From assembly GCF_943181405.1 (NCBI RefSeq), contig NZ_CALPBY010000003.1:186001-250000 (forward strand): DNA of 64,000 nt, read 5' to 3'. The notes below the pieces were generated by a model. It was not told the origin of the DNA, made no database searches, and was given only the letters and a program-made list of their open reading frames with translations. Made by a program: the position numbers and the translations under genes. The stretch comes from Cellulosimicrobium sp. Marseille-Q4280 (GTDB taxonomy: Bacteria; Actinomycetota; Actinomycetes; Actinomycetales; Cellulomonadaceae). Positions 1 to 64,000 of the stretch are shown piece after piece (positions within the stretch are counted from its first letter, which is position 1; the number at the start of each line of letters is the position of its first letter).

Positions 1-60
1 GACGGTGCGAGCGGGGCGGAGAAGGGGGTCGGCCGCGGGCGTGGAGGCGGGCCCTGTCAC
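1..60 (-). CDS. 5' end of a gene following oleA, cut by the window edge
   Basis: A GTG at 60-58 overlaps the TGA of the OleA-type gene in a GTGA arrangement, and the frame stays open to the window edge (20 codons, beginning MTGPASTPAADPLLRP). In actinobacteria such as Micrococcus luteus an oleBC fusion (alpha/beta hydrolase plus AMP-ligase) follows oleA, so this may be its start. Too little is visible to recognise the protein; the identity is inferred from position only. Confidence 0.35.
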   Translation of the reverse strand, partial: MTGPASTPAADPLLRPARTV

Positions 61-1079
61 CAGGCCAGCTCCAGCATCGCCGTGTTGATGCCGGAGCCCA
101 CGCCCATGAGCAGCACGCGGTCGCCGGCGCTGAGCGTGCCCTGCTCCTCGGCGAGCGTGATCGGCACGGACGCCGGCCCCACGTTGCCGAGCCGCTCGTA
201 GGTGGTGGGCACGCGGGAGCGGTCCAGGCCCACCGCCTCGACGATCGCGTCGGTGTGCACGCGCGAGACCTGGTGCGTGATGTACCGGTCCATGGAGGAC
301 CAGTCCCAGTCGGCGACGGCGTCCTTCCAGGCGTCCACGACGAGCTCGAGGCCGCCCTCGAGCAGCGCCTGGGCATCGGTGAACATGCCGTCGGTGCTGC
401 CCACGCACAGGTCGTGGAACCGGGTGGCCGCGCGGGTGACGCCGCCGCGCACGCGGTGGGCACGCGGGTGCTCGTCCGCGCGGCCCAGCACGGCGGCGGC
501 CGAGCCGGATCCGAGCGTGAGCGAGGCGAACTCCTGCATGAAGTCGTCGCGGTCGCGGTCCTCGCGCAGCAGCCGCTCGATCGTGCGGTCGTGGATGACG
601 TCCGCGTCCTCGCCGTCCACGACGACCGCGTAGCGGATCTGCCCGGACTCGATCATGCCCGCGGCGAGGCTCATGCCGTTGATGAAGCCGAGGCACGCGT
701 TGGCGACGTCGAAGTTGGTGGCGGACGACGGCAGGTCGAGCCCGTGGTGCAGCCGCACCGCGACCGACGGCTCGAGATGCTTGCGCGTGACCGACGTGTT
801 GATCAGGAGCCCGACGTCGCTCGGGTCCACCCCGGCGGCGCGGAGCGCCTCCTGCCCCGCGGCGACCGTCGCGTCGTCGACGTCCTCCTCGGCGGTCCAG
901 GTGCGCCGCTCGCGCACGCCCGCCACGCGTTGCAGCAGCGTGGACGGCAGACGCAGCCGCCGCAGCGCGGGGGCGAGACGCTCCTGCACCTCGGCGGACG
1001 TCCGCACGCCGGCGGGAAGCCGGCTGGTGACGGACAGCAGCGCGACGTTGGTGAACCTGGCGGTGGCGTTACCTGACAC
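57..1079 (-). CDS. oleA: OleA-type thiolase / 3-oxoacyl-ACP synthase III family protein
   Basis: Thiolase-fold enzyme of 340 aa. FabH-like proteins condense acyl thioesters; the OleA branch joins two fatty acyl-CoAs head to head in long-chain olefin synthesis. The nucleophile Cys129 lies in NACLGFINGM, a His follows in DRYITHQVSR and an Asn in ERLGNVGPASVPI, completing the Cys-His-Asn triad. The HLEPSVAVRLHHGL stretch resembles the glutamate-bearing segment of OleA. The start is GTG at 1079, preceded by GGAG five bases upstream. A second reading frame overlaps its stop codon, as expected for an ole operon. It could instead be an ordinary FabH paralogue; the thiolase fold is secure, the OleA assignment is likely. 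Confidence 0.8.
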   Translation of the reverse strand: MSGNATARFTNVALLSVTSRLPAGVRTSAEVQERLAPALRRLRLPSTLLQRVAGVRERRTWTAEEDVDDATVAAGQEALRAAGVDPSDVGLLINTSVTRKHLEPSVAVRLHHGLDLPSSATNFDVANACLGFINGMSLAAGMIESGQIRYAVVVDGEDADVIHDRTIERLLREDRDRDDFMQEFASLTLGSGSAAAVLGRADEHPRAHRVRGGVTRAATRFHDLCVGSTDGMFTDAQALLEGGLELVVDAWKDAVADWDWSSMDRYITHQVSRVHTDAIVEAVGLDRSRVPTTYERLGNVGPASVPITLAEEQGTLSAGDRVLLMGVGSGINTAMLELAW

Positions 1080-1385
1080 ACGAGCTCCAGACGGCCGGAC
1101 GCACGAGCGCCCGGCTCAGCGACGAGACGACCGGGGGGCGCCTGACCGCCGGTGCGGCAGCGCGACCGCGCCGGGCGGGGGCCGACGGCTGGTGCCGTCC
1201 ACTCCCGCGTCCCCGAGCGTAGGACGCTCGGCGGTTTCCCGCCGTTCCAACCGGGCGCTGTGGGATGCGCCACGTCGGCACGGCGGCTCGCAGAGGGGCG
1301 TGGCCCGCTCCTCGTGATCGATGACTTCCCCGGCGCCGCGCGGTCTACCCCGGGGACCGAGACGGCGAGCGACCTGGAGACGACC
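1080..1385. other. 306-bp divergent intergenic region with two overlapping hairpins
   Basis: No convincing gene lies between oleA (-) and the DHFR-like gene (+). Two perfect short hairpins are visible: an 8-bp stem with a 3-nt loop at 1213-1231 and a 6-bp stem with loop TTTC at 1229-1244. They share bases 1229-1231, so only one can form fully at a time. The region should hold both promoters, but no clear -35/-10 pair was recognised. Confidence 0.4.
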
Positions 1386-2021
1386 ATGGGACTCATCGAG
1401 ATCGAGCTGTTCACGACCCTCGACCTCGTCGGGCAGGCGCCCGGCGGGCCGGAGGAGGACCCCGAGAACGCGTTCCCCTTCGGCGGCTGGCAGGCGCCGC
1501 TGCTCGACGACGTCGCCGGTGCGCAGATCGACGCCGCGTACGAGGGCACGGACGCGCTGCTGCTCGGCCGGCGGACGTACGACATCTTCGCGTCCTACTG
1601 GCCGCACCAGGAGGACGGCCCGGACGGCGGCTTCGCGACGCTCTTCAACCGCATCCCCAAGTACGTCGCCTCGCGCGGAACGCCCGACCTGCCCTGGGCC
1701 GGGTCGACGCAGCTCGGACCCGACCTGGCGACGGCGGTGCGCGAGGTCCGCGACCGGCACGAGCACGTCAAGGTCGTCGGCAGCCTGAACCTGGTGCAGT
1801 CCCTCCTGCGCGAGAAGCTGTTCGACCGCCTCGACCTGTGGGTGCACCCGATCGTCCTCGGCGTCGGGAAGACCGTGTTCGACGGCGGAGCCGTCCCCAC
1901 GAACCTCACGCTCCTCGAGCCCGCGGCGTCCAGCCCGACGGGCACGGTGCTCATGCGGTACGGGCTCGCCGACGGGACGCCCGGGACGGGCGACATGAGC
2001 AAGCCCGGCCGCGGCGTCTGA
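1386..2021 (+). CDS. Dihydrofolate reductase family protein (RibD C-terminal fold)
   Basis: A 211-aa protein of the RibD_C/DHFR-like superfamily, which binds NADPH and reduces pterin- or pyrimidine-like substrates. Typical landmarks are the N-terminal strand MGLIEIELFTTLDLVGQ, ALLLGRRTYDIFASYW, VKVVGSLNLVQSLL for the cofactor loop, and the C-terminal DLWVHPIVLGVGKTVF. The ATG at 1386 is chosen because GGAG precedes it by about seven bases and homology begins there; the upstream open frame is not conserved-looking. Such stand-alone proteins are common in actinobacteria and usually have no assigned substrate, so it should not be called folate DHFR. Confidence 0.8.
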   Translation: MGLIEIELFTTLDLVGQAPGGPEEDPENAFPFGGWQAPLLDDVAGAQIDAAYEGTDALLLGRRTYDIFASYWPHQEDGPDGGFATLFNRIPKYVASRGTPDLPWAGSTQLGPDLATAVREVRDRHEHVKVVGSLNLVQSLLREKLFDRLDLWVHPIVLGVGKTVFDGGAVPTNLTLLEPAASSPTGTVLMRYGLADGTPGTGDMSKPGRGV

Positions 2022-2044
2022 GCCGTCGAGCGGACCGCCGGGAA

Positions 2045-2061
2045 CGGGACCGACGGTCCCG
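2045..2061. terminator. Possible bidirectional terminator
   Basis: A perfect 7-bp inverted repeat (CGGGACC / GGTCCCG) with a 3-nt loop lies in the 58-bp gap between convergent genes. The stem is short and no T-tract follows, so the role is inferred from position. Confidence 0.35.
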
Positions 2062-2079
2062 ACCGCCGCACGGCCTGCC

Positions 2080-2448
2080 CTACGGTGCCGGGGCCGGCTC
2101 GCCTCGGAGGATCGACGTCATCTTCTTGCCGCGCGCGACCTCGTCGACGAGCTTGTCCATCCAGCGGATCTTCTGCATGAGCGGGTCCTCGATGTCCTCG
2201 ACGCGGTAGCCGCAGATCACGCCGGTGATGAGCGGCGCGTTCGGGTTCATCGCGGGTGCCTGCTCGAAGAACGTCTCGAGGTCGATCTCGTCGGCGATCA
2301 CCTTCTGCAGGCCCGCCTCGTCGTAGCCCGTGAGCCACGTGATGACCTGGTCCAGCTCGTCCCTGGACCTTCCCTTGCGTTCCACCTTGGTCACGTAGAG
2401 CGGGTAGATACTGGCAAAGCTCATCGCGAAGATGCGCGGGTGCGCCAT
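2080..2448 (-). CDS. DUF2200 family protein
   Basis: A 122-aa protein that matches the DUF2200 family in its opening MAHPRIFAMSFASIYPLYV, the KVERKGRSRDELDQVITWLTG segment and the conserved tail including CGYRVEDIEDPLMQKIRW. The family is uncharacterised, so no function is assigned. The start ATG at 2448 follows a strong GGAGG at seven bases. It is convergent with the DHFR-like gene and divergent from the VOC gene; the 210-bp upstream gap holds its promoter. Confidence 0.8.
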   Translation of the reverse strand: MAHPRIFAMSFASIYPLYVTKVERKGRSRDELDQVITWLTGYDEAGLQKVIADEIDLETFFEQAPAMNPNAPLITGVICGYRVEDIEDPLMQKIRWMDKLVDEVARGKKMTSILRGEPAPAP

Positions 2449-2646
2449 CGGTGTTCCTCCGTGCTCGTGCGTGGGGCTGCGCGGTGCCGTGCCGCCCGCG
2501 CGGCCGCCCTCGTGACAGTCTCGCACCCTCGACGTCGCGCATGGTCGACCTCGACCGGTTCGTCCAGGACCGGATCGACCACGGACCGTTCGGTGCTCGT
2601 CCTGGGACCTGAGAGCCGGCCGGTCGCCGCGCGGCCGTACGGATCC

Positions 2647-2652
2647 TAGGCT
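2647..2652 (+). promoter_or_regulatory. -10 hexamer TAGGCT, leaderless start of the VOC gene
   Basis: TAGGCT is followed by 6 nt and then the ATG at 2659. There is no Shine-Dalgarno sequence, which fits transcription beginning at the start codon. Confidence 0.55.
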
Positions 2653-2658
2653 CGCAGG

Positions 2659-3096
2659 ATGACGATCCAGAGGTTGGACAACGTCGCCGTCGTCGTCGAC
2701 GACCTCGACGCGGCGGTCGAGTTCTTCACCGAGCTCGGGATGGAGCTCGAGGGCAGGATGCCGATCGAGGACCGGCGCGCGGAGCGCGTCGTCGGGCTCG
2801 ACGGGATGCGCTCCGAGATCGCGATGATGCGCGTGCCCGACGGCGCCGGTCGCCTCGAGCTCACCACCTACCACTCACCGGTGCTGGTGGACCGGGGTCT
2901 GCGCGACGCACCGCCGAACACGCTCGGCCTGCACCGGGTGATGTTCGCCGTCGACGACATCGACGGCACGGTGCAGCGACTGCGCGGCCACGGTGCCGAG
3001 CTCCTCGGCGAGATCGTGCGGTACGACGCGTACCGGCTCTGCTACCTGCGCGGGCCGAGCGGCATCATCGTCGCGCTCGCCGAGCAGGTCGGGTGA
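2659..3096 (+). CDS. VOC (glyoxalase/bleomycin resistance) family protein
   Basis: A 145-aa vicinal-oxygen-chelate fold protein with two beta-alpha-beta-beta-beta modules, the first opening RLDNVAVVVDDLDAAVEFF and the second LGLHRVMFAVDDIDGTV. Potential metal ligands (a Glu in GRLELTTY, His in LGLHRV) are present. VOC proteins include glyoxalase I, dioxygenases, epimerases and antibiotic-binding proteins, and sequence alone does not say which this is. The start is fixed by the TAGGCT-6 nt-ATG pattern. It faces the macro-domain gene with only six bases between them. Confidence 0.8.
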   Translation: MTIQRLDNVAVVVDDLDAAVEFFTELGMELEGRMPIEDRRAERVVGLDGMRSEIAMMRVPDGAGRLELTTYHSPVLVDRGLRDAPPNTLGLHRVMFAVDDIDGTVQRLRGHGAELLGEIVRYDAYRLCYLRGPSGIIVALAEQVG

Positions 3097-3102
3097 ACCC
3101 AC

Positions 3103-3627
3103 TCACCGCCCGGCGAGCGCCGTCCGGAAGGCGTCGAGCAGGGTGTCGCTGAACAGCACGAACCGCACCTCCTCCACGCTGCCCTGATCCTGCGGCCGCC
3201 AGCCCCGCACGGCGTCGACCGCGACGGTCGCGACGACGTCCGGGTCCCACCCGTAGACCCCGGCGCTCACGGCAGGGAACGCCACGGATCGCGCGCCCAG
3301 GTCCGCGGCGACGTCGAGCGAGCGCGTGAAGCACGACGCGAGCAGCGCGGGGTCGGTCTGGCCGCGGTGCCGGTTCGGCCCGACCGTGTGGACGACCCAC
3401 CGCGCGGGCAGGTCGAACGCGTCGGTGGCGACGGCGTCACCCACGGGCAGGCCGTCGCGGTGGGTGGTCTTGCGCAGTCGCCGGCACGCCTCGAGGAGGC
3501 GCGGCCCGGCGGCCGCGTGGATCGCGCCGTCGACCCCTCCCCCGCCCAGGAGGTTCGAGTTCGCCGCGTTGACGACGACGTCCGTCGCCACGCGGGTGAT
3601 GTCCCCGCGCTCCGCCGAGATCTGCAT
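3103..3627 (-). CDS. Macro-domain protein, probable O-acetyl-ADP-ribose deacetylase
   Basis: A 174-aa single macro domain of the MacroD/YmdB type. Visible hallmarks are VVNAANSNLLGGGGVDGAIH (ADP-ribose binding and catalytic Asn/Asp loop), the WVVHTVGP strand and the diphosphate-binding loop AFPAVSAGVYGW. The family hydrolyses O-acetyl-ADP-ribose or removes ADP-ribose from acidic residues. The catalytic elements look intact. The ATG lies 7 nt after TAGGGT on the minus strand, so the mRNA is probably leaderless. It stands alone, without a neighbouring sirtuin or ADP-ribosyltransferase. Confidence 0.9.
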   Translation of the reverse strand: MQISAERGDITRVATDVVVNAANSNLLGGGGVDGAIHAAAGPRLLEACRRLRKTTHRDGLPVGDAVATDAFDLPARWVVHTVGPNRHRGQTDPALLASCFTRSLDVAADLGARSVAFPAVSAGVYGWDPDVVATVAVDAVRGWRPQDQGSVEEVRFVLFSDTLLDAFRTALAGR

Positions 3628-3634
3628 GCCGTCG

Positions 3635-3640
3635 ACCCTA
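3635..3640 (-). promoter_or_regulatory. -10 hexamer TAGGGT, leaderless start of the macro-domain gene
   Basis: Read on the minus strand, TAGGGT is followed by 7 nt and the ATG at 3627, with no Shine-Dalgarno sequence. Confidence 0.5.
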
Positions 3641-3690
3641 CTGGCGGTCGACCCGCCCTCCGCGCCGTCGGGTCGTGTCTCGCGCGGCGG

Positions 3691-4275
3691 TCAGGCCGGG
3701 CGCGCGACGGCGGCGGCCAGACCGTGCGACGTCTCCAGCCGGTCGACCAGCAACGTGCCGGCCGCGACGAGCGGGACGAGCACGAGGTTGCCCAGCAGCA
3801 TCGTGCGCAGGAAGGGCAGGCCCGCGACGTAGCTCGCGACGAGCCCGTCGACGCCCGCCGGGTACCACGTGCCGCGGCCCTGGAGCCACACGCCGAAGTT
3901 CGTCCAGAGGAAGAACCAGAGCGAGCCGGCGACGCCGAACGCCGCACCGGCGCCGATACGCCGCCATCCCGTCGTGTTGCGCGCGAGCAGCGACCCGAGG
4001 CCCACGACGAGCCACGCGCTCCACGTGAACAGCGCGATGGACGTGTTGCCGAGCACGACGTCGGAGACGACCGTCACGGCCAGCGGCACGACGAAGGCCC
4101 ACCGCGAGCGCAGCAGGATCGTCGCGGCGAACGTGGCAGCGGTGACGAGCTCGAGGTTCGGCGGCGCGCCGAGCTCGGCCCGGACGAGGCGCCACACGAC
4201 GGCGAGCGCCGCGAGCGCGACGACGAGCGCCGGGCGCCACCAGCGCGTCAGGAGGTGAACGTCTCGAGCTTCCAC
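3691..4275 (-). CDS. DUF6580-type membrane protein (ECF S-component-like)
   Basis: A 194-aa integral membrane protein with about five or six hydrophobic segments. PPNLELVTAATFAATILL and the VVSDVVLGN segment resemble the DUF6580 family of putative transport proteins, which look like ECF-transporter substrate-binding subunits. The only reasonable start is GTG at 4275, overlapping the upstream lipoprotein gene by 26 bases, so the two are translationally coupled. DUF4430 domains occur in cobalamin-binding transcobalamin-like proteins and are often beside such membrane proteins, suggesting joint capture and uptake of a cofactor. No ECF ATPase or T-component is present nearby, so the substrate is unproven. 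Confidence 0.65.
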   Translation of the reverse strand: MEARDVHLLTRWWRPALVVALAALAVVWRLVRAELGAPPNLELVTAATFAATILLRSRWAFVVPLAVTVVSDVVLGNTSIALFTWSAWLVVGLGSLLARNTTGWRRIGAGAAFGVAGSLWFFLWTNFGVWLQGRGTWYPAGVDGLVASYVAGLPFLRTMLLGNLVLVPLVAAGTLLVDRLETSHGLAAAVARPA

Positions 4276-4700
4276 GTGATCTCGTCACCGTCCTTCGTCT
4301 CGAGGGTCCCCGCCCCCACCGTAGCCATCTCACCGTTGACGTAGAGAGCCCAGAACTCGCTGTCCGGGTCGGCCGTGATGCCGTCGATCGCGGTGACGAA
4401 CGCGTTCTCGCCCTCTCCGGTCACCTGCGCGGACGGGTCCGCCTCGAGGAGCAGGTCGAGCGCCATGCTGCCCTCCTCGCCCTCGTACGAGAACTCGGGC
4501 GCATCCTCGGACGACTCCTCGGCCGGGTCGCTCGACTCCTCGGTCGCGCTGCTCTCGGTCGCGGTCGGCGTGGTGGTCTCGGCCGCGCCACCGGAGTCGT
4601 CCGCCGACGAGCAGCCGGCGAGGAGGCCTGCGGCGAGCAGGAGGGAGGTGAGGGCGGTCAGCGAGCGCGCGGGCGTCTCGCGAAGGTTCCGGAGGGTCAC
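4248..4700 (-). CDS. DUF4430 domain lipoprotein
   Basis: A 150-aa lipoprotein: N-terminal signal peptide with lipobox LLAGC, a Ser/Thr/Glu-rich linker, then a DUF4430 domain (near VTGEGENAFVTAIDGITAD, then FWALYVNGEMATVGAGT). DUF4430 is the beta-grasp-like domain seen in intrinsic-factor/transcobalamin C-termini and in bacterial surface proteins. Two in-frame GTGs exist at 4706 and 4700; the second is chosen because TAGGCT lies exactly 6 nt before it, and this still leaves a full signal peptide. It overlaps the downstream DUF6580 gene, indicating an operon in which an extracytoplasmic binding protein feeds a membrane subunit. Confidence 0.75.
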   Translation of the reverse strand: MTLRNLRETPARSLTALTSLLLAAGLLAGCSSADDSGGAAETTTPTATESSATEESSDPAEESSEDAPEFSYEGEEGSMALDLLLEADPSAQVTGEGENAFVTAIDGITADPDSEFWALYVNGEMATVGAGTLETKDGDEITWKLETFTS

Positions 4701-4706
4701 GCGCAC

Positions 4707-4712
4707 AGCCTA
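4707..4712 (-). promoter_or_regulatory. -10 hexamer TAGGCT, start of the DUF4430 lipoprotein
   Basis: On the minus strand TAGGCT, 6 nt (GTGCGC) and GTG at 4700 follow one another. The alternative GTG abuts the hexamer and would lie upstream of the expected transcription start. Confidence 0.5.
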
Positions 4713-4803
4713 CGCAGCATCGACCCGGTCATACCCCGCCGCCCGACTGGCGGACGGGTGTCGGTCCCGCGAGCGACGGAGGCGTTCCGCGGTGTGCACG
4801 GCG

Positions 4804-6933
4804 TCATACGTCGATGCGGGCCCGGTCGAGCTCGGCCGCGCCGGCGACGATGAAGTCCTTGCGCGGCGCGACGTCGCTGCCCATGAGCAGCTCGAACACG
4901 CGCTCCGCAGCCTCCGCGTGCTCGGCCGTGACACGGCGCAGGGTGCGGTGGCGCGGGTCCATCGTCGTCTCGGCGAGCTGGTCGGCGTCCATCTCCCCGA
5001 GGCCCTTGTATCGCTGGATGTCGTCCTTGTAGCGGCGTCCGGCCTTGTCGAGCTTCTTGAGCGTCGCCGTGAGCTCCGCCTCGGAGTACGTGTAGATGTA
5101 CTCGTTCTTGCGACGCCCCGAGCCGATGACCTCGATCCGGTGCAGCGGGGGCACCGCGGCGAACACGCGGCCCGCCTCGACCATGGGCTTCATGTACCGG
5201 TAGAAGAGCGTGAGGAGCAGGGTGCGGATGTGTGCGCCGTCGACGTCGGCGTCCGTCATGAGCACGATCTTCCCGTAGCGTGCCGCCTCGAGGTCGAACG
5301 ACCGGCCCGATCCCGCACCGATGACCTGGATGATCGCGGTGCACTCGGCGTTGCGGAGCATGTCGCTCACGGACGCCTTCTGCACGTTGAGGATCTTGCC
5401 GCGGATCGGCAGGAGCGCCTGGAAGTCCGAGCTGCGGGCGAGGCGCGCCGTGCCGAGCGCGCTGTCGCCCTCGACGATGAACAGCTCGCTGCGCCCGACG
5501 TCGTCGCTGCGGCAGTCGACCAGCTTGGCCGGCAGCGAGGAGGTCTCGAGCGCGTTCTTGCGCCGCGAGATCTCCTTCTGCTTGCGCGCGGTGATGCGCG
5601 CGCGCATCTCCGCGACGACCTTGTCGAGCAGCAGCGCAGCCTGCGTCTTCTCGTCGCGCTTGGTCGACGTGAGCAGGGCGTTGAGCTCCTTCTCGACGAC
5701 GCGGGTGACGATCGCGCGCACCGGCGCGGTGCCGAGGACCTCCTTCGTCTGGCCCTCGAACTGCGGCTCGGCGAGGCGCACGGTGACGACCGCGGTGAGG
5801 CCGGCGAGGACGTCGTCCTTCTCGATGCGCTCCGACGCGTCCCGCGTCGACACCTTGAGGCGGCGCGCGTTCGTCTCGACGGCCTTGCGCAGCACCTTGA
5901 GCAGCCCGGCCTCGAACCCGCCGAGGTGGGAACCGCCCTTGGGCGTGGCGATGATGTTGACGAAGCTGCGCACCTCGGTCTCGTACCCCGTGCCCCAGCG
6001 CAGGGCGACGTCGACCTCGCACTCGCGCGTGACCGCCTGCGGCGACATGTGCCCGCGGTCGTCGAGGACCGGGACGGTCTCGGTGAACGTGCCGCTGCCG
6101 GTGAGGTGCCACGTCGCGGTGACGGGCGAGTCGGGCGCGAGGAACTCGACGAAGTCCACCGAGCCGCCGTGGTGGACGAACGTCTCCTCGTGCGGCCCGT
6201 CCTGGGCGGGCGTGCCGGGCAGGCCGCGCTCGTCGCGGACCGTCACCTCGAGACCCGGCACGAGGAACGTCGTCTGGCGCACGCGCGTGACGAGCTCGTC
6301 GTAGGAGAACACGGCATTCTTCGGGAAGACCTGGCGGTCCGCCCAGTAGCGGACGCGCGTGCCCGTGACGCCCCGGCGGGTCTTGCCGACCACGGCGAGC
6401 TCGGACCGGCTCACGAACGGCTCGAACGGCGCGTCCGGCGTAGGTCCCGCCTTCGGGTCCGCGAAGGTCCCCGGCTCGCCGCGGTGGAACGTCATGCGGT
6501 GCGTCTTGCCGCCACGGTCGACCTCGACGTCGAGACGGGCCGACAGGGCGTTGACGACGGACGCGCCGACGCCGTGGAGACCGCCGGACGCGGTGTACGA
6601 GCCGCCGCCGAACTTGCCGCCGGCGTGGAGCTTGGTGAAGACGACCTCGACGCCCGACAGCCCGGTCTTCGGCTCGATGTCGACGGGGATGCCGCGCCCG
6701 TCGTCCTCGACGGTGACCGACGTGTCGGCGTGCAGGACGATGCGGATCTTCGTGCAGTTGCCCGCGAGCGCCTCGTCGACGGAGTTGTCGATGATCTCCC
6801 ACAGGCAGTGCATGAGGCCGCGGGAGTCGGTCGAGCCGATGTACATGCCCGGCCGCTTGCGCACGGCCTCGAGGCCCTCGAGCACGGACAGGTGCCGAGC
6901 GGTGTAGCTGGACTCAGCGGAGGTGGTCGTCAC
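4804..6933 (-). CDS. parE: DNA topoisomerase IV subunit B
   Basis: A 709-aa type IIA topoisomerase ATPase subunit that works with ParC to decatenate chromosomes. The GHKL ATPase motifs are EIIDNSVDEAL, EDDGRGIPVDI and GGLHGVGASVVN; the transducer follows, and the TOPRIM domain shows FIVEGDSALG and LMTDADVDGAHIR. The C-terminus has IQRYKGLGEMDADQL. The close position to the principal sigma factor matches parE rather than gyrB in related actinobacteria; gyrB normally sits near dnaA. The start is GTG at 6933, chosen because TACGCT lies 7 nt upstream and MYIGSTDSRGLMH begins soon after. parC is not in the window. Confidence 0.92.
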   Translation of the reverse strand: MTTTSAESSYTARHLSVLEGLEAVRKRPGMYIGSTDSRGLMHCLWEIIDNSVDEALAGNCTKIRIVLHADTSVTVEDDGRGIPVDIEPKTGLSGVEVVFTKLHAGGKFGGGSYTASGGLHGVGASVVNALSARLDVEVDRGGKTHRMTFHRGEPGTFADPKAGPTPDAPFEPFVSRSELAVVGKTRRGVTGTRVRYWADRQVFPKNAVFSYDELVTRVRQTTFLVPGLEVTVRDERGLPGTPAQDGPHEETFVHHGGSVDFVEFLAPDSPVTATWHLTGSGTFTETVPVLDDRGHMSPQAVTRECEVDVALRWGTGYETEVRSFVNIIATPKGGSHLGGFEAGLLKVLRKAVETNARRLKVSTRDASERIEKDDVLAGLTAVVTVRLAEPQFEGQTKEVLGTAPVRAIVTRVVEKELNALLTSTKRDEKTQAALLLDKVVAEMRARITARKQKEISRRKNALETSSLPAKLVDCRSDDVGRSELFIVEGDSALGTARLARSSDFQALLPIRGKILNVQKASVSDMLRNAECTAIIQVIGAGSGRSFDLEAARYGKIVLMTDADVDGAHIRTLLLTLFYRYMKPMVEAGRVFAAVPPLHRIEVIGSGRRKNEYIYTYSEAELTATLKKLDKAGRRYKDDIQRYKGLGEMDADQLAETTMDPRHRTLRRVTAEHAEAAERVFELLMGSDVAPRKDFIVAGAAELDRARIDV

Positions 6934-6940
6934 GGCGGAC

Positions 6941-6946
6941 AGCGTA
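6941..6946 (-). promoter_or_regulatory. -10 hexamer TACGCT, leaderless start of parE
   Basis: TACGCT, 7 nt, then GTG at 6933 on the minus strand; no Shine-Dalgarno sequence. Confidence 0.5.
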
Positions 6947-7086
6947 GTCGAGGCGTCCCACGCTCCGGGGCTGCCATGCCGTTCGACCGCCGTGCCGCCG
7001 TATTCCCGTCGGGCGAGGGCTACGCGGGTAGCGAACCAGGGCGCCGGGAGCACGGTCGGGTGGGCAGAAGGTGGTTTCATGGTCGT

Positions 7087-7308
7087 GTGACTGCTACGAC
7101 GACCACCACCGAACCCCTGACCGCGGCCGACCGCTGCGACCGTTGCGGGGCCCAGGCGTACGTCCGCGTGGTCCTGCCGAGCGGCGAGCTGCTGTTCTGC
7201 GGCCACCACGCGCGGGCGCACGCCGAGGCCTACTCGGGCGTCGCGACCCAGATCCAGGACGAGACGGACCGCCTGCACGCCGAGCACGGCGCCGGCGCGA
7301 TGCGCTGA
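7087..7308 (+). CDS. DUF7455 small zinc-ribbon-like protein
   Basis: A 73-aa protein with paired CDRCGAQAY and FCGHHARAH, a CxxC...CxHH arrangement likely to bind zinc. It matches the small actinobacterial DUF7455 family often found near the principal sigma factor gene; its function is unknown. GTG at 7087 is chosen because the conserved part begins about ten residues later, and no other in-frame start lies close. Two strong hairpins separate it from the convergent sigma factor gene. Confidence 0.75.
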   Translation: MTATTTTTEPLTAADRCDRCGAQAYVRVVLPSGELLFCGHHARAHAEAYSGVATQIQDETDRLHAEHGAGAMR

Positions 7309-7326
7309 GTCCACCCCTACCCCTGC

Positions 7327-7364
7327 GACGCCCCTTCCGGTGACCACCCACCGGGAGGGGCGTC
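7327..7364. terminator. Rho-independent-type terminator after the DUF7455 gene
   Basis: A two-part stem, GACGCCCC / GGGGCGTC outside and CCGGTG / CACCGG inside, starts 18 bases after the stop codon. No T-tract follows, as usual in high-GC actinobacteria. Confidence 0.65.
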
Positions 7365-7445
7365 GTCGTACCCGGACCGGCGACGTGCGGTAGACGTGGG
7401 GTACGAGCGACGTCCGTCGGACGTCGGCGAGGTCCCGGGGAGACG

Positions 7446-7487
7446 ACGAAGGGCCCGGGAGGACGGTCGTCCTCCCGGGCCCTTCGT
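7446..7487. terminator. Strong terminator after sigA
   Basis: A perfect 19-bp stem (7446-7464 with 7469-7487) with a 4-nt loop lies 18 bases beyond the sigA stop. It is symmetric, so it can also serve the convergent small gene. Confidence 0.8.
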
Positions 7488-7505
7488 GCCGCGTGGCGCG
7501 ACCCG

Positions 7506-9089
7506 TCAGTCGAGGTAGTCGCGCAGGACCTGCGACCGGCTCGGGTGGCGCAGCTTCGACATCGTCTTGGACTCGATCTGACGGATGCGCTCGCGCGTCA
7601 CGCCGTAGACCTTGCCGATCTCGTCGAGCGTCTTGGGCTGCCCGTCGGACAGGCCGAAACGCATCGACACGACGCCGGCCTCGCGCTCCGAGAGCGTGTC
7701 GAGCACCTGGTGCAGCTGCTCCTGCAGGAGCGTGAAGCTCACCGCGTCCGCCGGGACGATGGCCTCGGAGTCCTCGATGAGGTCGCCGAACTCGGAGTCG
7801 CCGTCCTCGCCGAGGGGCGTGTGCAGCGAGATGGGCTCGCGACCGTACTTCTGGACCTCGACGACCTTCTCCGGGGTCATGTCGAGCTCCTTGGCGAGCT
7901 CCTCGGGCGTGGGCTCGCGGCCCAGGTCCTGGAGCATCTGCCGCTGCACGCGGGCCAGCTTGTTGATGACCTCGACCATGTGCACCGGGATGCGGATGGT
8001 GCGCGCCTGGTCCGCCATCGCGCGCGTGATCGCCTGGCGGATCCACCACGTCGCGTACGTCGAGAACTTGTAGCCCTTGGTGTAGTCGAACTTCTCGACC
8101 GCACGGATCAGACCGAGGTTGCCCTCCTGGATCAGGTCCAGGAACAGCATCCCGCGGCCCGTGTACCGCTTGGCCAGCGACACGACCAGGCGCAGGTTCG
8201 CCTCGAGCAGGTGGTTCTTCGCGCGCTTGCCGTCGTGCGCGATCCACTGCAGCTCGCGCTTGAGCTTGCGCTCGACGTCGTCGCCCTCGGCCGCGAGCTT
8301 CTCCTCCGCGAACAGGCCGGCCTCGATGCGCTTGGCGAGCTCGACCTCCTGCTCGGCGTTCAGCAGCGCGACCTTGCCGATCTGCTTGAGGTAGTCCTTC
8401 ACCGGGTCGGCGGTCGCACCCGCGGTGACGACCTGCTGCACGGGGGCGTCGTCCTCGTCCGCGTCGGACACGACGAAGCCACGCGCCTCCTCGGCACCCT
8501 CGGTGGAGGCTGCGCCGGTCTTCGCGCCGGCGGTCGCCGCCGCGTCGCCTTCCACGGCATCGTCCGTCACGTCGATCTCGAGGTCCTCGACGTCGACCGC
8601 GTCGTCCGTGCCGGCATCCTTCGCGGCGCCCGCCTTGGCCGCGGCCGTCGACTTCGTGGCGGTGGACCGCGGCGCACGCGTCGTCTTGGCGCCGGCGCTC
8701 TTCGTCGCGGCCGTCTTCGTCGTGCGCGCCGGCGTGGCCGACGGCGCAGCGTCGGTCTCGTCGGCCGACGCGTCCGTCGCGGCCTTCGTGGTGCGCGACG
8801 TCGGGGCCTTCGCCGTGGTCTTCGGGGCGCGGGCCGTCGTCGTGCTGCGCGGGCTCGCCGCGGCCGCGACCGCGGTCGCGGTCGGGATCTCGACCTCGAC
8901 GCCTGCACCCGCGAGCGCGCGGAACACCGCCTTTAGCCGCTTGGCGTCGTTGACTGCCGCCTGCTCGCACGCGGTGCGAAAGCTCTCGGCGTCGACGCGA
9001 CCGTTGGCACTCCCACGGCGCAGGAGCTCCTGCAGTGCGGGGTGCTCGAACTCGCGCGGGAGTGCGGGGATCTGTGTGGAGGGCGCCAC
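7506..9089 (-). CDS. sigA: Principal RNA polymerase sigma factor (SigA/HrdB type)
   Basis: The housekeeping sigma factor, which directs core RNA polymerase to vegetative promoters. After a long Ala/Thr/Lys-rich N-terminal extension come region 1.2 ([19 protein letters not shown]), region 2 with the -10-recognition helix [20 protein letters not shown], region 3, and region 4.2 ([20 protein letters not shown]) for -35 recognition. The low-complexity extension is typical of actinobacterial principal sigmas. GTG at 9089 (527 aa) is preferred because AAAGG precedes it by seven bases; the open frame extends seven codons further to GTG at 9110, which lacks a ribosome binding site. A perfect -10 TACAAT lies about 145 bp upstream. 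Confidence 0.93.
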
Positions 9090-9232
9090 AAACCGACCTT
9101 TCGGCATCACTTGGGGGGCGGTAGGGCCACCAGAGCGGGGGACATGGACCGTGATCAGGGTGCTGACTCGGGAACTCTCACGGGCTCACACTGACTCTCA
9201 CGGCGAGTCGTCGGGCTCGGGTGGACATCTCT

Positions 9233-9238
9233 ATTGTA
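9233..9238 (-). promoter_or_regulatory. -10 box TACAAT upstream of sigA
   Basis: TACAAT on the minus strand is a near-consensus -10 and stands out in very GC-rich DNA. No convincing -35 is visible at the usual distance. It would give a leader of about 135-140 nt that includes two copies of GACTCTCACGG-like sequence near 9175-9201. Confidence 0.45.
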
Positions 9239-9395
9239 CCGGCGATCCGCGCGCGGAGCGTCGCGACACGTGGCTGCACGCGCTCGTCGTCGGCGGCTTC
9301 TCGTGCTCAGTGCTGTGTCGCAGGGCGCTTGCGCGCCGGGGCCTTGTGGGGTCCAACGACCGCGGCGCCCCGAAGATTCCCGACCCGCGAGGGGC

Positions 9396-9794
9396 TCAAC
9401 GGGCCGGGGCACGCTCCGGCTTGACCGCGAGCACCGGGCACGGCGCGTCGAGGAGGATGCGCTGCGCGTTGGAGCCGAGGATGAGCTTGCCGACCGGGCT
9501 GCGTCGTCGCAGCCCGATGACGATCAGGTCCGCGGACGTCCGCTCCGCGACCGCCACGAGGTCCTCCGCGAGGTCGGCCTTGCCGGTCTCGACGCGCAGC
9601 GTCGCGCCCGCGCCCTCGAGGCGCTCCTCGACCCGACGCAGGTCGTCTCCGCGCACCGTGCCGGCCTCCGGGGACACCGCGGACTCGCCGACCACGACGA
9701 CGAGCTCCGTCCCGCGGCGGACCGCCTCCGTCGCGGCGGTGTCGAGCGCCTCACGGCCCTCGGGTGTGCTCAGGTGGGCGACGACGACGGTCAT
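9396..9794 (-). CDS. Universal stress protein family (UspA-like)
   Basis: A 132-aa single USP domain. The ATP-binding signature G-2x-G-9x-G(S/N) is visible around VIGLRRRSPVGKLILGSNAQ, followed by the final strand PCPVLAVKPE. Such proteins bind nucleotides and modulate stress survival; partners are unknown. ATG at 9794 is chosen over longer frames because GGAGG stands just upstream and the first strand TVVVAHLST starts there. It sits between sigA and the DUF4192 gene. Confidence 0.85.
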   Translation of the reverse strand: MTVVVAHLSTPEGREALDTAATEAVRRGTELVVVVGESAVSPEAGTVRGDDLRRVEERLEGAGATLRVETGKADLAEDLVAVAERTSADLIVIGLRRRSPVGKLILGSNAQRILLDAPCPVLAVKPERAPAR

Positions 9795-9888
9795 GTGTCC
9801 TCCGCGGGGCGGCTCGTCGGAACGGGCGGTGGCGGCGCCACCGTGCCGACCGTACCCGAAGCCGGCCGTGCCCGGACGACCGGCGCCC

Positions 9889-11016
9889 TCACCCCTGGGC
9901 GCGGACCCACCCCGGCGGCACACCGGCGTCGAGGGCGCTCGAGAGCAGGAGCGCGAGACGGTACGACCCGTCCTGGGCCAGTGCCTCGCGCACGCGCTCG
10001 GACGCTCGGCCGCCGTCGCCGTGCCACCAGGCGATCAGGGCGAGCAGGGTCAGCGCCGGGGCCGCGCGCCGCCGGGCGGCATGAGCCACGACGGCCTCGA
10101 GCACGACGCGCGCGGGCTCGGTCTCCTCCGGGACCGGGGCGACCGCGACGGCCGGGTCGACGATCCTCCCGATCGCCTCGCCCGTCCCTGCGTCGACGTC
10201 GCCCCCGCCGCGCGCCGTCCGCTCCGGCAGGTCGCCGACGCCCGGGACGAGCGACAAGAGCACGGCGTCCCGTACGGGGACGGCGTCGAGGGCCGCCTCG
10301 ACACGGCCGAGCAGTGCGGGCGGGAGGTCAGGGGACCTCCCGGTCGGTGCACCCGCGGCGAGCGCCACCGCGCGCCGCCAGGCGACGAGCCCCTCCGGTC
10401 TCCGGTCGACCGCGTCCGACGTCGACCGCTCGGACGACCTCTCCCTCGCACGGCGCGACGCCCGTGCGGCGCTCCGACGGGCGTCGGGGGCCGCCGGCTG
10501 GATCCGGAACGCGTCCTCGCGCGAGTCGGCGACGCTCGCGCCCGACAGCACCATGTGAGCGCCGACCTCGCTCGACTCGAGCTCGCTCGGAGGACGCCCG
10601 CCGGCTGGGCAGCAGGCCGGGTCGTCGCAGTCGAGGCAGCCCCAGCCCGTCGTCGTGACGACCCACACGTCGGTCGGTCCGAACCTGGCCTCGACCGTCT
10701 CGCGGCAGTGCTCGACGGCGGCCCGCTCACGGGCGGCCTCCGGGCCGCCGGCGCGCAGCGGAGCGTCGGTGTACACGACCACGGCGGCTCGGGACGCGCC
10801 GTCGGCGGCGAGGTGCGCGAGCACCGTGCGCGCGACCTGCGGTCCGTGCTCGAGGTCCGCGACGTCGGCGATGTCGACGCGCGCGACGAGGCCGACGCGG
10901 CCGCGCGGGCCGCGCAGCCCCACGAGCACGACGCTCTCGTGCGGCCGGTAGCCGAGGCGGTAGGGGACGTAGGCGAGCAGCTCGCGCGGGCCGCGGGCCC
11001 GGATCAGGGTCGACAT
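9889..11016 (-). CDS. DUF4192 family protein
   Basis: A 375-aa cytoplasmic protein of the actinobacterial DUF4192 family: N-terminus LLAYVPYRLGYRPHESVVLV, a WGCLDCDDPACCPAGG segment with a Cys cluster, and a C-terminal TPR-like stretch ending LSSALDAGVPPGWVRAQG. The function is unknown. The cluster CLDCDDPACC could bind metal, which is my inference. It is divergent from a lipoprotein gene with 129 bp between the starts. Confidence 0.75.
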   Translation of the reverse strand: MSTLIRARGPRELLAYVPYRLGYRPHESVVLVGLRGPRGRVGLVARVDIADVADLEHGPQVARTVLAHLAADGASRAAVVVYTDAPLRAGGPEAARERAAVEHCRETVEARFGPTDVWVVTTTGWGCLDCDDPACCPAGGRPPSELESSEVGAHMVLSGASVADSREDAFRIQPAAPDARRSAARASRRARERSSERSTSDAVDRRPEGLVAWRRAVALAAGAPTGRSPDLPPALLGRVEAALDAVPVRDAVLLSLVPGVGDLPERTARGGGDVDAGTGEAIGRIVDPAVAVAPVPEETEPARVVLEAVVAHAARRRAAPALTLLALIAWWHGDGGRASERVREALAQDGSYRLALLLSSALDAGVPPGWVRAQG

Positions 11017-11133
11017 GGGAACATCCCACCCGTCCGGGACCGCCGAGCGAGGGCACGCCGACGGGCTGTGGACGCGCCGGGAGGTTGTGGGCGACCGTCC
11101 TCCCAGCTGCTGGCCCGTTCACGCCGCGATGAC

Positions 11134-11139
11134 TACGGT
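11134..11139 (+). promoter_or_regulatory. -10 hexamer TACGGT, start of the lipoprotein gene
   Basis: TACGGT is followed by GTGCGC (6 nt) and the GTG at 11146, the same architecture as at the DUF4430 lipoprotein gene. Confidence 0.5.
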
Positions 11140-11145
11140 GTGCGC

Positions 11146-11730
11146 GTGCCCCTTCGACCGCCTCGCGCCTCCGACGTCCGCGCGGTCCCGGCCCTCGTCC
11201 TCGCCGCTCTCCTCGTCGTCGGGCTCACCGCGTGCGGCCCGGCAGGCAGCGGCGACGAGCCCGACGCCGAGGCCACCGGGCGCGGGCAGCCCGCGGACGA
11301 CCCTGCGGAGGCGGACCCCTCCGGCGACGCACCCGCCGCGGCGCCGGGCACCCCGCTGCCCGAGTACGACGTCGCCTCGGCGGTCGGCGACCTCGTCCAG
11401 GGGTTTCCCGCCGAGCTCGTGCCCGTGGCCCCCGGCTCGCAGGTCCTCGCGAGCTCGGCCCGCCCGTCCGACGACGGGTCCCTCACCGTGATCACGCTCA
11501 ACCTGCGCTCGGAGGACACCGTCGACGCGCTCACCGCCTACTACGCGGAGACGCTGGGGGCCGCCGGCTTCACGGTCTCGCCCTCGGGCGTGCCGAGCGC
11601 TCTCACGTCGCTCACCACGTTCGTGCGCGCCCCGGCGGCGGACGCACCCGCGGAGTCGGTGGCGGTGGGGATCTTCGACGACGAGGCCGAGCGCCTCGTG
11701 ACGATCAGCGGGCAGGTGGTCGGCGGCTGA
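11146..11730 (+). CDS. Putative lipoprotein
   Basis: A 194-aa exported lipoprotein with signal peptide and lipobox LTAC, then an Asp/Glu/Pro-rich linker and a folded C-terminal domain of about 130 residues ending FDDEAERLVTISGQVVGG. I do not recognise the domain. Two GTGs are available; the one at 11146 is chosen because TACGGT lies exactly 6 nt before it. The polyprenyl synthase gene starts 24 bases after the stop but has its own -10, so co-transcription is only partial. In M. tuberculosis an idsA2-type gene is likewise in this neighbourhood. Confidence 0.65.
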   Translation: MPLRPPRASDVRAVPALVLAALLVVGLTACGPAGSGDEPDAEATGRGQPADDPAEADPSGDAPAAAPGTPLPEYDVASAVGDLVQGFPAELVPVAPGSQVLASSARPSDDGSLTVITLNLRSEDTVDALTAYYAETLGAAGFTVSPSGVPSALTSLTTFVRAPAADAPAESVAVGIFDDEAERLVTISGQVVGG

Positions 11731-11741
11731 CCGCCGTCGCA

Positions 11742-11747
11742 TAGGCT
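11742..11747 (+). promoter_or_regulatory. -10 hexamer TAGGCT, leaderless start of the polyprenyl synthase gene
   Basis: TAGGCT, 6 nt, GTG at 11754; no Shine-Dalgarno sequence in the 24-bp gap. Confidence 0.55.
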
Positions 11748-11753
11748 GCCCCC

Positions 11754-12917
11754 GTGCCGAACGGGACCCCCAGCGCCTCCGCCCCTCACGCCGGTCCGTC
11801 CGAGGACGAGCTGGCCACCCCGACGAGCCTCGTCGACCGCGAGGGCGTGCGCGCCGGCGTCGACGCGGCGCTGAGCAGGGCGTGCGCCGGGCTCGCCGAC
11901 GAGCTCGCCACGACGCATCCCGACGCCGCACCGCTCGTGCGCGCCACCGAGGAGCTCCTCGCGGGCGGCAAGCGGCTCCGGGCGGCGTTCTGCTACTGGT
12001 CGTGGCGCGCGCACGGGGGCGACCCCGAGGACCCGCGGCGCGACGTCGTGCTGCGCGCCGGCGCGGCGCTCGAGCTGTTCCAGGCCGCGGCGCTCTTCCA
12101 CGACGACGTCATGGACGCGTCCGACACGCGACGCGGCCGGCCGACGGCGCACCGGGCGTTCGCCGCGCTCCACCGGGCCTCCGGATGGCACGGGGACGGG
12201 GACCGGTACGGCGAGAGCACGGCGATCCTGCTCGGCGACCTGGCGCTCATCGGCAGCCACCGCGAGCTGGGCGACGCGCTGGCGACCCTCCCGGGCGACG
12301 TCGCCGCGCGCAGCCGCGGCGTGTTCGGGCGCATGCAGACCGAGGTGACGGTCGGCCAGTACCTGGACATCCACGCGCAGGTCCTGCCCTGGGGCGAGGA
12401 CCCGGCCGCGGACGAGGAGCGCGCCCGCGCCGTCGTCCGGTCGAAGTCGGCGCGCTACTCCGTCGAGCACCCGATCGCGCTCGGGGCCGCGCTCGCGGGC
12501 GCCGACGACGCCCGGGTCGCGGCGACCAGCGCGTTCGGGCTGCCGGTGGGCGAGGCGTTCCAGCTCCGCGACGACGTGCTCGGCGTGTTCGGCGACGCCC
12601 GCGTGACGGGCAAGCCCGCCGGGGACGACCTGCGCGAGGGCAAGCGGACCGTCCTCGTGATCCGCGCCCTCGCCGCGGCCTCGCCCGCGCAGCGGGACCT
12701 GCTGCTCGGTCGCCTCGGGGACCCCGAGCTCGACGCCCGGTCGGTCGGGCGCCTGCGGGACGTGCTCGTCGCCACCGGGGCCCTGGCATCCGTCGAGGCG
12801 CTCATCGACGAGCTCACCGACCAGGCGTTCGCGGCGCTCGGCGCCGTCGACCTCCGCGAACCGGGGGCGGAGATGCTCGCCGCGCTGTCGCGCGCCGCCG
12901 TCGAGCGCTCGGCCTGA
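11754..12917 (+). CDS. idsA: Polyprenyl (geranylgeranyl-type) diphosphate synthase
   Basis: A 387-aa all-alpha trans-prenyltransferase that adds isopentenyl diphosphate to allylic diphosphates for menaquinone, carotenoid or polyprenol synthesis. The first Asp-rich motif is in LFHDDVMDASDTRRGRPT and the second region reads FQLRDDVLGVFGD; GGKRLRAAF is the IPP-binding segment. Product length cannot be fixed from sequence; the residues before the first motif (AALFH) fit a geranylgeranyl-type enzyme. Its position next to the Rv2175c/pknL pair corresponds to idsA2 (Rv2173) in M. tuberculosis. Confidence 0.88.
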   Translation: MPNGTPSASAPHAGPSEDELATPTSLVDREGVRAGVDAALSRACAGLADELATTHPDAAPLVRATEELLAGGKRLRAAFCYWSWRAHGGDPEDPRRDVVLRAGAALELFQAAALFHDDVMDASDTRRGRPTAHRAFAALHRASGWHGDGDRYGESTAILLGDLALIGSHRELGDALATLPGDVAARSRGVFGRMQTEVTVGQYLDIHAQVLPWGEDPAADEERARAVVRSKSARYSVEHPIALGAALAGADDARVAATSAFGLPVGEAFQLRDDVLGVFGDARVTGKPAGDDLREGKRTVLVIRALAAASPAQRDLLLGRLGDPELDARSVGRLRDVLVATGALASVEALIDELTDQAFAALGAVDLREPGAEMLAALSRAAVERSA

Positions 12918-12927
12918 CGACGGACGC

Positions 12928-13371
12928 TCAGGCCAGCGACTGGGCGATGCGTCGCACGTGCGACTTGCGCCCCGCGGCGAGCGCGTCGATCGGCGACTCC
13001 CCCAGCTCCTCGTCGGGGCGGAACAGCCAGCCGATGATCTCGTCGTCGCGGAACCCGGCGTCGGTCAGGACCGCGATCGTGCCCTGCAGGCTCATGAGGA
13101 CCCCGAGCCGCCCGTCTCCGGACGGCTGCCTGGCGTTCGCGGGCTCGATGAGGTGCAGCGGGACCAGGAAGCGGGCGGGTACCTGGAACGTGGCGCGCTC
13201 GCCGCGACGCATGCCGACGACGCGGCGGTCCTGGAGGATGCGTCGTGCCTTGCCGACGTCCGTCCCGAGGGCCTCGGCGAGGTCCGGCAGGGTGAGCCAC
13301 TCCCCCACGAGGGCGTCGATCTCCGCGGAGGGATCGGTGGAAGGTTCGGCGGTCGCGTCGTGATCGGTCAC
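12928..13371 (-). CDS. Rv2175c-type DNA-binding protein
   Basis: A 147-aa protein with an N-terminal winged-helix-like domain (LPDLAEALGTDVGKARRILQ) and a C-terminal domain (VLTDAGFRDDEIIGWLF). In M. tuberculosis, Rv2175c binds DNA and is phosphorylated by the neighbouring kinase PknL on an N-terminal Thr; the N-terminus here contains Thr2 and Thr12, possible equivalents. It is divergent from the pknL-like gene, so kinase and substrate share a 90-bp promoter region. TAGGCT-6 nt-GTG fixes the start. Confidence 0.85.
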   Translation of the reverse strand: MTDHDATAEPSTDPSAEIDALVGEWLTLPDLAEALGTDVGKARRILQDRRVVGMRRGERATFQVPARFLVPLHLIEPANARQPSGDGRLGVLMSLQGTIAVLTDAGFRDDEIIGWLFRPDEELGESPIDALAAGRKSHVRRIAQSLA

Positions 13372-13377
13372 GGGGCA

Positions 13378-13383
13378 AGCCTA
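13378..13383 (-). promoter_or_regulatory. -10 hexamer TAGGCT, leaderless start of the Rv2175c-like gene
   Basis: On the minus strand TAGGCT, 6 nt, GTG at 13371. Confidence 0.55.
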
Positions 13384-13449
13384 CGGCGCCTGCACACGAC
13401 GCCCACGACCCGACCGCCCGGGCTCACCGGAACGGGGCCGGTCGCCACC

Positions 13450-13455
13450 TAGACT
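13450..13455 (+). promoter_or_regulatory. -10 hexamer TAGACT, leaderless start of pknL
   Basis: TAGACT, 6 nt (GCCACC), GTG at 13462. Confidence 0.55.
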
Positions 13456-13461
13456 GCCACC

Positions 13462-15510
13462 GTGGCCACCGTGACGACCGATCCCCTCGTAGGCCGCCTG
13501 GTCGACGGGCGCTACGAGGTCGTGTCGCGCATCGCCCGCGGCGGCATGGCCACGGTGTACCTCGCGGTCGACCGCCGGCTCGACCGCGACGTCGCGCTCA
13601 AGGTCATGCACCCGCACCTCGCCGAGGGCGCGACCGGCGCCGACTTCGTCTCACGCTTCCGCCGCGAGGCGCGCGCCGCCGCCCGGCTCACGCACCCCGG
13701 TCTCGTCGCGGTCTACGACCAGGGCCTCGACGGGGACACGAGCTACCTGACCATGGAGTACGTCGCGGGGACCAACCTCCGCCGCGTGATGCTCTCCGAG
13801 GGAACCCTCACCCTGGGCCGCGCGCTGGACGTGCTCGGCGAGATCCTGGACGCTCTCGCCACCGCGCACCGCGCGGGCCTCGTGCACCGCGACATCAAGC
13901 CGGAGAACGTCCTGCTCGACGCGGACGGCCGTCTCAAGGTGACGGACTTCGGGCTCGCGCGCGCCGTCAACGAGGTCACCTCCACCACGACGGGCACGAT
14001 CCTCGGCACGATCGCGTACCTCTCCCCCGAGCTCATCGCGACCGGCGCGTGCGACGCCCGGACGGACGTGTACGCCGTCGGGATCCTCGCGTACGAGATG
14101 ATCCTCGGCACGGTTCCCTACGTCGGGTCCACACCCATCCAGGTCGCGTTCCAGCACGTCAACAACGACGTCCCGCCGCCGTCGGACACCGCCCCCTGGC
14201 TCCCGCCGGAGCTGGACGACCTCCTGTGCGCGCTCGCCGCGCGCGACCCGGCGGACCGGCCCGCCGACGCCGGCGCGGCGCTCGCCCTCGTCCGTTCCGT
14301 CCGCGCGGCGCTCGACCCCGCAGACCTGGGACGGCGCGTGGACCCGCCCGTCGCGTCCGACGGCGCGGTCCCGGCCCCGGCGCCCGCGACCGGGCCCGTC
14401 CCCCTCGGCGCCCCCGACGAGGCCGGCGACGCCGGGCACGCCCCCACCGCGTCGCTCGCCACGCTCAGCCTCCACGACCGCGAGGCCGCGGGCCTCACGG
14501 AACCGCTCGCCGTCGGGCACCTCATGGTCCCGACGACGCAGCCCGGCCCGCCGAACCCGCCGAGGTCGGGCGGTCCGAGACGCGGGCGGGCCGCTCGAGC
14601 CCTCGTCTGGACGCTCGTCGTCCTCCTCGTCGTCGCCCTCGGTGGCGGCGGGGCGGCCTGGTGGTTCACGTCCGGGCCCGGCGCGTACACGACCGTGCCG
14701 GACGGTCTCACCGGAGTCTCCCAGGCGGAGGCGAGCGCCGTCCTCGACGACGCTGGTCTCGGCGCGACCGTCGACGAGCGCTACGACGACACCGTGCCCG
14801 CGGGCGCGATCGTCTCGACCGACCCGCCGTCGGGCGACGCGGTGCGCAAGGACGGCAGCGTCCAGCTCGTGGTGTCCCAGGGCGTGCGGATGCTCACGGT
14901 GCCGACCGGTCTGGTCGGCTCGACGCAGGTCGAGGCCTCGGCGGCCGTGGAGGGCGCCGACCTGACCCTCGGCGAGCCGGTGTCGCAGCACCACGACGAG
15001 GTCCCGGCCGGTCAGGTCATGGCCGTGACCGACCCCGACGGCGCGGCGATCGAGGAGGGAGCCACGATCCGGCACGACGTCCCCGTCGTCCTCACCGTCT
15101 CCGCCGGACCGGCGCCGGTCGTCGTCCCGCAGGTCACGGGGTCCGAGAGGGACACCGCGGTGCGCACCCTGGAGGACGCAGGTCTCGTCGTCGACGTCAC
15201 CGAGGAGTACTCGGAGTCGGTGGCCGCCGGTCTCGTCGTGCGGCAGTCACCGGAGCAGGGCACCGACGCCGTCCGCACCGACACGGTGTCGATCGTCGTC
15301 TCGCTCGGCCCGCCGCTCGTCGAGGTGCCGAACACCAACACCCGCAACGTCGCCGACGCCGAGAAGCTCCTGACGGACGCCGGCTTCGAGGTCGAGATCC
15401 GCTACCCGCAGGGCATCCACCCGCTCAACATCGTCTACGCCCAGGACCCGCCGGGCGGCGACGGCAGGACGGCCCCGAAGGGCTCGACGATCGTCCTCAA
15501 CGTCTTCTGA
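13462..15510 (+). CDS. pknL: Transmembrane Ser/Thr protein kinase with PASTA repeats (PknL-like)
   Basis: A 682-aa receptor kinase. The cytoplasmic kinase domain (about 17-275) is complete: glycine loop ARGGMATVYL, Lys47, catalytic Asp144 in VHRDIKPENVLL and Asp162 of DFG. A Pro/Ala-rich juxtamembrane linker and one TM helix (about 380-402, ALVWTLVVLLVVALGGGG) follow, then four extracellular PASTA domains that in related kinases bind peptidoglycan fragments or lipid II. Position beside the Rv2175c homologue identifies it with PknL; mycobacterial PknL lacks PASTA repeats while corynebacterial PknL has them. Likely role: sensing cell wall state and phosphorylating growth and transcription proteins. 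Confidence 0.92.
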   Translation: MATVTTDPLVGRLVDGRYEVVSRIARGGMATVYLAVDRRLDRDVALKVMHPHLAEGATGADFVSRFRREARAAARLTHPGLVAVYDQGLDGDTSYLTMEYVAGTNLRRVMLSEGTLTLGRALDVLGEILDALATAHRAGLVHRDIKPENVLLDADGRLKVTDFGLARAVNEVTSTTTGTILGTIAYLSPELIATGACDARTDVYAVGILAYEMILGTVPYVGSTPIQVAFQHVNNDVPPPSDTAPWLPPELDDLLCALAARDPADRPADAGAALALVRSVRAALDPADLGRRVDPPVASDGAVPAPAPATGPVPLGAPDEAGDAGHAPTASLATLSLHDREAAGLTEPLAVGHLMVPTTQPGPPNPPRSGGPRRGRAARALVWTLVVLLVVALGGGGAAWWFTSGPGAYTTVPDGLTGVSQAEASAVLDDAGLGATVDERYDDTVPAGAIVSTDPPSGDAVRKDGSVQLVVSQGVRMLTVPTGLVGSTQVEASAAVEGADLTLGEPVSQHHDEVPAGQVMAVTDPDGAAIEEGATIRHDVPVVLTVSAGPAPVVVPQVTGSERDTAVRTLEDAGLVVDVTEEYSESVAAGLVVRQSPEQGTDAVRTDTVSIVVSLGPPLVEVPNTNTRNVADAEKLLTDAGFEVEIRYPQGIHPLNIVYAQDPPGGDGRTAPKGSTIVLNVF

Positions 15511-15554
15511 GGCCGTCGCTCGAGGCGCCCCGCGACCGGGGAGCCGAGACGGCC
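15511..15554. terminator. Convergent terminator between pknL and aroG
   Basis: An imperfect hairpin, GGCCGTC with GACGGCC outside and CCCCG/CGGGG inside, fills the 45-bp gap between the two stop codons. Confidence 0.55.
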
Positions 15555-15555
15555 C

Positions 15556-16905
15556 TCAGCGCCGCAGCATCTCCGCGACCTGGAACGCCATCTCGAGCGA
15601 CTGCTGGTGGTTGAGCCGCGGGTCGACGAGCGTCTCGTACCGCAGGGCCAGACCGGCGTCGTCGATCTCCTCGGACCCGCCGAGCACCTCGGTGACGTCG
15701 TCGCCGGTGAGCTCGACGTGCAGGCCGCCGGGGACCGTCCCCGCGGCGCGGTGCACCTCGAAGAAACCGCGCACCTCGTCGAGCACGTCGTCGAACCGCC
15801 GCGTCTTGTACCCGCTCGCGGACGTGATGGTGTTGCCGTGCATCGGGTCGGTCACCCAGGTGACGGGGACCTCCTCGCGGGCGACGGCCTCGACGAGCGG
15901 GGGCAGCGCCTCCCGGACCCGGCCCGCTCCCATGCGCGAGATGAACGTCAGCCGTCCGGGGACGCGACCCGGGTTGAGCTTCTCGGCGAGCGCGAGCGCG
16001 TCGTCGGGCGAGGTCGTGGGGCCGAGCTTCACGCCGATCGGGTTGGCCACGCGCGACAGGAACTCGACGTGCGCGCCGTCGAGCTGGCGCGTGCGCTCCC
16101 CGATCCACAGGAAGTGCGCCGACGTGTCGTACGCGTCGCCCGTCCGCGCGTCGAACCGCGTGAGCGCGCGCTCGTAGTCGAGCACGAGGGCCTCGTGGCT
16201 GACGAAGAACTCGACCGTGCGCAGCGCGTCGAAGTCCGCGCCGCACGCGTCCATGAAGCGGATCGCGCGGTCGATCTCCGACGCCGTCTGCTCGTAGCGC
16301 GCGTACGCGGGGTTGCGCATGAAGCCGCGGTTCCACTCGTGGACCTGGCGCAGGTCCGCGAACCCGCCCGAGGTGAACGCCCGCACGACGTTCCACGTCG
16401 CGCTCGAGATCTGGTAGGCCTCGACGAGACGCTCGGGGTCGGGGACGCGCGAGGCCTCGGTGAACGCGTGGCCGTTGATCATGTCGCCGCGGTACGCGGG
16501 GAGCGTGACGCCGTCGCGCGTCTCGCTGTCGGAGCTGCGCGGCTTGGCGTACTGCCCGGCCATGCGCCCCATCTTCACGACGGGCGTGCTCGCGCCGTGC
16601 GTGAGGATCACGGCCATCTGGAGGATGGTCCGGATCTTGTTGCGGATGCGGTCGGCGTTCGCCTCGGCGAACGTCTCGGCGCAGTCACCGCCCTGCAGGA
16701 GGAACGCCTCGCCCCGGCTCGCCGCGGCGAGCCGGGAGCGCAGGGTGTCCGCGGCGGCGGGCACCACGAGCGGCGCGGAGGCCGACAGGCGCCCGCGCAC
16801 GTCGGCGAGCGCCGCCTCGTCCGGCCACGTCGGCTGCTGGAGCGCGACGAGGGAACGGAAGTGGTCGAGGTCCGTGCCGACCTCCGGCTCGCTCGTGGTG
16901 GTCAT
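15556..16905 (-). CDS. aroG: Class II 3-deoxy-7-phosphoheptulonate (DAHP) synthase
   Basis: A 449-aa type II DAHP synthase, first enzyme of the shikimate pathway, joining phosphoenolpyruvate and erythrose 4-phosphate. Clear motifs include LLQGGDCAETF (metal-binding Cys), KMGRMAGQYAKPRSS (PEP binding), VKLGPTTSP, FISRMGAG and WVTDPMHGNT. Length and motifs match the plant/actinobacterial class II family; in M. tuberculosis AroG is activated by chorismate mutase, which is not in this window. It begins 16 bases after the stop of the pfp gene without a clear ribosome binding site, so it is probably in that transcript. Confidence 0.95.
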   Translation of the reverse strand: MTTTSEPEVGTDLDHFRSLVALQQPTWPDEAALADVRGRLSASAPLVVPAAADTLRSRLAAASRGEAFLLQGGDCAETFAEANADRIRNKIRTILQMAVILTHGASTPVVKMGRMAGQYAKPRSSDSETRDGVTLPAYRGDMINGHAFTEASRVPDPERLVEAYQISSATWNVVRAFTSGGFADLRQVHEWNRGFMRNPAYARYEQTASEIDRAIRFMDACGADFDALRTVEFFVSHEALVLDYERALTRFDARTGDAYDTSAHFLWIGERTRQLDGAHVEFLSRVANPIGVKLGPTTSPDDALALAEKLNPGRVPGRLTFISRMGAGRVREALPPLVEAVAREEVPVTWVTDPMHGNTITSASGYKTRRFDDVLDEVRGFFEVHRAAGTVPGGLHVELTGDDVTEVLGGSEEIDDAGLALRYETLVDPRLNHQQSLEMAFQVAEMLRR

Positions 16906-16921
16906 CGTGGTGCCGCCGGCG

Positions 16922-18148
16922 TCAGTGCGCGGCCGGGGCGGCCGCGACGAGCGGCTGACCGATGCCGTCGAGGAGCTCGCCGAACCACGCCTGCGTGACG
17001 TCGAACGCCTTGCCGCCCGCGATGCGGGGGAACTCGATCGCGCGCAGGCGGTCGCCCTGCTCCTCGTCGTGGCCGATGACGCCGGACTCGCCGCGCAGCG
17101 CGCACTCGACCGCGAGGTCGGTCATCGACTTGATGAGGCGCAGGTCCTCGGCGTTCGCGGCCGCGGCGCGCGAGAAGTAGCCGGACTTCTGGACCATGAC
17201 CTTCTCGGCGCCCAGCTTCTCGGCGAACTGCTTCGCGAACCACTGCCCCGGGTTGACCGTGTCGAGCTTGACGTGGCCGAACGGGTCGCGCTCGACGGTC
17301 TCCCCCGCGGCCTCGAGCTGCGCGACGATCTCGTGCATGCCCGCACCCTCGGACAGGAAGATGTTGACGTTGCCCTGAGAGTCCATGATGCCCTTGAGGC
17401 GCTCCGCCTCGGCATCGATGTCGAGCGCGAGCTCGGGCAGGAAGACCGCGTGCACGTCCCAGCGCTCACGCGTCAGGCCGAGCGCCGGGGCCCACTCCTG
17501 GGCGTCGAGCCACTTGCGGTACTCGGCCGCCGACGCCGCGGTGAGCCACCCGCAGTGCCGACCCATGACCTCGTGCACGATGAGCATGCGCGGGCCCGAG
17601 CGGTGCTCGCCGATGACGTTCGCGGCGAAGCCGGCAGCCTCCTCGGCCGCGGTCCACGCGCCGAGCGACTGACGGATCGGGATCACGTCGTTGTCGATCG
17701 TCTTGGGCAGGCCCACGACCGTGAGCTCGTACCCGTTGTCGTGCAGGTAGGCCGCGAGGTCGGCCGCGGTCGTGTTGGTGTCGTCGCCGCCGATGGTGTG
17801 GAGCACGTCCACGCCGTCCGTCTTGAGCTGCTCGGCCGCGACCTGCAGCGGGTCCTCGCCCTCCTGGACGAGCCCGCGCTTGACGCAGTCCTTCGCGTTC
17901 GTCAGCTTGACGCGCGAGTTGCCGATCGGCGAGCCGCCGAAGCGGTGCAGGAGGCCGGCCTGCTTGCGGCCCTCGTCGTCCACGACGATCTTCGTGCCCG
18001 TGAGCAGGCCGTGGTAGCCGTACTGGTAGGCGATGATCTCGATCTCCGGGTCGAGCTCCGTGTACCGCTCGATGAGCCCGCCGACGGCGGAGGACAGGCA
18101 CGGGGCGAAGCCGCCCGCGGTGAGGAGGGCGACGCGACGAACCGACAT
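16922..18148 (-). CDS. pfp: Pyrophosphate-dependent 6-phosphofructokinase
   Basis: A 408-aa PfkA-fold enzyme converting fructose 6-phosphate to the 1,6-bisphosphate. The nucleotide-site signature reads IGGDDTNTTA: Asp where ATP-dependent enzymes carry Gly (GGDGS), plus PKTIDNDV, which marks the PPi-using group. Further landmarks are the N-terminal LTAGGFAPCLSSAVGG and the HEVMGRHCGWL substrate loop. PPi use makes the glycolytic step reversible and is common in Micrococcales. Upstream on the minus strand GAGAGG lies about twelve bases before the ATG. aroG follows directly, linking glycolytic and shikimate flux in one transcript. Confidence 0.92.
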   Translation of the reverse strand: MSVRRVALLTAGGFAPCLSSAVGGLIERYTELDPEIEIIAYQYGYHGLLTGTKIVVDDEGRKQAGLLHRFGGSPIGNSRVKLTNAKDCVKRGLVQEGEDPLQVAAEQLKTDGVDVLHTIGGDDTNTTAADLAAYLHDNGYELTVVGLPKTIDNDVIPIRQSLGAWTAAEEAAGFAANVIGEHRSGPRMLIVHEVMGRHCGWLTAASAAEYRKWLDAQEWAPALGLTRERWDVHAVFLPELALDIDAEAERLKGIMDSQGNVNIFLSEGAGMHEIVAQLEAAGETVERDPFGHVKLDTVNPGQWFAKQFAEKLGAEKVMVQKSGYFSRAAAANAEDLRLIKSMTDLAVECALRGESGVIGHDEEQGDRLRAIEFPRIAGGKAFDVTQAWFGELLDGIGQPLVAAAPAAH

Positions 18149-18291
18149 GTGAACTCAGAACCTCTCGTGGGACGGGATCCGTGGGACGGGATCTGCGGGC
18201 GCCCGGTCCGTCGTGCTCGTGCGGCCGACGGCGGAGGTGGGCGCCCTGAGGGCCGGCGACGGACCGGTGGTCACGGTCCCGTCCGCCCGGC

Positions 18292-19077
18292 TCAGTCTAC
18301 TGATGCGGGGCCGGGGTCCGACGGCGGTTCCGGCACCTGGACGTCGGGGACGGGACGCCCTCCGGGGGCGCCCCCGCCGTGCTCGACCTCCTGGTGACCG
18401 GCGGCGATCCGGGCCTTGGCGGTCGCGGCGTAGATGTCGACGTACTCCTGCCCGGACAGGCGCATGATCGCGTACATGATCTCGTCGGCCACGGAGCGCA
18501 GGATGAAGCGGTCGTTCTCCATGCCGCGGTAGCGCGAGAAGTCGAGCGGCTCGCCGACCACGATGCCGATGCGCATGGGCTTCGGGATGACCTTGCCGAT
18601 GGGCTGGGCGATGTTCGTCCCGATCATCGCGACGGGGACCACGGGCGCGCCGGACTCGAGCGCGAGGCGCGCGACGCCGGTCTTGCCGCGGTACAGCCTG
18701 CCGTCGGGGCTGCGCGTGCCCTCCGGGTAGATGCCGAAGAGGTCGCCGTCGCGCAGGACGCGCAGACCGGTGTTGAGCGCTGCCTCGCTCGCCTTGCCTC
18801 CCGCGCGGTCGACCGGGATGGTGCCGACACCGCGCATGAAGCCCGCCGTCAGGCGACCCTTGACCCCGGTCCCCGTGAAGTAGTCGGACTTCCCGAGGAA
18901 CTGCACCTTGCGGCCCAGGACCAGCGGGAGGATGAACGAGTCGATGACGGCGAGGTGGTTGCTCGCGAGGATCGCCCCGCCGGAGTCCGGCACGTTCTCC
19001 ACGCCCCGCGTCCAGGGACGGTAGAGCACCCGGAGCAGCGGCCCGACCATCACCTGCTTCATGAACCAGTAGAACAA
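18292..19077 (-). CDS. plsC: 1-acyl-sn-glycerol-3-phosphate acyltransferase
   Basis: A 261-aa PlsC-family enzyme of phosphatidic acid synthesis. Acyltransferase motif I is near ASNHLAVIDSFILP (NHxxxxD; H then D), motif III is YPEGTRSPDG and motif IV is VPVAMIGTN. A hydrophobic N-terminal segment may anchor it to the membrane. The start is unusual: a TTG at 19077 (MFYWFMKQVM in the protein), chosen because AGGAGG stands immediately upstream and homologues begin with a similar aromatic stretch; the first ATG at 19063 is too far from the ribosome binding site. It corresponds in position to Rv2182c of M. tuberculosis. Confidence 0.88.
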   Translation of the reverse strand: MFYWFMKQVMVGPLLRVLYRPWTRGVENVPDSGGAILASNHLAVIDSFILPLVLGRKVQFLGKSDYFTGTGVKGRLTAGFMRGVGTIPVDRAGGKASEAALNTGLRVLRDGDLFGIYPEGTRSPDGRLYRGKTGVARLALESGAPVVPVAMIGTNIAQPIGKVIPKPMRIGIVVGEPLDFSRYRGMENDRFILRSVADEIMYAIMRLSGQEYVDIYAATAKARIAAGHQEVEHGGGAPGGRPVPDVQVPEPPSDPGPASVD

Positions 19078-19121
19078 CGTTCCTCCTCGCGGGGTCCCGG
19101 CGCGGGACGTGCATCCGACTC

Positions 19122-19127
19122 TAGAGT
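19122..19127 (+). promoter_or_regulatory. -10 hexamer TAGAGT, leaderless start of the acidic membrane protein gene
   Basis: TAGAGT, 7 nt, ATG at 19135. Confidence 0.5.
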
Positions 19128-19134
19128 GATTGTC

Positions 19135-19836
19135 ATGGCCGCACCGAATGCCCAGCCGGACGCCGGACCCCCCGACGACGTCCCCGAGCCCTCTCCGAGC
19201 GGGACGCCCGAACCCTCCGGCGCCGATCGACCCGATACCGAGGACACCGACCCCGACGGCGCCGCGCCCGCGGACACCGAACCCGACGCCGCCGGGCCCG
19301 GTCGCGACGACGCGCGGGCCGCGGACGCGGACCCCGAGGCGCGGCTCGACGTGGACGCGCGCTGGGCCGGCATCGTCGCCGAGCTCGGTGACCTGTCCGA
19401 CCTCGACCCCGGCCCGGTGCGCCCCGCTCCGGGCGATGCCGAGGCGCCCGGCCGCGGGACGGCGCCGGGCACCGGTGAGGCTCCGCGCGGGCGCGACGTG
19501 ATCGGGTCCGTACCGGTCGCCCCCTGGGTCCAGCCCCCGGGGCCGCGGGACTGGCCCGCGACGCCCGAGGTGGAGGCGCTCGAGGAGGCCGAGAGCCACT
19601 TCGTGCCTCCGGACCCGCCGCTCGTCCTCGGTCGCGACCCGCTGCTGACGATGGCGTGGTCGCTCGTCGTCGGCGTGCCCGTGGTCCTGCTCGTGCTGCT
19701 CGTCGTCGCGCGGCCGTTCCCGGTCGTCGTGGCGCAGGTCGGCGGGCTCGCCTTCCTCGCGGGCCTGGCCGTGCTGCTCTGGCGCATGCCCCACCGGCGC
19801 GACGACGACGACCCTGGGCCGGGCGCCGTCGTCTGA
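19135..19836 (+). CDS. Acidic N-terminus plus two-TM membrane protein, unknown function
   Basis: A 233-aa protein. The first about 170 residues are disordered-looking and rich in Asp, Glu, Pro and Ala; residues about 175-220 form two transmembrane helices (LLTMAWSLVVGVPVVLLVLL and a second ending VLLWRM); the tail is HRRDDDD-like. I recognise no domain. It is divergent from plsC with 57 bp between the starts and convergent with the ROK glucokinase gene. The ATG is supported by TAGAGT 7 nt upstream. Confidence 0.65.
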   Translation: MAAPNAQPDAGPPDDVPEPSPSGTPEPSGADRPDTEDTDPDGAAPADTEPDAAGPGRDDARAADADPEARLDVDARWAGIVAELGDLSDLDPGPVRPAPGDAEAPGRGTAPGTGEAPRGRDVIGSVPVAPWVQPPGPRDWPATPEVEALEEAESHFVPPDPPLVLGRDPLLTMAWSLVVGVPVVLLVLLVVARPFPVVVAQVGGLAFLAGLAVLLWRMPHRRDDDDPGPGAVV

Positions 19837-19837
19837 G

Positions 19838-19884
19838 CGTGCCGCGGGCGGGACGGTCCGACGACCGCCCCGCCCGCGGGCACG
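19838..19884. terminator. Convergent terminator
   Basis: A long hairpin with about 20 pairs, one mismatch and one bulge fills exactly the gap between two stop codons (plus-strand membrane protein and minus-strand glk). Confidence 0.75.
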
Positions 19885-20832
19885 TCAGCGACGCGCGAGA
19901 TCGGCCGCGCCGACGATGCCGGCCTCGTTGCCGTGCTCGGCGAGCTCGATCTTCGCCTCGGGCCGGTGACCGCGGGCGGAGAGCTGGTCGGCGAACGCGC
20001 GGCGGACCGGCTGCAGGAGCAGGTCCCCCGCAGCGCCGACGCCGCCGCCGATGACGATGAGCTCCGGGTCGAGCAGCGCGGTCACGGACGCCGCGCCCTC
20101 GCCGATCCACCGGCCCAGGTTCGCGAGGAGCTCGACGGCGAGGTCGTCGCCCTCCTGCGCGGCCTGCGTGATCTGGGGGCCCGTGAGCTTGTCGGCGTCC
20201 CCGCCGCACAGCTCGAGGAGGCGGCGCGCGCGGTCGGGCTGCGCGATGAGCGCGCCCTGGCCGTCGCGCACGAGCGCCGTGCCGGACGCGTACTGCTCCC
20301 AGCAGCCCTCGTGCCCGCACCCGCAGTAGTGACCACCGGGCACGACGCGCATGTGACCCACCTCGGCCGCCACCCCCCACTTCCCGCGCACGAGCCGGCG
20401 GTCGACGACGATCGCGCCGCCGAGCCCCGTGCCGACGGTCAGCATGAGCATGTCGCTCGCGTCGCGAGCGACGCCGAACTGGAACTCGGCCCAGCCTGCC
20501 GCGTTCGCGTCGTTCTCGACGACGATGCTCACGTCGTCGTCCCCGATCAGGTCGCGCACGTTGCGCGCCAGGGGGTACTCGCGCCAGGCGATGTTGGGTG
20601 CGAAGAGCACCGAGGTGCGGTCGGGGCTGACGAACCCGGCGGCCGCGAGCCCGACGGCGCCGACCTCGTGGTCGGTGGTCAGCTCGGCGTACACCTCGGC
20701 GATCGCGCGATCGATGCTCGCGACGTCGTCGGGCTCGGTGTCGCGACGCGTCTGGGCGAGGATCTCACCCTTCTCGTCGACGACGCCGGCCGCGATCTTC
20801 GTCCCGCCGATGTCCACACCGATGGCGTGCAT
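19885..20832 (-). CDS. glk: ROK family glucokinase
   Basis: A 315-aa sugar kinase that phosphorylates glucose with ATP (some actinobacterial members also use polyphosphate). Seen are the phosphate loop IGVDIGGTKIAAGVVD, ENDANAAGWAEFQFG with the catalytic Asp, GTGLGGAIVVDRRLVRG, and the ROK zinc cluster GGHYCGCGHEGCWEQYASG. There is no N-terminal DNA-binding helix, so it is an enzyme rather than a repressor. Start ATG with GAGG upstream; a TAGGCT hexamer at 20964-20969 (minus strand) may be its -10. Confidence 0.92.
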   Translation of the reverse strand: MHAIGVDIGGTKIAAGVVDEKGEILAQTRRDTEPDDVASIDRAIAEVYAELTTDHEVGAVGLAAAGFVSPDRTSVLFAPNIAWREYPLARNVRDLIGDDDVSIVVENDANAAGWAEFQFGVARDASDMLMLTVGTGLGGAIVVDRRLVRGKWGVAAEVGHMRVVPGGHYCGCGHEGCWEQYASGTALVRDGQGALIAQPDRARRLLELCGGDADKLTGPQITQAAQEGDDLAVELLANLGRWIGEGAASVTALLDPELIVIGGGVGAAGDLLLQPVRRAFADQLSARGHRPEAKIELAEHGNEAGIVGAADLARR

Positions 20833-20963
20833 GTCCCGTCCTCACTCGCTAGAAGTCGCTGACCGAGCCGATGCCGGGCGCCCGCGGCCGGGCACGCGAG
20901 GACGCGTCGGGCCGGAACTCCACGCACGCGCGAAACGTTGCGCAAGCAGCGCACAGCGACTGA

Positions 20964-20969
20964 AGCCTA
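20964..20969 (-). promoter_or_regulatory. Possible -10 of glk
   Basis: TAGGCT on the minus strand, about 130 bp before the glk start; the palindrome TTGCGCAA lies in the putative leader at 20938-20945. No -35 recognised. Confidence 0.3.
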
Positions 20970-21047
20970 CCGACTTCCGGTGGTCCCCGGCACGCACCGC
21001 CACTGGGTAGGGTTCTCCCACCGTCGACTACTGCCACTGGAGCCAGC

Positions 21048-22865
21048 ATGGACGAGATCAGCGCCCCACGGATCGTCGAAGTCGATCCGTCGAAGAACCT
21101 CAACGACCTCCTCGCGAGCCGTGTCGCGGCCGACCCGACGGCGCCCATGGTGGAGCGCCCGACGGGGCCGGGCGGGTCGTGGGAGGCGCTCAGCGCGCGC
21201 GAGTTCGACGCCGAGGTCGTCGCCGTCGCGAAGGGGTTCGTGGCGCGGGGCGTCCAGCCCGGCGACCACGTGGGCATCATGTCGCGGACGCGGTACGAGT
21301 GGACGCTCCTCGACTGGGCGACCTGGGCGGCGGGTGCCGTCCCCGTGCCGCTGTACGAGACCTCGAGCCCGGAGCAGGTGCAGTGGATCCTGTCCGACGC
21401 GGACGTGCGGCTCCTCGTCGTCGAGACGGAGGCCCATGCCGCGACCGTCGAGGAGGTCCGGCAGAGCACCCCGTCGCTCGGTGACGTCCTCGCGATCGAC
21501 AGCGGGGCGGTCGCGACCCTCGTCGCGGACGGCGCGGACGTCGACGACGCGGAGATCGTGCGACGTCGTGGCCTCGCCGACCTCGCCGACGTCGCCACCA
21601 TCATCTACACGTCCGGGACGACGGGCCGCCCGAAGGGCGCGGAGCTGACCCACGAGAACTTCTACTCGCTCACCGTCAACGCGGTCGAGGCCGTGCCCGA
21701 GGTCTTCAAGCAGCCCGGCGCGCGCACCCTGCTGTTCATGCCGCTCGCGCACGTGTTCGCGCGCTTCATCGGCGTCCTGGTCGTGGCGGGCGGGACGGTG
21801 CTCGGCCACACCCCGGACACGAAGACGCTGCTCGCGGACCTCGCCACGTTCAAGCCGACCTACATCCTGTCGGTGCCGCGCGTGTTCGAGAAGGTCTACA
21901 ACTCCTCGGAGCAGAAGGCGGCCGCAGGCGGCAAGCTGAAGATCTTCCACTGGGCCGCGGCCACGGCGATCGCCTACTCGCGCGCGCTCGACGACCCCAA
22001 GGGCCCGGGCATCGGCCTCACGGTCCAGCACAAGGTCGCCGACGCGCTCGTGTTCAAGAAGCTCCGCCACGCGCTGGGCGGGCACGCGAAGTACGCCGTC
22101 TCCGGCGGAGCGCCGCTCGGCGAGCGGCTCGGCCACTTCTACCGCGGCATCGGGGTCCGCATCCTCGAGGGCTACGGCCTCACGGAGACGACGGCGCCCA
22201 CGGCGGTCAACCGCCCGTCGGCCACCCGGATCGGGACGGTCGGCACCCAGCTCCCCGGGTGCGCCGCGCGCATCGCGGAGGACGGCGAGATCCTCCTCAA
22301 GGGGCACCACGTGTTCCGCGGCTACCACGGCAACGAGCAGGCGACGCAGGACGCGTTCGTCGACGGCTGGTTCCGCACCGGGGACCTCGGCTCGCTCGAC
22401 GAGGACGGGTTCCTGCGGATCACGGGCCGCAAGAAGGAGATCATCGTCACGGCGGGCGGGAAGAACGTGGCGCCCGCGATGCTCGAGGACCGGATCCGGG
22501 CGCACGCGCTCGTGTCGCAGTGCGTCGTGGTCGGCGACCAGAAGCCGTTCATCGGGGCGCTCGTCACCCTCGACCCGGAGGGCCTGCCCGGCTGGGCCGC
22601 CATGCACGGCAAGGGCGAGCTGACCGTCGAGGAGGCGGCGAAGGACGCCGACGTCCTCGCAGCGCTCGACGCGGCCGTGACGCGCGCGAACCAGGCCGTC
22701 TCGCGGGCCGAGTCCATCCGCAAGTTCACCGTCCTGACCACGGACTTCACGGTCGAGAACGGCTACCTCACGCCGTCCCTCAAGGTGAAGCGGTCCGAGG
22801 TGCTCAAGGCCTTCGCCGCCGACGTCGACGCGATCTACGCCGACGGCACGGCCCCCGTGCGCTGA
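21048..22865 (+). CDS. fadD15: Long-chain fatty acid-CoA ligase (FadD15-like)
   Basis: A 605-aa AMP-forming acyl-CoA synthetase. The P-loop-like motif YTSGTTGRPKGAELTHENF, the adenylation motif EGYGLTETTAPTAVN, DGWFRTGDLGSLDEDGFL and the hinge ITGRKKEIIVTAGGKNVAP are intact. It activates fatty acids for lipid synthesis or degradation. The ATG at 21048 has GGAG five bases upstream; TAGGGT at 21008-21013 is a plausible -10. The position between plsC/glk and the Rv2191-like gene agrees with fadD15 (Rv2187) in M. tuberculosis. Confidence 0.9.
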   Translation: MDEISAPRIVEVDPSKNLNDLLASRVAADPTAPMVERPTGPGGSWEALSAREFDAEVVAVAKGFVARGVQPGDHVGIMSRTRYEWTLLDWATWAAGAVPVPLYETSSPEQVQWILSDADVRLLVVETEAHAATVEEVRQSTPSLGDVLAIDSGAVATLVADGADVDDAEIVRRRGLADLADVATIIYTSGTTGRPKGAELTHENFYSLTVNAVEAVPEVFKQPGARTLLFMPLAHVFARFIGVLVVAGGTVLGHTPDTKTLLADLATFKPTYILSVPRVFEKVYNSSEQKAAAGGKLKIFHWAAATAIAYSRALDDPKGPGIGLTVQHKVADALVFKKLRHALGGHAKYAVSGGAPLGERLGHFYRGIGVRILEGYGLTETTAPTAVNRPSATRIGTVGTQLPGCAARIAEDGEILLKGHHVFRGYHGNEQATQDAFVDGWFRTGDLGSLDEDGFLRITGRKKEIIVTAGGKNVAPAMLEDRIRAHALVSQCVVVGDQKPFIGALVTLDPEGLPGWAAMHGKGELTVEEAAKDADVLAALDAAVTRANQAVSRAESIRKFTVLTTDFTVENGYLTPSLKVKRSEVLKAFAADVDAIYADGTAPVR

Positions 22866-22880
22866 CTCGTCCCGACACCT

Positions 22881-22920
22881 GACGACGGCCCTCCCGGCAC
22901 GACCCGGGAGGGCCGTCGTC
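22881..22920. terminator. Strong terminator after the acyl-CoA ligase gene
   Basis: A perfect 17-bp stem (22881-22897 with 22904-22920) and a 6-nt loop, 15 bases after the stop codon. It isolates the ligase from the nuclease gene whose -10 begins 31 bases later. Confidence 0.8.
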
Positions 22921-22950
22921 GTCGGAGGCGTCGTTGTCGGACGTCGTCGC

Positions 22951-22956
22951 TAGCCT
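22951..22956 (+). promoter_or_regulatory. -10 hexamer TAGCCT, leaderless start of the DEDD/GIY-YIG nuclease gene
   Basis: TAGCCT, 7 nt, ATG at 22964. It favours this ATG over an upstream in-frame TTG at 22934. Confidence 0.55.
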
Positions 22957-22963
22957 TCCCGCC

Positions 22964-24814
22964 ATGTCGCCGAGCCCGCTGCTGTCACCTCCCCGGACCG
23001 GTACGGCGGTGGCAGCGGCGACGACCGGCGCGGCGGTCCAGGCGTCGTTCGAGGACCTGGGGACGCCGCTGAGCGACGTGACGTTCGTCGTCGTCGACCT
23101 CGAGACGACGGGCGGGTCACCTGCGGCCGAGGGCATCACGGAGATCGGGGCCGTCAAGGTCCGCGGCGGCGAGGTGCTGGGCGAGTTCCAGACGCTCGTC
23201 GACCCGGGGAGACCGGTCCCGGCCTTCGTGGCGCGGCTGACGGGGATCACGTCAGCGATGGTGGCCACCGCGCCGCGGATCGAGGCGGTCCTGCCGAGCT
23301 TCCTCGAGTTCGCGCGCGACGCGGTCCTCGTGGCCCACAACGCGCCGTTCGACGTGTCGTTCCTCAAGGCCGCGTGCGCCGCGGCCGGGTACGAGTGGCC
23401 CGGCAACCAGGTGCTCGACACCGTGCCGCTCGCGCGACGCGTCGTCACGCGGGACGAGGCGCCGAACCACAAGCTCTCGACGCTCGCCGCGCTCTTCCGG
23501 GCGACCGTCACGCCCGAGCACCGCGCGCTCGCCGACGCGCGCGCCACGGTGGACGTGCTGCACGCCCTGCTCGGCCGCCTCGGCCCGCTCGGCGTGACCC
23601 ACCTCGAGGACCTCGCCACCGCGACCGACCCCGTGCCTCAGGACGTCCGGCGCAAGCGCCACCTCGCGGACGGTCTGCCGGACGCGCCGGGCGTGTACCT
23701 CTTCCGCGGTCCGGGCGACGAGGTCCTGTACGTCGGGACGTCGACCTCCATCCGACGCCGCGTGCGCTCGTACTTCACCCGCTCCGAGAAGCGTGGGCGC
23801 ATCACCGAGATGGTCCGCATCGCGCACGCCGTCACCCCGGTCGTGTGCGCGACGCCGCTCGAGGCCCAGGTGCGCGAGCTGCGCCTCATCGCCGAGCACT
23901 CGCCGCGGTACAACCGGCGCTCGCGCCACCCCGAGCGCATGGCGTGGGTGCGACTGACCCACGAGGCCTACCCGCGCCTGTCGGTCGTGCGCGACGTGCG
24001 GGCGCCCGCCGCGCACATCGGCCCCTTCTCGTCGGGCAAGCAGGCCCAGGCCGCGGTCGACGCGCTCCACGACGCCTTCCCGATCCGGCAGTGCACCCGG
24101 CGCCTGCCCCTCGTCGCGAGCGCCGGCGCGAGCGCGTGCGTCCTCGCCGAGATGGGACGCTGCTCGGCGCCCTGCACCGCGACGACGCCGGACACGGGCT
24201 ACGCCGCGGTCGCCGAGGCGGTCCGGGGTGCGCTCGAGGGGGACCCGTCGCCGGTCGTCGCCGAGCTCGGCCGGCGCATCTCGGCGCTCGCCCACGACGA
24301 GCGGTACGAGCAGGCGGGAGAGGTCACGCACCGGCTGCGGGCGTTCCTGGCCGGCGCGGGAAGGGCGCAGCGGCTCGCCCCGCTGTCCTCGTGCGAGCAG
24401 CTCGTCGCCGCGCGCGAGACGGACGACGGGGGGTGGGAGATCGTCGTCGTCCGCCACGCCCGCCTCGCCGCGACCGGCGTGAGCCCTCCGGGAGAGGACC
24501 CCTGGCCGCTCGTGCGGGCCCTCGTCGCGACGGCGGAGGCCGTCCCCGCGCCGGTGCCGCCCGCCCCGGCGTGCCACCCGCACGAGGCCGAGATCGTGCT
24601 CGCGTGGCTCGAGCAGCCCGGGGTCCGCCTCGTGGACGTGACCGGCACGTGGACCTGCCCGGTGCGTTCCGCCCGGTCCCACGCCGATCCCGCCGTCACG
24701 GCCCGCGAGGTGGCCCGGCACGGCGTGCCCGCGGACGCCGCAGGCCCGGCCGTAGAGTGGGCGCACGACGACGACCCGTCCCCGGAGGAACCATGCTCAC
24801 CGCCATCGTCCTGA
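22964..24814 (+). CDS. DEDD exonuclease fused to a UvrC-like GIY-YIG domain
   Basis: A 616-aa two-domain nuclease (Rv2191 type). Residues about 38-205 are a DnaQ-like 3'-5' exonuclease with all four acidic positions: Asp45/Glu47 in VVDLETTGGS, Asp130 in HNAPFDVSFL and His186/Asp191 in HRALADARA. Residues about 240-320 are a GIY-YIG domain (APGVYLFRGP, VLYVGTSTSIRRRVRSYF). Then comes a UvrC-like Cys cluster, Cys377, Cys392, Cys400 and Cys404, and a UVR-like helical stretch. UvrC's C-terminal RNase H endonuclease domain is absent. A role in incision or trimming during DNA repair is likely. The next gene overlaps its end by 22 bases. Confidence 0.85.
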   Translation: MSPSPLLSPPRTGTAVAAATTGAAVQASFEDLGTPLSDVTFVVVDLETTGGSPAAEGITEIGAVKVRGGEVLGEFQTLVDPGRPVPAFVARLTGITSAMVATAPRIEAVLPSFLEFARDAVLVAHNAPFDVSFLKAACAAAGYEWPGNQVLDTVPLARRVVTRDEAPNHKLSTLAALFRATVTPEHRALADARATVDVLHALLGRLGPLGVTHLEDLATATDPVPQDVRRKRHLADGLPDAPGVYLFRGPGDEVLYVGTSTSIRRRVRSYFTRSEKRGRITEMVRIAHAVTPVVCATPLEAQVRELRLIAEHSPRYNRRSRHPERMAWVRLTHEAYPRLSVVRDVRAPAAHIGPFSSGKQAQAAVDALHDAFPIRQCTRRLPLVASAGASACVLAEMGRCSAPCTATTPDTGYAAVAEAVRGALEGDPSPVVAELGRRISALAHDERYEQAGEVTHRLRAFLAGAGRAQRLAPLSSCEQLVAARETDDGGWEIVVVRHARLAATGVSPPGEDPWPLVRALVATAEAVPAPVPPAPACHPHEAEIVLAWLEQPGVRLVDVTGTWTCPVRSARSHADPAVTAREVARHGVPADAAGPAVEWAHDDDPSPEEPCSPPSS

Positions 24815-25074
24815 TCGACACCGACCCCGCGCGCATCCCGGAGGTCGCCTCGGAGGTCGCCGACCTCAAGGGCGTCAGCGAGGTCTACTCGGTCACCGGC
24901 AAGGCGGACCTCGTGGCGATGGTCCGTGTGCAGGAGCACGACCAGCTCGCCGATGTCATCGCGGACCGCATCAGCAAGGTGGCAGGCGTGGTCCGCACCG
25001 AGACCTTCATCGCGTTCCGCGCGTACTCGAACGTCGACCTCGAGCAGGCGTTCGCCCTGGGGCTCGACGACTGA
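24793..25074 (+). CDS. Lrp/AsnC ligand-binding (RAM) domain protein without DNA-binding domain
   Basis: A 93-aa stand-alone RAM domain: MLTAIVLIDTDPARIPEVAS, GVSEVYSVTGKADLVAMVRV and the C-terminal TETFIAFRAYSN strand are typical of the Lrp effector domain. There is no helix-turn-helix. Such SraA-like proteins form oligomers that bind amino acids and may regulate by protein interaction. It overlaps the nuclease gene by 22 bases, has GGAGG four bases before the ATG, and is convergent with trpD, which suggests but does not prove an amino-acid link. Confidence 0.88.
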   Translation: MLTAIVLIDTDPARIPEVASEVADLKGVSEVYSVTGKADLVAMVRVQEHDQLADVIADRISKVAGVVRTETFIAFRAYSNVDLEQAFALGLDD

Positions 25075-25077
25075 CGG

Positions 25078-26172
25078 TCAGTCCCGGGCGGCCGCCTCGG
25101 CCCAGCGCGCGAGCACGTCGCGCGCCGCGCCCGAGTCGACGCTCGCGGCGGCGAGGGCATAGGCGGCACGCAGCCTGTCGACGAGCGATCCGTCCGTGGT
25201 GCCCGGAAGGGTGGCGTCCGCGACGAGCGCAGCCGCCGCGTTGAGGAGCACGGTCTCGCGCACGGGCCCGGGCTCGCCGTCCAGGAACCGTCGCGCGACC
25301 TCCGCGTTGTGAGCGGCGTCCCCGCCCCGCAGGTCCCCGATCGTGATCGGCTCGAGCCCCAGGTCGGCGACGGGGTCGAGCCCGTGCTCGACGACGGCGC
25401 CGTCGCGCACCTCCCAGACCGTCGCCGTCCCGGTCGCGGCGAGCTCGTCCAGGCCGTCGTCGCCGCGGAAGACGAGCGCCGACGTCCCGCGGGCGGCGAG
25501 CACCCCGGCGATGAGCGGCGCCATGCGCCGGTCGGCGACGCCGATCGCCGCGGCGGGCGGCTGCGCAGGGTTGGTCAGCGGGCCGAGCACGTTGAACGCG
25601 GTGGGGATGCCCAGCTCCTTGCGGGCGACACCGGCGTGACGCATGGAGGGGTGGAAGACCATCGCGAAGCAGAAGGTGATGCCCGCCTCGTCCGCGATCC
25701 GCGCGACCCTCTCCGGACCGTGGTCGAGCCGGATCCCGAGAGCCTCGAGCACGTCCGCCGCACCTGAGGAGGACGTCGCGGCCCGGTTGCCGTGCTTGAC
25801 CACGCGCGGCCCGGCACCGGCGACGACGAGCGACGCCATGGTCGACACGTTGACGGTGTGCGCCTGGTCGCCGCCCGTGCCGACGATGTCCACCGAGGGT
25901 CCTTCGACGGTGAACCTGCTGGCGTGCTCGAGCATCGCGTCGGCGAGACCGGTCAGCTCGGCGACAGTCTCCCCCTTGGCCCGCAGCGCCACGAGGAAGC
26001 TCGCGAGGCGTACCGGGGACACCTCGCCGGACATCACCTGGTCCATCGCCCACGCTGCGTCGTCGACCGTCAGGTCCCGCCCGGCGACGAGGTCGGCGAG
26101 CAGGGCCGGCCAGGACCGCGTCGCTCCCGTCGTACCCGGTGTCGTGCTGGCGGGGTGGGAGGTGGCGGTCAC
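25078..26172 (-). CDS. trpD: Anthranilate phosphoribosyltransferase
   Basis: A 364-aa enzyme of tryptophan synthesis, coupling anthranilate to PRPP. Landmarks are [18 protein letters not shown] (PRPP loop), [21 protein letters not shown], the anthranilate-site [19 protein letters not shown] and [13 protein letters not shown] at 26172 is chosen because AGGA stands just upstream and the frame extension to 26217 would overlap the upstream receiver gene. Other trp genes are not adjacent. The location next to ctaE matches M. tuberculosis (Rv2192c-Rv2193). Confidence 0.92.
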
Positions 26173-26197
26173 GAGGTCCTGCCCTTCGGCTGGTCGG

Positions 26198-26653
26198 TCA
26201 CGGGGCGCCGGCGGCACCCAGCAGGTCGGCGACGGCGCGCTGCAGCTCCACCGCGTCGAACGGGCGCGGCACCGCGTCGTCGGCGAGCGACCACGATGCT
26301 AGCCAACCGTCCTGCGGCCTGCCGGTGAGGACCAGGACCGGCGGGCAGCGGTAGATCTCGTTCTTCAGCTGGCGGCACAGCCCCATGCCGCCGGCCTTGT
26401 CGGCCTCCCCGTCGAGGACGAGGAGGTCCCAGCCCTGGGTGTCGGCTGCGGTGACGACGGCGTCGGCGGTCGCGACCTCGTGCCACTCGATGTCAGGGCT
26501 GCCTGCGCGCAGCCTGCGCCCGACGGCGAGACGCACCTGCTCGCGCACGCTCACGTCGTCGCTGTACAGCAGGATGCGCGGCGCACGCGCCTGGGGCGCC
26601 GCGGCGTCCCCGTGCGTGGTCGTCACGGTCGTCGTCATCGTCGTCACCGTCAC
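26198..26653 (-). CDS. Stand-alone response-regulator receiver domain
   Basis: A 151-aa CheY-like receiver with no output domain. The acid pocket is Asp32/Asp33 ([11 protein letters not shown]), the likely phosphoacceptor Asp81 (LLVLDGEAD) and Thr110 (LVLTG). The conserved Lys that contacts the phosphate is replaced: the motif is PRPFD with Arg130 rather than KPF. GTG at 26653 is chosen because GAGG lies six bases upstream; an ATG at 26638 is also possible. No histidine kinase is nearby. It lies upstream of trpD on the same strand and divergent from ctaE, so a regulatory link to respiration is possible but unproven. Confidence 0.75.
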
Positions 26654-26921
26654 CTTCGTCCTCGGCAGTCGGAGCGGGCGGGCGATGGAGCCCGGCTCAC
26701 GCTGGCATCTTGGCACGTCCGGAGGCCCGGCAGCACCCCGCAGGGCCTGTCCGCGAGGGGTGAACCGCCCTACGGACCGAACGCCGACCCACCACCGATT
26801 TCATGGCACTTCACGATGATCCGTCACCAAGTGCAGGACTGCGTGGGGAGATCTGGAGACTTTGTGAGATTCACCGCCTCCGGGTGGCAGGCCCGGTGCC
26901 GCGAAGCACCCCGACGTCGGC

Positions 26922-26927
26922 CATAAT
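26922..26927 (+). promoter_or_regulatory. -10-like CATAAT before ctaE
   Basis: CATAAT, 7 nt, GTG at 26935. It overlaps the alternative ATG at 26926, which therefore would not be transcribed from this promoter; no ribosome binding site precedes either start. Confidence 0.45.
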
Positions 26928-26934
26928 GGCTGGT

Positions 26935-27576
26935 GTGTCGACCGCAACGGCTGCCCCCCACGCCCATCAGCACGTGAGCGTCAACCGACCGAACCCCGTG
27001 TCGGTCGGGACGATCGTGTGGCTGGCCAGCGAGCTCATGTTCTTCGCCGGCCTGTTCGCCATGTACTTCACCGTCCGCTCGGTGATGCCTGCCGAGGAGT
27101 GGGCCGCCGAGGCGGACAAGCTCAACCTCACCTTCGCGGCGATCAACACCACCGTGCTGGTGCTGTCGTCGGTGACGTGCCAGATGGGCGTCTGGGCCGC
27201 GGAGCGGTTCCAGCCCGTGCGCACCGGCTCGATCTGGCAGGTCAACCGCTGGGGCATGAACGAGTGGATCACGCTGACGTTCCTCATGGGCGCCTTCTTC
27301 ATCGGCGGCCAGGTCTTCGAGTACGCGGAGCTCGTCGAGCACGGCGTCTCGATCTCGTCGACGCCGTACGGCTCGGTCTTCTACATCACGACGGGCTTCC
27401 ACGGCCTGCACGTGGTGGGCGGACTCATCGCCTTCCTCTTCCTTCTGGGCCGCTCGTTCTCGGCCAAGAACTTCGGGCACCACGAGGCCACGACGGGCAT
27501 CGTGACGTCCTACTACTGGCACTTCGTCGACGTCGTGTGGATCGCGCTGTTCTTCGTGATCTACATCCTGCGCTGA
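26935..27576 (+). CDS. ctaE: Cytochrome c oxidase subunit III
   Basis: A 213-aa heme-copper oxidase subunit III of the aa3 complex in the cytoplasmic membrane, with five TM helices. Recognisable are [36 protein letters not shown] and [20 protein letters not shown]. The start is placed at GTG 26935 because of the CATAAT hexamer; ATG 26926 would add three residues. It heads the ctaE-qcrC-qcrA-qcrB cluster typical of actinobacteria, where bc1 and aa3 form a supercomplex. Confidence 0.95.
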
Positions 27577-27655
27577 CGGGGTCCGGGGCCGCCCGGCCCT
27601 CTCCCTCAGCATCTCCCGCCCCCTGCTCCCCCACCTGCGAGACGAGGATCATTTC

Positions 27656-28435
27656 GTGAAGGCACTCGCCGCCCGCAGACACCACCGCTTCGCGCCGGTC
27701 GTGCTGCTGCTGCTGGCGCTGCTGGTCACCGGTGGCGTCTACGCCGCCCTTGCACCGACCCCGGCGAACGCCGAGACCGCCAGCACCGAGGACATCGAGA
27801 CCGGCCAGAAGCTGTTCCAGGCCAACTGCGCCACGTGCCACGGGCCGAACGCGGAGGGCACCGAGTCCGCTCCGTCGCTCGTCGGCGTCGGCGCGGCATC
27901 GGTCGACTTCCAGGTGTCCACCGGCCGCATGCCCATGCAGATGGACGGACCGCAGGCGCTCCAGAAGCCCCGCCAGTTCGACGAGGAGCAGACGGCGCAG
28001 CTCGCCGCCTACGTCGCGTCGCTCGGAGCCGGTCCCGCGATCCCGACGGACGAGCAGGTCGACGCCGAGCTCGGCAACATCGCCAACGGCGCCGCGATCT
28101 TCAGGACGAACTGCGCCATGTGCCACAACGCGGTCGGCGCCGGTGGCGCGCTGTCGGAGGGCAAGTTCGCGCCCCCGCTGTGGGACGTCTCCGAGCGCAA
28201 CATCTACCAGGCGATGCTCACCGGGCCGCAGTCGATGCCCGTGTTCAACGACGCGACCGTGACGCCCGAGGAGAAGCGCGACGTCATCGCCTTCCTCGTC
28301 GACCAGCGCGAGGGCTCGGCCGGCGGCCTGAGCCTCGGCTCGCTCGGTCCTGTCAGCGAGGGCGTCTGGGCCTGGATCGTGGGCATGGGTCTCCTCATCG
28401 GGGCCGCAGTGTGGATCGGAGCGAAGTCCTCGTGA
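27656..28435 (+). CDS. qcrC: Cytochrome bc1 complex diheme cytochrome c subunit
   Basis: A 259-aa membrane-anchored cytochrome cc. Two c-type heme motifs are present, C58-A-T-C61-H62 and C153-A-M-C156-H157, each in its own domain, with an N-terminal hydrophobic segment and a C-terminal TM anchor (VWAWIVGMGLLIGAAVWIG). The diheme form passes electrons directly from the bc1 complex to CuA of the aa3 oxidase, since actinobacteria lack soluble cytochrome c. GTG at 27656 has GAGG eight bases upstream. Its stop overlaps the qcrA start (GTGA). Confidence 0.96.
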   Translation: MKALAARRHHRFAPVVLLLLALLVTGGVYAALAPTPANAETASTEDIETGQKLFQANCATCHGPNAEGTESAPSLVGVGAASVDFQVSTGRMPMQMDGPQALQKPRQFDEEQTAQLAAYVASLGAGPAIPTDEQVDAELGNIANGAAIFRTNCAMCHNAVGAGGALSEGKFAPPLWDVSERNIYQAMLTGPQSMPVFNDATVTPEEKRDVIAFLVDQREGSAGGLSLGSLGPVSEGVWAWIVGMGLLIGAAVWIGAKSS

Positions 28436-29493
28436 GCGACTACCAGAACCCGCGCTCGCCCGAGTCCTCGCACCGCGAGGTCGGGCACCGCGACGAGCAC
28501 GGCACCCTCGAGACGTTCCCGGACCCCGGTCTGCCGGAGCACAAGAGCCGTCAGGCCGACCGCGACCCGCGGGCCGCGAAGCGTGCAGAACGTCAGACCG
28601 CGACGCTGTTCGGCATCTCCGTCATCGGCACCATCGCCTCGATGGTCGTCTACTTCGCGCTGCCGCCGGACGGCACCACGGCCGGCGTCCGTCTCTCGAC
28701 GCTCTCGCTCGGCGTGGCGATCGCGTTCGCGCTGCTCGGCATCGGCCTCGGTGCCGTGCACTGGGCCAAGACCCTGATGTCCGACCACGAGAAGGTCGAC
28801 GAGCGCCACGCGATCGCGAGCGACGAGGAGACCCGCGTCGCGGCGATCGCCGAGCTCGAGGCCGGCGTGAAGGACTCGGGCATCGCCCGCCGCGGTGTCC
28901 TCAAGGGCGCCGTGATCTCGGCCCTCGCGCTCTTCCCGCTGACCATCGCCGTGCCGCTCGTGAGCAGCGTCGGCGGCGACTGGAACGTCTCCAAGCTCAA
29001 GCACACGATGTGGAAGCAGGGGACGCGGCTCGCGATCGACCCGTCGGGCCGCCCCATCAAGGCGGCGGACGTGACCATCGGCTCCGTCGTGCACATCATC
29101 CCGGACGTCTCCGAGGAGGAGCGTCAGTCCCACGAGTGGATCACGGAGAAGGCCAAGGCCGTCGTCCTCCTGGTCCGTCTCGACCCGCGCGACCTGCACG
29201 CCGACCAGTCACCCGAGGGTGAGACCTGGTCCTACGACGGGATCGTCGCGTTCTCCAAGATCTGCACGCACGTCGGCTGCCCCGTTGCGCTCTACGAGCA
29301 GCAGACGCACCACCTGCTGTGCCCCTGCCACCAGTCGACGTTCGACGTGGCCGACGGCGCGAAGGTGGTCTTCGGCCCCGCCAAGCGGCCGTTGCCGCAG
29401 CTGCCGATCACCGTTGATGACGAGGGCTACCTGGTCGCGCAGAGCGACTTCCACGAGCCCATCGGTCCGAGCTTCTGGGAGCGTCTGAAGTGA
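28432..29493 (+). CDS. qcrA: Rieske iron-sulfur subunit of the bc1 complex
   Basis: A 353-aa actinobacterial Rieske protein with three N-terminal TM helices (about 58-76, 88-110 and 160-180) instead of one. The [2Fe-2S] ligands are Cys278/His280 and Cys297/His300 in CTHVGC and LLCPCH; Cys283 and Cys299 form the conserved disulfide. A twin-arginine-like IARRGVLKG precedes the third helix, agreeing with Tat-assisted insertion of that helix. It accepts electrons from menaquinol and passes them to QcrC. GTGA overlaps join it to both neighbours. Confidence 0.95.
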   Translation: MSDYQNPRSPESSHREVGHRDEHGTLETFPDPGLPEHKSRQADRDPRAAKRAERQTATLFGISVIGTIASMVVYFALPPDGTTAGVRLSTLSLGVAIAFALLGIGLGAVHWAKTLMSDHEKVDERHAIASDEETRVAAIAELEAGVKDSGIARRGVLKGAVISALALFPLTIAVPLVSSVGGDWNVSKLKHTMWKQGTRLAIDPSGRPIKAADVTIGSVVHIIPDVSEEERQSHEWITEKAKAVVLLVRLDPRDLHADQSPEGETWSYDGIVAFSKICTHVGCPVALYEQQTHHLLCPCHQSTFDVADGAKVVFGPAKRPLPQLPITVDDEGYLVAQSDFHEPIGPSFWERLK

Positions 29494-31244
29494 CCACCAG
29501 CACCGGCAACGCCGCACCGACCGCCCGCGCCGGCGGTGCCGCACCCACGTCTCGCGCGGGCAAGGCTGCGGACTACCTCGACCAGCGCACGAGCATCGGC
29601 GGCGCGGTCCGCGAGTTCGCGCGCAAGGTCTTCCCCGACCACTGGTCGTTCCTGCTCGGCGAGATCGCGCTCTACTCGTTCATCGTGCTCATCATCACGG
29701 GCGTCTTCCTGACGATGTTCTTCGTGCCGAGCATGTCGCTCGTCACCTACCACGGCGAGCCGGCGACCATGGACGGCCAGCTCATGTCGGACGCGTTCGC
29801 GTCGACGCTCACCATGTCGTTCGAGGTGCGCGGCGGTCTGCTCATGCGGCAGATCCACCACTGGGCCGCGCTGATCTTCATGGCCGCGATCGTGACGCAC
29901 ATGATGCGCGTCTTCTTCACCGGCGCGTTCCGCAAGCCGCGCGAGGTCAACTGGATCGTCGGCATGCTCCTCATGATCATGGGGCTCGCCGCCGGCTTCT
30001 CCGGCTACTCGCTGCCCGACGACGTCCTGTCCGGCAACGGCCTGCGCATCACCGACGGCGTCGTCAAGGCGATCCCGCTCATCGGCTCGTACCTGTCGTA
30101 CTTCATCTTCGGCGGCGAGTTCCCCGGCGAGCACATCATCCCGAGACTGTTCACCGTGCACATCCTGCTCGTGCCCGGGCTGATCCTGGCGCTCGTCGCC
30201 CTGCACCTGTTCTTCGTCGTGCTGCACAAGCACACGCAGTACCCGGGCGGCGGCCGCACCGATAAGAACGTGGTCGGCTTCCCGCTGTTCCCGGTGTACG
30301 TCGCCAAGGCCGGTGGCTTCTTCTTCGTGGTGTTCGGCATCCTCGCCCTCATGGGCGGCACGATGGCGATCAACAACGTGTGGAACTACGGACCGTACGA
30401 CCCGTCGCCCGTCTCCGCGGGAGCTCAACCCGACTGGTATATGCTGTTCCTCGAAGGGTCGCTACGACTCATGCCGGGGCAGACGGAGTTCGTCATCGGC
30501 GGCTACACGCTGTCGCTCAACGTCCTCATCCCCGCCGTGGTGATCCCCGGCCTGCTGTTCACGTTCCTCTTCGTCTACCCGTTCCTCGAGGCGGCCGTGA
30601 CGAAGGACAAGCGCGAGCACCACGTCCTCGACCGTCCCCGCAACGTGCCCGTCCGCACCGGGCTGGGCGTCGCGTTCCTCACGGCGTTCATCATCCTGGC
30701 GCTCGCCGGGTCGAACGACCTCATCGCGACGCACTTCTCGATGTCGATCAACACGATCACCTGGGTGTTCCGGATCCTGTTCTTCGTCGGTCCGTGGTTC
30801 GCGTACTGGATCACGAAGCGCATCTGCCTGGGTCTCCAGCGCAAGGACCGCGAGCTCGTGCTCCACGGGCACGAGACCGGACGCATCGTCCGCTTCGCGC
30901 ACGGCGAGTACATCGAGGTCCACCGCCCGCTGGACGAGCAGGAGCGTTGGCTCCGCGTGAACTACCAGGCGCACGCCCCGCTCGAGATCGAGCCGGCGAC
31001 CGACTCGCGCGGCGTCCGGCGCAAGGGCTACAAGAGCGACAAGCGCATGCAGCGCCTCTCCCGGTTCTTCTACGAGGACCGTGTGGAGCCGGTGACGCCC
31101 GTCGAGCTCGCCGCTGCGCACTCGCACGGGGAGCACGACGCGATCGAGGGCGGCTCCCACGCCGAGCTCGAGACCGGTGCCGCCGTCGGTGGTGGCCGCG
31201 ACCTCGTCGAGCCCGAGGGCGGTGCCGACGAGCGTCGACCCTGA
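29490..31244 (+). CDS. qcrB: Cytochrome b subunit of the bc1 complex
   Basis: A 584-aa multi-TM protein that binds two b hemes and oxidises menaquinol. The conserved helix MRQIHHWAALIFMAAIVTHM and the Qo-region sequence GFSGYSLPDDVLSGNGLRI are present, as is a long C-terminal cytoplasmic extension typical of actinobacteria. The heme histidines lie in the HHWAA and HMMRVFF segments and in the fourth helix (FTVHILLVPGL, LHLFFVVLHKH). The start GTG overlaps the qcrA stop. A strong hairpin ends the operon 19 bases downstream. Confidence 0.95.
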   Translation: MTTSTGNAAPTARAGGAAPTSRAGKAADYLDQRTSIGGAVREFARKVFPDHWSFLLGEIALYSFIVLIITGVFLTMFFVPSMSLVTYHGEPATMDGQLMSDAFASTLTMSFEVRGGLLMRQIHHWAALIFMAAIVTHMMRVFFTGAFRKPREVNWIVGMLLMIMGLAAGFSGYSLPDDVLSGNGLRITDGVVKAIPLIGSYLSYFIFGGEFPGEHIIPRLFTVHILLVPGLILALVALHLFFVVLHKHTQYPGGGRTDKNVVGFPLFPVYVAKAGGFFFVVFGILALMGGTMAINNVWNYGPYDPSPVSAGAQPDWYMLFLEGSLRLMPGQTEFVIGGYTLSLNVLIPAVVIPGLLFTFLFVYPFLEAAVTKDKREHHVLDRPRNVPVRTGLGVAFLTAFIILALAGSNDLIATHFSMSINTITWVFRILFFVGPWFAYWITKRICLGLQRKDRELVLHGHETGRIVRFAHGEYIEVHRPLDEQERWLRVNYQAHAPLEIEPATDSRGVRRKGYKSDKRMQRLSRFFYEDRVEPVTPVELAAAHSHGEHDAIEGGSHAELETGAAVGGGRDLVEPEGGADERRP

Positions 31245-31262
31245 CGTTCCTGCACAGTAGGA

Positions 31263-31316
31263 CGATGACCCGCGACACGACCCCTCGGACTTCCGAGGGC
31301 CGGTCGCGGGTCATCG
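31263..31316. terminator. Terminator of the ctaE-qcrCAB operon
   Basis: A 14-bp outer stem (31263-31276 with 31303-31316) and a 7-bp inner stem (31282-31288 with 31293-31299). It insulates sodA from the respiratory operon. Confidence 0.8.
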
Positions 31317-31429
31317 GCGTCTCCGGGAGCCGGTGACCGCTCCACTCCGTCGCCGCTCCCCCGATCGCCCGTCGACCAGCCGCCGTGCCGGCACCAGGCC
31401 TGCGTGGCCCGAACCAGGAGGAATTCCGG

Positions 31430-32056
31430 ATGCCTGTCTACACGCTGCCCGAGCTGTCCTACGACTACGGTGCGCTGGAGCCGCACATCTCCGGGCGGAT
31501 CATGGAGCTGCACCACTCCAAGCACCACCAGGCCTACGTCACCGGCGCCAACACCGCCCTGGAGAAGCTCGCCGACGCCCGCGAGTCCGGCGACTTCGCC
31601 GCGATCAACCTCCACGAGAAGAACCTCGCGTTCAACCTCGGCGGCCACGTCAACCACTCCGCCTTCTGGACCAACCTCTCCCCCGAGGGCGGCGGCGAGC
31701 CCACCGGCGAGATCGGCGCCGCGATCGACGAGAACTTCGGCTCCTTCGACGCCTTCAAGAAGCAGTTCGCCGCCGTCGCCGCGGGCGTCCAGGGCTCCGG
31801 CTGGGCCATCCTCGCCTGGGACTCCATCGGCCAGAAGCTCATCACCGTCCAGCTCTACGACCAGCAGGGCAACATCGCCCTCGGCCTGACCCCCATCGTC
31901 CTGCTCGACGTCTGGGAGCACGCCTACTACCTCGACTACCAGAACGTGCGCGCCGACTACGTCACCGCCTGGTGGAACCTCGTCAACTGGTCCGACGCCG
32001 AAGCCCGCCTCCAGCGCGCCAAGACCCAGACCGCCGGACTCATCGTCCCCGCCTGA
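31430..32056 (+). CDS. sodA: Superoxide dismutase (Fe/Mn type)
   Basis: A 208-aa cytoplasmic Fe/Mn superoxide dismutase. Metal ligands are visible: His28 in [13 protein letters not shown], a His in [10 protein letters not shown], and Asp and His in [13 protein letters not shown]. The active-site Tyr follows in the first motif. [10 protein letters not shown] and the surrounding residues favour Mn or cambialistic use. ATG at 31430 has AGGAGG eight bases upstream, a strong ribosome binding site. Codon use is unlike its neighbours: Ser is almost only TCC, Thr ACC, Ala GCC, whereas nearby genes mix TCG, ACG and GCG. That fits very high expression or a different origin. Confidence 0.95.
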
Positions 32057-32119
32057 CAACACCGCCAGGCGACACCGCCTGACGACACCGCCTCACGAAC
32101 TCTGCCGGGCTCCACCGCC
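32055..32119 (+). repeat. Degenerate 13-bp tandem repeat after sodA
   Basis: Five units of about 13 bp based on GACGACACCGCCT begin in the sodA stop codon region. The second and third units (32068-32080, 32081-32093) differ at one or two bases; the fourth and fifth are weak. Confidence 0.45.
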
Positions 32120-32126
32120 CGACAAC

Positions 32127-32185
32127 GCCGAGAACGTCCTGGGGGCCGTTATCCATCGGATAACGGCCCCCAAGACGTTCTCGGC
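32127..32185. terminator. Very long hairpin downstream of sodA
   Basis: A 28-bp inverted repeat (32127-32154 with 32158-32185) with one mismatch and a 3-nt loop. It is the longest stem in the window and carries an AT-containing apex, GTTATCC / GGATAAC. A terminator for sodA is most likely. Confidence 0.7.
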
Positions 32186-32234
32186 ACCGTGCCCTGCCGT
32201 GGTTCGGCGCGTCACCGTGCTCGCGACACCGCAG

Positions 32235-32264
32235 TCAGCTCTCCACGACTCAGCTCTCCACGAC
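32235..32264 (+). repeat. Perfect 15-bp tandem duplication
   Basis: TCAGCTCTCCACGAC occurs twice in a row (32235-32249 and 32250-32264) and runs directly into the next hairpin. Confidence 0.7.
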
Positions 32265-32304
32265 GTCGGGCCCGGGCCTCCGCGAGGAGGGCCGGGCCCG
32301 ACGT
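32263..32304. terminator. Terminator of the ctaCDF operon
   Basis: A 19-bp stem with one mismatch and loop GCGA, 32 bases beyond the ctaF stop on the minus strand. Confidence 0.75.
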
Positions 32305-32335
32305 TCGTCGTCCGCCACATGGCGGGAAGGGTGTA

Positions 32336-32734
32336 TCAGTGGGCGTGCTGCCCGCGCGAGAACTCGAAGACCCAGCCCACCAGCGCGATCGCGCCGACCG
32401 CGACGCCGACGTAGACCAGCCACCAGCCGACGGCGAGGCCGAGGAACGTGATGGCACCGGCGGAGGCGATCGCGAGGGGCCACCAGCTCCACGGCGCGTA
32501 CACGCCCTGGTCGCCGGCGCCCTGCTCGACGAGCCCGTCCGGGTCGTCCTCGGGGCGGTCGTCGATCCGCTTGCCCGTCAGCCACAGGTAGGCGCCGATC
32601 ATCGCGACGAGGCCCGCCGTGAGGAGGATGGCCACGGACCCGACCGGCTCCCAGCCGCTCATGAACCCGTACACGACTCCTGCCAGCACGAAGAACGGCG
32701 TCCCGTAGAGGAACAGCTTGTACTCGACCCTCAC
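32336..32734 (-). CDS. ctaF: Cytochrome c oxidase subunit IV (actinobacterial type)
   Basis: A 132-aa membrane protein with four TM helices, found only in actinobacterial aa3 oxidases. It opens [20 protein letters not shown] and has the conserved [19 protein letters not shown] segment near the middle. It packs against subunits I and III in the supercomplex. GTG at 32734 overlaps the ctaD stop (GTGA), so translation is coupled. Confidence 0.9.
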
Positions 32735-34557
32735 TTGCCCGTCTCCTCGTCCGTGGTGCCCGTGGTGCCGGGCTCGTCGATGATCGTCGTCGTCGAGGAC
32801 CTGCTCGCCTCGTCGCTGCCGCTCAGGCGGTCGAGCGCCACGCTCTTCTCGCCGCGACGGTCGGCCTCGCCGTACACCTGCTCGAGGATGTTCGGGTTCG
32901 GCTCGGCGTGGTCCATCGCCGCGACCTCGGGGTGGTGCAGGTCGAAGGCCGGCGACTCGGAACGGATGCGCGGCAGCGACGTGAAGTTGTGCCGCGGCGG
33001 CGGGCAGGACGTGGCCCACTCGAGCGAGCGGCCGTAGCCCCACGGGTCGTCCACCTGCACCTTGGGCGCGTTGCGCCAGGTCGTGTAGACGTTCCAGAGG
33101 AAGGGCAGCGTCGACGCCGCGAGGATGAACGCACCCACGGTCGACACCTGGTTCTCCCAGGTGAAGCCGTCCGACGGAGCGTAGTCCGCGTACCGGCGGG
33201 GCATGCCCTCGACACCCAGCCAGTGCTGGATGAGGAACGTGGTGTGGAAGCCGATGAACAGCAGCCAGAAGTGGATCTTGCCGAGGCGCTCGTTGAGCAT
33301 CCGGCCCGTGAACTTGGGCCACCAGAAGTAGAAGCCGGCGAACATCGCGAAGACGACGGTCCCGAACACGACGTAGTGGAAGTGCGCCACGACGAAGTAC
33401 GAGTCGGAGAGGGAGAAGTCCAGCGCCGGGCTCGAGAGGATGATGCCCGTGAGCCCGCCGAAGAGGAACGTGACGAGGAAGCCGATCGACCAGAGCATCG
33501 GCGTCTCGAACGTGAGCTTGCCGCGCCACATCGTGCCGATCCAGTTGAAGAACTTCACGCCGGTCGGGACGGCGATGAGCATCGTCATGAAGGCGAAGAA
33601 GGGCAGCAGGACCGCACCGGTCACGTACATGTGGTGCGCCCAGACCGTCACCGAGAGCGCCGCGATCGCGATGGTCGCGTACACCAGACCCTTGTAGCCG
33701 AAGATCGGCTTGCGGCTGAACACCGGCAGGATCTCGGTGACGATGCCGAAGAACGGCAGCGCGATGATGTAGACCTCGGGGTGCCCGAAGAACCAGAACA
33801 GGTGCTGCCAGAGGATCGCGCCCCCGTTCTCGGGGTTGAAGATCTGGGCCCCGAGCCGGCGGTCCGCACCGAGCGCGAAGAGCGCGGAGGCCAGGGGCGG
33901 GAACGCCATGAGCACGAGCAGGCTCGTGACGAGGGTGTTCCAGGTGAAGATCGGCATCCGGAACATCGTCATGCCGGGCGCGCGCATCGTGATGATCGTG
34001 GTGATGAAGTTGACGGCGCCGAGGATCGTGCCGAAGCCGGCGAGCGCGAGCCCGAACACCCAGAGGTCTCCCCCGAGCCCTGGACTGAACGTGGTGTTCG
34101 ACAGCGGCGCGTAGGCGAACCACCCGAACGACGCGGCACCCTGGGGCGTGAAGAAGCCCGCCGACGCGATGAGGCCCCCGAAGAGGTAGAGCCAGTACGC
34201 GAACATGTTCAGCCGCGGGAACGCGACGTCCGGGGCACCGATCTGCAGCGGCATGATGACGTTCGCGAAGCCCGCGAAGAGCGGGGTGGCGAACAGCAGC
34301 AGCATGATCGTGCCGTGCATCGTGAAGAGCTGGTTGTACTGCTCCTTGCTCTGCACGAGCTGGATCCCGGGCTCGAAGAGCTCCGCCCGGATCACGAGGG
34401 CCATGAGGCCACCGATGCAGAAGAAGATGAACGACGAGATCAGGTACAGGTACCCGATCGTCTTGTGGTCGGTGGACGTGACCCACTTGATCACGGTCCG
34501 TCCCAAGGTCTGGCGCCGGGGCGCGAGACCGGGGATGACTTCGGCCTGCGCGACCAT
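32731..34557 (-). CDS. ctaD: Cytochrome c oxidase subunit I
   Basis: A 608-aa catalytic subunit with twelve TM helices that binds heme a, heme a3 and CuB and pumps protons. [17 protein letters not shown] holds the CuB His and the Tyr of the His-Tyr crosslink; AHHMYVTG supplies the other two CuB histidines, and [10 protein letters not shown] the heme a3 and heme a ligands. The N-terminal region with the first heme a His reads [17 protein letters not shown]. The start ATG overlaps the ctaC stop by one base. Confidence 0.96.
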
Positions 34558-35477
34558 CAGTGCTCACCCTCCGTGGTAGCGGCGACGGGGTTCGGGTCCT
34601 GGAGGCGGCTGAAGCCGTCGACGGGGATCTGGCCCTCCTGGCCCTTGTCGCGGAGCGCCTCCATCTGCGCGTCGAACTCGGCGCGGTCGACGACCTCGAC
34701 GTTGAACAGCATGCCCGAGTGGTGCTCGCCGCAGAGCTCGGCGCACTTCCCGGCGTAGACGCCCTCGCGCTCCGGGGTCACGACGAACTCGTTCGTGCGG
34801 TGCGGGATCATGTCCTGCTTGTAGAGGAACGCGGGGATCCAGAACGAGTGGATGACGTCGCGCGAGTCGAGCACGAACCGGATGCTCTCGCCGGCGGGCA
34901 GGTACAGCGTCGGCAGCACCTCTCCCGTGCCGGGCGCGCCGTCGATCGCGGCGTCCTCGGTCAGCGTCTCACCGACGTTGGCCAGGTGCTGACCGGTCTC
35001 GTAGACGTCCTCGTCGACGTAGTTGAAGTCCCAGCTCCACTGCTTGCCGATGACCTGGACGGTCATGTCGGACTCGACGTCCTTGTCCTGGATCGCGCTC
35101 ATGTCGCGGTCCGTGTAGAAGAACAGGACGAGGACCATGAGGATCGGCACAGCCGTGTACATGATCTCGAGCGGCAGGTGGTAGCGCGTCTGGACCGGCA
35201 GGACGTGGTCGTCCTTGCGCTTGCGGTAGGCGGCGACGCACCACAGCATCAGGCCCCACGTGATGATGCCGACGATGAGGGCGGCGATCCAGGAGCCGTT
35301 CCACAACGAGGTGATCCGTGCGGTCTGGTTGGTCACCTCCCCGTCGTCGTATCCGGGCAGGAACCCACGCTGGACCGTGTCGCTGGCACAGCCGGACGCC
35401 ACCGCCGCGACGGCGACGGCGAGTGCCGTCGCCCGCAGGATGGTGCGCCGTGTGCGGCTAGGGGGTTGCGAGTGCAA
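34557..35477 (-). CDS. ctaC: Cytochrome c oxidase subunit II
   Basis: A 306-aa lipoprotein-type subunit II. A signal peptide with lipobox VASGC30 is followed by two TM helices (about 60-83 and 104-121) and the extracytoplasmic cupredoxin domain. CuA ligands are all present: His210, Cys245, Glu247, Cys249, His253 and Met256 (in [12 protein letters not shown]). It takes electrons from QcrC and delivers them to heme a. The start is TTG at 35477, with AAAGG upstream; no ATG or GTG gives a complete signal peptide. Confidence 0.94.
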
Positions 35478-35845
35478 GGGGGGCCTTTCACGTCACGTCC
35501 TGCCCGAACCCGTCTCCACGAGCCCAGCACAGGACCTTCGTCCTCGACACACGAAGCCTAGCGCGGGATTCCGCCGCTCGTGCCCCGGAACGCCGTGCAC
35601 GGAGGGGAGATCCCCGACACGTCCGGGCCGGTCAGGCCTGGTTCGGAACACGCCGGGCGACTCTGTCAGATCCCTCGCCCGCACCGCCGCGGGGACGTTC
35701 GGCGGTACCGTGCTCGTGTCTCGCGCACGAGACCCTGGGAGACCGCGCGAGCGCAACGATCCTGCCGGGTCGCCCGCGGTCGGCGACCCGGGCCGGCACG
35801 TGCGGCCCCCCGGCCGACCGCGCCCCACGCGATGCTGGAGACCTT
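35478..35845. other. 368-bp divergent intergenic region
   Basis: No gene recognised between ctaC (-) and the cysteine-desulfurase-like gene (+). TAGGCT on the minus strand at 35555-35560 is a candidate -10 for ctaCDF with a leader of about 70 nt. The plus-strand gene has GGAG five bases before its GTG. No long hairpins were seen. Confidence 0.4.
35555..35560 (-). promoter_or_regulatory. Possible -10 of the ctaCDF operon
   Basis: TAGGCT on the minus strand about 78 bp upstream of the ctaC start; no -35 recognised. Confidence 0.3.
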
Positions 35846-36991
35846 GTGACGCACACCACCCGCGCAGCCCGCGTCCGCCTCGACAACGGAGGGCGAGCGC
35901 CCTGGCACCCGCTCGCGCGCGAGGCCTTCGAGCAGGCGCTGGACGACGGCTGGGCGGACCCGCGCCGCCTCCACGCGGAAGGTCGCCGTGCCGCGGCGCT
36001 GCTCGACGGCGCGCGGGAGGCCGTGGCCTCCGCGCTCGGGGCGAGGACCGAGGAGGTCGTCTTCACGCCGTCGCACACCGCGTCGCTCCACACGGCCGTC
36101 GCGGCGCTCGCCGCGGGACGACGACGCGTCGGCTCGCGCGTCGTCGTGGGCGCGGTCGAGCGTGCCGCGGTGCTGCACGCCGCCGAGCACGGCGGGCTCG
36201 ACCGGGTCGTCGTCCCCGTGGACGGCTCCGGACGCGTGCGGTCCGGCGAGATGTGCGACGCCGTGGCCCGGCCGGGGACCGCCCTCGCCGCGCTGCAGCA
36301 CGCCAACGGCGAGGTGGGGACCCTCCAGCCGCTCGCGGAGGTCCACGAGGCGGCGCGCGCGGCAGGCGTCCCCGTGCTCGTCGACGCGGGCGCCAGCCTC
36401 GGGCACGCCTTCGTCGAGGAGTCGTGGGACGCGCTCGCCGCGGACCCGGGCGACTGGGGTGCTGCGCCCGGCGTGGCGGTGCTCGCCCTGCGCTCGCGCG
36501 TCCGACGGCGCAGCCCGTTCCCGGAGGACCCGGACCCCTTCGCGCCCGGCGGCGTCAGCGTCCCCGCGGCGTTCTCGGCCGCCGTGGGCCTCCAGACCGT
36601 CCTCGCGGACCGCGAGGCCCAGGACGAGCGCCGACGCGCGCTCGTCGACCGCGTCCGCACGCGCGTCGCCGCGATCCCCGACGTCGAGGTGGTGGGCGAC
36701 GCCGTCGACCGGCTCCCCCACGTCGTGACGTTCTCGTTCCTCTACGTCGACGGGGAGGCGCTGCTCACCGAGCTCGACCGGGAGGGGATCGCGGTCGGCT
36801 CGGGCTCGGCGTGCACGTCCAGCGCGCTCGAGCCGTCCCACGTGCTCGCGGCGATGGGCGTCCTCACCCACGGGAACGTCCGGATCGCGATCGACCGCTC
36901 GACGACCGAGGAGGACGTCGAGCGCCTCCTCGGGGTGCTGCCGGGCGCCGTCGCCCGCGTGCGCGCCGCACTCGGGGTCGAGGGCCTGTGA
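35846..36991 (+). CDS. Class V aminotransferase fold, cysteine-desulfurase-like, PLP lysine missing
   Basis: A 381-aa protein aligned by eye with NifS/IscS-type cysteine desulfurases. Conserved: QHANGEVGTLQP (PLP-stacking His152, Asn154), VDAGASLG (Asp180, pyridine contact) and the catalytic-cysteine loop GSGSACTSSALEPSHVL (Cys323). The Schiff-base lysine is not there: where relatives read SAHKWGGPAGVG, this protein has DPGDWGAAPGVA, placing Asp203 at the lysine position. No other Lys occurs in that stretch. The downstream tusA overlaps by four bases, so a sulfur-transfer role is expected, but normal PLP chemistry is doubtful. Start GTG with GGAG five bases upstream. Confidence 0.82.
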   Translation: MTHTTRAARVRLDNGGRAPWHPLAREAFEQALDDGWADPRRLHAEGRRAAALLDGAREAVASALGARTEEVVFTPSHTASLHTAVAALAAGRRRVGSRVVVGAVERAAVLHAAEHGGLDRVVVPVDGSGRVRSGEMCDAVARPGTALAALQHANGEVGTLQPLAEVHEAARAAGVPVLVDAGASLGHAFVEESWDALAADPGDWGAAPGVAVLALRSRVRRRSPFPEDPDPFAPGGVSVPAAFSAAVGLQTVLADREAQDERRRALVDRVRTRVAAIPDVEVVGDAVDRLPHVVTFSFLYVDGEALLTELDREGIAVGSGSACTSSALEPSHVLAAMGVLTHGNVRIAIDRSTTEEDVERLLGVLPGAVARVRAALGVEGL

Positions 36992-37263
36992 GCACCGACG
37001 ACGTGCCCGCCGCAGCGGGCGGGGCACCGGGGCCGGACGTGGTGGACGCCCGCGGGCTGCGCTGCCCGCTCCCCGTGATCCGCCTCGCCGCGGCGGCGCG
37101 CGGCCACGAGACCGGCGACCTGCTCACCGTGTGGTCGACGGACCCGGCCGCCCGTCTCGACGTGCCGGCCTGGGCACGCATGCGCGGCCACCGCGTCGTC
37201 GTGGAGCGCGAGCTGGCCGGCGCACCGGCGGCGTGGGCGATCACGGTCGAGCTCGGTCCCTGA
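36988..37263 (+). CDS. tusA: TusA-family sulfurtransferase
   Basis: A 91-aa SirA/TusA protein with the CPxP motif in ARGLRCPLPVIRLA; its Cys carries persulfide sulfur for tRNA thiolation, molybdenum cofactor or related pathways. The GTG start overlaps the desulfurase-like stop (GTGA), so the two are co-translated. TusA normally takes sulfur from a cysteine desulfurase; its partner here lacks the PLP lysine, which makes the source of sulfur uncertain. A terminator follows. Confidence 0.85.
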   Translation: MSTDDVPAAAGGAPGPDVVDARGLRCPLPVIRLAAAARGHETGDLLTVWSTDPAARLDVPAWARMRGHRVVVERELAGAPAAWAITVELGP

Positions 37264-37270
37264 GGGGACG

Positions 37271-37306
37271 ACGAGAGCCCGGCCCCCGAGGGGACCGGGC
37301 TCTCGT
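37271..37306. terminator. Convergent terminator between tusA and erpA
   Basis: A perfect 12-bp stem (37271-37282 with 37295-37306) in the 64-bp gap between the stop codons. Confidence 0.75.
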
Positions 37307-37327
37307 GGAGTCCGCCGGAGCGGCGCG

Positions 37328-37678
37328 TCAGCTGAAGGAGCCGCCGCACGCGCAGGCGCTGCCCGCGTTGGGGTTGTCGATGGTGAAGCCCTGCTTCTCG
37401 ATCGTGTCGGCGAAGTCGATCGTCGCCCCCTCGAGGTACGGGACGCTCATCTTGTCGACCACGACCTCGACGCCGTCGTAGTCGCGCAGGGCATCGCCCT
37501 CGAGAAGACGCTCGTCGAAGTAGAGCTGGTAGATCAGGCCGGAACAGCCGCCGGGCTGCACCGCGACGCGCAGACGCAGGTCGTCGCGGCCCTCCTGCTC
37601 GAGGAGGGTGCGGACCTTGTCCGCGGCCACATCGGTCAGGTCGACGCCGTGGGTGGCAATCTCGGTGGTCTCGCTCAT
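37328..37678 (-). CDS. erpA: Iron-sulfur cluster insertion protein (A-type carrier)
   Basis: A 116-aa HesB/IscA/ErpA protein that carries Fe-S clusters to apo-enzymes. The three ligand cysteines are in QPGGCSGLIYQL and the C-terminal NAGSACACGGSF. Start ATG with GGAG five bases upstream. Location beside the glycerate-kinase-like gene matches Rv2204c-Rv2205c. Likely clients nearby in the genome include NadA and the Rieske protein. Confidence 0.93.
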   Translation of the reverse strand: MSETTEIATHGVDLTDVAADKVRTLLEQEGRDDLRLRVAVQPGGCSGLIYQLYFDERLLEGDALRDYDGVEVVVDKMSVPYLEGATIDFADTIEKQGFTIDNPNAGSACACGGSFS

Positions 37679-37900
37679 CTCGTCTCCGCGCTGTCGGGGG
37701 CACGTGGTGCCCCGGTGGTGGCCGGCTATCCGTGGCCTCTCGAGCTGGTCCCCCGAGAGATCCCGTCAGGTCCACAACACCACACGTGCCGGTCGTGTTC
37801 CCGAGTCTACGACGCGTCCGAGGCGTACGGTCGAACGGCGGTCCCGCCGACGCGCGAGGACCCGCACCACCTCCCACGACCCCCGAGGACCGAGACGGCC

Positions 37901-38329
37901 ATGGACCAGGCGCTGCACCTCCTGACGATCGCGACGCGTGACCTCGATGCGACACGCCGTTTCTACGGCGCCCTGGGCTGGAGCGCGCAGCTCGACGTCC
38001 CCGGCGAGATCGTGTTCTACCGCTCCGCCGGCGGCCAGCTCCTCGGCTTCTTCGAGGAGTCGAAGTTCGTGCGCGACCAGGGCGTGGTGGAGGGGACGCC
38101 GGCGGTGACCGGTCTCACGCTCTCCCACAACGTCGGCTCGCCCGCCGAGGTCGTCGCGCTCGTCGAGCGCATGCTCGCCGCGGGCGCCGAGCTCCGCAAG
38201 GCGCCCCAGCAGGGTGAGTTCGGCGGCGTCTTCCACGCGCACGTCGCCGACCCGAACGGTCTCGTCTGGGAGATCGCCCACAACCCGGCGTGGCGGGTGC
38301 TTCCCGACGGGAGCGTCGACCTCGGCTGA
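37901..38329 (+). CDS. VOC family protein
   Basis: A 142-aa glyoxalase-fold protein: MDQALHLLTIATRDLDATRRFY begins the first module and VFHAHVADPNGLVWEIAHNP ends the second with the usual DPxGxxxE motif. The substrate is unknown. ATG at 37901 is preferred to longer frames because the fold starts immediately after it; GAGGA lies about eleven bases upstream. Confidence 0.8.
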   Translation: MDQALHLLTIATRDLDATRRFYGALGWSAQLDVPGEIVFYRSAGGQLLGFFEESKFVRDQGVVEGTPAVTGLTLSHNVGSPAEVVALVERMLAAGAELRKAPQQGEFGGVFHAHVADPNGLVWEIAHNPAWRVLPDGSVDLG

Positions 38330-38403
38330 CGCGGTCGCGGGCAGGTGACGCCTTCCCGGCGCACGGTAGAGGCACGGCGCCGGGCACGGTGTCAGGCACG
38401 GTG

Positions 38404-39666
38404 TCAGGTGCGCGACCAGGTGCGTGCGACGCGCTCGACGAGGGAGCGCGGCGGGTCCTCGCCCCACGCGTAGACGCCGCTGAGGCCGGCGGCGGCCTGC
38501 TCACGCCGCCCGGCGACGACCGACCGGGCGACGACCACCACCGGCACGGCGTGCCGCGCCGCACGGTGCGCGACCTCGTGGACGGCGCCGTCGCCCAGCT
38601 CGTGCGCCCCGAGCTCGTCCGCGACGACGACCACGAGGTCGGCGTCGGCGAGGCGCTCGTCGAGGCCGACGGCTCCGGCGACGACACGCAGCGCCGGCAC
38701 GAGCCGACCCCCGAGCGCCGCGACGGCGAAGGCCGCACCGCCGCCGCTGCCCGCACCCGGGACGCCGGCGAGCCGACGCGGGCCCGACGCGGCGAGCAGG
38801 TCGCGCCCGAGCGGCCCGCCGCCGTCCCGGTCGAGCACCTCGACGGCGGCGGCCACGTCGTGCGCGAACGCACCGAGCGCGCGCTCCAGGTCCTGCGCGA
38901 CCGCGTCGTCGACCCCTCGTGCCGCGAGCGCCGCGCTGGCCCCGTGCAGCCCGAGGAGCGGCGCGTCCGTGGCGACCGCCGCGACGAGATGGGCTCCACG
39001 CAGGGCGTCCCGGGCCGTGCGCAGCTGGTCTGCCACCGGGGCGTCCACCGTGCCGGCCAGCGCGCGGAGCAGTCCGGCACCGGCGTCGTGGCTGCGGGCT
39101 CCCCCGGTCCCGAGCACGACGCGTCCAGGGCGCCCGTCGACGGTCCGCGCGGCGTCCGCGCAGAGCGCGAGCAGGTGGCCGAGGGCGTCGGACGCCCGAG
39201 GGGCCGTCGAGGCGGCAAGGCTGCGCGCGAGACCGCCGGGCGGGCGGCGGTGGGACGTGTCGTCGTGGGTCCCGAGGTCGTCGGCGGCGGGTACCTGGGA
39301 GGCGTCCGCATAGACCGTGCCGGTGCGGACGTCCCGGCGGACCGCGACCGGCACGTCCCGGCCGCCCGGGCCGGGGACCACGCCGGCGAGCAGCTCGGGC
39401 GCGACGAGGGCGACGGCGTCGAGGAAGGCCGGTCCTGAGGTCGCGAGCCCGACGTGGTGGACCCGCACCCCGTCCTGAGGGCGTCCGGGGGTGGCCTCTG
39501 CCGTCTCCGCCCACCAGCGCGCGACGTCGCGAGGAGCCGGCACCGACCGCGCGGACGCCGGCTCGCCGTCCCCGCCCGGCCACGCGGGCGCCGGGTCGCC
39601 CGCCTCGTCCGGCCACGCGCCGTCGGGCACGGAGGGACCGGTCGACCCGGTGACGAGGACGCGCAT
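38404..39666 (-). CDS. Glycerate-kinase-like protein with degenerate active site
   Basis: A 420-aa protein related to GlxK/GckA glycerate kinases (Rv2205c type). The C-terminal half keeps the fold landmarks VVLGTGGARSHDAGAGLL and GAGSGGGAAFAVAALGGRL followed by AVGLDERLADADLVVV. Family catalytic motifs are altered: the N-terminal PDSFKGS is absent, CDVDNPL reads VATDAPL, FGPQKGA reads LAARGVD, and GEGRLD reads VADELG. It is probably not an active glycerate kinase. The ATG at 39666 lies 6 nt after CACAAT on the minus strand, a weaker leaderless signature. Adjacent to erpA, as in M. tuberculosis. Confidence 0.7.
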   Translation of the reverse strand: MRVLVTGSTGPSVPDGAWPDEAGDPAPAWPGGDGEPASARSVPAPRDVARWWAETAEATPGRPQDGVRVHHVGLATSGPAFLDAVALVAPELLAGVVPGPGGRDVPVAVRRDVRTGTVYADASQVPAADDLGTHDDTSHRRPPGGLARSLAASTAPRASDALGHLLALCADAARTVDGRPGRVVLGTGGARSHDAGAGLLRALAGTVDAPVADQLRTARDALRGAHLVAAVATDAPLLGLHGASAALAARGVDDAVAQDLERALGAFAHDVAAAVEVLDRDGGGPLGRDLLAASGPRRLAGVPGAGSGGGAAFAVAALGGRLVPALRVVAGAVGLDERLADADLVVVVADELGAHELGDGAVHEVAHRAARHAVPVVVVARSVVAGRREQAAAGLSGVYAWGEDPPRSLVERVARTWSRT

Positions 39667-39763
39667 GCGGGGATTGTGCCAGCCCGCGGGCGGACGAGAA
39701 GGCCGCACGACGGCCCGGGCCGGGCGAGGACATGACGACGACGCGCTGTGCGACGATGGTCCC

Positions 39764-41014
39764 GTGAGCACTGGTAGCACCTTGCTGGACTCCGGCCTGA
39801 CCGGTCCCGACGCGGCTTCTCGCGGGAACGGCTCCGGCTTCGCCGAGCCCGCTCCCTCCGCCCTCCTGCTGCTCGGGCAGGGCCGCGACCTCGCGTCCGA
39901 GCGCGGCGTCGAGTGCGTCGGCGACCTGCCCGCGCCGAGCGACCCGGACCTCGTGGAGCGTGCGCGCGCGGCGCGCGCGGCGCTGGGCGAGCGCGCGTTC
40001 GTCCTCGGCCACCACTACCAGCGCGACGAGGTGATCGACTTCGCCGACGTCACGGGCGACTCGTTCAAGCTCGCGCGAGAGGCCGCCGCACGGCCCGAGG
40101 CGGAGTTCATCCTCTTCTGCGGCGTGCACTTCATGGCGGAGAGCGCGGACATCCTCACGTCCGACGCGCAGCAGGTCGTCCTGCCGGACCTCGCCGCGGG
40201 CTGCTCGATGGCCGACATGGCGGCGATCGACCAGGTCGAGGACGCGTGGGACGTGCTGGAGGAGGCGGGGATCGCCGACTCGACGATCCCCGTGACGTAC
40301 ATGAACTCGTCCGCGGCGATCAAGGCGTTCACGGGTCGCCACGGCGGCACGGTGTGCACGTCGTCCAACGCGGAGGTCGCGCTGCGCTGGGCGTTCGAGC
40401 AGGTGGGTGGCGTCGACGGCACGGGCAAGGTGCTCTTCCTGCCCGACCAGCACCTGGGACGCAACACGGCGGTGCTCAAGCTCGCGATGTCGCTCGACGA
40501 CTGCGTCGTGTTCGACCCGCGCAAGCCGAACGGCGGCCTGACCGACGCCGAGCTGCGCGACGCGCGCATGATCCTGTGGCGCGGTCACTGCTCGGTGCAC
40601 GGACGGTTCTCCGCGAAGAACGTGAGCGACATCCGGGCCGCGGTGCCCGACGTCAACGTGCTCGTGCACCCGGAGTGCAAGAACGAGGTGGTCACCGCGG
40701 CGGACCTGGTGGGCTCGACCGAGTTCATCATCCAGACGCTCGACGCCGCGGAGCCGGGGTCGTCCTGGGCGATCGGGACGGAGCTCAACCTCGTGCGGCG
40801 CGTCGCCCGCGCCCACCCGGACAAGCAGGTGCACTACCTCGACTCGACGGTGTGCTTCTGCTCGACGATGAACCGGATCGACCTGCCGCACCTCGTGTGG
40901 GCGATGGAGTCGCTCGCCGCGGGCCGCGTGGTCAACCGGATCGTCGTGGACGCCGACGACGCGCACTGGGCGCGCGTCGCGCTCGACCAGATGCTGGCCC
41001 TGCCGGGGATCTAG
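39764..41014 (+). CDS. nadA: Quinolinate synthase
   Basis: A 416-aa Fe-S enzyme that condenses iminoaspartate with dihydroxyacetone phosphate in NAD synthesis. Landmarks are FVLGHHYQRDEVIDFAD, FCGVHFMAESADIL (first cluster Cys), PDQHLGRNTA, WRGHCSVHGRF (second Cys) and the final STVCFCSTMNRI. The GTG at 39764 is preceded by GACGAT and 6 nt, a weaker leaderless signature. nadB and nadC are not next to it here. The gene after it encodes an unrelated DJ-1 family protein. Confidence 0.94.
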   Translation: MSTGSTLLDSGLTGPDAASRGNGSGFAEPAPSALLLLGQGRDLASERGVECVGDLPAPSDPDLVERARAARAALGERAFVLGHHYQRDEVIDFADVTGDSFKLAREAAARPEAEFILFCGVHFMAESADILTSDAQQVVLPDLAAGCSMADMAAIDQVEDAWDVLEEAGIADSTIPVTYMNSSAAIKAFTGRHGGTVCTSSNAEVALRWAFEQVGGVDGTGKVLFLPDQHLGRNTAVLKLAMSLDDCVVFDPRKPNGGLTDAELRDARMILWRGHCSVHGRFSAKNVSDIRAAVPDVNVLVHPECKNEVVTAADLVGSTEFIIQTLDAAEPGSSWAIGTELNLVRRVARAHPDKQVHYLDSTVCFCSTMNRIDLPHLVWAMESLAAGRVVNRIVVDADDAHWARVALDQMLALPGI

Positions 41015-41067
41015 CGGCCCGGCGCGACGAGGCCGTCGAGACACCGGCGGCACGCGGAGGTGGGTGC

Positions 41068-41667
41068 ATGAGCACCGGCAACGGGATGAACGTCGGCATC
41101 TTCGTGTTCGACGAGGCGGAGGAGCTCGACGTCGCGGGCCCGTTCGAGGTCCTCACCGCGTGGGCGCAGCACTCCGCCATCAAGCCGCACGTCTCGACGT
41201 TCTCCTGGGACGGTGGCGGCGTACGCCTCGCGAAGGGTCTGCGGCTCGTCCCGGACCGGTCGGCCGACGACGTCGGGCCGCTGCACGTGCTCGTGCACCC
41301 CGGCGGCTGGGGAACGCGCACGCTCCTCGCCGACGGCGCGCACCTCGAGTGGCTGCACGCGATGCGCGCGCAGACGCCCCTCATCGCGAGCGTGTGCACG
41401 GGCTCGCTCGTGCTCGCGGCCGCCGGCCTGCTCGCGGGGCGTCCGGCGACGACGCACTGGGCCCACTACGACGACCTCGCCGAGATCGACCCGAGCGTCG
41501 TGCTCGACACCGAGGCGCGCTACGTCGACGACGGCGACGTCGTGACGTCGGCGGGCGTCTCGGCGGGCATCGACATGGCGCTGCACCTCGTGGCCCGGCT
41601 CGAGAGCCCGGACGTGGCCCGCGCCGTGCGGCGCGCGATCCAGTACGACCCGTCCCCGCCGGTCTAG
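41068..41667 (+). CDS. DJ-1/PfpI family protein
   Basis: A 199-aa class I glutamine-amidotransferase-like fold. The nucleophile Cys110 sits in the elbow LIASVCTGSLVLA; the N-terminal VFDEAEELDVAGPFEVL is typical of the subgroup that includes isonitrile hydratases and the N-terminal domain of AraC-like regulators. There is no DNA-binding domain. The substrate is unknown. ATG at 41068 with GGAGG about seven bases upstream, 53 bases after nadA, so it may be co-transcribed. Confidence 0.82.
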   Translation: MSTGNGMNVGIFVFDEAEELDVAGPFEVLTAWAQHSAIKPHVSTFSWDGGGVRLAKGLRLVPDRSADDVGPLHVLVHPGGWGTRTLLADGAHLEWLHAMRAQTPLIASVCTGSLVLAAAGLLAGRPATTHWAHYDDLAEIDPSVVLDTEARYVDDGDVVTSAGVSAGIDMALHLVARLESPDVARAVRRAIQYDPSPPV

Positions 41668-41685
41668 CAGCGAGCCGACGAGGGC

Positions 41686-42066
41686 TCAGCCCGCGGTGGA
41701 GGACGCGGAGCGTCGCGAGCGGTAGCGGCCGGAGCGGTGCGCCCAGACGTCGAACGCCACCGTGCAGAACGGCGGGACGGTCGCCGCGAGCGCGAGGAAC
41801 GTGGTCCAGAGCGACCAGCGCACGCGCACCGCGACCGCTGCGGCGAGCGCGACGTAGACCAGCACGAGCCCGCCGTGGACCGGCCCGAAGATCTCGACCC
41901 CTCGCTCGGTCGTCCCGGCGACCCACTTGAGGTACATCCCGACGAGCAGGCCCGCCCAGGAGAACGCCTCGGCGATCGCGACGGCGCGGAACGCGCGCAC
42001 GACCCACGGGTGCCGTGCCGGGTCGGGGGTGGCGGTGGGGCGAGGTGCGGTGCTCGTCGTCGTCAC
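41686..42066 (-). CDS. DUF3817 membrane protein
   Basis: A 126-aa integral membrane protein with three TM helices: VVRAFRAVAIAEAFSWAGLL, the conserved VEIFGPVHGGLVLVYV and a third around WTTFLALAATVPPF. The family is widespread in actinobacteria and uncharacterised. GTG at 42066 is preferred (GAGG nine bases upstream); an ATG three codons further upstream at 42075 is possible. Confidence 0.8.
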   Translation of the reverse strand: MTTTSTAPRPTATPDPARHPWVVRAFRAVAIAEAFSWAGLLVGMYLKWVAGTTERGVEIFGPVHGGLVLVYVALAAAVAVRVRWSLWTTFLALAATVPPFCTVAFDVWAHRSGRYRSRRSASSTAG

Positions 42067-42120
42067 GCCGCGCATCCTCGCACACTCCCGTCGGTACCTG
42101 ATACCGGTGGTCCGGGATAG

Positions 42121-42126
42121 TAGCCT
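42121..42126 (+). promoter_or_regulatory. -10 hexamer TAGCCT, leaderless start of the thioesterase gene
   Basis: TAGCCT, 6 nt, GTG at 42133. Confidence 0.55.
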
Positions 42127-42132
42127 GCGACC

Positions 42133-42666
42133 GTGACCCGCCAGCTCCAGCTCCTCGTCGCCAGCACGATGCCCCGCAGAGCCGTCCCCGGCCGGGACCC
42201 TCTCGACCCGTCGGTGACGCGCCTCCGTGTCCACCCCGGCGACCTCGACTTCTACCTGCACGTGAACAACGGCGTGTACCTGCAGATGATGGACGTCGCG
42301 CGCAGCAACTACATCGCCGACCTCGGCGGCTTCTCGCTCCTCAAGGGCAAGGGGTGGTACCCGGTGGTCGCGGCGTCGACGGTGAAGTACCGCCGCTCGC
42401 TGCAGCTGTGGGACCGGTTCGAGATCACGACGCGCGTGGTCGGCTGGGACGAGCGCGTCGTCTACCTCGAGCAGGTGTTCACGCGCCGCGGCGACCCGTG
42501 CGCGCGAGGCCTCGTCGCGGGCCGGTTCCTCGCCCGCGGCTCCGGGGACCGAGTGCCGGCACCCGACGTCGTCGGGCTGCTCGGCGGTGACGTGGTCTCG
42601 CCCGAGCTCCCCGACGACGTCGCGGCCTGGGCCCGCGCGCTCGACGTCGCCCACCGCAACGTCTGA
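42133..42666 (+). CDS. Hot-dog fold acyl-CoA thioesterase
   Basis: A 177-aa 4HBT-like thioesterase. The signature LDFYLHVNNGVYLQMMDVAR holds the HVNNxxY motif of this fold, and the following VKYRRSLQLWDRFEITTRV is the central strand pair. It likely hydrolyses acyl-CoA; chain length is not predictable. The start is set by TAGCCT. Divergent from the DUF3817 gene with 66 bp between starts. Confidence 0.82.
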   Translation: MTRQLQLLVASTMPRRAVPGRDPLDPSVTRLRVHPGDLDFYLHVNNGVYLQMMDVARSNYIADLGGFSLLKGKGWYPVVAASTVKYRRSLQLWDRFEITTRVVGWDERVVYLEQVFTRRGDPCARGLVAGRFLARGSGDRVPAPDVVGLLGGDVVSPELPDDVAAWARALDVAHRNV

Positions 42667-42700
42667 GCCCGGAGCCCCCCGCTGGTGGTTCGATGGGCGG

Positions 42701-43537
42701 ATGGGAACCGATCCGTTCGACGCCACGATGGTGCCCGCGCTCCCCTGCCCCGACATCGACGCGGTGCGCGACTTCTGGGTGGATCTCGGGCTCGTCGTCA
42801 CCTACCGCCAGCTCCGCCCGAACCCGTACCTCGTGGTGCGGCGCGGGGGGTTCGAGATCCACTACTTCGGGCTCGACGGCGTCGCCCCCGAGGACTCGTA
42901 CAGCACGTGCATCGCGCTCGTCGACGACACCGCGCCGGTGTTCGAGACCTTCGCCGCCGGTCTGCGCGCCCGGTACGGTCGCCTGCCCCTGACCGGCGTC
43001 CCGCGCATCACGCGCCCGCGCCGCCGCGCCAACGTGGGCGGCACGGCGGGGTTCAGCGTCGTCGACCCGGCAGGCAACTGGGTACGCGTCATGCGTGGTG
43101 CACCCGCCGGCGCCGGCAGCCCCGAAGGGGACGGCGTCCCCGAGGACCGGCAGGGCCAGCCCGGCCAGCCCGGCCAGCGGGCCGGCACCGAGGACGACTC
43201 TGCCCGCAAGGCCTACGCCGAACGGCCCGCGGGCAGGGTCGCGCGGGCGATCGACGACGCCGTCGTGCAGGCCGACTCCCACGGCGACGCCGTGCAGGGC
43301 CGCCGGATCCTCGCGGGCGCGCTGCGGCGTGCGGGCGACGACACCGACCCCGTCGACCACGTGCGCGCGCTCGCCTACCTCGCGGAGCTCGCCGTGCGCA
43401 CGGACGACCCCGACGCGGCCCGGGAGCACCTGCACGCCCTCGCGGCGCTCGTCCCGACGCTCGACGAGGCCGACCGCCAGGCCGTCGGCACGGAGCTCGA
43501 GGACGCCGCCGAGCTCCGCGCGAGCCTCGAGGCCTGA
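42701..43537 (+). CDS. VOC domain fused to a TPR-like C-terminal domain
   Basis: A 278-aa protein. Residues about 8-130 form a bleomycin-resistance/VOC domain (ALPCPDIDAVRDFWVDLGLV to FSVVDPAGNWVRVMR). A Gly/Pro/Gln-rich linker follows (GQPGQPGQ). The last about 100 residues are helical and resemble tandem TPR-like pairs (HVRALAYLAELAVRTDDPDA and after). ATG 42701 has no ribosome binding site; TTCGAT lies 6 nt upstream. The fusion suggests substrate binding coupled to protein interaction, which is an inference. Confidence 0.75.
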   Translation: MGTDPFDATMVPALPCPDIDAVRDFWVDLGLVVTYRQLRPNPYLVVRRGGFEIHYFGLDGVAPEDSYSTCIALVDDTAPVFETFAAGLRARYGRLPLTGVPRITRPRRRANVGGTAGFSVVDPAGNWVRVMRGAPAGAGSPEGDGVPEDRQGQPGQPGQRAGTEDDSARKAYAERPAGRVARAIDDAVVQADSHGDAVQGRRILAGALRRAGDDTDPVDHVRALAYLAELAVRTDDPDAAREHLHALAALVPTLDEADRQAVGTELEDAAELRASLEA

Positions 43538-43559
43538 GCCCGGGCCCTCCGACGACCCG

Positions 43560-44957
43560 TCAGCCGGCGGCGCCGCCGAGCCGCGCGAGGAGCAGCGCCT
43601 CGGCGAGCACGACCTTCTCGAGCTCGCCCAGGTGCACCGACTCGTTCGCGCCGTGGGCGCGCGAGTCGGGGTCCTCGACGCCCGTGACGAGGATCGCGGC
43701 GTCGGGGAAGACGTCGAGCAGGTCCGCGATGAAGGGGATCGAGCCGCCGATGCCGATGTCGACCGGGTCGGTGCCCCACGAGGTGGCGAACGCCCAGCGC
43801 GCGGCCTGCATCGCCGCGGAGTCGGCGGGCGCGAGGAAGGGCTTGCCCTGCTCGCCGTCGCGCACGGAGACGCGCGCGCCGAACGGCGCGTTCGCCTCGA
43901 GGTGCGCCCGCAGCGCCGCCATCGCGGCCGCCGGGTCCTGTCCCGGCGCGAGGCGCACGGACAGCTTCGCGGTGGCGCGCGGCGTCAGCGTGTTCGAGGC
44001 GTGCGCGACGCTCGGCGCGTCGAGGCCGATGACGGCGATCGCCGGCTTGGTCCACAGGCGCCCGGCGATGCTCCCCCGGCCCGCGAGGACCGTGCCGTCG
44101 AGGAGCGACGAGTCCTCGCGGAAGTCGGCCTCCGCGTAGTCGACCGTGGGCTCGGCCCCGACGACGAGCCCGTCCACCGCGACGTCGCCCGCGTCGTCGT
44201 GCAGCGTGGCGATCAGGCGGGCGAGCAGCGTGACGGCGTCGAGCACCGGACCGCCGAACATGCCCGAGTGCACGGCGTGGTCGAGGACGGCGACCTCGAC
44301 CTCGCAGTCGACGAGCCCGCGCAGCGAGGTGGTCAGGGCGGGGACGCCGATCCTCCAGTTCGCCGAGTCGGCCACGACGATGACGTCGGCCGCGAGCAGG
44401 TCGCGGTGCTGCGTGAGGAACGGCAGGAACGTCGGGGAGCCGACCTCCTCCTCGCCCTCGACGAACACGGTGACGCCCACCGGGAGGTCCCCGAGCGTCG
44501 CGAGGGTGCGCAGCGCGCCGAGATGGGCGACGACGCCCGCCTTGTCGTCGGCCGCGCCGCGCCCGTACAGACGGCCGTCGCGCTCGGTCGGGACGAACGG
44601 CGCGGTGTCCCACGCGGCGTCGTCACCGGGGGGCTGCACGTCGTGGTGGGCGTAGAGCAGGACGGTCGGCGCGCCGTCGGGCGCGGGACGGCGCGCGACG
44701 ACGGCGGGTGCGCCCTCGCGCCCGTCCTCGGTGGTCGCGCGCAGCACCTGGACCTCCGGGAGCCCGGCGTCGCGCAGCAGCGTGGCGACGGCGTCGGCGC
44801 TCGCCGCGACGTGGGCGGGGTCGAACGCGGCGTTCGAGACGCTCGGGATGCGCACGAGCGCCTCGAGGTCCGCACGCAGGGCGGGGAACAGGCCGGCGAC
44901 CGTCTCGCGCAGCATGGTCGCGAGGGCCGGGTCGGTGGAGTCGGGTGAGTTCGTCAC
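43560..44957 (-). CDS. M20 family metallopeptidase (dipeptidase)
   Basis: A 465-aa zinc-dependent dipeptidase of the M20 family. Metal and catalytic residues are in LLYAHHDVQPPGDD (His, Asp), GRGAADDKAGVVAHL (bridging Asp), VEGEEEVGSP (catalytic Glu, Glu ligand), and the C-terminal HGANESVHLGE (His). It probably cleaves dipeptides or acylated amino acids. TACGGT lies 7 nt before GTG 44957 on the minus strand; an upstream GTG at 44966 overlaps that hexamer and is less likely. Confidence 0.9.
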   Translation of the reverse strand: MTNSPDSTDPALATMLRETVAGLFPALRADLEALVRIPSVSNAAFDPAHVAASADAVATLLRDAGLPEVQVLRATTEDGREGAPAVVARRPAPDGAPTVLLYAHHDVQPPGDDAAWDTAPFVPTERDGRLYGRGAADDKAGVVAHLGALRTLATLGDLPVGVTVFVEGEEEVGSPTFLPFLTQHRDLLAADVIVVADSANWRIGVPALTTSLRGLVDCEVEVAVLDHAVHSGMFGGPVLDAVTLLARLIATLHDDAGDVAVDGLVVGAEPTVDYAEADFREDSSLLDGTVLAGRGSIAGRLWTKPAIAVIGLDAPSVAHASNTLTPRATAKLSVRLAPGQDPAAAMAALRAHLEANAPFGARVSVRDGEQGKPFLAPADSAAMQAARWAFATSWGTDPVDIGIGGSIPFIADLLDVFPDAAILVTGVEDPDSRAHGANESVHLGELEKVVLAEALLLARLGGAAG

Positions 44958-44964
44958 GACGAGC

Positions 44965-44970
44965 ACCGTA
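44965..44970 (-). promoter_or_regulatory. -10 hexamer TACGGT, leaderless start of the M20 peptidase gene
   Basis: TACGGT, 7 nt, GTG at 44957 on the minus strand. Confidence 0.5.
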
Positions 44971-45065
44971 CGTCACGCGCCCGAGCGCCGGCAGGCTCTG
45001 CGCCGTCCGGTCCGGTTCCCCGGGCAGCACGCCGGAGGCGGGTGAGGAGGGTGCTCGCTCTCGAC

Positions 45066-45071
45066 TACGCT
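45066..45071 (+). promoter_or_regulatory. -10 hexamer TACGCT, leaderless start of the DUF3043 gene
   Basis: TACGCT, 6 nt, GTG at 45078. Confidence 0.55.
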
Positions 45072-45077
45072 GGACCC

Positions 45078-45689
45078 GTGTTCTCCCGCAACAAGTCCGG
45101 CGCCACGCCGCCTGCCCCCGACCCCGTCGACGCGGCGGCGGAGATCGAGCGGGCCGGTGGCCCCACGGCAGCCAGCAAGGGCCGCCCGACGCCCAAGCGC
45201 AAGGTCTCCGAGGCCGCGAACAAGCGGCCCCTCGTGCCGAACGACCGCCGCGCGGCGGCGAAGTCGGCCCGCGAGAAGCAGCGCGAGATGCGCGACCGCC
45301 AGTACCAGGCGATGCAGACCGGCGACGAGCGCTACCTCCCGCCGCGCGACAAGGGACCCGTCCGCCGTTACGTGCGCGACCACGTGGACGCCCGCTGGAA
45401 CCTCGGCGAGTTCTTCCTGCCGATCGCCCTCGTCTTCATCGTCATGTCGCTGCTCACGGCCCAGAACCAGGGCCTCGCGTTCGTCACGGTCATGGCGCTC
45501 TACGTCATCGTGCTGCTGACGATCGTCGACGCGTTCATCATGTGGCGCGGGCTGCGCAAGCGGCTGGTCCGGAAGTTCGGCGAGGTGCCGAAGGGCACCG
45601 TCATGTACGCCGTGATGCGCGCGTTCCAGCTGCGCCGGGCGCGCCTGCCGAAGCCGGTGCACAAGAAGCACGGCGTCTACCCGGAGTGA
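45078..45689 (+). CDS. DUF3043 membrane protein
   Basis: A 203-aa protein with a basic, charged cytoplasmic N-terminal half (KGRPTPKRKVSEAANKR and Arg/Lys-rich helices), two TM helices (FFLPIALVFIVMSLLTAQ and FVTVMALYVIVLLTIVDAF) and a basic C-terminus. The family is conserved in actinobacteria (Rv2206 of M. tuberculosis) without known function. It is divergent from the M20 peptidase gene. Confidence 0.85.
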   Translation: MFSRNKSGATPPAPDPVDAAAEIERAGGPTAASKGRPTPKRKVSEAANKRPLVPNDRRAAAKSAREKQREMRDRQYQAMQTGDERYLPPRDKGPVRRYVRDHVDARWNLGEFFLPIALVFIVMSLLTAQNQGLAFVTVMALYVIVLLTIVDAFIMWRGLRKRLVRKFGEVPKGTVMYAVMRAFQLRRARLPKPVHKKHGVYPE

Positions 45690-45745
45690 CGGCCGGAACC
45701 GTCGGGCGGCCGTCCGCCGGTTCCTCGGGCAACCGTCTCGGCCGA

Positions 45746-45751
45746 TAGGTT
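45746..45751 (+). promoter_or_regulatory. -10 hexamer TAGGTT, leaderless start of the aldo/keto reductase gene
   Basis: TAGGTT, 6 nt, ATG at 45758. Confidence 0.55.
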
Positions 45752-45757
45752 AGGGCC

Positions 45758-46771
45758 ATGCCCAACTACCGCTACCTCGGCAACTCGGGTCTCAAGATCT
45801 CCGAGATCACCTACGGCAACTGGCTCACCCACGGCTCGCAGGTCGAGAACGACACCGCCACCGCGTGCGTCCACGCCGCGCTCGACGCCGGCATCACGTC
45901 GTTCGACACCGCGGACGTCTACGCGAACACGAAGGCCGAGCAGGTCCTCGGCGACGCCCTCAAGGGCCAGCGCCGCGAGTCGCTCGAGATCTTCACCAAG
46001 GTCTACTGGCCGACCGGCCCCGCCGGCCCCAACGACTCCGGCCTGTCGCGCAAGCACGTCATGGAGTCGATCAACGGCTCGCTGACGCGGCTCGGTACGG
46101 ACTACGTCGACCTCTACCAGGCGCACCGGTTCGACACCGAGACCCCGCTCGAGGAGACGATGCAGGCGTTCGCCGACATCGTCCGTCAGGGCAAGGCGCT
46201 GTACATCGGCGTCTCGGAGTGGACCGCCGACCAGATCCGCGCGGGCCACGCCCTCGCGAAGGACCTCGGCTTCCAGCTCATCTCGTCGCAGCCCCAGTAC
46301 TCGATGCTGTGGCGCGTCATCGAGGACGAGGTCGTGCCGACCTCGCGCGAGCTCGGCGTGTCGCAGATCGTCTGGTCCCCGATGGCCCAGGGTGTGCTGT
46401 CCGGCAAGTACGTCCCCGGCCAGCCGCTGCCCGAGGGCTCGCGGGCCACGGACGACAAGGGCGGCGCGCGGATGATCCAGCGCTTCATGACCGACGACGT
46501 CCTGTCCCGCGTGCAGGGCCTCAAGCCGGTCGCGGACGAGCTCGACCTCTCCATGGCTCAGCTCGCCGTCGCGTGGGTCCTGCAGAACGACAACGTCGCG
46601 GCGGCACTCGTCGGCGCCTCGCGCCCCGAGCAGGTCGCGGAGAACGTCAAGGCCGCCGGTGTCACGATCCCGGCCGAGCTCATGGCGCGCATCGACGAGG
46701 TGCTCGGCGACGTCGTCGAGCGCGACCCGGGCAAGACGACGGAGGGTGCTCCGCAGAAGCGTCCGTCCTGA
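45758..46771 (+). CDS. Aldo/keto reductase (Kv-beta-like)
   Basis: A 337-aa TIM-barrel NADPH-dependent reductase. The catalytic tetrad is in DTADVYANTKAE (Asp, Tyr), IFTKVYWP (Lys) and LYQAHRFD (His). The C-terminal GASRPEQVAENVKA binds the cofactor phosphate. The sequence resembles the AKR subgroup of potassium-channel beta subunits and methylglyoxal reductases. The substrate is not predictable. A perfect terminator follows. Confidence 0.9.
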   Translation: MPNYRYLGNSGLKISEITYGNWLTHGSQVENDTATACVHAALDAGITSFDTADVYANTKAEQVLGDALKGQRRESLEIFTKVYWPTGPAGPNDSGLSRKHVMESINGSLTRLGTDYVDLYQAHRFDTETPLEETMQAFADIVRQGKALYIGVSEWTADQIRAGHALAKDLGFQLISSQPQYSMLWRVIEDEVVPTSRELGVSQIVWSPMAQGVLSGKYVPGQPLPEGSRATDDKGGARMIQRFMTDDVLSRVQGLKPVADELDLSMAQLAVAWVLQNDNVAAALVGASRPEQVAENVKAAGVTIPAELMARIDEVLGDVVERDPGKTTEGAPQKRPS

Positions 46772-46794
46772 CGCAGGACCGCACGACGTACCGC

Positions 46795-46834
46795 ACGACG
46801 CGCGGGGCGCCCGACCGGGTGCCCCGCGCGTCGT
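46795..46834. terminator. Terminator after the aldo/keto reductase gene
   Basis: A perfect 14-bp stem (46795-46808 with 46821-46834) whose loop can form a further CCCG/CGGG stem. Confidence 0.8.
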
Positions 46835-46886
46835 CGTCCCACCGGCCCGGGCGTCGGGCATGCCTCCCCCGCCCGGACCGGGAGTC

Positions 46887-47633
46887 TCACCGCGCCGGCG
46901 CGGTCGCCTCCGCACGCGGGACCGGCACCCCGTCCGCCGGCACGTCGCACGACGGCGCCCCATGGGTCGTCGCCTCGTCCCCCGTCGCCTCGTCCCCCGT
47001 CGTCCCGTCCACCGTCGCCCGGCGCGGACGACCCGCAGCCGCCAGGCCGCGCGGCGCGAACCAGCGCGACGTGGTCTGGACGATCGGCCCGACCCCGACG
47101 GCGTAGGCCAGCGTCGCCCAGCCGAGCGTCCCGCCCAGCGCCCAGCCGAGCGAGACCACGACCACCTCGATGAGCGTGCGCACGAGCCGCACGGACCGGC
47201 CCGTCCGGGCGACGAGACCGGTCATGAGGCCGTCGCGCGGCCCGGGCCCGAGACGCACGCCGAGGTAGGCCGACGTCGCCACGCCGTTGAGCACGACCCC
47301 GCCGAGCGCGAGGGCGATGCCCGCGCCGGTGCCCGGCGACGGCACGACCCGCTCGACGAGGGCGATCGCCGGGTCGATGCTCACGCCGATGACCACGACG
47401 TTCGCGAGCGTCCCGATCCCCGGCCGCTGCCGCAGGGGGATCCACGCCAGGAGCGCGAGCGCGCTCAGGGCCACGACGACGACGCCGAACGGGAGCCCGG
47501 TCCGCTCCACGATGCCCTGGTGGAGCACGTCCCACGGCATCCCGCCCTGGCCGGCGTGCAGGAGCATCGCCATGGACAGCGCATAGCCGAGGAGGCCGAG
47601 GAGGAGCTGGACGGTGCGACGGAACGGTGACAT
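46887..47633 (-). CDS. YczE/YitT-like membrane protein
   Basis: A 248-aa integral membrane protein with five TM helices of the YczE family (GYALSMAMLLHAGQGGMPWD, LGPGPRDGLMTGL). YczE genes are often beside MocR/PdxR-type regulators, as here, and are thought to be controlled by them; the transported or sensed molecule is unknown. The C-terminus is a low-complexity Ala/Thr/Asp tail. ATG 47633 is favoured because CAGGAT lies 7 nt upstream; an ATG at 47642 would add three residues. Confidence 0.75.
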   Translation of the reverse strand: MSPFRRTVQLLLGLLGYALSMAMLLHAGQGGMPWDVLHQGIVERTGLPFGVVVVALSALALLAWIPLRQRPGIGTLANVVVIGVSIDPAIALVERVVPSPGTGAGIALALGGVVLNGVATSAYLGVRLGPGPRDGLMTGLVARTGRSVRLVRTLIEVVVVSLGWALGGTLGWATLAYAVGVGPIVQTTSRWFAPRGLAAAGRPRRATVDGTTGDEATGDEATTHGAPSCDVPADGVPVPRAEATAPAR

Positions 47634-47652
47634 GGCCACCATCCTGTGGTCT

Positions 47653-47679
47653 CATTGGCATCACCTTCTATAGCCAATG
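47653..47679. promoter_or_regulatory. Inverted repeat in the yczE-mocR divergent promoter
   Basis: CATTGGC (47653-47659) and GCCAATG (47673-47679) face each other with 20 bp between equivalent positions, two helical turns. It is the only AT-richer stretch here and a candidate operator for the MocR protein encoded next to it. Confidence 0.45.
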
Positions 47680-47695
47680 CAGAGGAAGTGGCCTG

Positions 47696-49237
47696 ATGAG
47701 CGTCGCGCGAACGACTCGTGACGAGGTGCGGCCGGCCAGCCGGCCGGCCGCCGCGAGCGCCGGGCTCGACGTGCACCGCCACCTCTCCCCCGCGGCGACC
47801 GTCCGGCTCCTCGGACGCTGGCACGCGGGCGGGCCCGCCTACGTCGTGCTCGCGGACGCCCTGCGCGCCGCCGTGCTCGCCGGCACCCTCGCGCCGCACA
47901 CGAGGCTGCCCTCGGAACGCGACCTCGCGACGGCGCTCGGCGTCTCCCGCACGACGACGGCCGCCGCCTTCCGGCGGCTGCGCGAGCTCGGCTTCGCGCG
48001 GTCGCGCACGGGCGCCGGCACCGTCGTCGTGCTCCCGCACGGCGGCGGACGCCGGTCCGCGGCGCGACCCGCCGGCGGCGACGCCCCGGCACCCGCCGGC
48101 CTGCCGGGCACCGGGTCCGCCGTCGATCTCGCCGACCTGTCGCAGGCGACGTCCGCGGCCCCGTCGGGGCTGCACGCCGCCTACGGCCGCGCGCTCGAGC
48201 GGCTGCCCGAGCACCTGGCCGGAGGCGGGTACGAGCCGTACGGCGTCGCGTCGCTGCGCGAGGCGGTCGCGGCGCGCTTCACGGCGCGCGGCACGCCGAC
48301 CGACCCCGACCAGATCCTCGTCACCACGGGCGCCCAGCACGCCATCACGACGCTCGCGGGGACGCTCCTCGGCAGCGGCGACCGGGCCGTCGTCCAGTCG
48401 CCGACGTACTACCACGCGATGGAGGCGCTGCGCCGGGCCGGGGCACGTCTCGTCGCGCTCCCCGTCGGCCGCGGTGGACCGGGAGGGGCGCCCGGCTTCG
48501 ACGTCGGCCTCTTCGAGTCCACCCTGCGGCAGGTGTCGCCGAGGCTCGTCTACCTGGTGCCCGACTTCCACAACCCGACGGGCTACACGCTCACGCCCGA
48601 CGAGCGCGCGGGCGTCCGCGAGGCGGCGGCGCGCCACCGCGTCACCGTCGTGGGCGACGAGACCCTCACGGACCTGTCCCTGGACACGGACCCCGACGAC
48701 GAGGGCGACGTCGCGCCGCCTCTCGCCGGGGACGGCACGTCGCCGTACGTCGTGACGGTCGGCTCGGCGTCGAAGTCCTTCTGGGGCGGCCTGCGCGTGG
48801 GATGGGTGCGCGCGCACCCCGACCTCGTCGCTCGGCTCGCCCGCACGCGCCAGTCGGCGGACATCGCGACCGCGGTGCTCGAGCAGCTCGCGGTCGTCGA
48901 GCTCCTCGAGGACCGGACGGCGCTCCTCGCCGAGCGCCGCGTCGTGCTGCGCGAGCAGCGCGACCTCGTCTGCGGGCTGCTCGCCGAAGCCCTGCCGGAG
49001 TGGCACGTCCCGGTGCCCCCCGGCGGGCTGTCCCTGTGGGCGGAGGTGGGTGCGCCGCTCGCGCACGCGTTCGCGGCGGCGGCCGCCGCCGAGGGCGTGC
49101 TCGTCAACGCCGGACCGACGTTCACCCCGGACGGCAGCTCGACCGACCGGCTGCGCCTGACGTTCTCGCGCCCGGCCGAGGACCTCCGACGGGCGGTTCC
49201 GCGCCTCGTGGCCGCGTGGGACCGCGTCCGGGCCTGA
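47696..49237 (+). CDS. MocR-type transcription factor (GntR HTH plus aminotransferase domain)
   Basis: A 513-aa regulator. Residues about 50-120 form the GntR winged helix (LPSERDLATALGVSRTTTAA) and residues about 150-510 a class I aminotransferase fold. PLP-binding Lys is in TVGSASKSFWGGLRVGWV; DFHNPTGYTL holds the ring-binding Asn/Tyr region. MocR proteins sense PLP or an amino compound. It probably regulates the divergent yczE-like gene. GAGGA lies about ten bases before the ATG. pdxS/pdxT are not adjacent, so PdxR is not certain. Confidence 0.88.
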   Translation: MSVARTTRDEVRPASRPAAASAGLDVHRHLSPAATVRLLGRWHAGGPAYVVLADALRAAVLAGTLAPHTRLPSERDLATALGVSRTTTAAAFRRLRELGFARSRTGAGTVVVLPHGGGRRSAARPAGGDAPAPAGLPGTGSAVDLADLSQATSAAPSGLHAAYGRALERLPEHLAGGGYEPYGVASLREAVAARFTARGTPTDPDQILVTTGAQHAITTLAGTLLGSGDRAVVQSPTYYHAMEALRRAGARLVALPVGRGGPGGAPGFDVGLFESTLRQVSPRLVYLVPDFHNPTGYTLTPDERAGVREAAARHRVTVVGDETLTDLSLDTDPDDEGDVAPPLAGDGTSPYVVTVGSASKSFWGGLRVGWVRAHPDLVARLARTRQSADIATAVLEQLAVVELLEDRTALLAERRVVLREQRDLVCGLLAEALPEWHVPVPPGGLSLWAEVGAPLAHAFAAAAAAEGVLVNAGPTFTPDGSSTDRLRLTFSRPAEDLRRAVPRLVAAWDRVRA

Positions 49238-49290
49238 GCCGACGCGCGATCGCCGGGTCGCGTCCGCGTGCGACGACGCGTGCGCGGGAC

Positions 49291-49500
49291 TCAGCCCGCC
49301 CGGAGCTCCACGGGTGCCGTCGCCTGGGCGCCGTCGTGCAGGAGCCGCGCGACGACCGCGCCCCCTGCCGCGAGCGAGCGCCACGACTCCCCGAGCCACT
49401 GCTCGGCGTCGAACTGCGTCGTGAAGACCGGGCTCACCGGCGAGCCGATCGGGCGCCCGTCGGCGTCGTCGAGCTCCCAGACCCACTGCGGCCGGATCAT
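49291..49500 (-). CDS. Small conserved protein at the end of the pyrD operon
   Basis: A 69-aa cytoplasmic protein with many aromatic residues at the front ([16 protein letters not shown]) and a helix containing FDAEQWLGESW. I do not recognise the family. GGAGGAGG stands just before the ATG, which overlaps the pyrD stop (ATGA), so translation is coupled and the gene is real. Confidence 0.75.
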   Translation of the reverse strand: MIRPQWVWELDDADGRPIGSPVSPVFTTQFDAEQWLGESWRSLAAGGAVVARLLHDGAQATAPVELRAG

Positions 49501-50654
49501 CGTGCCTCCTCCGTGTCCGTGCTGCTCGTCGCGCCGTCCGTCGTGGCGGTGCCCGCCCCCGTGCCCGTGCCCCGGACGTTCGCGCCCGGCTCCGGGTGGC
49601 GCACGAGCGAACGGTTGATGCGGGCAGCCCACAGGGGGCCCTGGTAGAGGAAACCGGTGTACCCCTGGACGAGGTCGGCGCCCGCGTGCAGGTAGTCCCG
49701 CGCGTCGTGGGGGGTCGTGATGCCGCCCACGCCGATGATCGCGCGCCCGTCGCCGAGCCGCTCGCGCAGCCGCGCGACGACCGCTCGCCCGCGGGCGAGC
49801 ACCGGCGGGCCGGACAGCCCGCCCGGGCCCCGGTCGTGGCCGATCGTCGTGTTCACGGCCACCACCCCGTCGAGGTCCAGCTCGTCGACGAGGTCCGCGA
49901 CCGCGTCGACGTCGTCGTCGGCCAGGTCGGGCGCGATCTTCACGAGGAGCGGGACGCGGCTAACGCCCGCGGCCGCGGTCGAGGCGTCCGCGGCCTCGCG
50001 CACGGCCACGAGGATCGGGCGCAGCGACTCCACCTCCTGCAGGTCGCGCAGACCGGGCGTGTTGGGCGACGACACGTTGACCACCAGGTAGTCCGCGAAC
50101 GGCGCGAGCAGGCTCGCGCTCGTCGCGTAGTCGCCCGGTGCCTCTGCTGCGGGCGTGACCTTCGTCTTCCCGATGTTCGCCCCGACGATCACCGCGCGGC
50201 CGGCGGGCGTGGCGCGCAGCGCCTCGAGCCGCCGGGCCGCCGCCGCCGCGCCCTCGTTGTTGAACCCCATGCGGTTGCGCACGCCGCGCACGTCGAGCTC
50301 GCGCCACAGGCGCGGCTTCTCGTTGCCCGGCTGGGCGTGCGCCGTCACGGTCCCGATCTCGACGAACGCGAAGCCCAGCATCGTCAGACCACGGATCGCG
50401 CGGGCGTTCTTGTCGAACCCGCCCGCGAGGCCGAAGGGTGCCGGGAACACGCGCCCGAGCACCTCGACGCTGCCGCGCCCCCCGGCCCCGCGGCCGAGGT
50501 AGGGCGCGAGCGCGCCCTGCACGACGTCGCGCAGCACGGGCACCCGTCCGGCGGCGGAGATGAGGGTGAACGCGACCTCGTGGGCCCGCTCGGGGTCCAT
50601 GCGCGTGAAGACGGTGTCGAACAGCAGCGAGTACAGGACGGGGCGGCGGCTCAT
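49497..50654 (-). CDS. pyrD: Quinone-dependent dihydroorotate dehydrogenase
   Basis: A 385-aa class 2 DHODH, fourth step of UMP synthesis, donating electrons to membrane quinone. [17 protein letters not shown] and [18 protein letters not shown] bind FMN and substrate; [16 protein letters not shown] carries the class-2 catalytic Ser; [19 protein letters not shown] binds the phosphate. The amphipathic N-terminus ([19 protein letters not shown]) is the membrane-binding segment. The C-terminal tail is a Thr/Gly-rich extension. ATG overlaps the upstream membrane-protein stop and the stop overlaps the small downstream gene. Confidence 0.95.
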
Positions 50655-51154
50655 GCGACGTCCTCCGGGGTGTCGTGGGCGGACGGGCGGGCGGTCCCGC
50701 TCGAGGGGGTCGCGTCGTCGGGCATGCTGCTCGACGGGCCGTCGGGACGCTCGTCGGGGCGGGCGCGCGTGCGCCACAGCCACCACAGGCCGACGAACGG
50801 CAGGACGAGCGGCACGTAGCCGTAGCCCTGACCGAAGCCGGACCACACGGTCGCGCGCGGGAAGGCCGCGGCGTCGACGAGCGAGAGCGTCCCGACGGCC
50901 AGCACGCCGACGAGCTCGACACCCACCGCGCACCAGGCGACCCGCCGGGCCACCGGGCCGCCACGGGCCAGCGCGACGGTCGCGACGACGTAGACGACCG
51001 CCGCGAACGCCGACAGGCCGTACGCGAGCGGCGCCTCGTGCCAGTCGCGCAGCAGCTGCACGCCGGCACGCGCCGTGGCGGCGACGGCGAAGATGCCGTA
51101 GACGACGACCAGGACGCGGCCGAACCCGCTGCCGGTCGAGCGGGGTGCGCTCAT
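50651..51154 (-). CDS. Four-TM membrane protein upstream of pyrD
   Basis: A 167-aa membrane protein with four TM helices (from VLVVVYGIFAVAATARAGV to GYVPLVLPFVGLWWLWRT) and a Pro/Ser/Asp-rich C-terminal tail. Uncharacterised; it resembles proteins often found near pyrD in Micrococcales. GGAGG five bases before the ATG; the stop overlaps pyrD (ATGA). Confidence 0.75.
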   Translation of the reverse strand: MSAPRSTGSGFGRVLVVVYGIFAVAATARAGVQLLRDWHEAPLAYGLSAFAAVVYVVATVALARGGPVARRVAWCAVGVELVGVLAVGTLSLVDAAAFPRATVWSGFGQGYGYVPLVLPFVGLWWLWRTRARPDERPDGPSSSMPDDATPSSGTARPSAHDTPEDVA

Positions 51155-51167
51155 CGAGACCTCCGGG

Positions 51168-51524
51168 TCACGTGTTCCAGATCTGCCAGACCCGCCACTC
51201 GAGGAAGGCCACGGTGAGCGCGGCGACGGCGAGCACCACCGAGCTCCAGCGCGTGCGCTCGGCGAACGCCCACAGCGCGGCGACGGGCAGGACGAACAGC
51301 GCGGTCACGAGGTAGCCCCACAGGAGCACGGGGTCGGTCGGGGCCGTCCCGGTCGCACCGAGGATCCCGAGGACGACGCACTGGACGAGGATCAGGCCCT
51401 CGACGACGGCGGCGCCCCAGAGCTGGCGCAGGACCACCGCCCGGTCCCGGACCACGAAGACCACCGCCCAGCCTGCGAGCGCCACGCACGCCGCGACGAC
51501 GGCGAGCACGAGGGGAAGGACCAC
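51168..51524 (-). CDS. Small four-TM membrane protein, first gene of the pyrD operon
   Basis: A 118-aa hydrophobic protein with four TM helices: LPLVLAVVAACVALAGWAVV, an amphipathic RQLWGAAVVEGLIL segment, VLLWGYLVTALFVLPVAALW and the last before WRVWQIW. Unknown function. The GTG at 51524 follows TACGCT by 7 nt on the minus strand. The next gene starts 13 bases after its stop, so it probably leads the operon. Confidence 0.75.
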   Translation of the reverse strand: MVLPLVLAVVAACVALAGWAVVFVVRDRAVVLRQLWGAAVVEGLILVQCVVLGILGATGTAPTDPVLLWGYLVTALFVLPVAALWAFAERTRWSSVVLAVAALTVAFLEWRVWQIWNT

Positions 51525-51531
51525 GCCGCCG

Positions 51532-51537
51532 AGCGTA
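51532..51537 (-). promoter_or_regulatory. -10 hexamer TACGCT, start of the pyrD operon
   Basis: On the minus strand TACGCT, 7 nt, GTG at 51524. Confidence 0.5.
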
Positions 51538-51580
51538 CCGGCGGTCGCGCGCCCGGGCGGAATCCGCCCGGCCGCGGGGT

Positions 51581-51586
51581 TAGCAT
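51581..51586 (+). promoter_or_regulatory. -10 hexamer TAGCAT, leaderless start of pepA
   Basis: TAGCAT, 7 nt, GTG at 51594. Only 69 bp separate the two divergent start codons. Confidence 0.5.
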
Positions 51587-51593
51587 CGCCGGT

Positions 51594-53099
51594 GTGGCTG
51601 AACTGACCGTCTCCAGCAAGAATCCCGCCGGTGCCAAGGTCGACGTGCTCGTCGTCGGCACCCACACGTCGTCGGACGGCGTGGCGATCGTCGGGGGCGA
51701 CCTGCCCCGCGCGGTCGTCGCCGGCCTCGAGGACCTCGCCCCCGCGCTCGGCATCACCGGTGCCGCCGACGAGGTGCGCAAGGTCCCCGCGGGCGCCGAC
51801 CTCGCGGCCGACGTGCTCGTGCTGGTCGGGCTGGGCGCCCGCCGTGCCGACGGCACGTTCGGCACCGAGGCGCTGCGCCGTGCCGCGGGCGCCGCGGTGC
51901 GAGCGCTCGCGGGCACGGCCTCCGTCGCGGTGGCGCTGCCCGTCGAGGACGCCGCCGACGTCGCCGCCGTCGCCGAGGGCGCGCTGCTCGGCGCGTACAC
52001 CTTCACGCGGTACCGCACGGGCGAGGCCGCGCGCGCCGCGTCGGCGCAGCCGGTGGCGACGGTCGAGGTGCTCGCGGGGAACGCCCGCAGCGCGGCCGTG
52101 AAGACCGCCGTCGAGCGTGCGCGCGTCGTCGCGGACGCCGTCAACGCGACGCGCGACCTCGTCAACGCGGCGCCGAACGACCTCTTCCCCGCCGCGTTCG
52201 CCGACGCGGCGAAGCAGGCCGTGAAGGACTCCGGGGCCAAGGGCATCAAGGTCACCGTCCTCGACGACAAGGCGCTCGTCGCGGGCGGCTACGGCGGCCT
52301 CGTCGGGGTGGGCCAGGGCTCGACGCGCGGGCCGCGCCTCGTCAAGGTGGCCTACTCCCCCTCGCGCCCGGCCGCCAAGGTCGCGCTCGTCGGCAAGGGC
52401 ATCACGTTCGACTCGGGCGGCATCTCCATCAAGCCCGCGAAGGGCATGGAGGCCATGAAGTCCGACATGGCCGGCGCCGCGGCCGTCCTGAGCACGGTCG
52501 TGGCGGCCGCCCGCCTGGGCCTGCCCGTCGCCGTCACCGGCTGGCTGTGCCTCGCGGAGAACATGCCGTCGGGCACCGCCCAGCGCCCGTCGGACGTCAT
52601 CACGATCCGCGGCGGCAAGACGGTCGAGGTGCTCAACACGGACGCCGAGGGCCGCCTCGTGATGGCCGACGGGCTCGTCGCGGCGGTCGAGGAGAAGCCG
52701 GACGTCGTGCTCGACGTCGCGACGCTCACCGGCGCGCAGATGGTCGCGCTGGGCAACCGGGTGTCGGCGGTCATGGGCGCCGACGACGTGCGGGCCGAGG
52801 TCGTCGCGTCGGCGCAGTCCGCGGGCGAGCAGTTCTGGCCGATGCCCCTGCCCGAGGAGCTCGGCGCGTCGCTGAAGTCGAAGGTCGCGGACCTCGCCAA
52901 CATCGGGGACCGGTTCGGCGGCATGCTCGTCGCCGGGCTGTTCCTCCAGGAGTTCGTCGGGTCGACGCCGTGGGCGCACCTCGACATCGCGGGCCCCGCG
53001 TTCAACGAGGGGTCGGCGCACGGGTACACGCCCGTGGGAGGTACCGGCGTCGCCGTGCGCACGCTGCTCTCGCTCGTCGAGGGACGCGCCGGACGCTGA
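51594..53099 (+). CDS. pepA: Leucyl aminopeptidase (M17)
   Basis: A 501-aa dinuclear-metal aminopeptidase. The signature NTDAEGRLVMADGL is intact, and KGITFDSGGISIKP supplies the metal-binding Lys/Asp; MKSDMAGAAAVL holds a further Asp. It releases N-terminal residues from peptides in the cytoplasm. The position matches pepB (Rv2213) in M. tuberculosis. The N-terminal 180 residues form the less conserved macro-like domain. No ribosome binding site; leaderless start. Confidence 0.94.
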   Translation: MAELTVSSKNPAGAKVDVLVVGTHTSSDGVAIVGGDLPRAVVAGLEDLAPALGITGAADEVRKVPAGADLAADVLVLVGLGARRADGTFGTEALRRAAGAAVRALAGTASVAVALPVEDAADVAAVAEGALLGAYTFTRYRTGEAARAASAQPVATVEVLAGNARSAAVKTAVERARVVADAVNATRDLVNAAPNDLFPAAFADAAKQAVKDSGAKGIKVTVLDDKALVAGGYGGLVGVGQGSTRGPRLVKVAYSPSRPAAKVALVGKGITFDSGGISIKPAKGMEAMKSDMAGAAAVLSTVVAAARLGLPVAVTGWLCLAENMPSGTAQRPSDVITIRGGKTVEVLNTDAEGRLVMADGLVAAVEEKPDVVLDVATLTGAQMVALGNRVSAVMGADDVRAEVVASAQSAGEQFWPMPLPEELGASLKSKVADLANIGDRFGGMLVAGLFLQEFVGSTPWAHLDIAGPAFNEGSAHGYTPVGGTGVAVRTLLSLVEGRAGR

Positions 53100-53121
53100 G
53101 CGCGGAGGACTCGCGCCGGCG

Positions 53122-53466
53122 TCAGTGCCGACGCTGGCGCGAGTTCCAGTCCCGCATGCGCTGCGGGTACCCCGTGAACCGCACGTTGTAGACGGGGATG
53201 CCGAGCGAGCCCGCGACGTCGAACGCCGTCCGCTCGTCCGGCACGCGCCGTCGCGTCCACTCACCGGTGGTCGCGATGAGCAGGAGCGTCGCTCCCGTGT
53301 CAGGCGTCGGCGGCTCGACGTACGCCTCGACGCCCACGCGCGTGCGGACGAAGTCCTGCAGGTGCGCGAGGGTCGCCCTGCGGGCGTCCGACGAGGCTGC
53401 CGGGGACGAGGCCGCGGCCGAGCTCGTGGTCGGACGACGGGAGAACAGTCGTGAGAGCCGGGACAC
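53122..53466 (-). CDS. Small basic conserved protein, unknown function
   Basis: A 114-aa protein. A basic, Ser/Ala-rich N-terminus (SRLSRLFSRRPTTSS) precedes a compact alpha/beta domain of about 85 residues with TLLLIATTGEWTRRRVP and VYNVRFTGYPQRMRDW. I do not recognise the domain; similar small proteins accompany pepA and lpd in related actinobacteria. TACCCT lies 6 nt before GTG 53466. Convergent with pepA. Confidence 0.65.
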   Translation of the reverse strand: MSRLSRLFSRRPTTSSAAASSPAASSDARRATLAHLQDFVRTRVGVEAYVEPPTPDTGATLLLIATTGEWTRRRVPDERTAFDVAGSLGIPVYNVRFTGYPQRMRDWNSRQRRH

Positions 53467-53472
53467 ACCGGC

Positions 53473-53478
53473 AGGGTA
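53473..53478 (-). promoter_or_regulatory. -10 hexamer TACCCT, leaderless start of the small basic protein gene
   Basis: TACCCT, 6 nt, GTG at 53466 on the minus strand. Confidence 0.5.
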
Positions 53479-53733
53479 CAGCGCGGTGCTGGACGGTTCC
53501 CGGGCGGGGCGCGCGGCCACATCGGCGTGCCGGTCCGCCCGGTCCCCTGCCACGTCCCTGTCTCCATCGTCACAGCCGTCAGGGCCGTCCTCGATTGGGG
53601 AGGCGGTGCCCGAGGTGCCAAGATGGCTCCGGAGAACGTTCACGTACCGTGGGCCGGGACCCACCGGTCCCGTCGGCCCGTCGTCGTGCCGTGGACGTCC
53701 GACACCGCTCTCCCCTCCCTGAAGGAGTCGCAC

Positions 53734-55128
53734 GTGGCCGAACCCGCCACACCATCCGGCACCCCGTCGGACGTCGTCGTCCTGGGCGGAGGCAGCGCCG
53801 GCTACGCGACGGCGCTGCGGGCCGCGCAGCTCGGCCTCGACGTCGTGCTCGTCGAGTCGGGCAAGCTGGGCGGGACGTGCCTGCACAACGGGTGCATCCC
53901 GACGAAGGCCCTGCTGCACGCGGCCGAGCTCGCCGACGGCGCGCGAGAGGGCGCCCGGTTCGGTGTCCGCAGCACCTTCGACGGCGTCGACATGGCCGGG
54001 GTGAACAGCTACAAGGACGGCGTGGTCGCAGGGCTCTACAAGGGCCTGCAGGGACTCGTCGCGTCGCGCGGCATCACCTACGTCGAGGGGCACGGCCGCC
54101 TCGTCGGGCCGGACACCGTCGAGGTCGACGGCACCCGGTACACCGGCCGCCACGTCGTCCTTGCCACCGGCTCGTACTCCCGGACGCTGCCCGGTCTCGA
54201 GATCGGCGGCCGCGTCGTCACGTCCGACCAGGCGCTCGGCCTCGACCGGGTCCCCTCCTCGGTGGTCGTGCTCGGCGGCGGCGTCATCGGCGTCGAGTTC
54301 GCGAGCGTGTGGAGGTCCTTCGGCGCCGACGTCCAGATCGTCGAGGCCCTGCCGCACCTGGTCCCGAACGAGGACGTGTCGCTGTCGAAGTCGCTCGAGC
54401 GCGCGTTCCGCAAGCGCGGCATCCAGTTCTCGCTCGGCGACCGGTTCGCGGGCGTCAAGGAGACCGACTCCGGGGTCACGGTCACGCTCGAGTCCGGCAC
54501 GACCTTCGACGCGGAGCTGCTGCTCGTCGCCGTCGGTCGCGGGCCCCGCACGGCCGACCTCGGGTACGAGGAGCAGGGCGTCACGCTCGACCGCGGTTTC
54601 GTCGTGGTCGACGAGCGCCTCCACACCGGCGTCGGCAACATCTGGGCCGCGGGCGACATCGTCCCCGGCCTGCAGCTCGCGCACCGCGGCTTCGCGCAGG
54701 GCATCTTCCTCGCCGAGCAGATCGCCGGCCTCGAGCCGACGCCGCTCGTCGAGTCGTCGATCCCCCGCGTGACCTACTGCGAGCCCGAGGTCGCGTCCGT
54801 CGGGCTCACCGAGGCCGACGCCAGGACGACCTTCGGGGACGACGCCGTCGAGACCCTCGAGTACAACCTCGCGGGCAACGGCAAGAGCAAGATCCTCGGG
54901 ACGAGCGGCTTCGTGAAGCTCGTCCGCCGCAAGGACGGGCCCGTCGTCGGCGTGCACATGATCGGTGCGCGCGTCGGCGAGCTCGTGGGCGAGGGCCAGC
55001 TCATCGTGGGCTGGGAGGCGTACCCGGAAGACGTCGCCGCCCTGGTCCACGCCCATCCCACCCAGAACGAGGCACTCGGAGAGGCGCACCTGGCACTCGC
55101 CGGCAAGCCTCTGCACGCCCACAACTGA
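53734..55128 (+). CDS. lpdA: Dihydrolipoamide dehydrogenase (E3)
   Basis: A 464-aa flavoprotein that reoxidises dihydrolipoyl groups with NAD. FAD-binding [18 protein letters not shown], redox-active [20 protein letters not shown]-binding [15 protein letters not shown], second FAD motif [16 protein letters not shown] and the C-terminal His region [15 protein letters not shown] are all intact. AAGGAG lies six bases before the GTG. The E2 gene follows 31 bases later, so E3 and E2 are made together. The E1 component is not in this window. Confidence 0.94.
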
Positions 55129-55159
55129 CCCCCAACGATCGAAGGAGACCAGGCAGGTC

Positions 55160-56983
55160 ATGTCTGAGAACGTGCAGATGCCGGCACTCGGCGAGTCCGT
55201 CACCGAGGGCACCGTCACCCGTTGGCTCAAGTCCGTCGGCGACACCGTCGAGGTCGACGAGCCCTTGCTCGAGGTGTCCACCGACAAGGTCGACACCGAG
55301 ATCCCCTCCCCCGTCGCGGGCGTCCTCGAGCAGATCCTCGTCCAGGAGGACGAGACCGTCGAGGTCGGCGCGAACCTGGCCGTCATCGGGTCCGGCGAGG
55401 GCGGCGGCTCCGCCGCTCCCGCGCAGGCCGAGGAGCCCGCGGCCGAGGAGAAGCCGGCCGAGGAGCCGGCCCCGCAGGCCGAGGACCCCGCGCCCGCTGC
55501 CCAGGAGGCTCCCGCGCAGGAGGCCCCCGCGCAGTCCGAGCAGCCCGCTGGCGGTTCGGGTGGCGAGGAGATCAAGCTCCCCGCGCTCGGCGAGTCCGTC
55601 ACCGAGGGCACCGTCACGCGCTGGCTCAAGGCCGTCGGCGACAGCGTCGAGGTCGACGAGCCGCTGCTCGAGGTCTCGACCGACAAGGTCGACACCGAGG
55701 TCCCGTCGCCCGTCGCGGGCACCGTCCAGCAGATCCTCGTCCAGGAGGACGAGACGGTCGAGGTCGGCGCGGTCCTCGCGATCGTCGGCTCGGACGCTGC
55801 CCCGGCCGCGGCGCAGGAGGCTCCGAAGCAGGAGGCCCCCGAGGCGGCGCAGCCGCAGGAGACGCCCGAGCAGGAGGCGCCGTCGGCGCCGACCGAGGCG
55901 CGGACCCCGGCCAGCGAGGCGGACGTCCCGGCGCAGGCGGCCCAGGAGGAGGCGCCCGCGACGAGCGCTCCCGCGCAGCCGTCCGAGCCCGCGCAGGAGG
56001 CTCCCTCGGCACCGGGGGCGACCCCGGCGCCCGCCGCGAAGGCCGGTGGCACGTACCTCACGCCGCTCGTGCGCAAGCTCGCGGCCGACAAGGGCGTGGA
56101 CCTGTCGACCCTGACGGGCACGGGTGTCGGTGGCCGTGTCCGCAAGGAGGACGTCCTCGAGGCGGCGCGCAAGGCCGAGGAGGCCAAGGCGTCCGCTGCG
56201 GCCCCCGCTGCCGCGGCGTCGGCTCCCGCCGCGCCGAAGAAGCCGTCCGTCCCCGCCGTGTCGCCGCTGCGCGGCACCACGGAGAAGACGAGCCGGCTGC
56301 GCAAGCTCGTCGCGAGCCGCATGGTCGAGGCGCTCAGCACGCAGGCCCAGCTCACGACGGCGGTCGAGGTCGACGTCACGCGCGTCGCCGCTCTCCGCAA
56401 CCGCGCGAAGGCGGACTTCAAGGCGCGCGAGGGTGCGAACCTCACGTTCCTGCCGTTCTTCACGCTCGCCGCGGTCGAGGCGCTCAAGGCCTACCCGAAG
56501 ATCAACGCGACCTTCGCCGAGGACGAGATCACGTACCACGGCCAGGAGAACGTCGGCATCGCGGTCGACACCGAGCGTGGTCTCGTCGTCCCGGTGATCA
56601 AGGACGCGGGCGACCTCAACCTCGCCGGCATCGCGCGCAAGATCGCCGACCTCGGCTCGCGCACCCGGGCCAACAAGGTCGGGCCGGACGAGCTCGCGGG
56701 CGGGACCTTCACCATCACCAACACCGGCTCGGGCGGTGCGGTCTTCGACACGCCGATCGTCCCGGTCGGCCAGGTCGCGATCCTCGGCACGGGCACGATC
56801 ACGAAGCGCCCGGCCGTGGTGACGGACGCCGACGGGAACGACACGATCGGCATCCGCTCGACGTGCTTCATCTTCCTGTCCTACGACCACCGCCTGGTCG
56901 ACGGCGCCGACGCCGCGCGCTTCCTCACCTCGATCAAGAACCGGATCGAGGAGGGCGCGTTCGAGTCCGAGGTCGGTCTCTGA
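55160..56983 (+). CDS. sucB: 2-oxoacid dehydrogenase E2 (dihydrolipoyl succinyl/acetyltransferase), two lipoyl domains
   Basis: A 607-aa E2 core protein. Lipoyl domain 1 (about 2-77, lipoyl Lys43) and lipoyl domain 2 (about 135-210, Lys176) are joined by Ala/Pro/Glu-rich linkers; then a peripheral-subunit-binding domain (about 299-336, [19 protein letters not shown]) and the catalytic domain (about 370-605) with [12 protein letters not shown] carrying the HxxxDG motif. Position corresponds to M. tuberculosis dlaT (Rv2215), which serves pyruvate dehydrogenase, so the substrate could be either acetyl or succinyl. AGG lies close before the ATG. lipB and lipA are not in the window. Confidence 0.92.
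55181..55793 (+). repeat. Duplicated lipoyl-domain coding segments
   Basis: Codons 8-78 (55181-55393) and 141-211 (55580-55792) encode lipoyl domains differing at 9 of 71 residues by my count, with long identical DNA stretches at a 399-bp offset. Confidence 0.85.
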
Positions 56984-57015
56984 CCGGCACGCTCGTGCGC
57001 TGACACCGCGGACCA

Positions 57016-57052
57016 CCGAGGGCCTCCGACCGCACCGGTCGGGGGCCCTCGG
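57016..57052. terminator. Terminator of the lpdA-sucB operon
   Basis: A 17-bp stem (57016-57032 with 57036-57052) with one G-U pair and a 3-nt loop, 32 bases after the sucB stop. Confidence 0.8.
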
Positions 57053-57093
57053 CGCGTCCGCGGCGCCGGTGCACGCGACCCGCTCCGCCCCCG

Positions 57094-57099
57094 TACGGT
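57094..57099 (+). promoter_or_regulatory. -10 hexamer TACGGT, leaderless start of the epimerase gene
   Basis: TACGGT, 6 nt, ATG at 57106. Confidence 0.55.
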
Positions 57100-57105
57100 G
57101 GACCC

Positions 57106-57996
57106 ATGGACATCGTGGTGGCCGGTTCGCACGGACTCATCGGCGGCGAGCTGCTCGAACGGCTGCGCGAGGACGGTCACCACGTGCGTCGGCTCGTGCG
57201 ACGACCGCCGCAGACGAGCGACGAGCACGAGTGGGACCCGGACGCCGGCATCCTCGATCCCGCGGCGCTCGAGGGCGCGGACGCCGTCGTCAACCTCGCG
57301 GGCGCAGGGGTCGGGGACCACCGCTGGACGACGGAGTACAAGCGGACGCTCGTCACGTCCCGCACGCGGACGACCGGTCTCCTCGCACGGACGCTCGCCG
57401 GTCTCGACCGCCCGGTCCCGGTGTGGGTCCAGGGGTCGGCGATCGGCTACTACGGCGACCGCGGCGCGCAGGTCCTCACCGAGACGTCCGCGTCGGGCGA
57501 CGGGTTCCTCGCGCGCCTCGTGCGGGAGTGGGAGGCGGCGACCGCACCCGCGCAGGACGCCGGGGTGCGCGTCGTGCACGCGCGCACGGGGATCGTCCTG
57601 TCGTCCGACGGCGGGGCGCTGGGCCGCCTCCTGCCGCTCCTGCGGCTGGGGGTCGGCGGCCGCCTCGGGTCGGGCCGGCAGTACTGGAGCTGGATCACCC
57701 TGCGCGACGAGGTCGCCGCCCTGCGCCACCTCCTCACCACGCCGGTGCACGGCCCGGTGAACCTCTGCGCCCCGCTGCCCGCGACCAACGCCGAGGTCAC
57801 GGCCGCGCTCGCCCGCGCGCTGCACCGCCCCGCGGTCGTCGCGGTGCCGTCGTTCGCGCTGAAGATCGCGCTCGGTGAGCTCGCGTCCGACATCCTCGGT
57901 TCCCAGCGGGCGCTGCCGACGGTGCTGGAGGCGAGCGGCTTCCGGTTCACCGACCCCGAGCTCGACGCCGCCGCGCGGTCGGTCGTCGACGGCTGA
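57106..57996 (+). CDS. TIGR01777 family (SulA/YfcH-like) nucleoside-diphosphate-sugar epimerase homologue
   Basis: A 296-aa extended SDR protein. The NAD(P)-binding motif AGSHGLIGGELLERL is at the N-terminus; VNLAGAGVG, the GSAIGYYGDRG segment (Tyr of the active site) and the C-terminal DUF1731-type tail with LGELASDILGSQRALP are typical. The in vivo substrate of this family is unknown. Its position after the E2 gene matches Rv2216 after Rv2215. Confidence 0.88.
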   Translation: MDIVVAGSHGLIGGELLERLREDGHHVRRLVRRPPQTSDEHEWDPDAGILDPAALEGADAVVNLAGAGVGDHRWTTEYKRTLVTSRTRTTGLLARTLAGLDRPVPVWVQGSAIGYYGDRGAQVLTETSASGDGFLARLVREWEAATAPAQDAGVRVVHARTGIVLSSDGGALGRLLPLLRLGVGGRLGSGRQYWSWITLRDEVAALRHLLTTPVHGPVNLCAPLPATNAEVTAALARALHRPAVVAVPSFALKIALGELASDILGSQRALPTVLEASGFRFTDPELDAAARSVVDG

Positions 57997-58012
57997 GACG
58001 TCCCGGGCGGCC

Positions 58013-59572
58013 TCAGAGCCGCACCTCTGCGACGCGCCATCCCGCGTCTGTCCAGCGCAGGACCAGGGCGACGGTCGTGCGCGGGGTCGCGGGGACCTGG
58101 ACCTCGCCGTCAGCGGTTCGCTGGCGGTGGGCGCTCACGGCGTAGTCGACCTCGACGTGCGCCTCGTCCGCGGGTGCGGACGAGGGCTCGGACGAGGGCT
58201 CGGACGAGGGCTCGGAGGAGGGCTCGGACGCGGTGGCAGGCGTCGGTGACGGTGACCCGGACGCCTGTCGGGCGTCGAAGACCTCCACCTGCGCGTCGAG
58301 CACCTCCGTGCCCTCGAGCTCCGCCAGGAGCGCCTGCTCGCTCGTCGCCGCGGGCGACCCGGGGACGACCACCGCCGCGAGGTCGCCGTCGCCGCCCGTG
58401 ACGAGCGCCAGGTGCCGGACCGTGAGCTCGCGGGCGGCGCCGAGCGGGTCGTCCCGGTCCGTCGTCAGGTCCGACGTCGAGCCCGTCCCGGGGCCCGTGG
58501 CCGCACCGGGCCCCGCCACCCTTGCGTCCTCGGGCATCCCGGCGTCCTCCGGCGTCCCGCCGAGCTGGAGCAGGACGGCGACGAGCGCGACGCACCCCAC
58601 GAGGATCCCGACGGCCGTGAGCACCCCCCGCGCGACGCCACCGCGCCCCGGAGCCCCGGGCGTCCGCGCGCGGGCCGAGCGGACCGGACGTGCGCGGAGG
58701 GCGTCCCGACCTGCGCGGGACGCCGCCCGGGTGGGTGCCGGACCCGCCTCGGCGGTCGTGCCGGCGACGACGGCGGCCGTCTCGCGCCGCCCACCGAGGG
58801 CGGCGGCGACGAGCCGCGCCGGGTCGGGCATGACCACGGGGCTGGGCTCGACCGCGTCGTAGCAGCGTGCGGCGAACGTCCCCGCCGCCGGACGGGCCTC
58901 CGGGTCCTCGCGCAACGCCCTGACGAGCTCGCCGTGCAGGGCCGCCAGGTCCCGCGCCTCGTCCGGGTCCGCCGGCGTCCCGCCGGCCGCAGGATGGCTC
59001 GACGCCGGTGGCGGGACGAGCCCGAGGAGGAGGCGCGCCAGGTCGCGCACGTCGTCCGCCGCGGAACCGGCGCTCGGGGTGAGCGGCGGCCGGACGACGG
59101 CCCTGCCGTCCGAGGACAGCACGACCGCGCGGGCGTCGAGCGCCCCGTGCAGCCGGCCGGCGCGGTGGAGCGCCGCGAGCGCCTGCGCGACGGGGACGGC
59201 CACGGTCACGGCCTCGCCCGCCGTGAACGGGCCGCGGGCCGCGGTGAGCTCGTCGAGGCGCAGACCCTCCACGTGCTGGCTCAGGACGGCGAGGCGGCCG
59301 TCACCCGTCTCGACGGCGGCGCGCACCGCGACGAGATGCTCGTCACCACCGCGCAGCCCGTGCAGGTGCTCGACGAGCGCGGCACGGGCGCCCGGGTCGT
59401 CGGGCACGGCGACGACCTCGATCGTGCAGTCGTCGCCGCCCGCGTCCCGCGCGACGAGGCCCCCGGGTGCGCCGGGGCGCGGCCGCACCTCCCAGCCCGC
59501 CGCGGTGAGCGCCTCGACGGTCTGCTCGCCGACGGCCGGACGGTCGGTGGCGTGCGACGGCGAGACAGGCAT
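58013..59572 (-). CDS. Membrane-anchored pseudokinase-like protein
   Basis: A 519-aa protein with a kinase-like N-terminal domain (about 20-250), a basic linker, one TM helix (about 316-338, LTAVGILVGCVALVAVLLQL) and an extracellular domain of about 180 residues. The catalytic loop reads LHGALDARAVVL where active kinases have HRDxxxxN, and the DFG position is RPP; the usual Lys is not evident. It should not transfer phosphate. The extracellular part contains a Ser-Glu-Pro repeat encoded by 12-bp units. TGAGAT lies 6 nt before ATG 59572. Possibly a scaffold or regulator, by analogy with other actinobacterial pseudokinases. Confidence 0.7.
   Translation of the reverse strand: MPVSPSHATDRPAVGEQTVEALTAAGWEVRPRPGAPGGLVARDAGGDDCTIEVVAVPDDPGARAALVEHLHGLRGGDEHLVAVRAAVETGDGRLAVLSQHVEGLRLDELTAARGPFTAGEAVTVAVPVAQALAALHRAGRLHGALDARAVVLSSDGRAVVRPPLTPSAGSAADDVRDLARLLLGLVPPPASSHPAAGGTPADPDEARDLAALHGELVRALREDPEARPAAGTFAARCYDAVEPSPVVMPDPARLVAAALGGRRETAAVVAGTTAEAGPAPTRAASRAGRDALRARPVRSARARTPGAPGRGGVARGVLTAVGILVGCVALVAVLLQLGGTPEDAGMPEDARVAGPGAATGPGTGSTSDLTTDRDDPLGAARELTVRHLALVTGGDGDLAAVVVPGSPAATSEQALLAELEGTEVLDAQVEVFDARQASGSPSPTPATASEPSSEPSSEPSSEPSSAPADEAHVEVDYAVSAHRQRTADGEVQVPATPRTTVALVLRWTDAGWRVAEVRL
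58177..58224 (-). repeat. 12-bp coding tandem repeat (Ser-Glu-Pro-Ser)
   Basis: Four consecutive 12-bp units, CGGACGAGGGCT three times then one copy with a single change, encode SEPS repeats in the extracellular region of the pseudokinase. Confidence 0.85.
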
Positions 59573-59653
59573 GGGCCCATCTCACCGTGCCGGGCGTCGC
59601 AGGAACGGGTTCTCCACAGGCCGAACGACCCGCGATCGGCTCGTGCCGTCCGG

Positions 59654-60694
59654 TCAGACGTCGATCCGGCGCCCGTCGGCGGCGCTGCGCCGGGCGGCGT
59701 CGAGCACCTCGGCGGTGCGGACGGCGTCGCGCGGGTCGACGGGGACGGGGCCTCCGTCGAGCAGCCACGCCGCCACGGCGCGGTAGAAGTCCGCGTGGCC
59801 GCCCGGGGCACGCTCCACGGCGGCGCGCTCGCGACCGTGGGTGAGCCAGCCCTCCGAGCCGGCCGGCGCCGCGTCGTCGAAGACCTCGAACGGCGACGCG
59901 TCGTTCTCGAACGTCGTCACGACGTACGCCCCCGCCGACCCGAGGACGCGCGTGCGCGGACCGGGCGCGCCGACGACGGAACCGGCCCAGAGCCGGCTGA
60001 CGACCGCGTCGCCCGCTGCGTCGGGCGCGTGGTGGAGCACGAGGAAGACGTCGTCCTCGGTGGGCGTCGTGAGGGACCGGAGCTCGGCCCACACCGACGT
60101 CACGGGCCCGAAGAGCTGCGTCGCCGAGTCGACGAGGTGAGGCCCGAGGTCGAGCAGGAGGCCGCCGCCGACGGGGTCGTTCTCCTTCCAGCGCTGCTGG
60201 GGCACGGGCCGCCACCGCTCCCAGCGCCGCTCGAACGTGTGCACGACCCCGAGGTCGCCCCGTTCGAGCACGTGCCGCAGCGTGAGCTGCTCGGGGTCCC
60301 AGCGCCGGTTCTGGAACACGGTCAGGGGCGTGCCGGCGGCCTCCGCCGCCTCGACGACGCCGCGCGCCGACGCGGTGTCGAGGGCCAGCGGCTTGTCGAC
60401 GACCACCGGGACGCCGGCTCGCGCGAGCGCCGTCGCGTGCTGGGCGTGCAGCGACGTCGGGCTCGCCACGACGACCACGTCGTAGGCGTCACGGTCGGCC
60501 ACGAGGGCGTCGAGGTCGTCGTGCAGGTGCACGCCGGGCCAGTCCTCGGTCGCGGCCGCGCGCCGCTCGGGCGAGCGGACGACCACCGCGGTGACGGCGT
60601 GGCCGGCCTCGCGCACGAGCCGCGCGTGGATCCCCCGTCCCGCTCCCCCGTACCCGACGATCCCGACCCTGAGCGGACGCGCTGCGCTGACCAT
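59654..60694 (-). CDS. Gfo/Idh/MocA family oxidoreductase
   Basis: A 346-aa NAD(P)-dependent dehydrogenase. The Rossmann motif VGIVGYGGAGRGIHARLV and the signature VVDKPLALDTASA (EKP-like, here DKP) are visible; the C-terminal domain has GGGLLLDLGPHLVDSATQLFG with the catalytic His. It probably acts on a sugar or inositol. Two start features agree: TAGATT 7 nt before ATG 60694, and the Rossmann strand eight residues later. It stands alone. Confidence 0.88.
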   Translation of the reverse strand: MVSAARPLRVGIVGYGGAGRGIHARLVREAGHAVTAVVVRSPERRAAATEDWPGVHLHDDLDALVADRDAYDVVVVASPTSLHAQHATALARAGVPVVVDKPLALDTASARGVVEAAEAAGTPLTVFQNRRWDPEQLTLRHVLERGDLGVVHTFERRWERWRPVPQQRWKENDPVGGGLLLDLGPHLVDSATQLFGPVTSVWAELRSLTTPTEDDVFLVLHHAPDAAGDAVVSRLWAGSVVGAPGPRTRVLGSAGAYVVTTFENDASPFEVFDDAAPAGSEGWLTHGRERAAVERAPGGHADFYRAVAAWLLDGGPVPVDPRDAVRTAEVLDAARRSAADGRRIDV

Positions 60695-60701
60695 GCGCAC
60701 C

Positions 60702-60707
60702 AATCTA
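60702..60707 (-). promoter_or_regulatory. -10 hexamer TAGATT, leaderless start of the oxidoreductase gene
   Basis: TAGATT, 7 nt, ATG at 60694 on the minus strand. Confidence 0.5.
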
Positions 60708-60845
60708 ACCGGCGGCCCCTGTGCATCGGGACGGGGTCGGAGCATCCGTCCGGACCTGGCAGAATGTGCGCGTTGGTCCGGATTGGTGTACTGCGTGCGG
60801 CTCCTGCGCACACGGGTCGAGGATCGGATTCGGGAAGGTCGTCCT

Positions 60846-61562
60846 GTGAGCACCACGAGCCGTCGGGTTCCTCGACGCACCGCCCTGCGCTACGTGCTCG
60901 TCGCGCTCGCCCTCCTCATCGTCCTCGCGAACGTGCTCGGCGAGCGGTCGGCCGCGGTCGACGGGCCGGAGCCCGTGCCGGCGGACGGCACGGCGCTCGC
61001 CGTGCTCGCCCGCCTCGAGGTCAAGGGCCCGGGGCCCGACACCGGCTACGAGCGGTCGGAGTTCGGCAGCGCGTGGGTCGACGTCGACGACAACGGGTGC
61101 GACACGCGCAACGACGTCCTCGCGCGCGACCTCACGGACCTCACGTTCTCCACCCGGGGCGAGCCGTGCGAGGTCCGCACGGGCACGTTCCTCGACCCGT
61201 ACACCGGGGAGGCGATCGACTTCCGGCGCGGCAACGCGACGAGCGCGGCCGTCCAGATCGACCACGTCGTGCCGCTGCTCGACGCGTGGCGCAAGGGCGC
61301 GCGCTCCTGGGACGCACAGACGCGCACGCGGTTCGCGAACGACCCGCTCAACCTCCTGGCCGCGGACGGACCGTCGAACCAGTCGAAGGGTGCACGCGAC
61401 GCCTCCGCGTGGCTCCCCCCGAACCACGCGTTCCGCTGCCCGTACGTGGCGCGGCAGATCGCCGTGAAGGCGGAGTACGGGCTGTCCGTCACGCCGTCCG
61501 AGGCCGAGGCGATGGAGCGCGTCCTCGCGGACTGCCCCGCCGAGCCCGTCCCCGCGGGCTAG
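60846..61562 (+). CDS. Secreted or membrane-tethered HNH endonuclease family protein
   Basis: A 238-aa protein with a hydrophobic N-terminal segment (RYVLVALALLIVLANVLGER), then a GmrSD/DUF1524-type HNH nuclease domain: QIDHVVPLLDAWRKGA carries the catalytic DH, and NDPLNLLAADGPSNQSKGA the NxxNL...N...K features. Two Cys pairs (NGCDTR...EPCEVR and FRCPYV...DCPAE) could form disulfides, which suits a location outside the cytoplasm. GTG at 60846 has GGAAGG upstream. Role may be nutritional or defensive use of DNA; not established. Confidence 0.82.
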   Translation: MSTTSRRVPRRTALRYVLVALALLIVLANVLGERSAAVDGPEPVPADGTALAVLARLEVKGPGPDTGYERSEFGSAWVDVDDNGCDTRNDVLARDLTDLTFSTRGEPCEVRTGTFLDPYTGEAIDFRRGNATSAAVQIDHVVPLLDAWRKGARSWDAQTRTRFANDPLNLLAADGPSNQSKGARDASAWLPPNHAFRCPYVARQIAVKAEYGLSVTPSEAEAMERVLADCPAEPVPAG

Positions 61563-61574
61563 CCGGCCCCGCTC

Positions 61575-63932
61575 TCAGCCCGCGGCGCTCCCCGTCGGCG
61601 CCACCGACGAGGCCGGCTCGTCCGGCGTGCGCGGGCCACCGTCGGTCCGTCCGAGCGCGCTCGGCCACCACGAGCGACGCCCCACGTCGTGCACGAGCGC
61701 CGGCACCAGCAGGCTGCGCACGATCAGCGTGTCCACGAGCACGCCGAACGCCACGATGAAGGCGAGCTGGGCGAGGAACAGCAGCGGGATGATCCCGAGC
61801 GCCGCGAAGGTGGTCGCGAGCACCACACCGGCCGAGGTGATGACGGACCCCGTGACCGCCAGCGCGCGCAGCACTCCGCGCCGGGTCCCGACCCGGAGGC
61901 TCTCCTCGCGCACGCGCGTCATGAGGAAGATCGAGTAGTCCACGCCGAGGGCCACGAGGAAGCAGAACGCGTAGAGCGGCACGGCCGGGTCGGCCCCGGG
62001 GAAGTCGAGGACGTGGTTGAACACGAGGGCCGCGACGCCGAGCGCGGCGCCGAACGACAGCACGTTCGCCGCCATGAGCAGCACGGGAGCGAGGACCGAG
62101 CGCAGGAGCAGGATGAGGATGAGCAGGATCACGACGAGCACGACGGGGACGATGATGCGCAGGTCGCGCTGCCCGGCGAGCTGCGTGTCGAGCCGCTCCG
62201 CCGCTGCTCCCCCGACGAGGGCGTCGGGCGAGACGTCGTGCACCGCGTCACGCAGCGCGGACACCGTCTCGACGGCCTCCTGGCTGTCCGACGGCGCATC
62301 CGTCGTCACGTCGACCCGGACCTGCCCGTCGACGACGAGCGGGTCGCCCTGGGCGGGCGCGCCCGGCGCGGGCGCGGGCTGGTCGGTCACGGGGGTCGCC
62401 GAGGCGACGCCGTCGGTCGCCTCGGCGGCGTCCACGACCGCCTGCACGTCGCCCTCGGGGGCGACGACGATCGCGGGCTGCGCGGAGACCCCCTCGAAGT
62501 GGTCGGTGAGCACCTCCTCGCCGTCGACCGAGTCCACCTGCGTGAGGAACACCTCGGAGTCGCCGGTCCCGCTCGCGTCGAGCGTGGGGACGAACGCGGC
62601 GCACGCAGCGAGGACGAGCGCGGTCACGATCCAGACCGGCCGGTCGTGACGCCCGACGAAGCTCGCGACGCGCGACCACACGCCGTGGCCCTCGACGCTC
62701 ACGGCGTCCTCGGACGACGTCGCGGCCGGGGCGCCGTCCTCGCCCGACCCGGGGACGCCGGCGTCGGGCAGGGCGTGCTCCCCGGCGAAGCGGGGCATGC
62801 GGGGCCAGAACAGCGCGCGCGAGCGCTGGCCCGCGACGAGGAGGAGCGCGGGCAGCAGGGTGAGCGCGGCGACGAACGCCGCCGCGATGCCGATGGCCGC
62901 GACGGGCCCGAGGCTGCGGTTGGAGGCGAGGTCGGAGAGCAGGAGGCACAGCAGGCCGGCGATCACGGTGCCGGCGCTCGCGGCGATCGGCTCGACCGAC
63001 GCGCGCACCGCGCGGCGCAGCGCCGTGACGGTCGAGCGCACGTGCCGCAGCTCCTCGCGGTACCGCGCCACGACGAGCAGCGAGTAGTCGACCGCGGCGC
63101 CGACGACGAGGATCGAGAGGATCCCCTGGGACTGCCCGTTGAGCGTGAGGACGTCGGCTGCGGCGAGGTGGTAGACGACGAGGCCCGCGAGCGTCAGCGC
63201 GAGGACCGCGGTGAGGATCACGAGGAACGGCAGGACGGGCGAGCGGTAGACGATCGCCAGGATGATCAGGACGGCACCGAGCGCGACGAGCAGCAGGACC
63301 GTGTCGATACCGCCGAACGCGGTCACGAGGTCGGCCACGAACCCGGCCGGTCCGGTGACGTAGACGTCGAGGTCGGTGCCGGCGAGACCACCCTCCGCGG
63401 CGTCGGCGGCGGCGAGGTCGCGCAGCGCTCCGACGGCGAGCTCGCTCACGCTGTCCTCGTCCGCGCCGACGCGGTCGGACGCGACGGCGGCGTCGAGGGA
63501 GACCACGACGAGCGCGGCCTCGCCGTCCTCGGACGGGACGACGACCGGGTCCGCCGTGGACACGTCGGCGACGGTGCGCGGCTCGTCGCCCGTGGTGCCC
63601 TCCAGCTCGGCGTCGGGCACCGCCGCGGCGTACGCCTCGAGCGCGGCGAGGTCGTCGCCGTCCAGGGCCGACCCGTCCCCCGTCGAGGCGACGACGAGGG
63701 CGGGGAGCGACTCCGTGTCCACGAAGTCGTCCGCGAGCTCCGCGGCCTGCGTGGACTCCGCGCTCGCGGGGAGGAACGCGGCGGCGTCGTTCGTCTGGAC
63801 GGTGCTGAGCTGTCCCTGCGCCTGTCCACCGAGCGCGCCGATCACCATCCACACACCGATGACTGCGACAATGATCAGCCCGCGGAGGATCCCGCTCGTC
63901 CTGTTGCTCAGCATGCTGAGGAATGGTGCCAT
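61575..63932 (-). CDS. MMPL family transporter
   Basis: A 785-aa RND-superfamily membrane protein with twelve TM helices in two repeats, each preceded by an extracytoplasmic domain. The first repeat has GQSQGILSILVVGAAVDYSL and the second FCFLVALGVDYSIFLMTR, where the GxxxDYS motif Asp/Tyr pairs carry protons. MMPL proteins export lipids or drugs; the cargo is unknown. ATG 63932 lacks a ribosome binding site; an in-frame ATG at 63914 is an alternative. A possible divergent gene starts 13 bases away, perhaps its regulator. Confidence 0.88.
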   Translation of the reverse strand: MAPFLSMLSNRTSGILRGLIIVAVIGVWMVIGALGGQAQGQLSTVQTNDAAAFLPASAESTQAAELADDFVDTESLPALVVASTGDGSALDGDDLAALEAYAAAVPDAELEGTTGDEPRTVADVSTADPVVVPSEDGEAALVVVSLDAAVASDRVGADEDSVSELAVGALRDLAAADAAEGGLAGTDLDVYVTGPAGFVADLVTAFGGIDTVLLLVALGAVLIILAIVYRSPVLPFLVILTAVLALTLAGLVVYHLAAADVLTLNGQSQGILSILVVGAAVDYSLLVVARYREELRHVRSTVTALRRAVRASVEPIAASAGTVIAGLLCLLLSDLASNRSLGPVAAIGIAAAFVAALTLLPALLLVAGQRSRALFWPRMPRFAGEHALPDAGVPGSGEDGAPAATSSEDAVSVEGHGVWSRVASFVGRHDRPVWIVTALVLAACAAFVPTLDASGTGDSEVFLTQVDSVDGEEVLTDHFEGVSAQPAIVVAPEGDVQAVVDAAEATDGVASATPVTDQPAPAPGAPAQGDPLVVDGQVRVDVTTDAPSDSQEAVETVSALRDAVHDVSPDALVGGAAAERLDTQLAGQRDLRIIVPVVLVVILLILILLLRSVLAPVLLMAANVLSFGAALGVAALVFNHVLDFPGADPAVPLYAFCFLVALGVDYSIFLMTRVREESLRVGTRRGVLRALAVTGSVITSAGVVLATTFAALGIIPLLFLAQLAFIVAFGVLVDTLIVRSLLVPALVHDVGRRSWWPSALGRTDGGPRTPDEPASSVAPTGSAAG

Positions 63933-63945
63933 GGCGGAGGGAGGA

Positions 63946-64000
63946 ATGCACGTGGAGAGACCGGCCGTGCGCCGTGCCGACGGGTCGGACGCCGATCCGG
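63946..64000 (+). CDS. Possible 5' end of a divergent gene, cut by the window edge
   Basis: GGAGGGAGGA precedes an ATG at 63946 (GTG at 63952 in the same frame) and the frame stays open to the window end (MHVERPAVRRADGSDADP). A divergent regulator such as a TetR protein is common beside MMPL genes, but nothing recognisable is visible yet. Confidence 0.35.
   Translation, partial: MHVERPAVRRADGSDADP

Follow-up and report, generated by a model that had tools for sequence, protein, structure and literature searches.

The window, by which we mean the whole analysed stretch of 64,000 nucleotides from Cellulosimicrobium sp. Marseille-Q4280, contains a gene for a NifS/IscS-like protein devoid of lysine, which overlaps a TusA gene at its 3′ end and lies between two conserved neighbours:

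34557–35477, minus strand: CtaC, cytochrome c oxidase subunit II; divergent and conserved next to the NifS-like gene, outside the proposed mechanism
35846–36991, plus strand: Lys-less NifS/IscS-fold protein, 381 amino acids, GTG start
36988–37263, plus strand: TusA sulfur-carrier protein, 91 amino acids, GTG start overlapping the upstream stop (GTGA)
37063–37065, plus strand: codon of the Cys of the TusA CPLP motif, Cys26 (alignment)
37328–37678, minus strand: A-type Fe-S carrier (HesB/ErpA-like, PF01521); convergent and likewise conserved at this place, perhaps a client or partner

Further neighbours are CtaD, divergent together with CtaC, glycerate kinase and NadA. Scans for sigma-70 promoters and terminators over positions 35450–37400 found none. 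In a profile search the NifS-like protein was matched by Aminotran_5 (PF00266) with an E-value of 1.5e-36, and the IscS/NifS fold spans its full length. TusA scores 65 bits against PF01206 (cut-off 28.6) and is the only PF01206 match of the whole genome at E ≤ 0.001. The GTGA overlap (36988–36991), the preserved fold landmarks and the retention of the Asp (Asp180) and of the catalytic-cysteine loop, all proposed in a first-pass annotation of this DNA, could be confirmed. The genome also encodes SufS-type proteins and a Lys-bearing NifS-type protein beside MnmA, the latter located elsewhere in the genome and sharing 38% identity with the Lys-less protein. The best NCBIfam score of the Lys-less protein, 197.8 bits to NifS (TIGR03402), lies below the equivalog cut-off of 530.75; this was rejected as a mark of lost function, since the Lys-bearing MnmA-linked paralogue (380.2 bits) also stays below the cut-off, which consequently does not separate the two proteins.

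The following codons of the NifS-like gene concern the active site:

36161–36163, plus strand: Arg106 at the position of the PLP-stacking His, which is lost (alignments)
36392–36394, plus strand: Ala183 where NifS/IscS have Gln (alignments)
36452–36454, plus strand: Asp203 (GAC) at the position of the PLP Schiff-base Lys (alignments)
36812–36814, plus strand: Cys323 of the SGSAC loop, the persulfide-forming Cys of desulfurases (invariant in 171 of 171 orthologs)
36881–36883, plus strand: Arg346 (invariant in 171 of 171 orthologs)

Asp203 falls on the Schiff-base lysine of solved desulfurases, and the SAHK motif is replaced by Asp200-Pro-Gly202-Asp203 (D-P-G-D), as the first-pass annotation had recognized. 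Not a single lysine is present in the entire protein; the loss is therefore independent of the alignment, and no realignment can place another lysine at the Schiff base. A sequencing error or frameshift at this site is ruled out by the same Asp at column 203 in all 15 same-genus orthologs read. The claim that the stacking His is kept is wrong, as column 106 is Arg in the window protein (AVERAAV) and His in every one of the 43 Lys-bearing orthologs. Moreover, the phosphate-loop Gly is changed to His77. Asn154, Asp180, Arg346 and the SGSAC loop with Cys323 are retained, residues 322–329 of this loop having a pLDDT below 50 in the predicted structure. We assign the individual columns the roles they have in the IscS/NifS structures, namely PLP stacking, contacts to the phosphate and to O3′, and binding of the substrate carboxylate, and take Arg346 to be the substrate carboxylate Arg of desulfurases.

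Having no lysine, the protein is incapable of forming an internal aldimine with PLP. PLP enzymes losing the lysine normally lose the reaction, and the loss of normal PLP chemistry is as certain as a sequence can show. The substrate and catalytic side (Asn154, Asp180, Arg346, Cys323) is kept, which would suit an enzyme still using PLP by an unusual route, with the cofactor bound non-covalently and no internal aldimine; however, the phosphate-loop Gly/Thr, the stacking His, the Gln and SAHK have changed together, and the IscS of Archaeoglobus fulgidus, a precedent discussed below, is described as inactive (PMC7585200), so that we consider such a route highly improbable. Arg106 is present in 82 of the 84 orthologs having Asp203, and a salt bridge between the two residues in place of the Lys-PLP linkage is offered as a suggestion; independent-pair tests of their co-change were not significant, the pairs being too few.

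The gene was found at E ≤ 1e-50 in 61 of 248 genomes of the window's order, and the lysine is absent from all 41 orthologs read from this order (40 fetched plus the window, with 62 places listed); the loss is thus clade-wide. Outside the order but within the same class, the lysine is present in 42 of 55 distinct loci and missing in 13, which belong to families f40, f41, f50, f51 and f57, the 55 loci being a non-random set of one or few per family to which low-scoring families were added on purpose. Among the named loci, 78 of 80 have no lysine and both Lys-bearing ones are from Microbispora; the nearest named match to the window is C. marinum (86%). One record, titled Sphaerisporangium cinnabarinum ATCC 31213 (L032), has the same identity and motifs as L014, which comes from a genome placed in the window's genus, and looks mislabelled or contaminated. 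Excluded before the counts were 15 Lys-bearing paralogues (L002, L018–L031), the window itself (L001), the short loci L017 and L045, exact copies and rows of at least 97% identity. The order, class, named and same-genus loci, merged and thinned below 97% identity, comprise 171 orthologs, 43 Lys-bearing and 128 Lys-less; column 203 of the latter is occupied by Asp (100), Ser (12), Ala (6), Gly (5), Thr (3), Glu (1) or Met (1). The Lys-bearing orthologs have Lys203, His106, Gly77, Thr78 and Ser200 in 43 of 43 cases and Gln183 in 29 of 43. Among loci flanked by 2.5 kb or more in both directions, CtaC accompanies 66/66 Lys-less and 31/33 Lys-bearing genes, HesB 64/66 and 29/33, and TusA 63/66 and 31/33, respectively. 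Lys-less and Lys-bearing genes are the same gene, i.e. orthologs and not paralogues.

The trees further exclude rows over 72–80% identity and a few long-branch rows. Parsimony required 6 changes on the 98-row tree and likewise 6 on an 89-row tree calculated without the pocket columns, well-supported branches forcing 2 in each case; for a 72-row set the numbers were 5 and 1. AU tests did not reject a single origin (p 0.226 and p 0.258), so that a repeated loss of the lysine is at most a possibility. Family f51, with Asp at the site (SARDWGG), is placed among Lys-bearing rows in the 98-row and 89-row trees, whereas the 72-row tree groups it, with a support of 26, next to families from the order of the window. 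L162, from one fragmented genome, reads SAHM and looks like a separate lysine loss.

Selection has acted differently on two parts of the protein: the PLP pocket has decayed and the Cys loop has not. In samples of 48 Lys-less and 28 Lys-bearing sequences, the mean column entropy is 1.90 vs 0.78 in the phosphate loop, 1.10 vs 0.35 in the His loop and 1.37 vs 0.46 in the Lys loop, with a background of 1.48 vs 1.17; the Arg loop is mildly higher (0.70 vs 0.56) and the Cys loop is unchanged (0.68 vs 0.69). The Lys-less protein is under purifying selection, with a median dN/dS within the genus of 0.166 (104 pairs) compared to 0.124 for the Lys-bearing paralogue. This somewhat higher value, the relaxed pocket columns, the patchy occurrence in the order noted above and the missing TusA in some lineages might be taken as signs of ordinary decay, in which a desulfurase is on its way to loss and the Cys owes its conservation solely to structure or history. 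However, dN/dS is far below 1, Cys and Arg are invariant over 128 Lys-less orthologs, the Cys loop is as conserved as in the Lys-bearing relatives and 61 of 62 places listed for the order are free of an internal stop; we therefore hold decay to be improbable.

The window TusA has the CPxP Cys and both conserved Asp, and in 95 aligned pairs with a Lys-less protein, taken from a set of 106 representatives, TusA has the Cys in 94 and each Asp in 95. By matching to the E. coli TusA sequence, we take these two Asp to be the counterparts of Asp45 and Asp51. In E. coli TusA, the latter lie near Cys19 and show absolute conservation where sulfur passes from IscS to TusA (PMC2854127). Natural NifS-TusA fusions occur both in a Lys-less lineage (L105/L123, same contig, 478 residues) and in the Lys-bearing L144 and L145 (456–465 residues). 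TusA is nevertheless as common beside the Lys-bearing orthologs (41/43), as is the GTGA ending (26/34), and the linkage is thus inherited and not specific to the Lys-less state. Furthermore, no TusA was detected beside 22 of 128 Lys-less orthologs and Cys323 is kept in all 22, indicating that the Cys has a task for which a coupled TusA is not always required. Ten genomes with such a gene were searched as a whole: eight contain a PF01206 match of some kind, in many cases weak or within another protein, and G105 and G325 have none anywhere. The first-pass proposal of a continued part in sulfur handling, possibly that of a persulfide relay, gains from the clade-wide Lys loss, the invariant Cys and the intact TusA residues, whereas an obligate partnership with TusA is weakened by these 22 orthologs and by the linkage common to the Lys-bearing forms.

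Several loci deviate individually. In L015 and L016, from two Cellulosimicrobium genomes of two species, the Lys-less protein and its Cys are retained, no adjacent TusA was detected and the only PF01206 matches of the genomes are weak TusA-like proteins elsewhere, with GCARLL replacing CPxP. Genome G175 carries two Lys-less copies, L127 and L128; the Cys loop of L128 reads GCGCTCGRHP, and the TusA adjoining L128 has Asn instead of the Cys, one PF01206 match of G175 lying beside its second copy. In family f9 of the order, the Lys-less L114, L124, L209, L210, L213, L215, L216 and L217 are without a TusA detected alongside, and in many of them the Cys loop is altered, e.g. SGSACGKAAFEPS, perhaps reflecting a further functional shift. 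A link to molybdopterin synthesis was considered and found uninformative, as MoaE is common (197 of 248 order genomes), yet absent from G213, G236 and G258, which have the NifS-like gene.

The best PDB sequence match of the Lys-less protein is IscS of A. fulgidus (“IscS 2”; PDB 4eb5, 4eb7 and 4hvk, D199K variant 4r5f), termed unusual in the PDB titles. Its Asp199 (4eb5) aligns with Asp203 and its Cys is kept. It is reported to have no desulfurase activity because of the Lys-to-Asp substitution and to supply a Cys ligand to a [2Fe-2S] cluster on IscU (PMC7585200). In the same source, Methanosarcina acetivorans IscS1 is an archaeal IscS homologue without the catalytic lysine, which keeps its Cys motif (STGSACFS) but lies beside iscU, and whose recombinant protein formed inclusion bodies (PMC7585200). 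The description of the gene pair as undescribed in the first-pass annotation was consequently too strong: a Lys-to-Asp IscS has already been described as inactive and the kind is not wholly new. New here are the order-wide conservation, the TusA partner and perhaps the repeated loss; a literature search, with most subscription papers outside its reach, did not turn up an earlier description of this Lys-less protein from actinobacteria. Unlike the archaeal enzyme, which keeps the stacking His and has IscU as partner, the window protein has Arg at the His column and is coupled to TusA, and the loss extends to all the orthologs that were read within a bacterial order. The Lys-less profile scores wild-type A. 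fulgidus IscS (238.3 bits) above its D199K form (236.3 bits), while the Lys-bearing ortholog L110 prefers the D199K form (200.4 vs 197.7 bits); the likeness to the archaeal protein is thus older than the lysine loss. The Lys-bearing actinobacterial pairs (L110 of Microbispora, L144) share the ctaC-NifS-TusA-HesB neighbourhood and the TusA residues with the Lys-less ones, but keep the PLP pocket and are ordinary PLP desulfurases by sequence. Because these orthologs share the gene neighbourhood, the archaeal and actinobacterial losses would appear to be independent.

By analogy with A. fulgidus, Cys323 might donate no sulfur and serve solely as an extra ligand that helps to assemble or hand over an Fe-S cluster, with SufU or the A-type carrier encoded next door as the protein bearing the cluster. 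The identical substitution and reported Cys ligand of the archaeal protein, HesB within 64 of 66 Lys-less long-flank loci and the persistence of the Cys beside which no TusA could be detected speak for this role. Against it, none of the ten neighbouring ORFs scanned is of the IscU/NifU type, the coupled gene being TusA with its residues intact, and HesB is about as common at Lys-bearing loci (29/33); we regard this rival as live, albeit unlikely. Equally live but less probable still is a heterodimer of the Lys-less chain and one of the Lys-bearing desulfurases encoded in the genome, whose sulfur the Lys-less chain would direct to TusA. Serine palmitoyltransferase provides a precedent for such a Lys-less/Lys-bearing pairing, and suitable Lys-bearing NifS- and SufS-type proteins exist in the genome. 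In the E. coli IscS dimer, the sulfur that TusA receives comes from the other subunit's Cys (PMC2854127), but the identity to the MnmA-linked paralogue is just 38%.

The reading we favour, at about even confidence, is a PLP-independent persulfide relay or adaptor, which uses Cys323 and is loaded by another donor. A class I (NifS/IscS-type) cysteine desulfurase would have become a PLP-independent descendant, sulfur extraction from cysteine by the known mechanism being lost with the lysine and the altered phosphate, ring and O3′ contacts. The mobile loop with the observed invariant Cys323 might then act as persulfide carrier or docking Cys. In most species, the sulfur could be handed to the TusA of the overlapping gene, as the coupling and the intact TusA residues suggest. 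A desulfurase-loop Cys also hands sulfur to the TusA Cys in the E. coli IscS-TusA complex (3lvj), but there the persulfide is generated by IscS itself by means of PLP (PMC2854127). The other donor would most plausibly be the Lys-bearing SufS-type or MnmA-linked NifS-type protein of the same genome, or alternatively inorganic sulfane sulfur might be used. One SufS-like desulfurase with the motif SGHK (L197, G000:C5:352476-354783), whose 277.8 bits to TIGR01979 do not reach the cut-off of that model, adjoins a rhodanese and is conceivable as a sulfane-sulfur donor. Besides the orthologs with no detected TusA and the inherited linkage described above, the relay has to contend with the finding of no donor gene at the locus, with Asn and Asp180 loops that have become somewhat less conserved (mean column entropy 0.73 vs 0.57 and 1.02 vs 0.78) and with the option that the preserved Cys is a metal or Fe-S ligand instead. 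More tentatively, and at somewhat less than even confidence, we propose that a desulfurase fold gave rise, possibly on several occasions, to a persulfide relay working without cofactor, whose PLP pocket was rebuilt around Arg106, Asp203 and His77 and whose loop Cys, substrate-side Arg, Asn and Asp and hand-off to TusA were kept by selection; it would constitute a standing sulfur-trafficking node of an actinobacterial order fed by a separate donor.

Throughout the orthologs read from the order, the PLP lysine is thus missing, yet purifying selection and the sulfur-carrying Cys persist, and the annotation of these Lys-less genes as cysteine desulfurase is probably wrong. As Lys-bearing and Lys-less orthologs occur in the same neighbourhood, they form a natural experiment parting the Cys-relay function from desulfurase chemistry. 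Many soil actinobacteria keep a Lys-less desulfurase-like protein, usually with a sulfur-carrier gene adjoining, which probably passes on sulfur made elsewhere.
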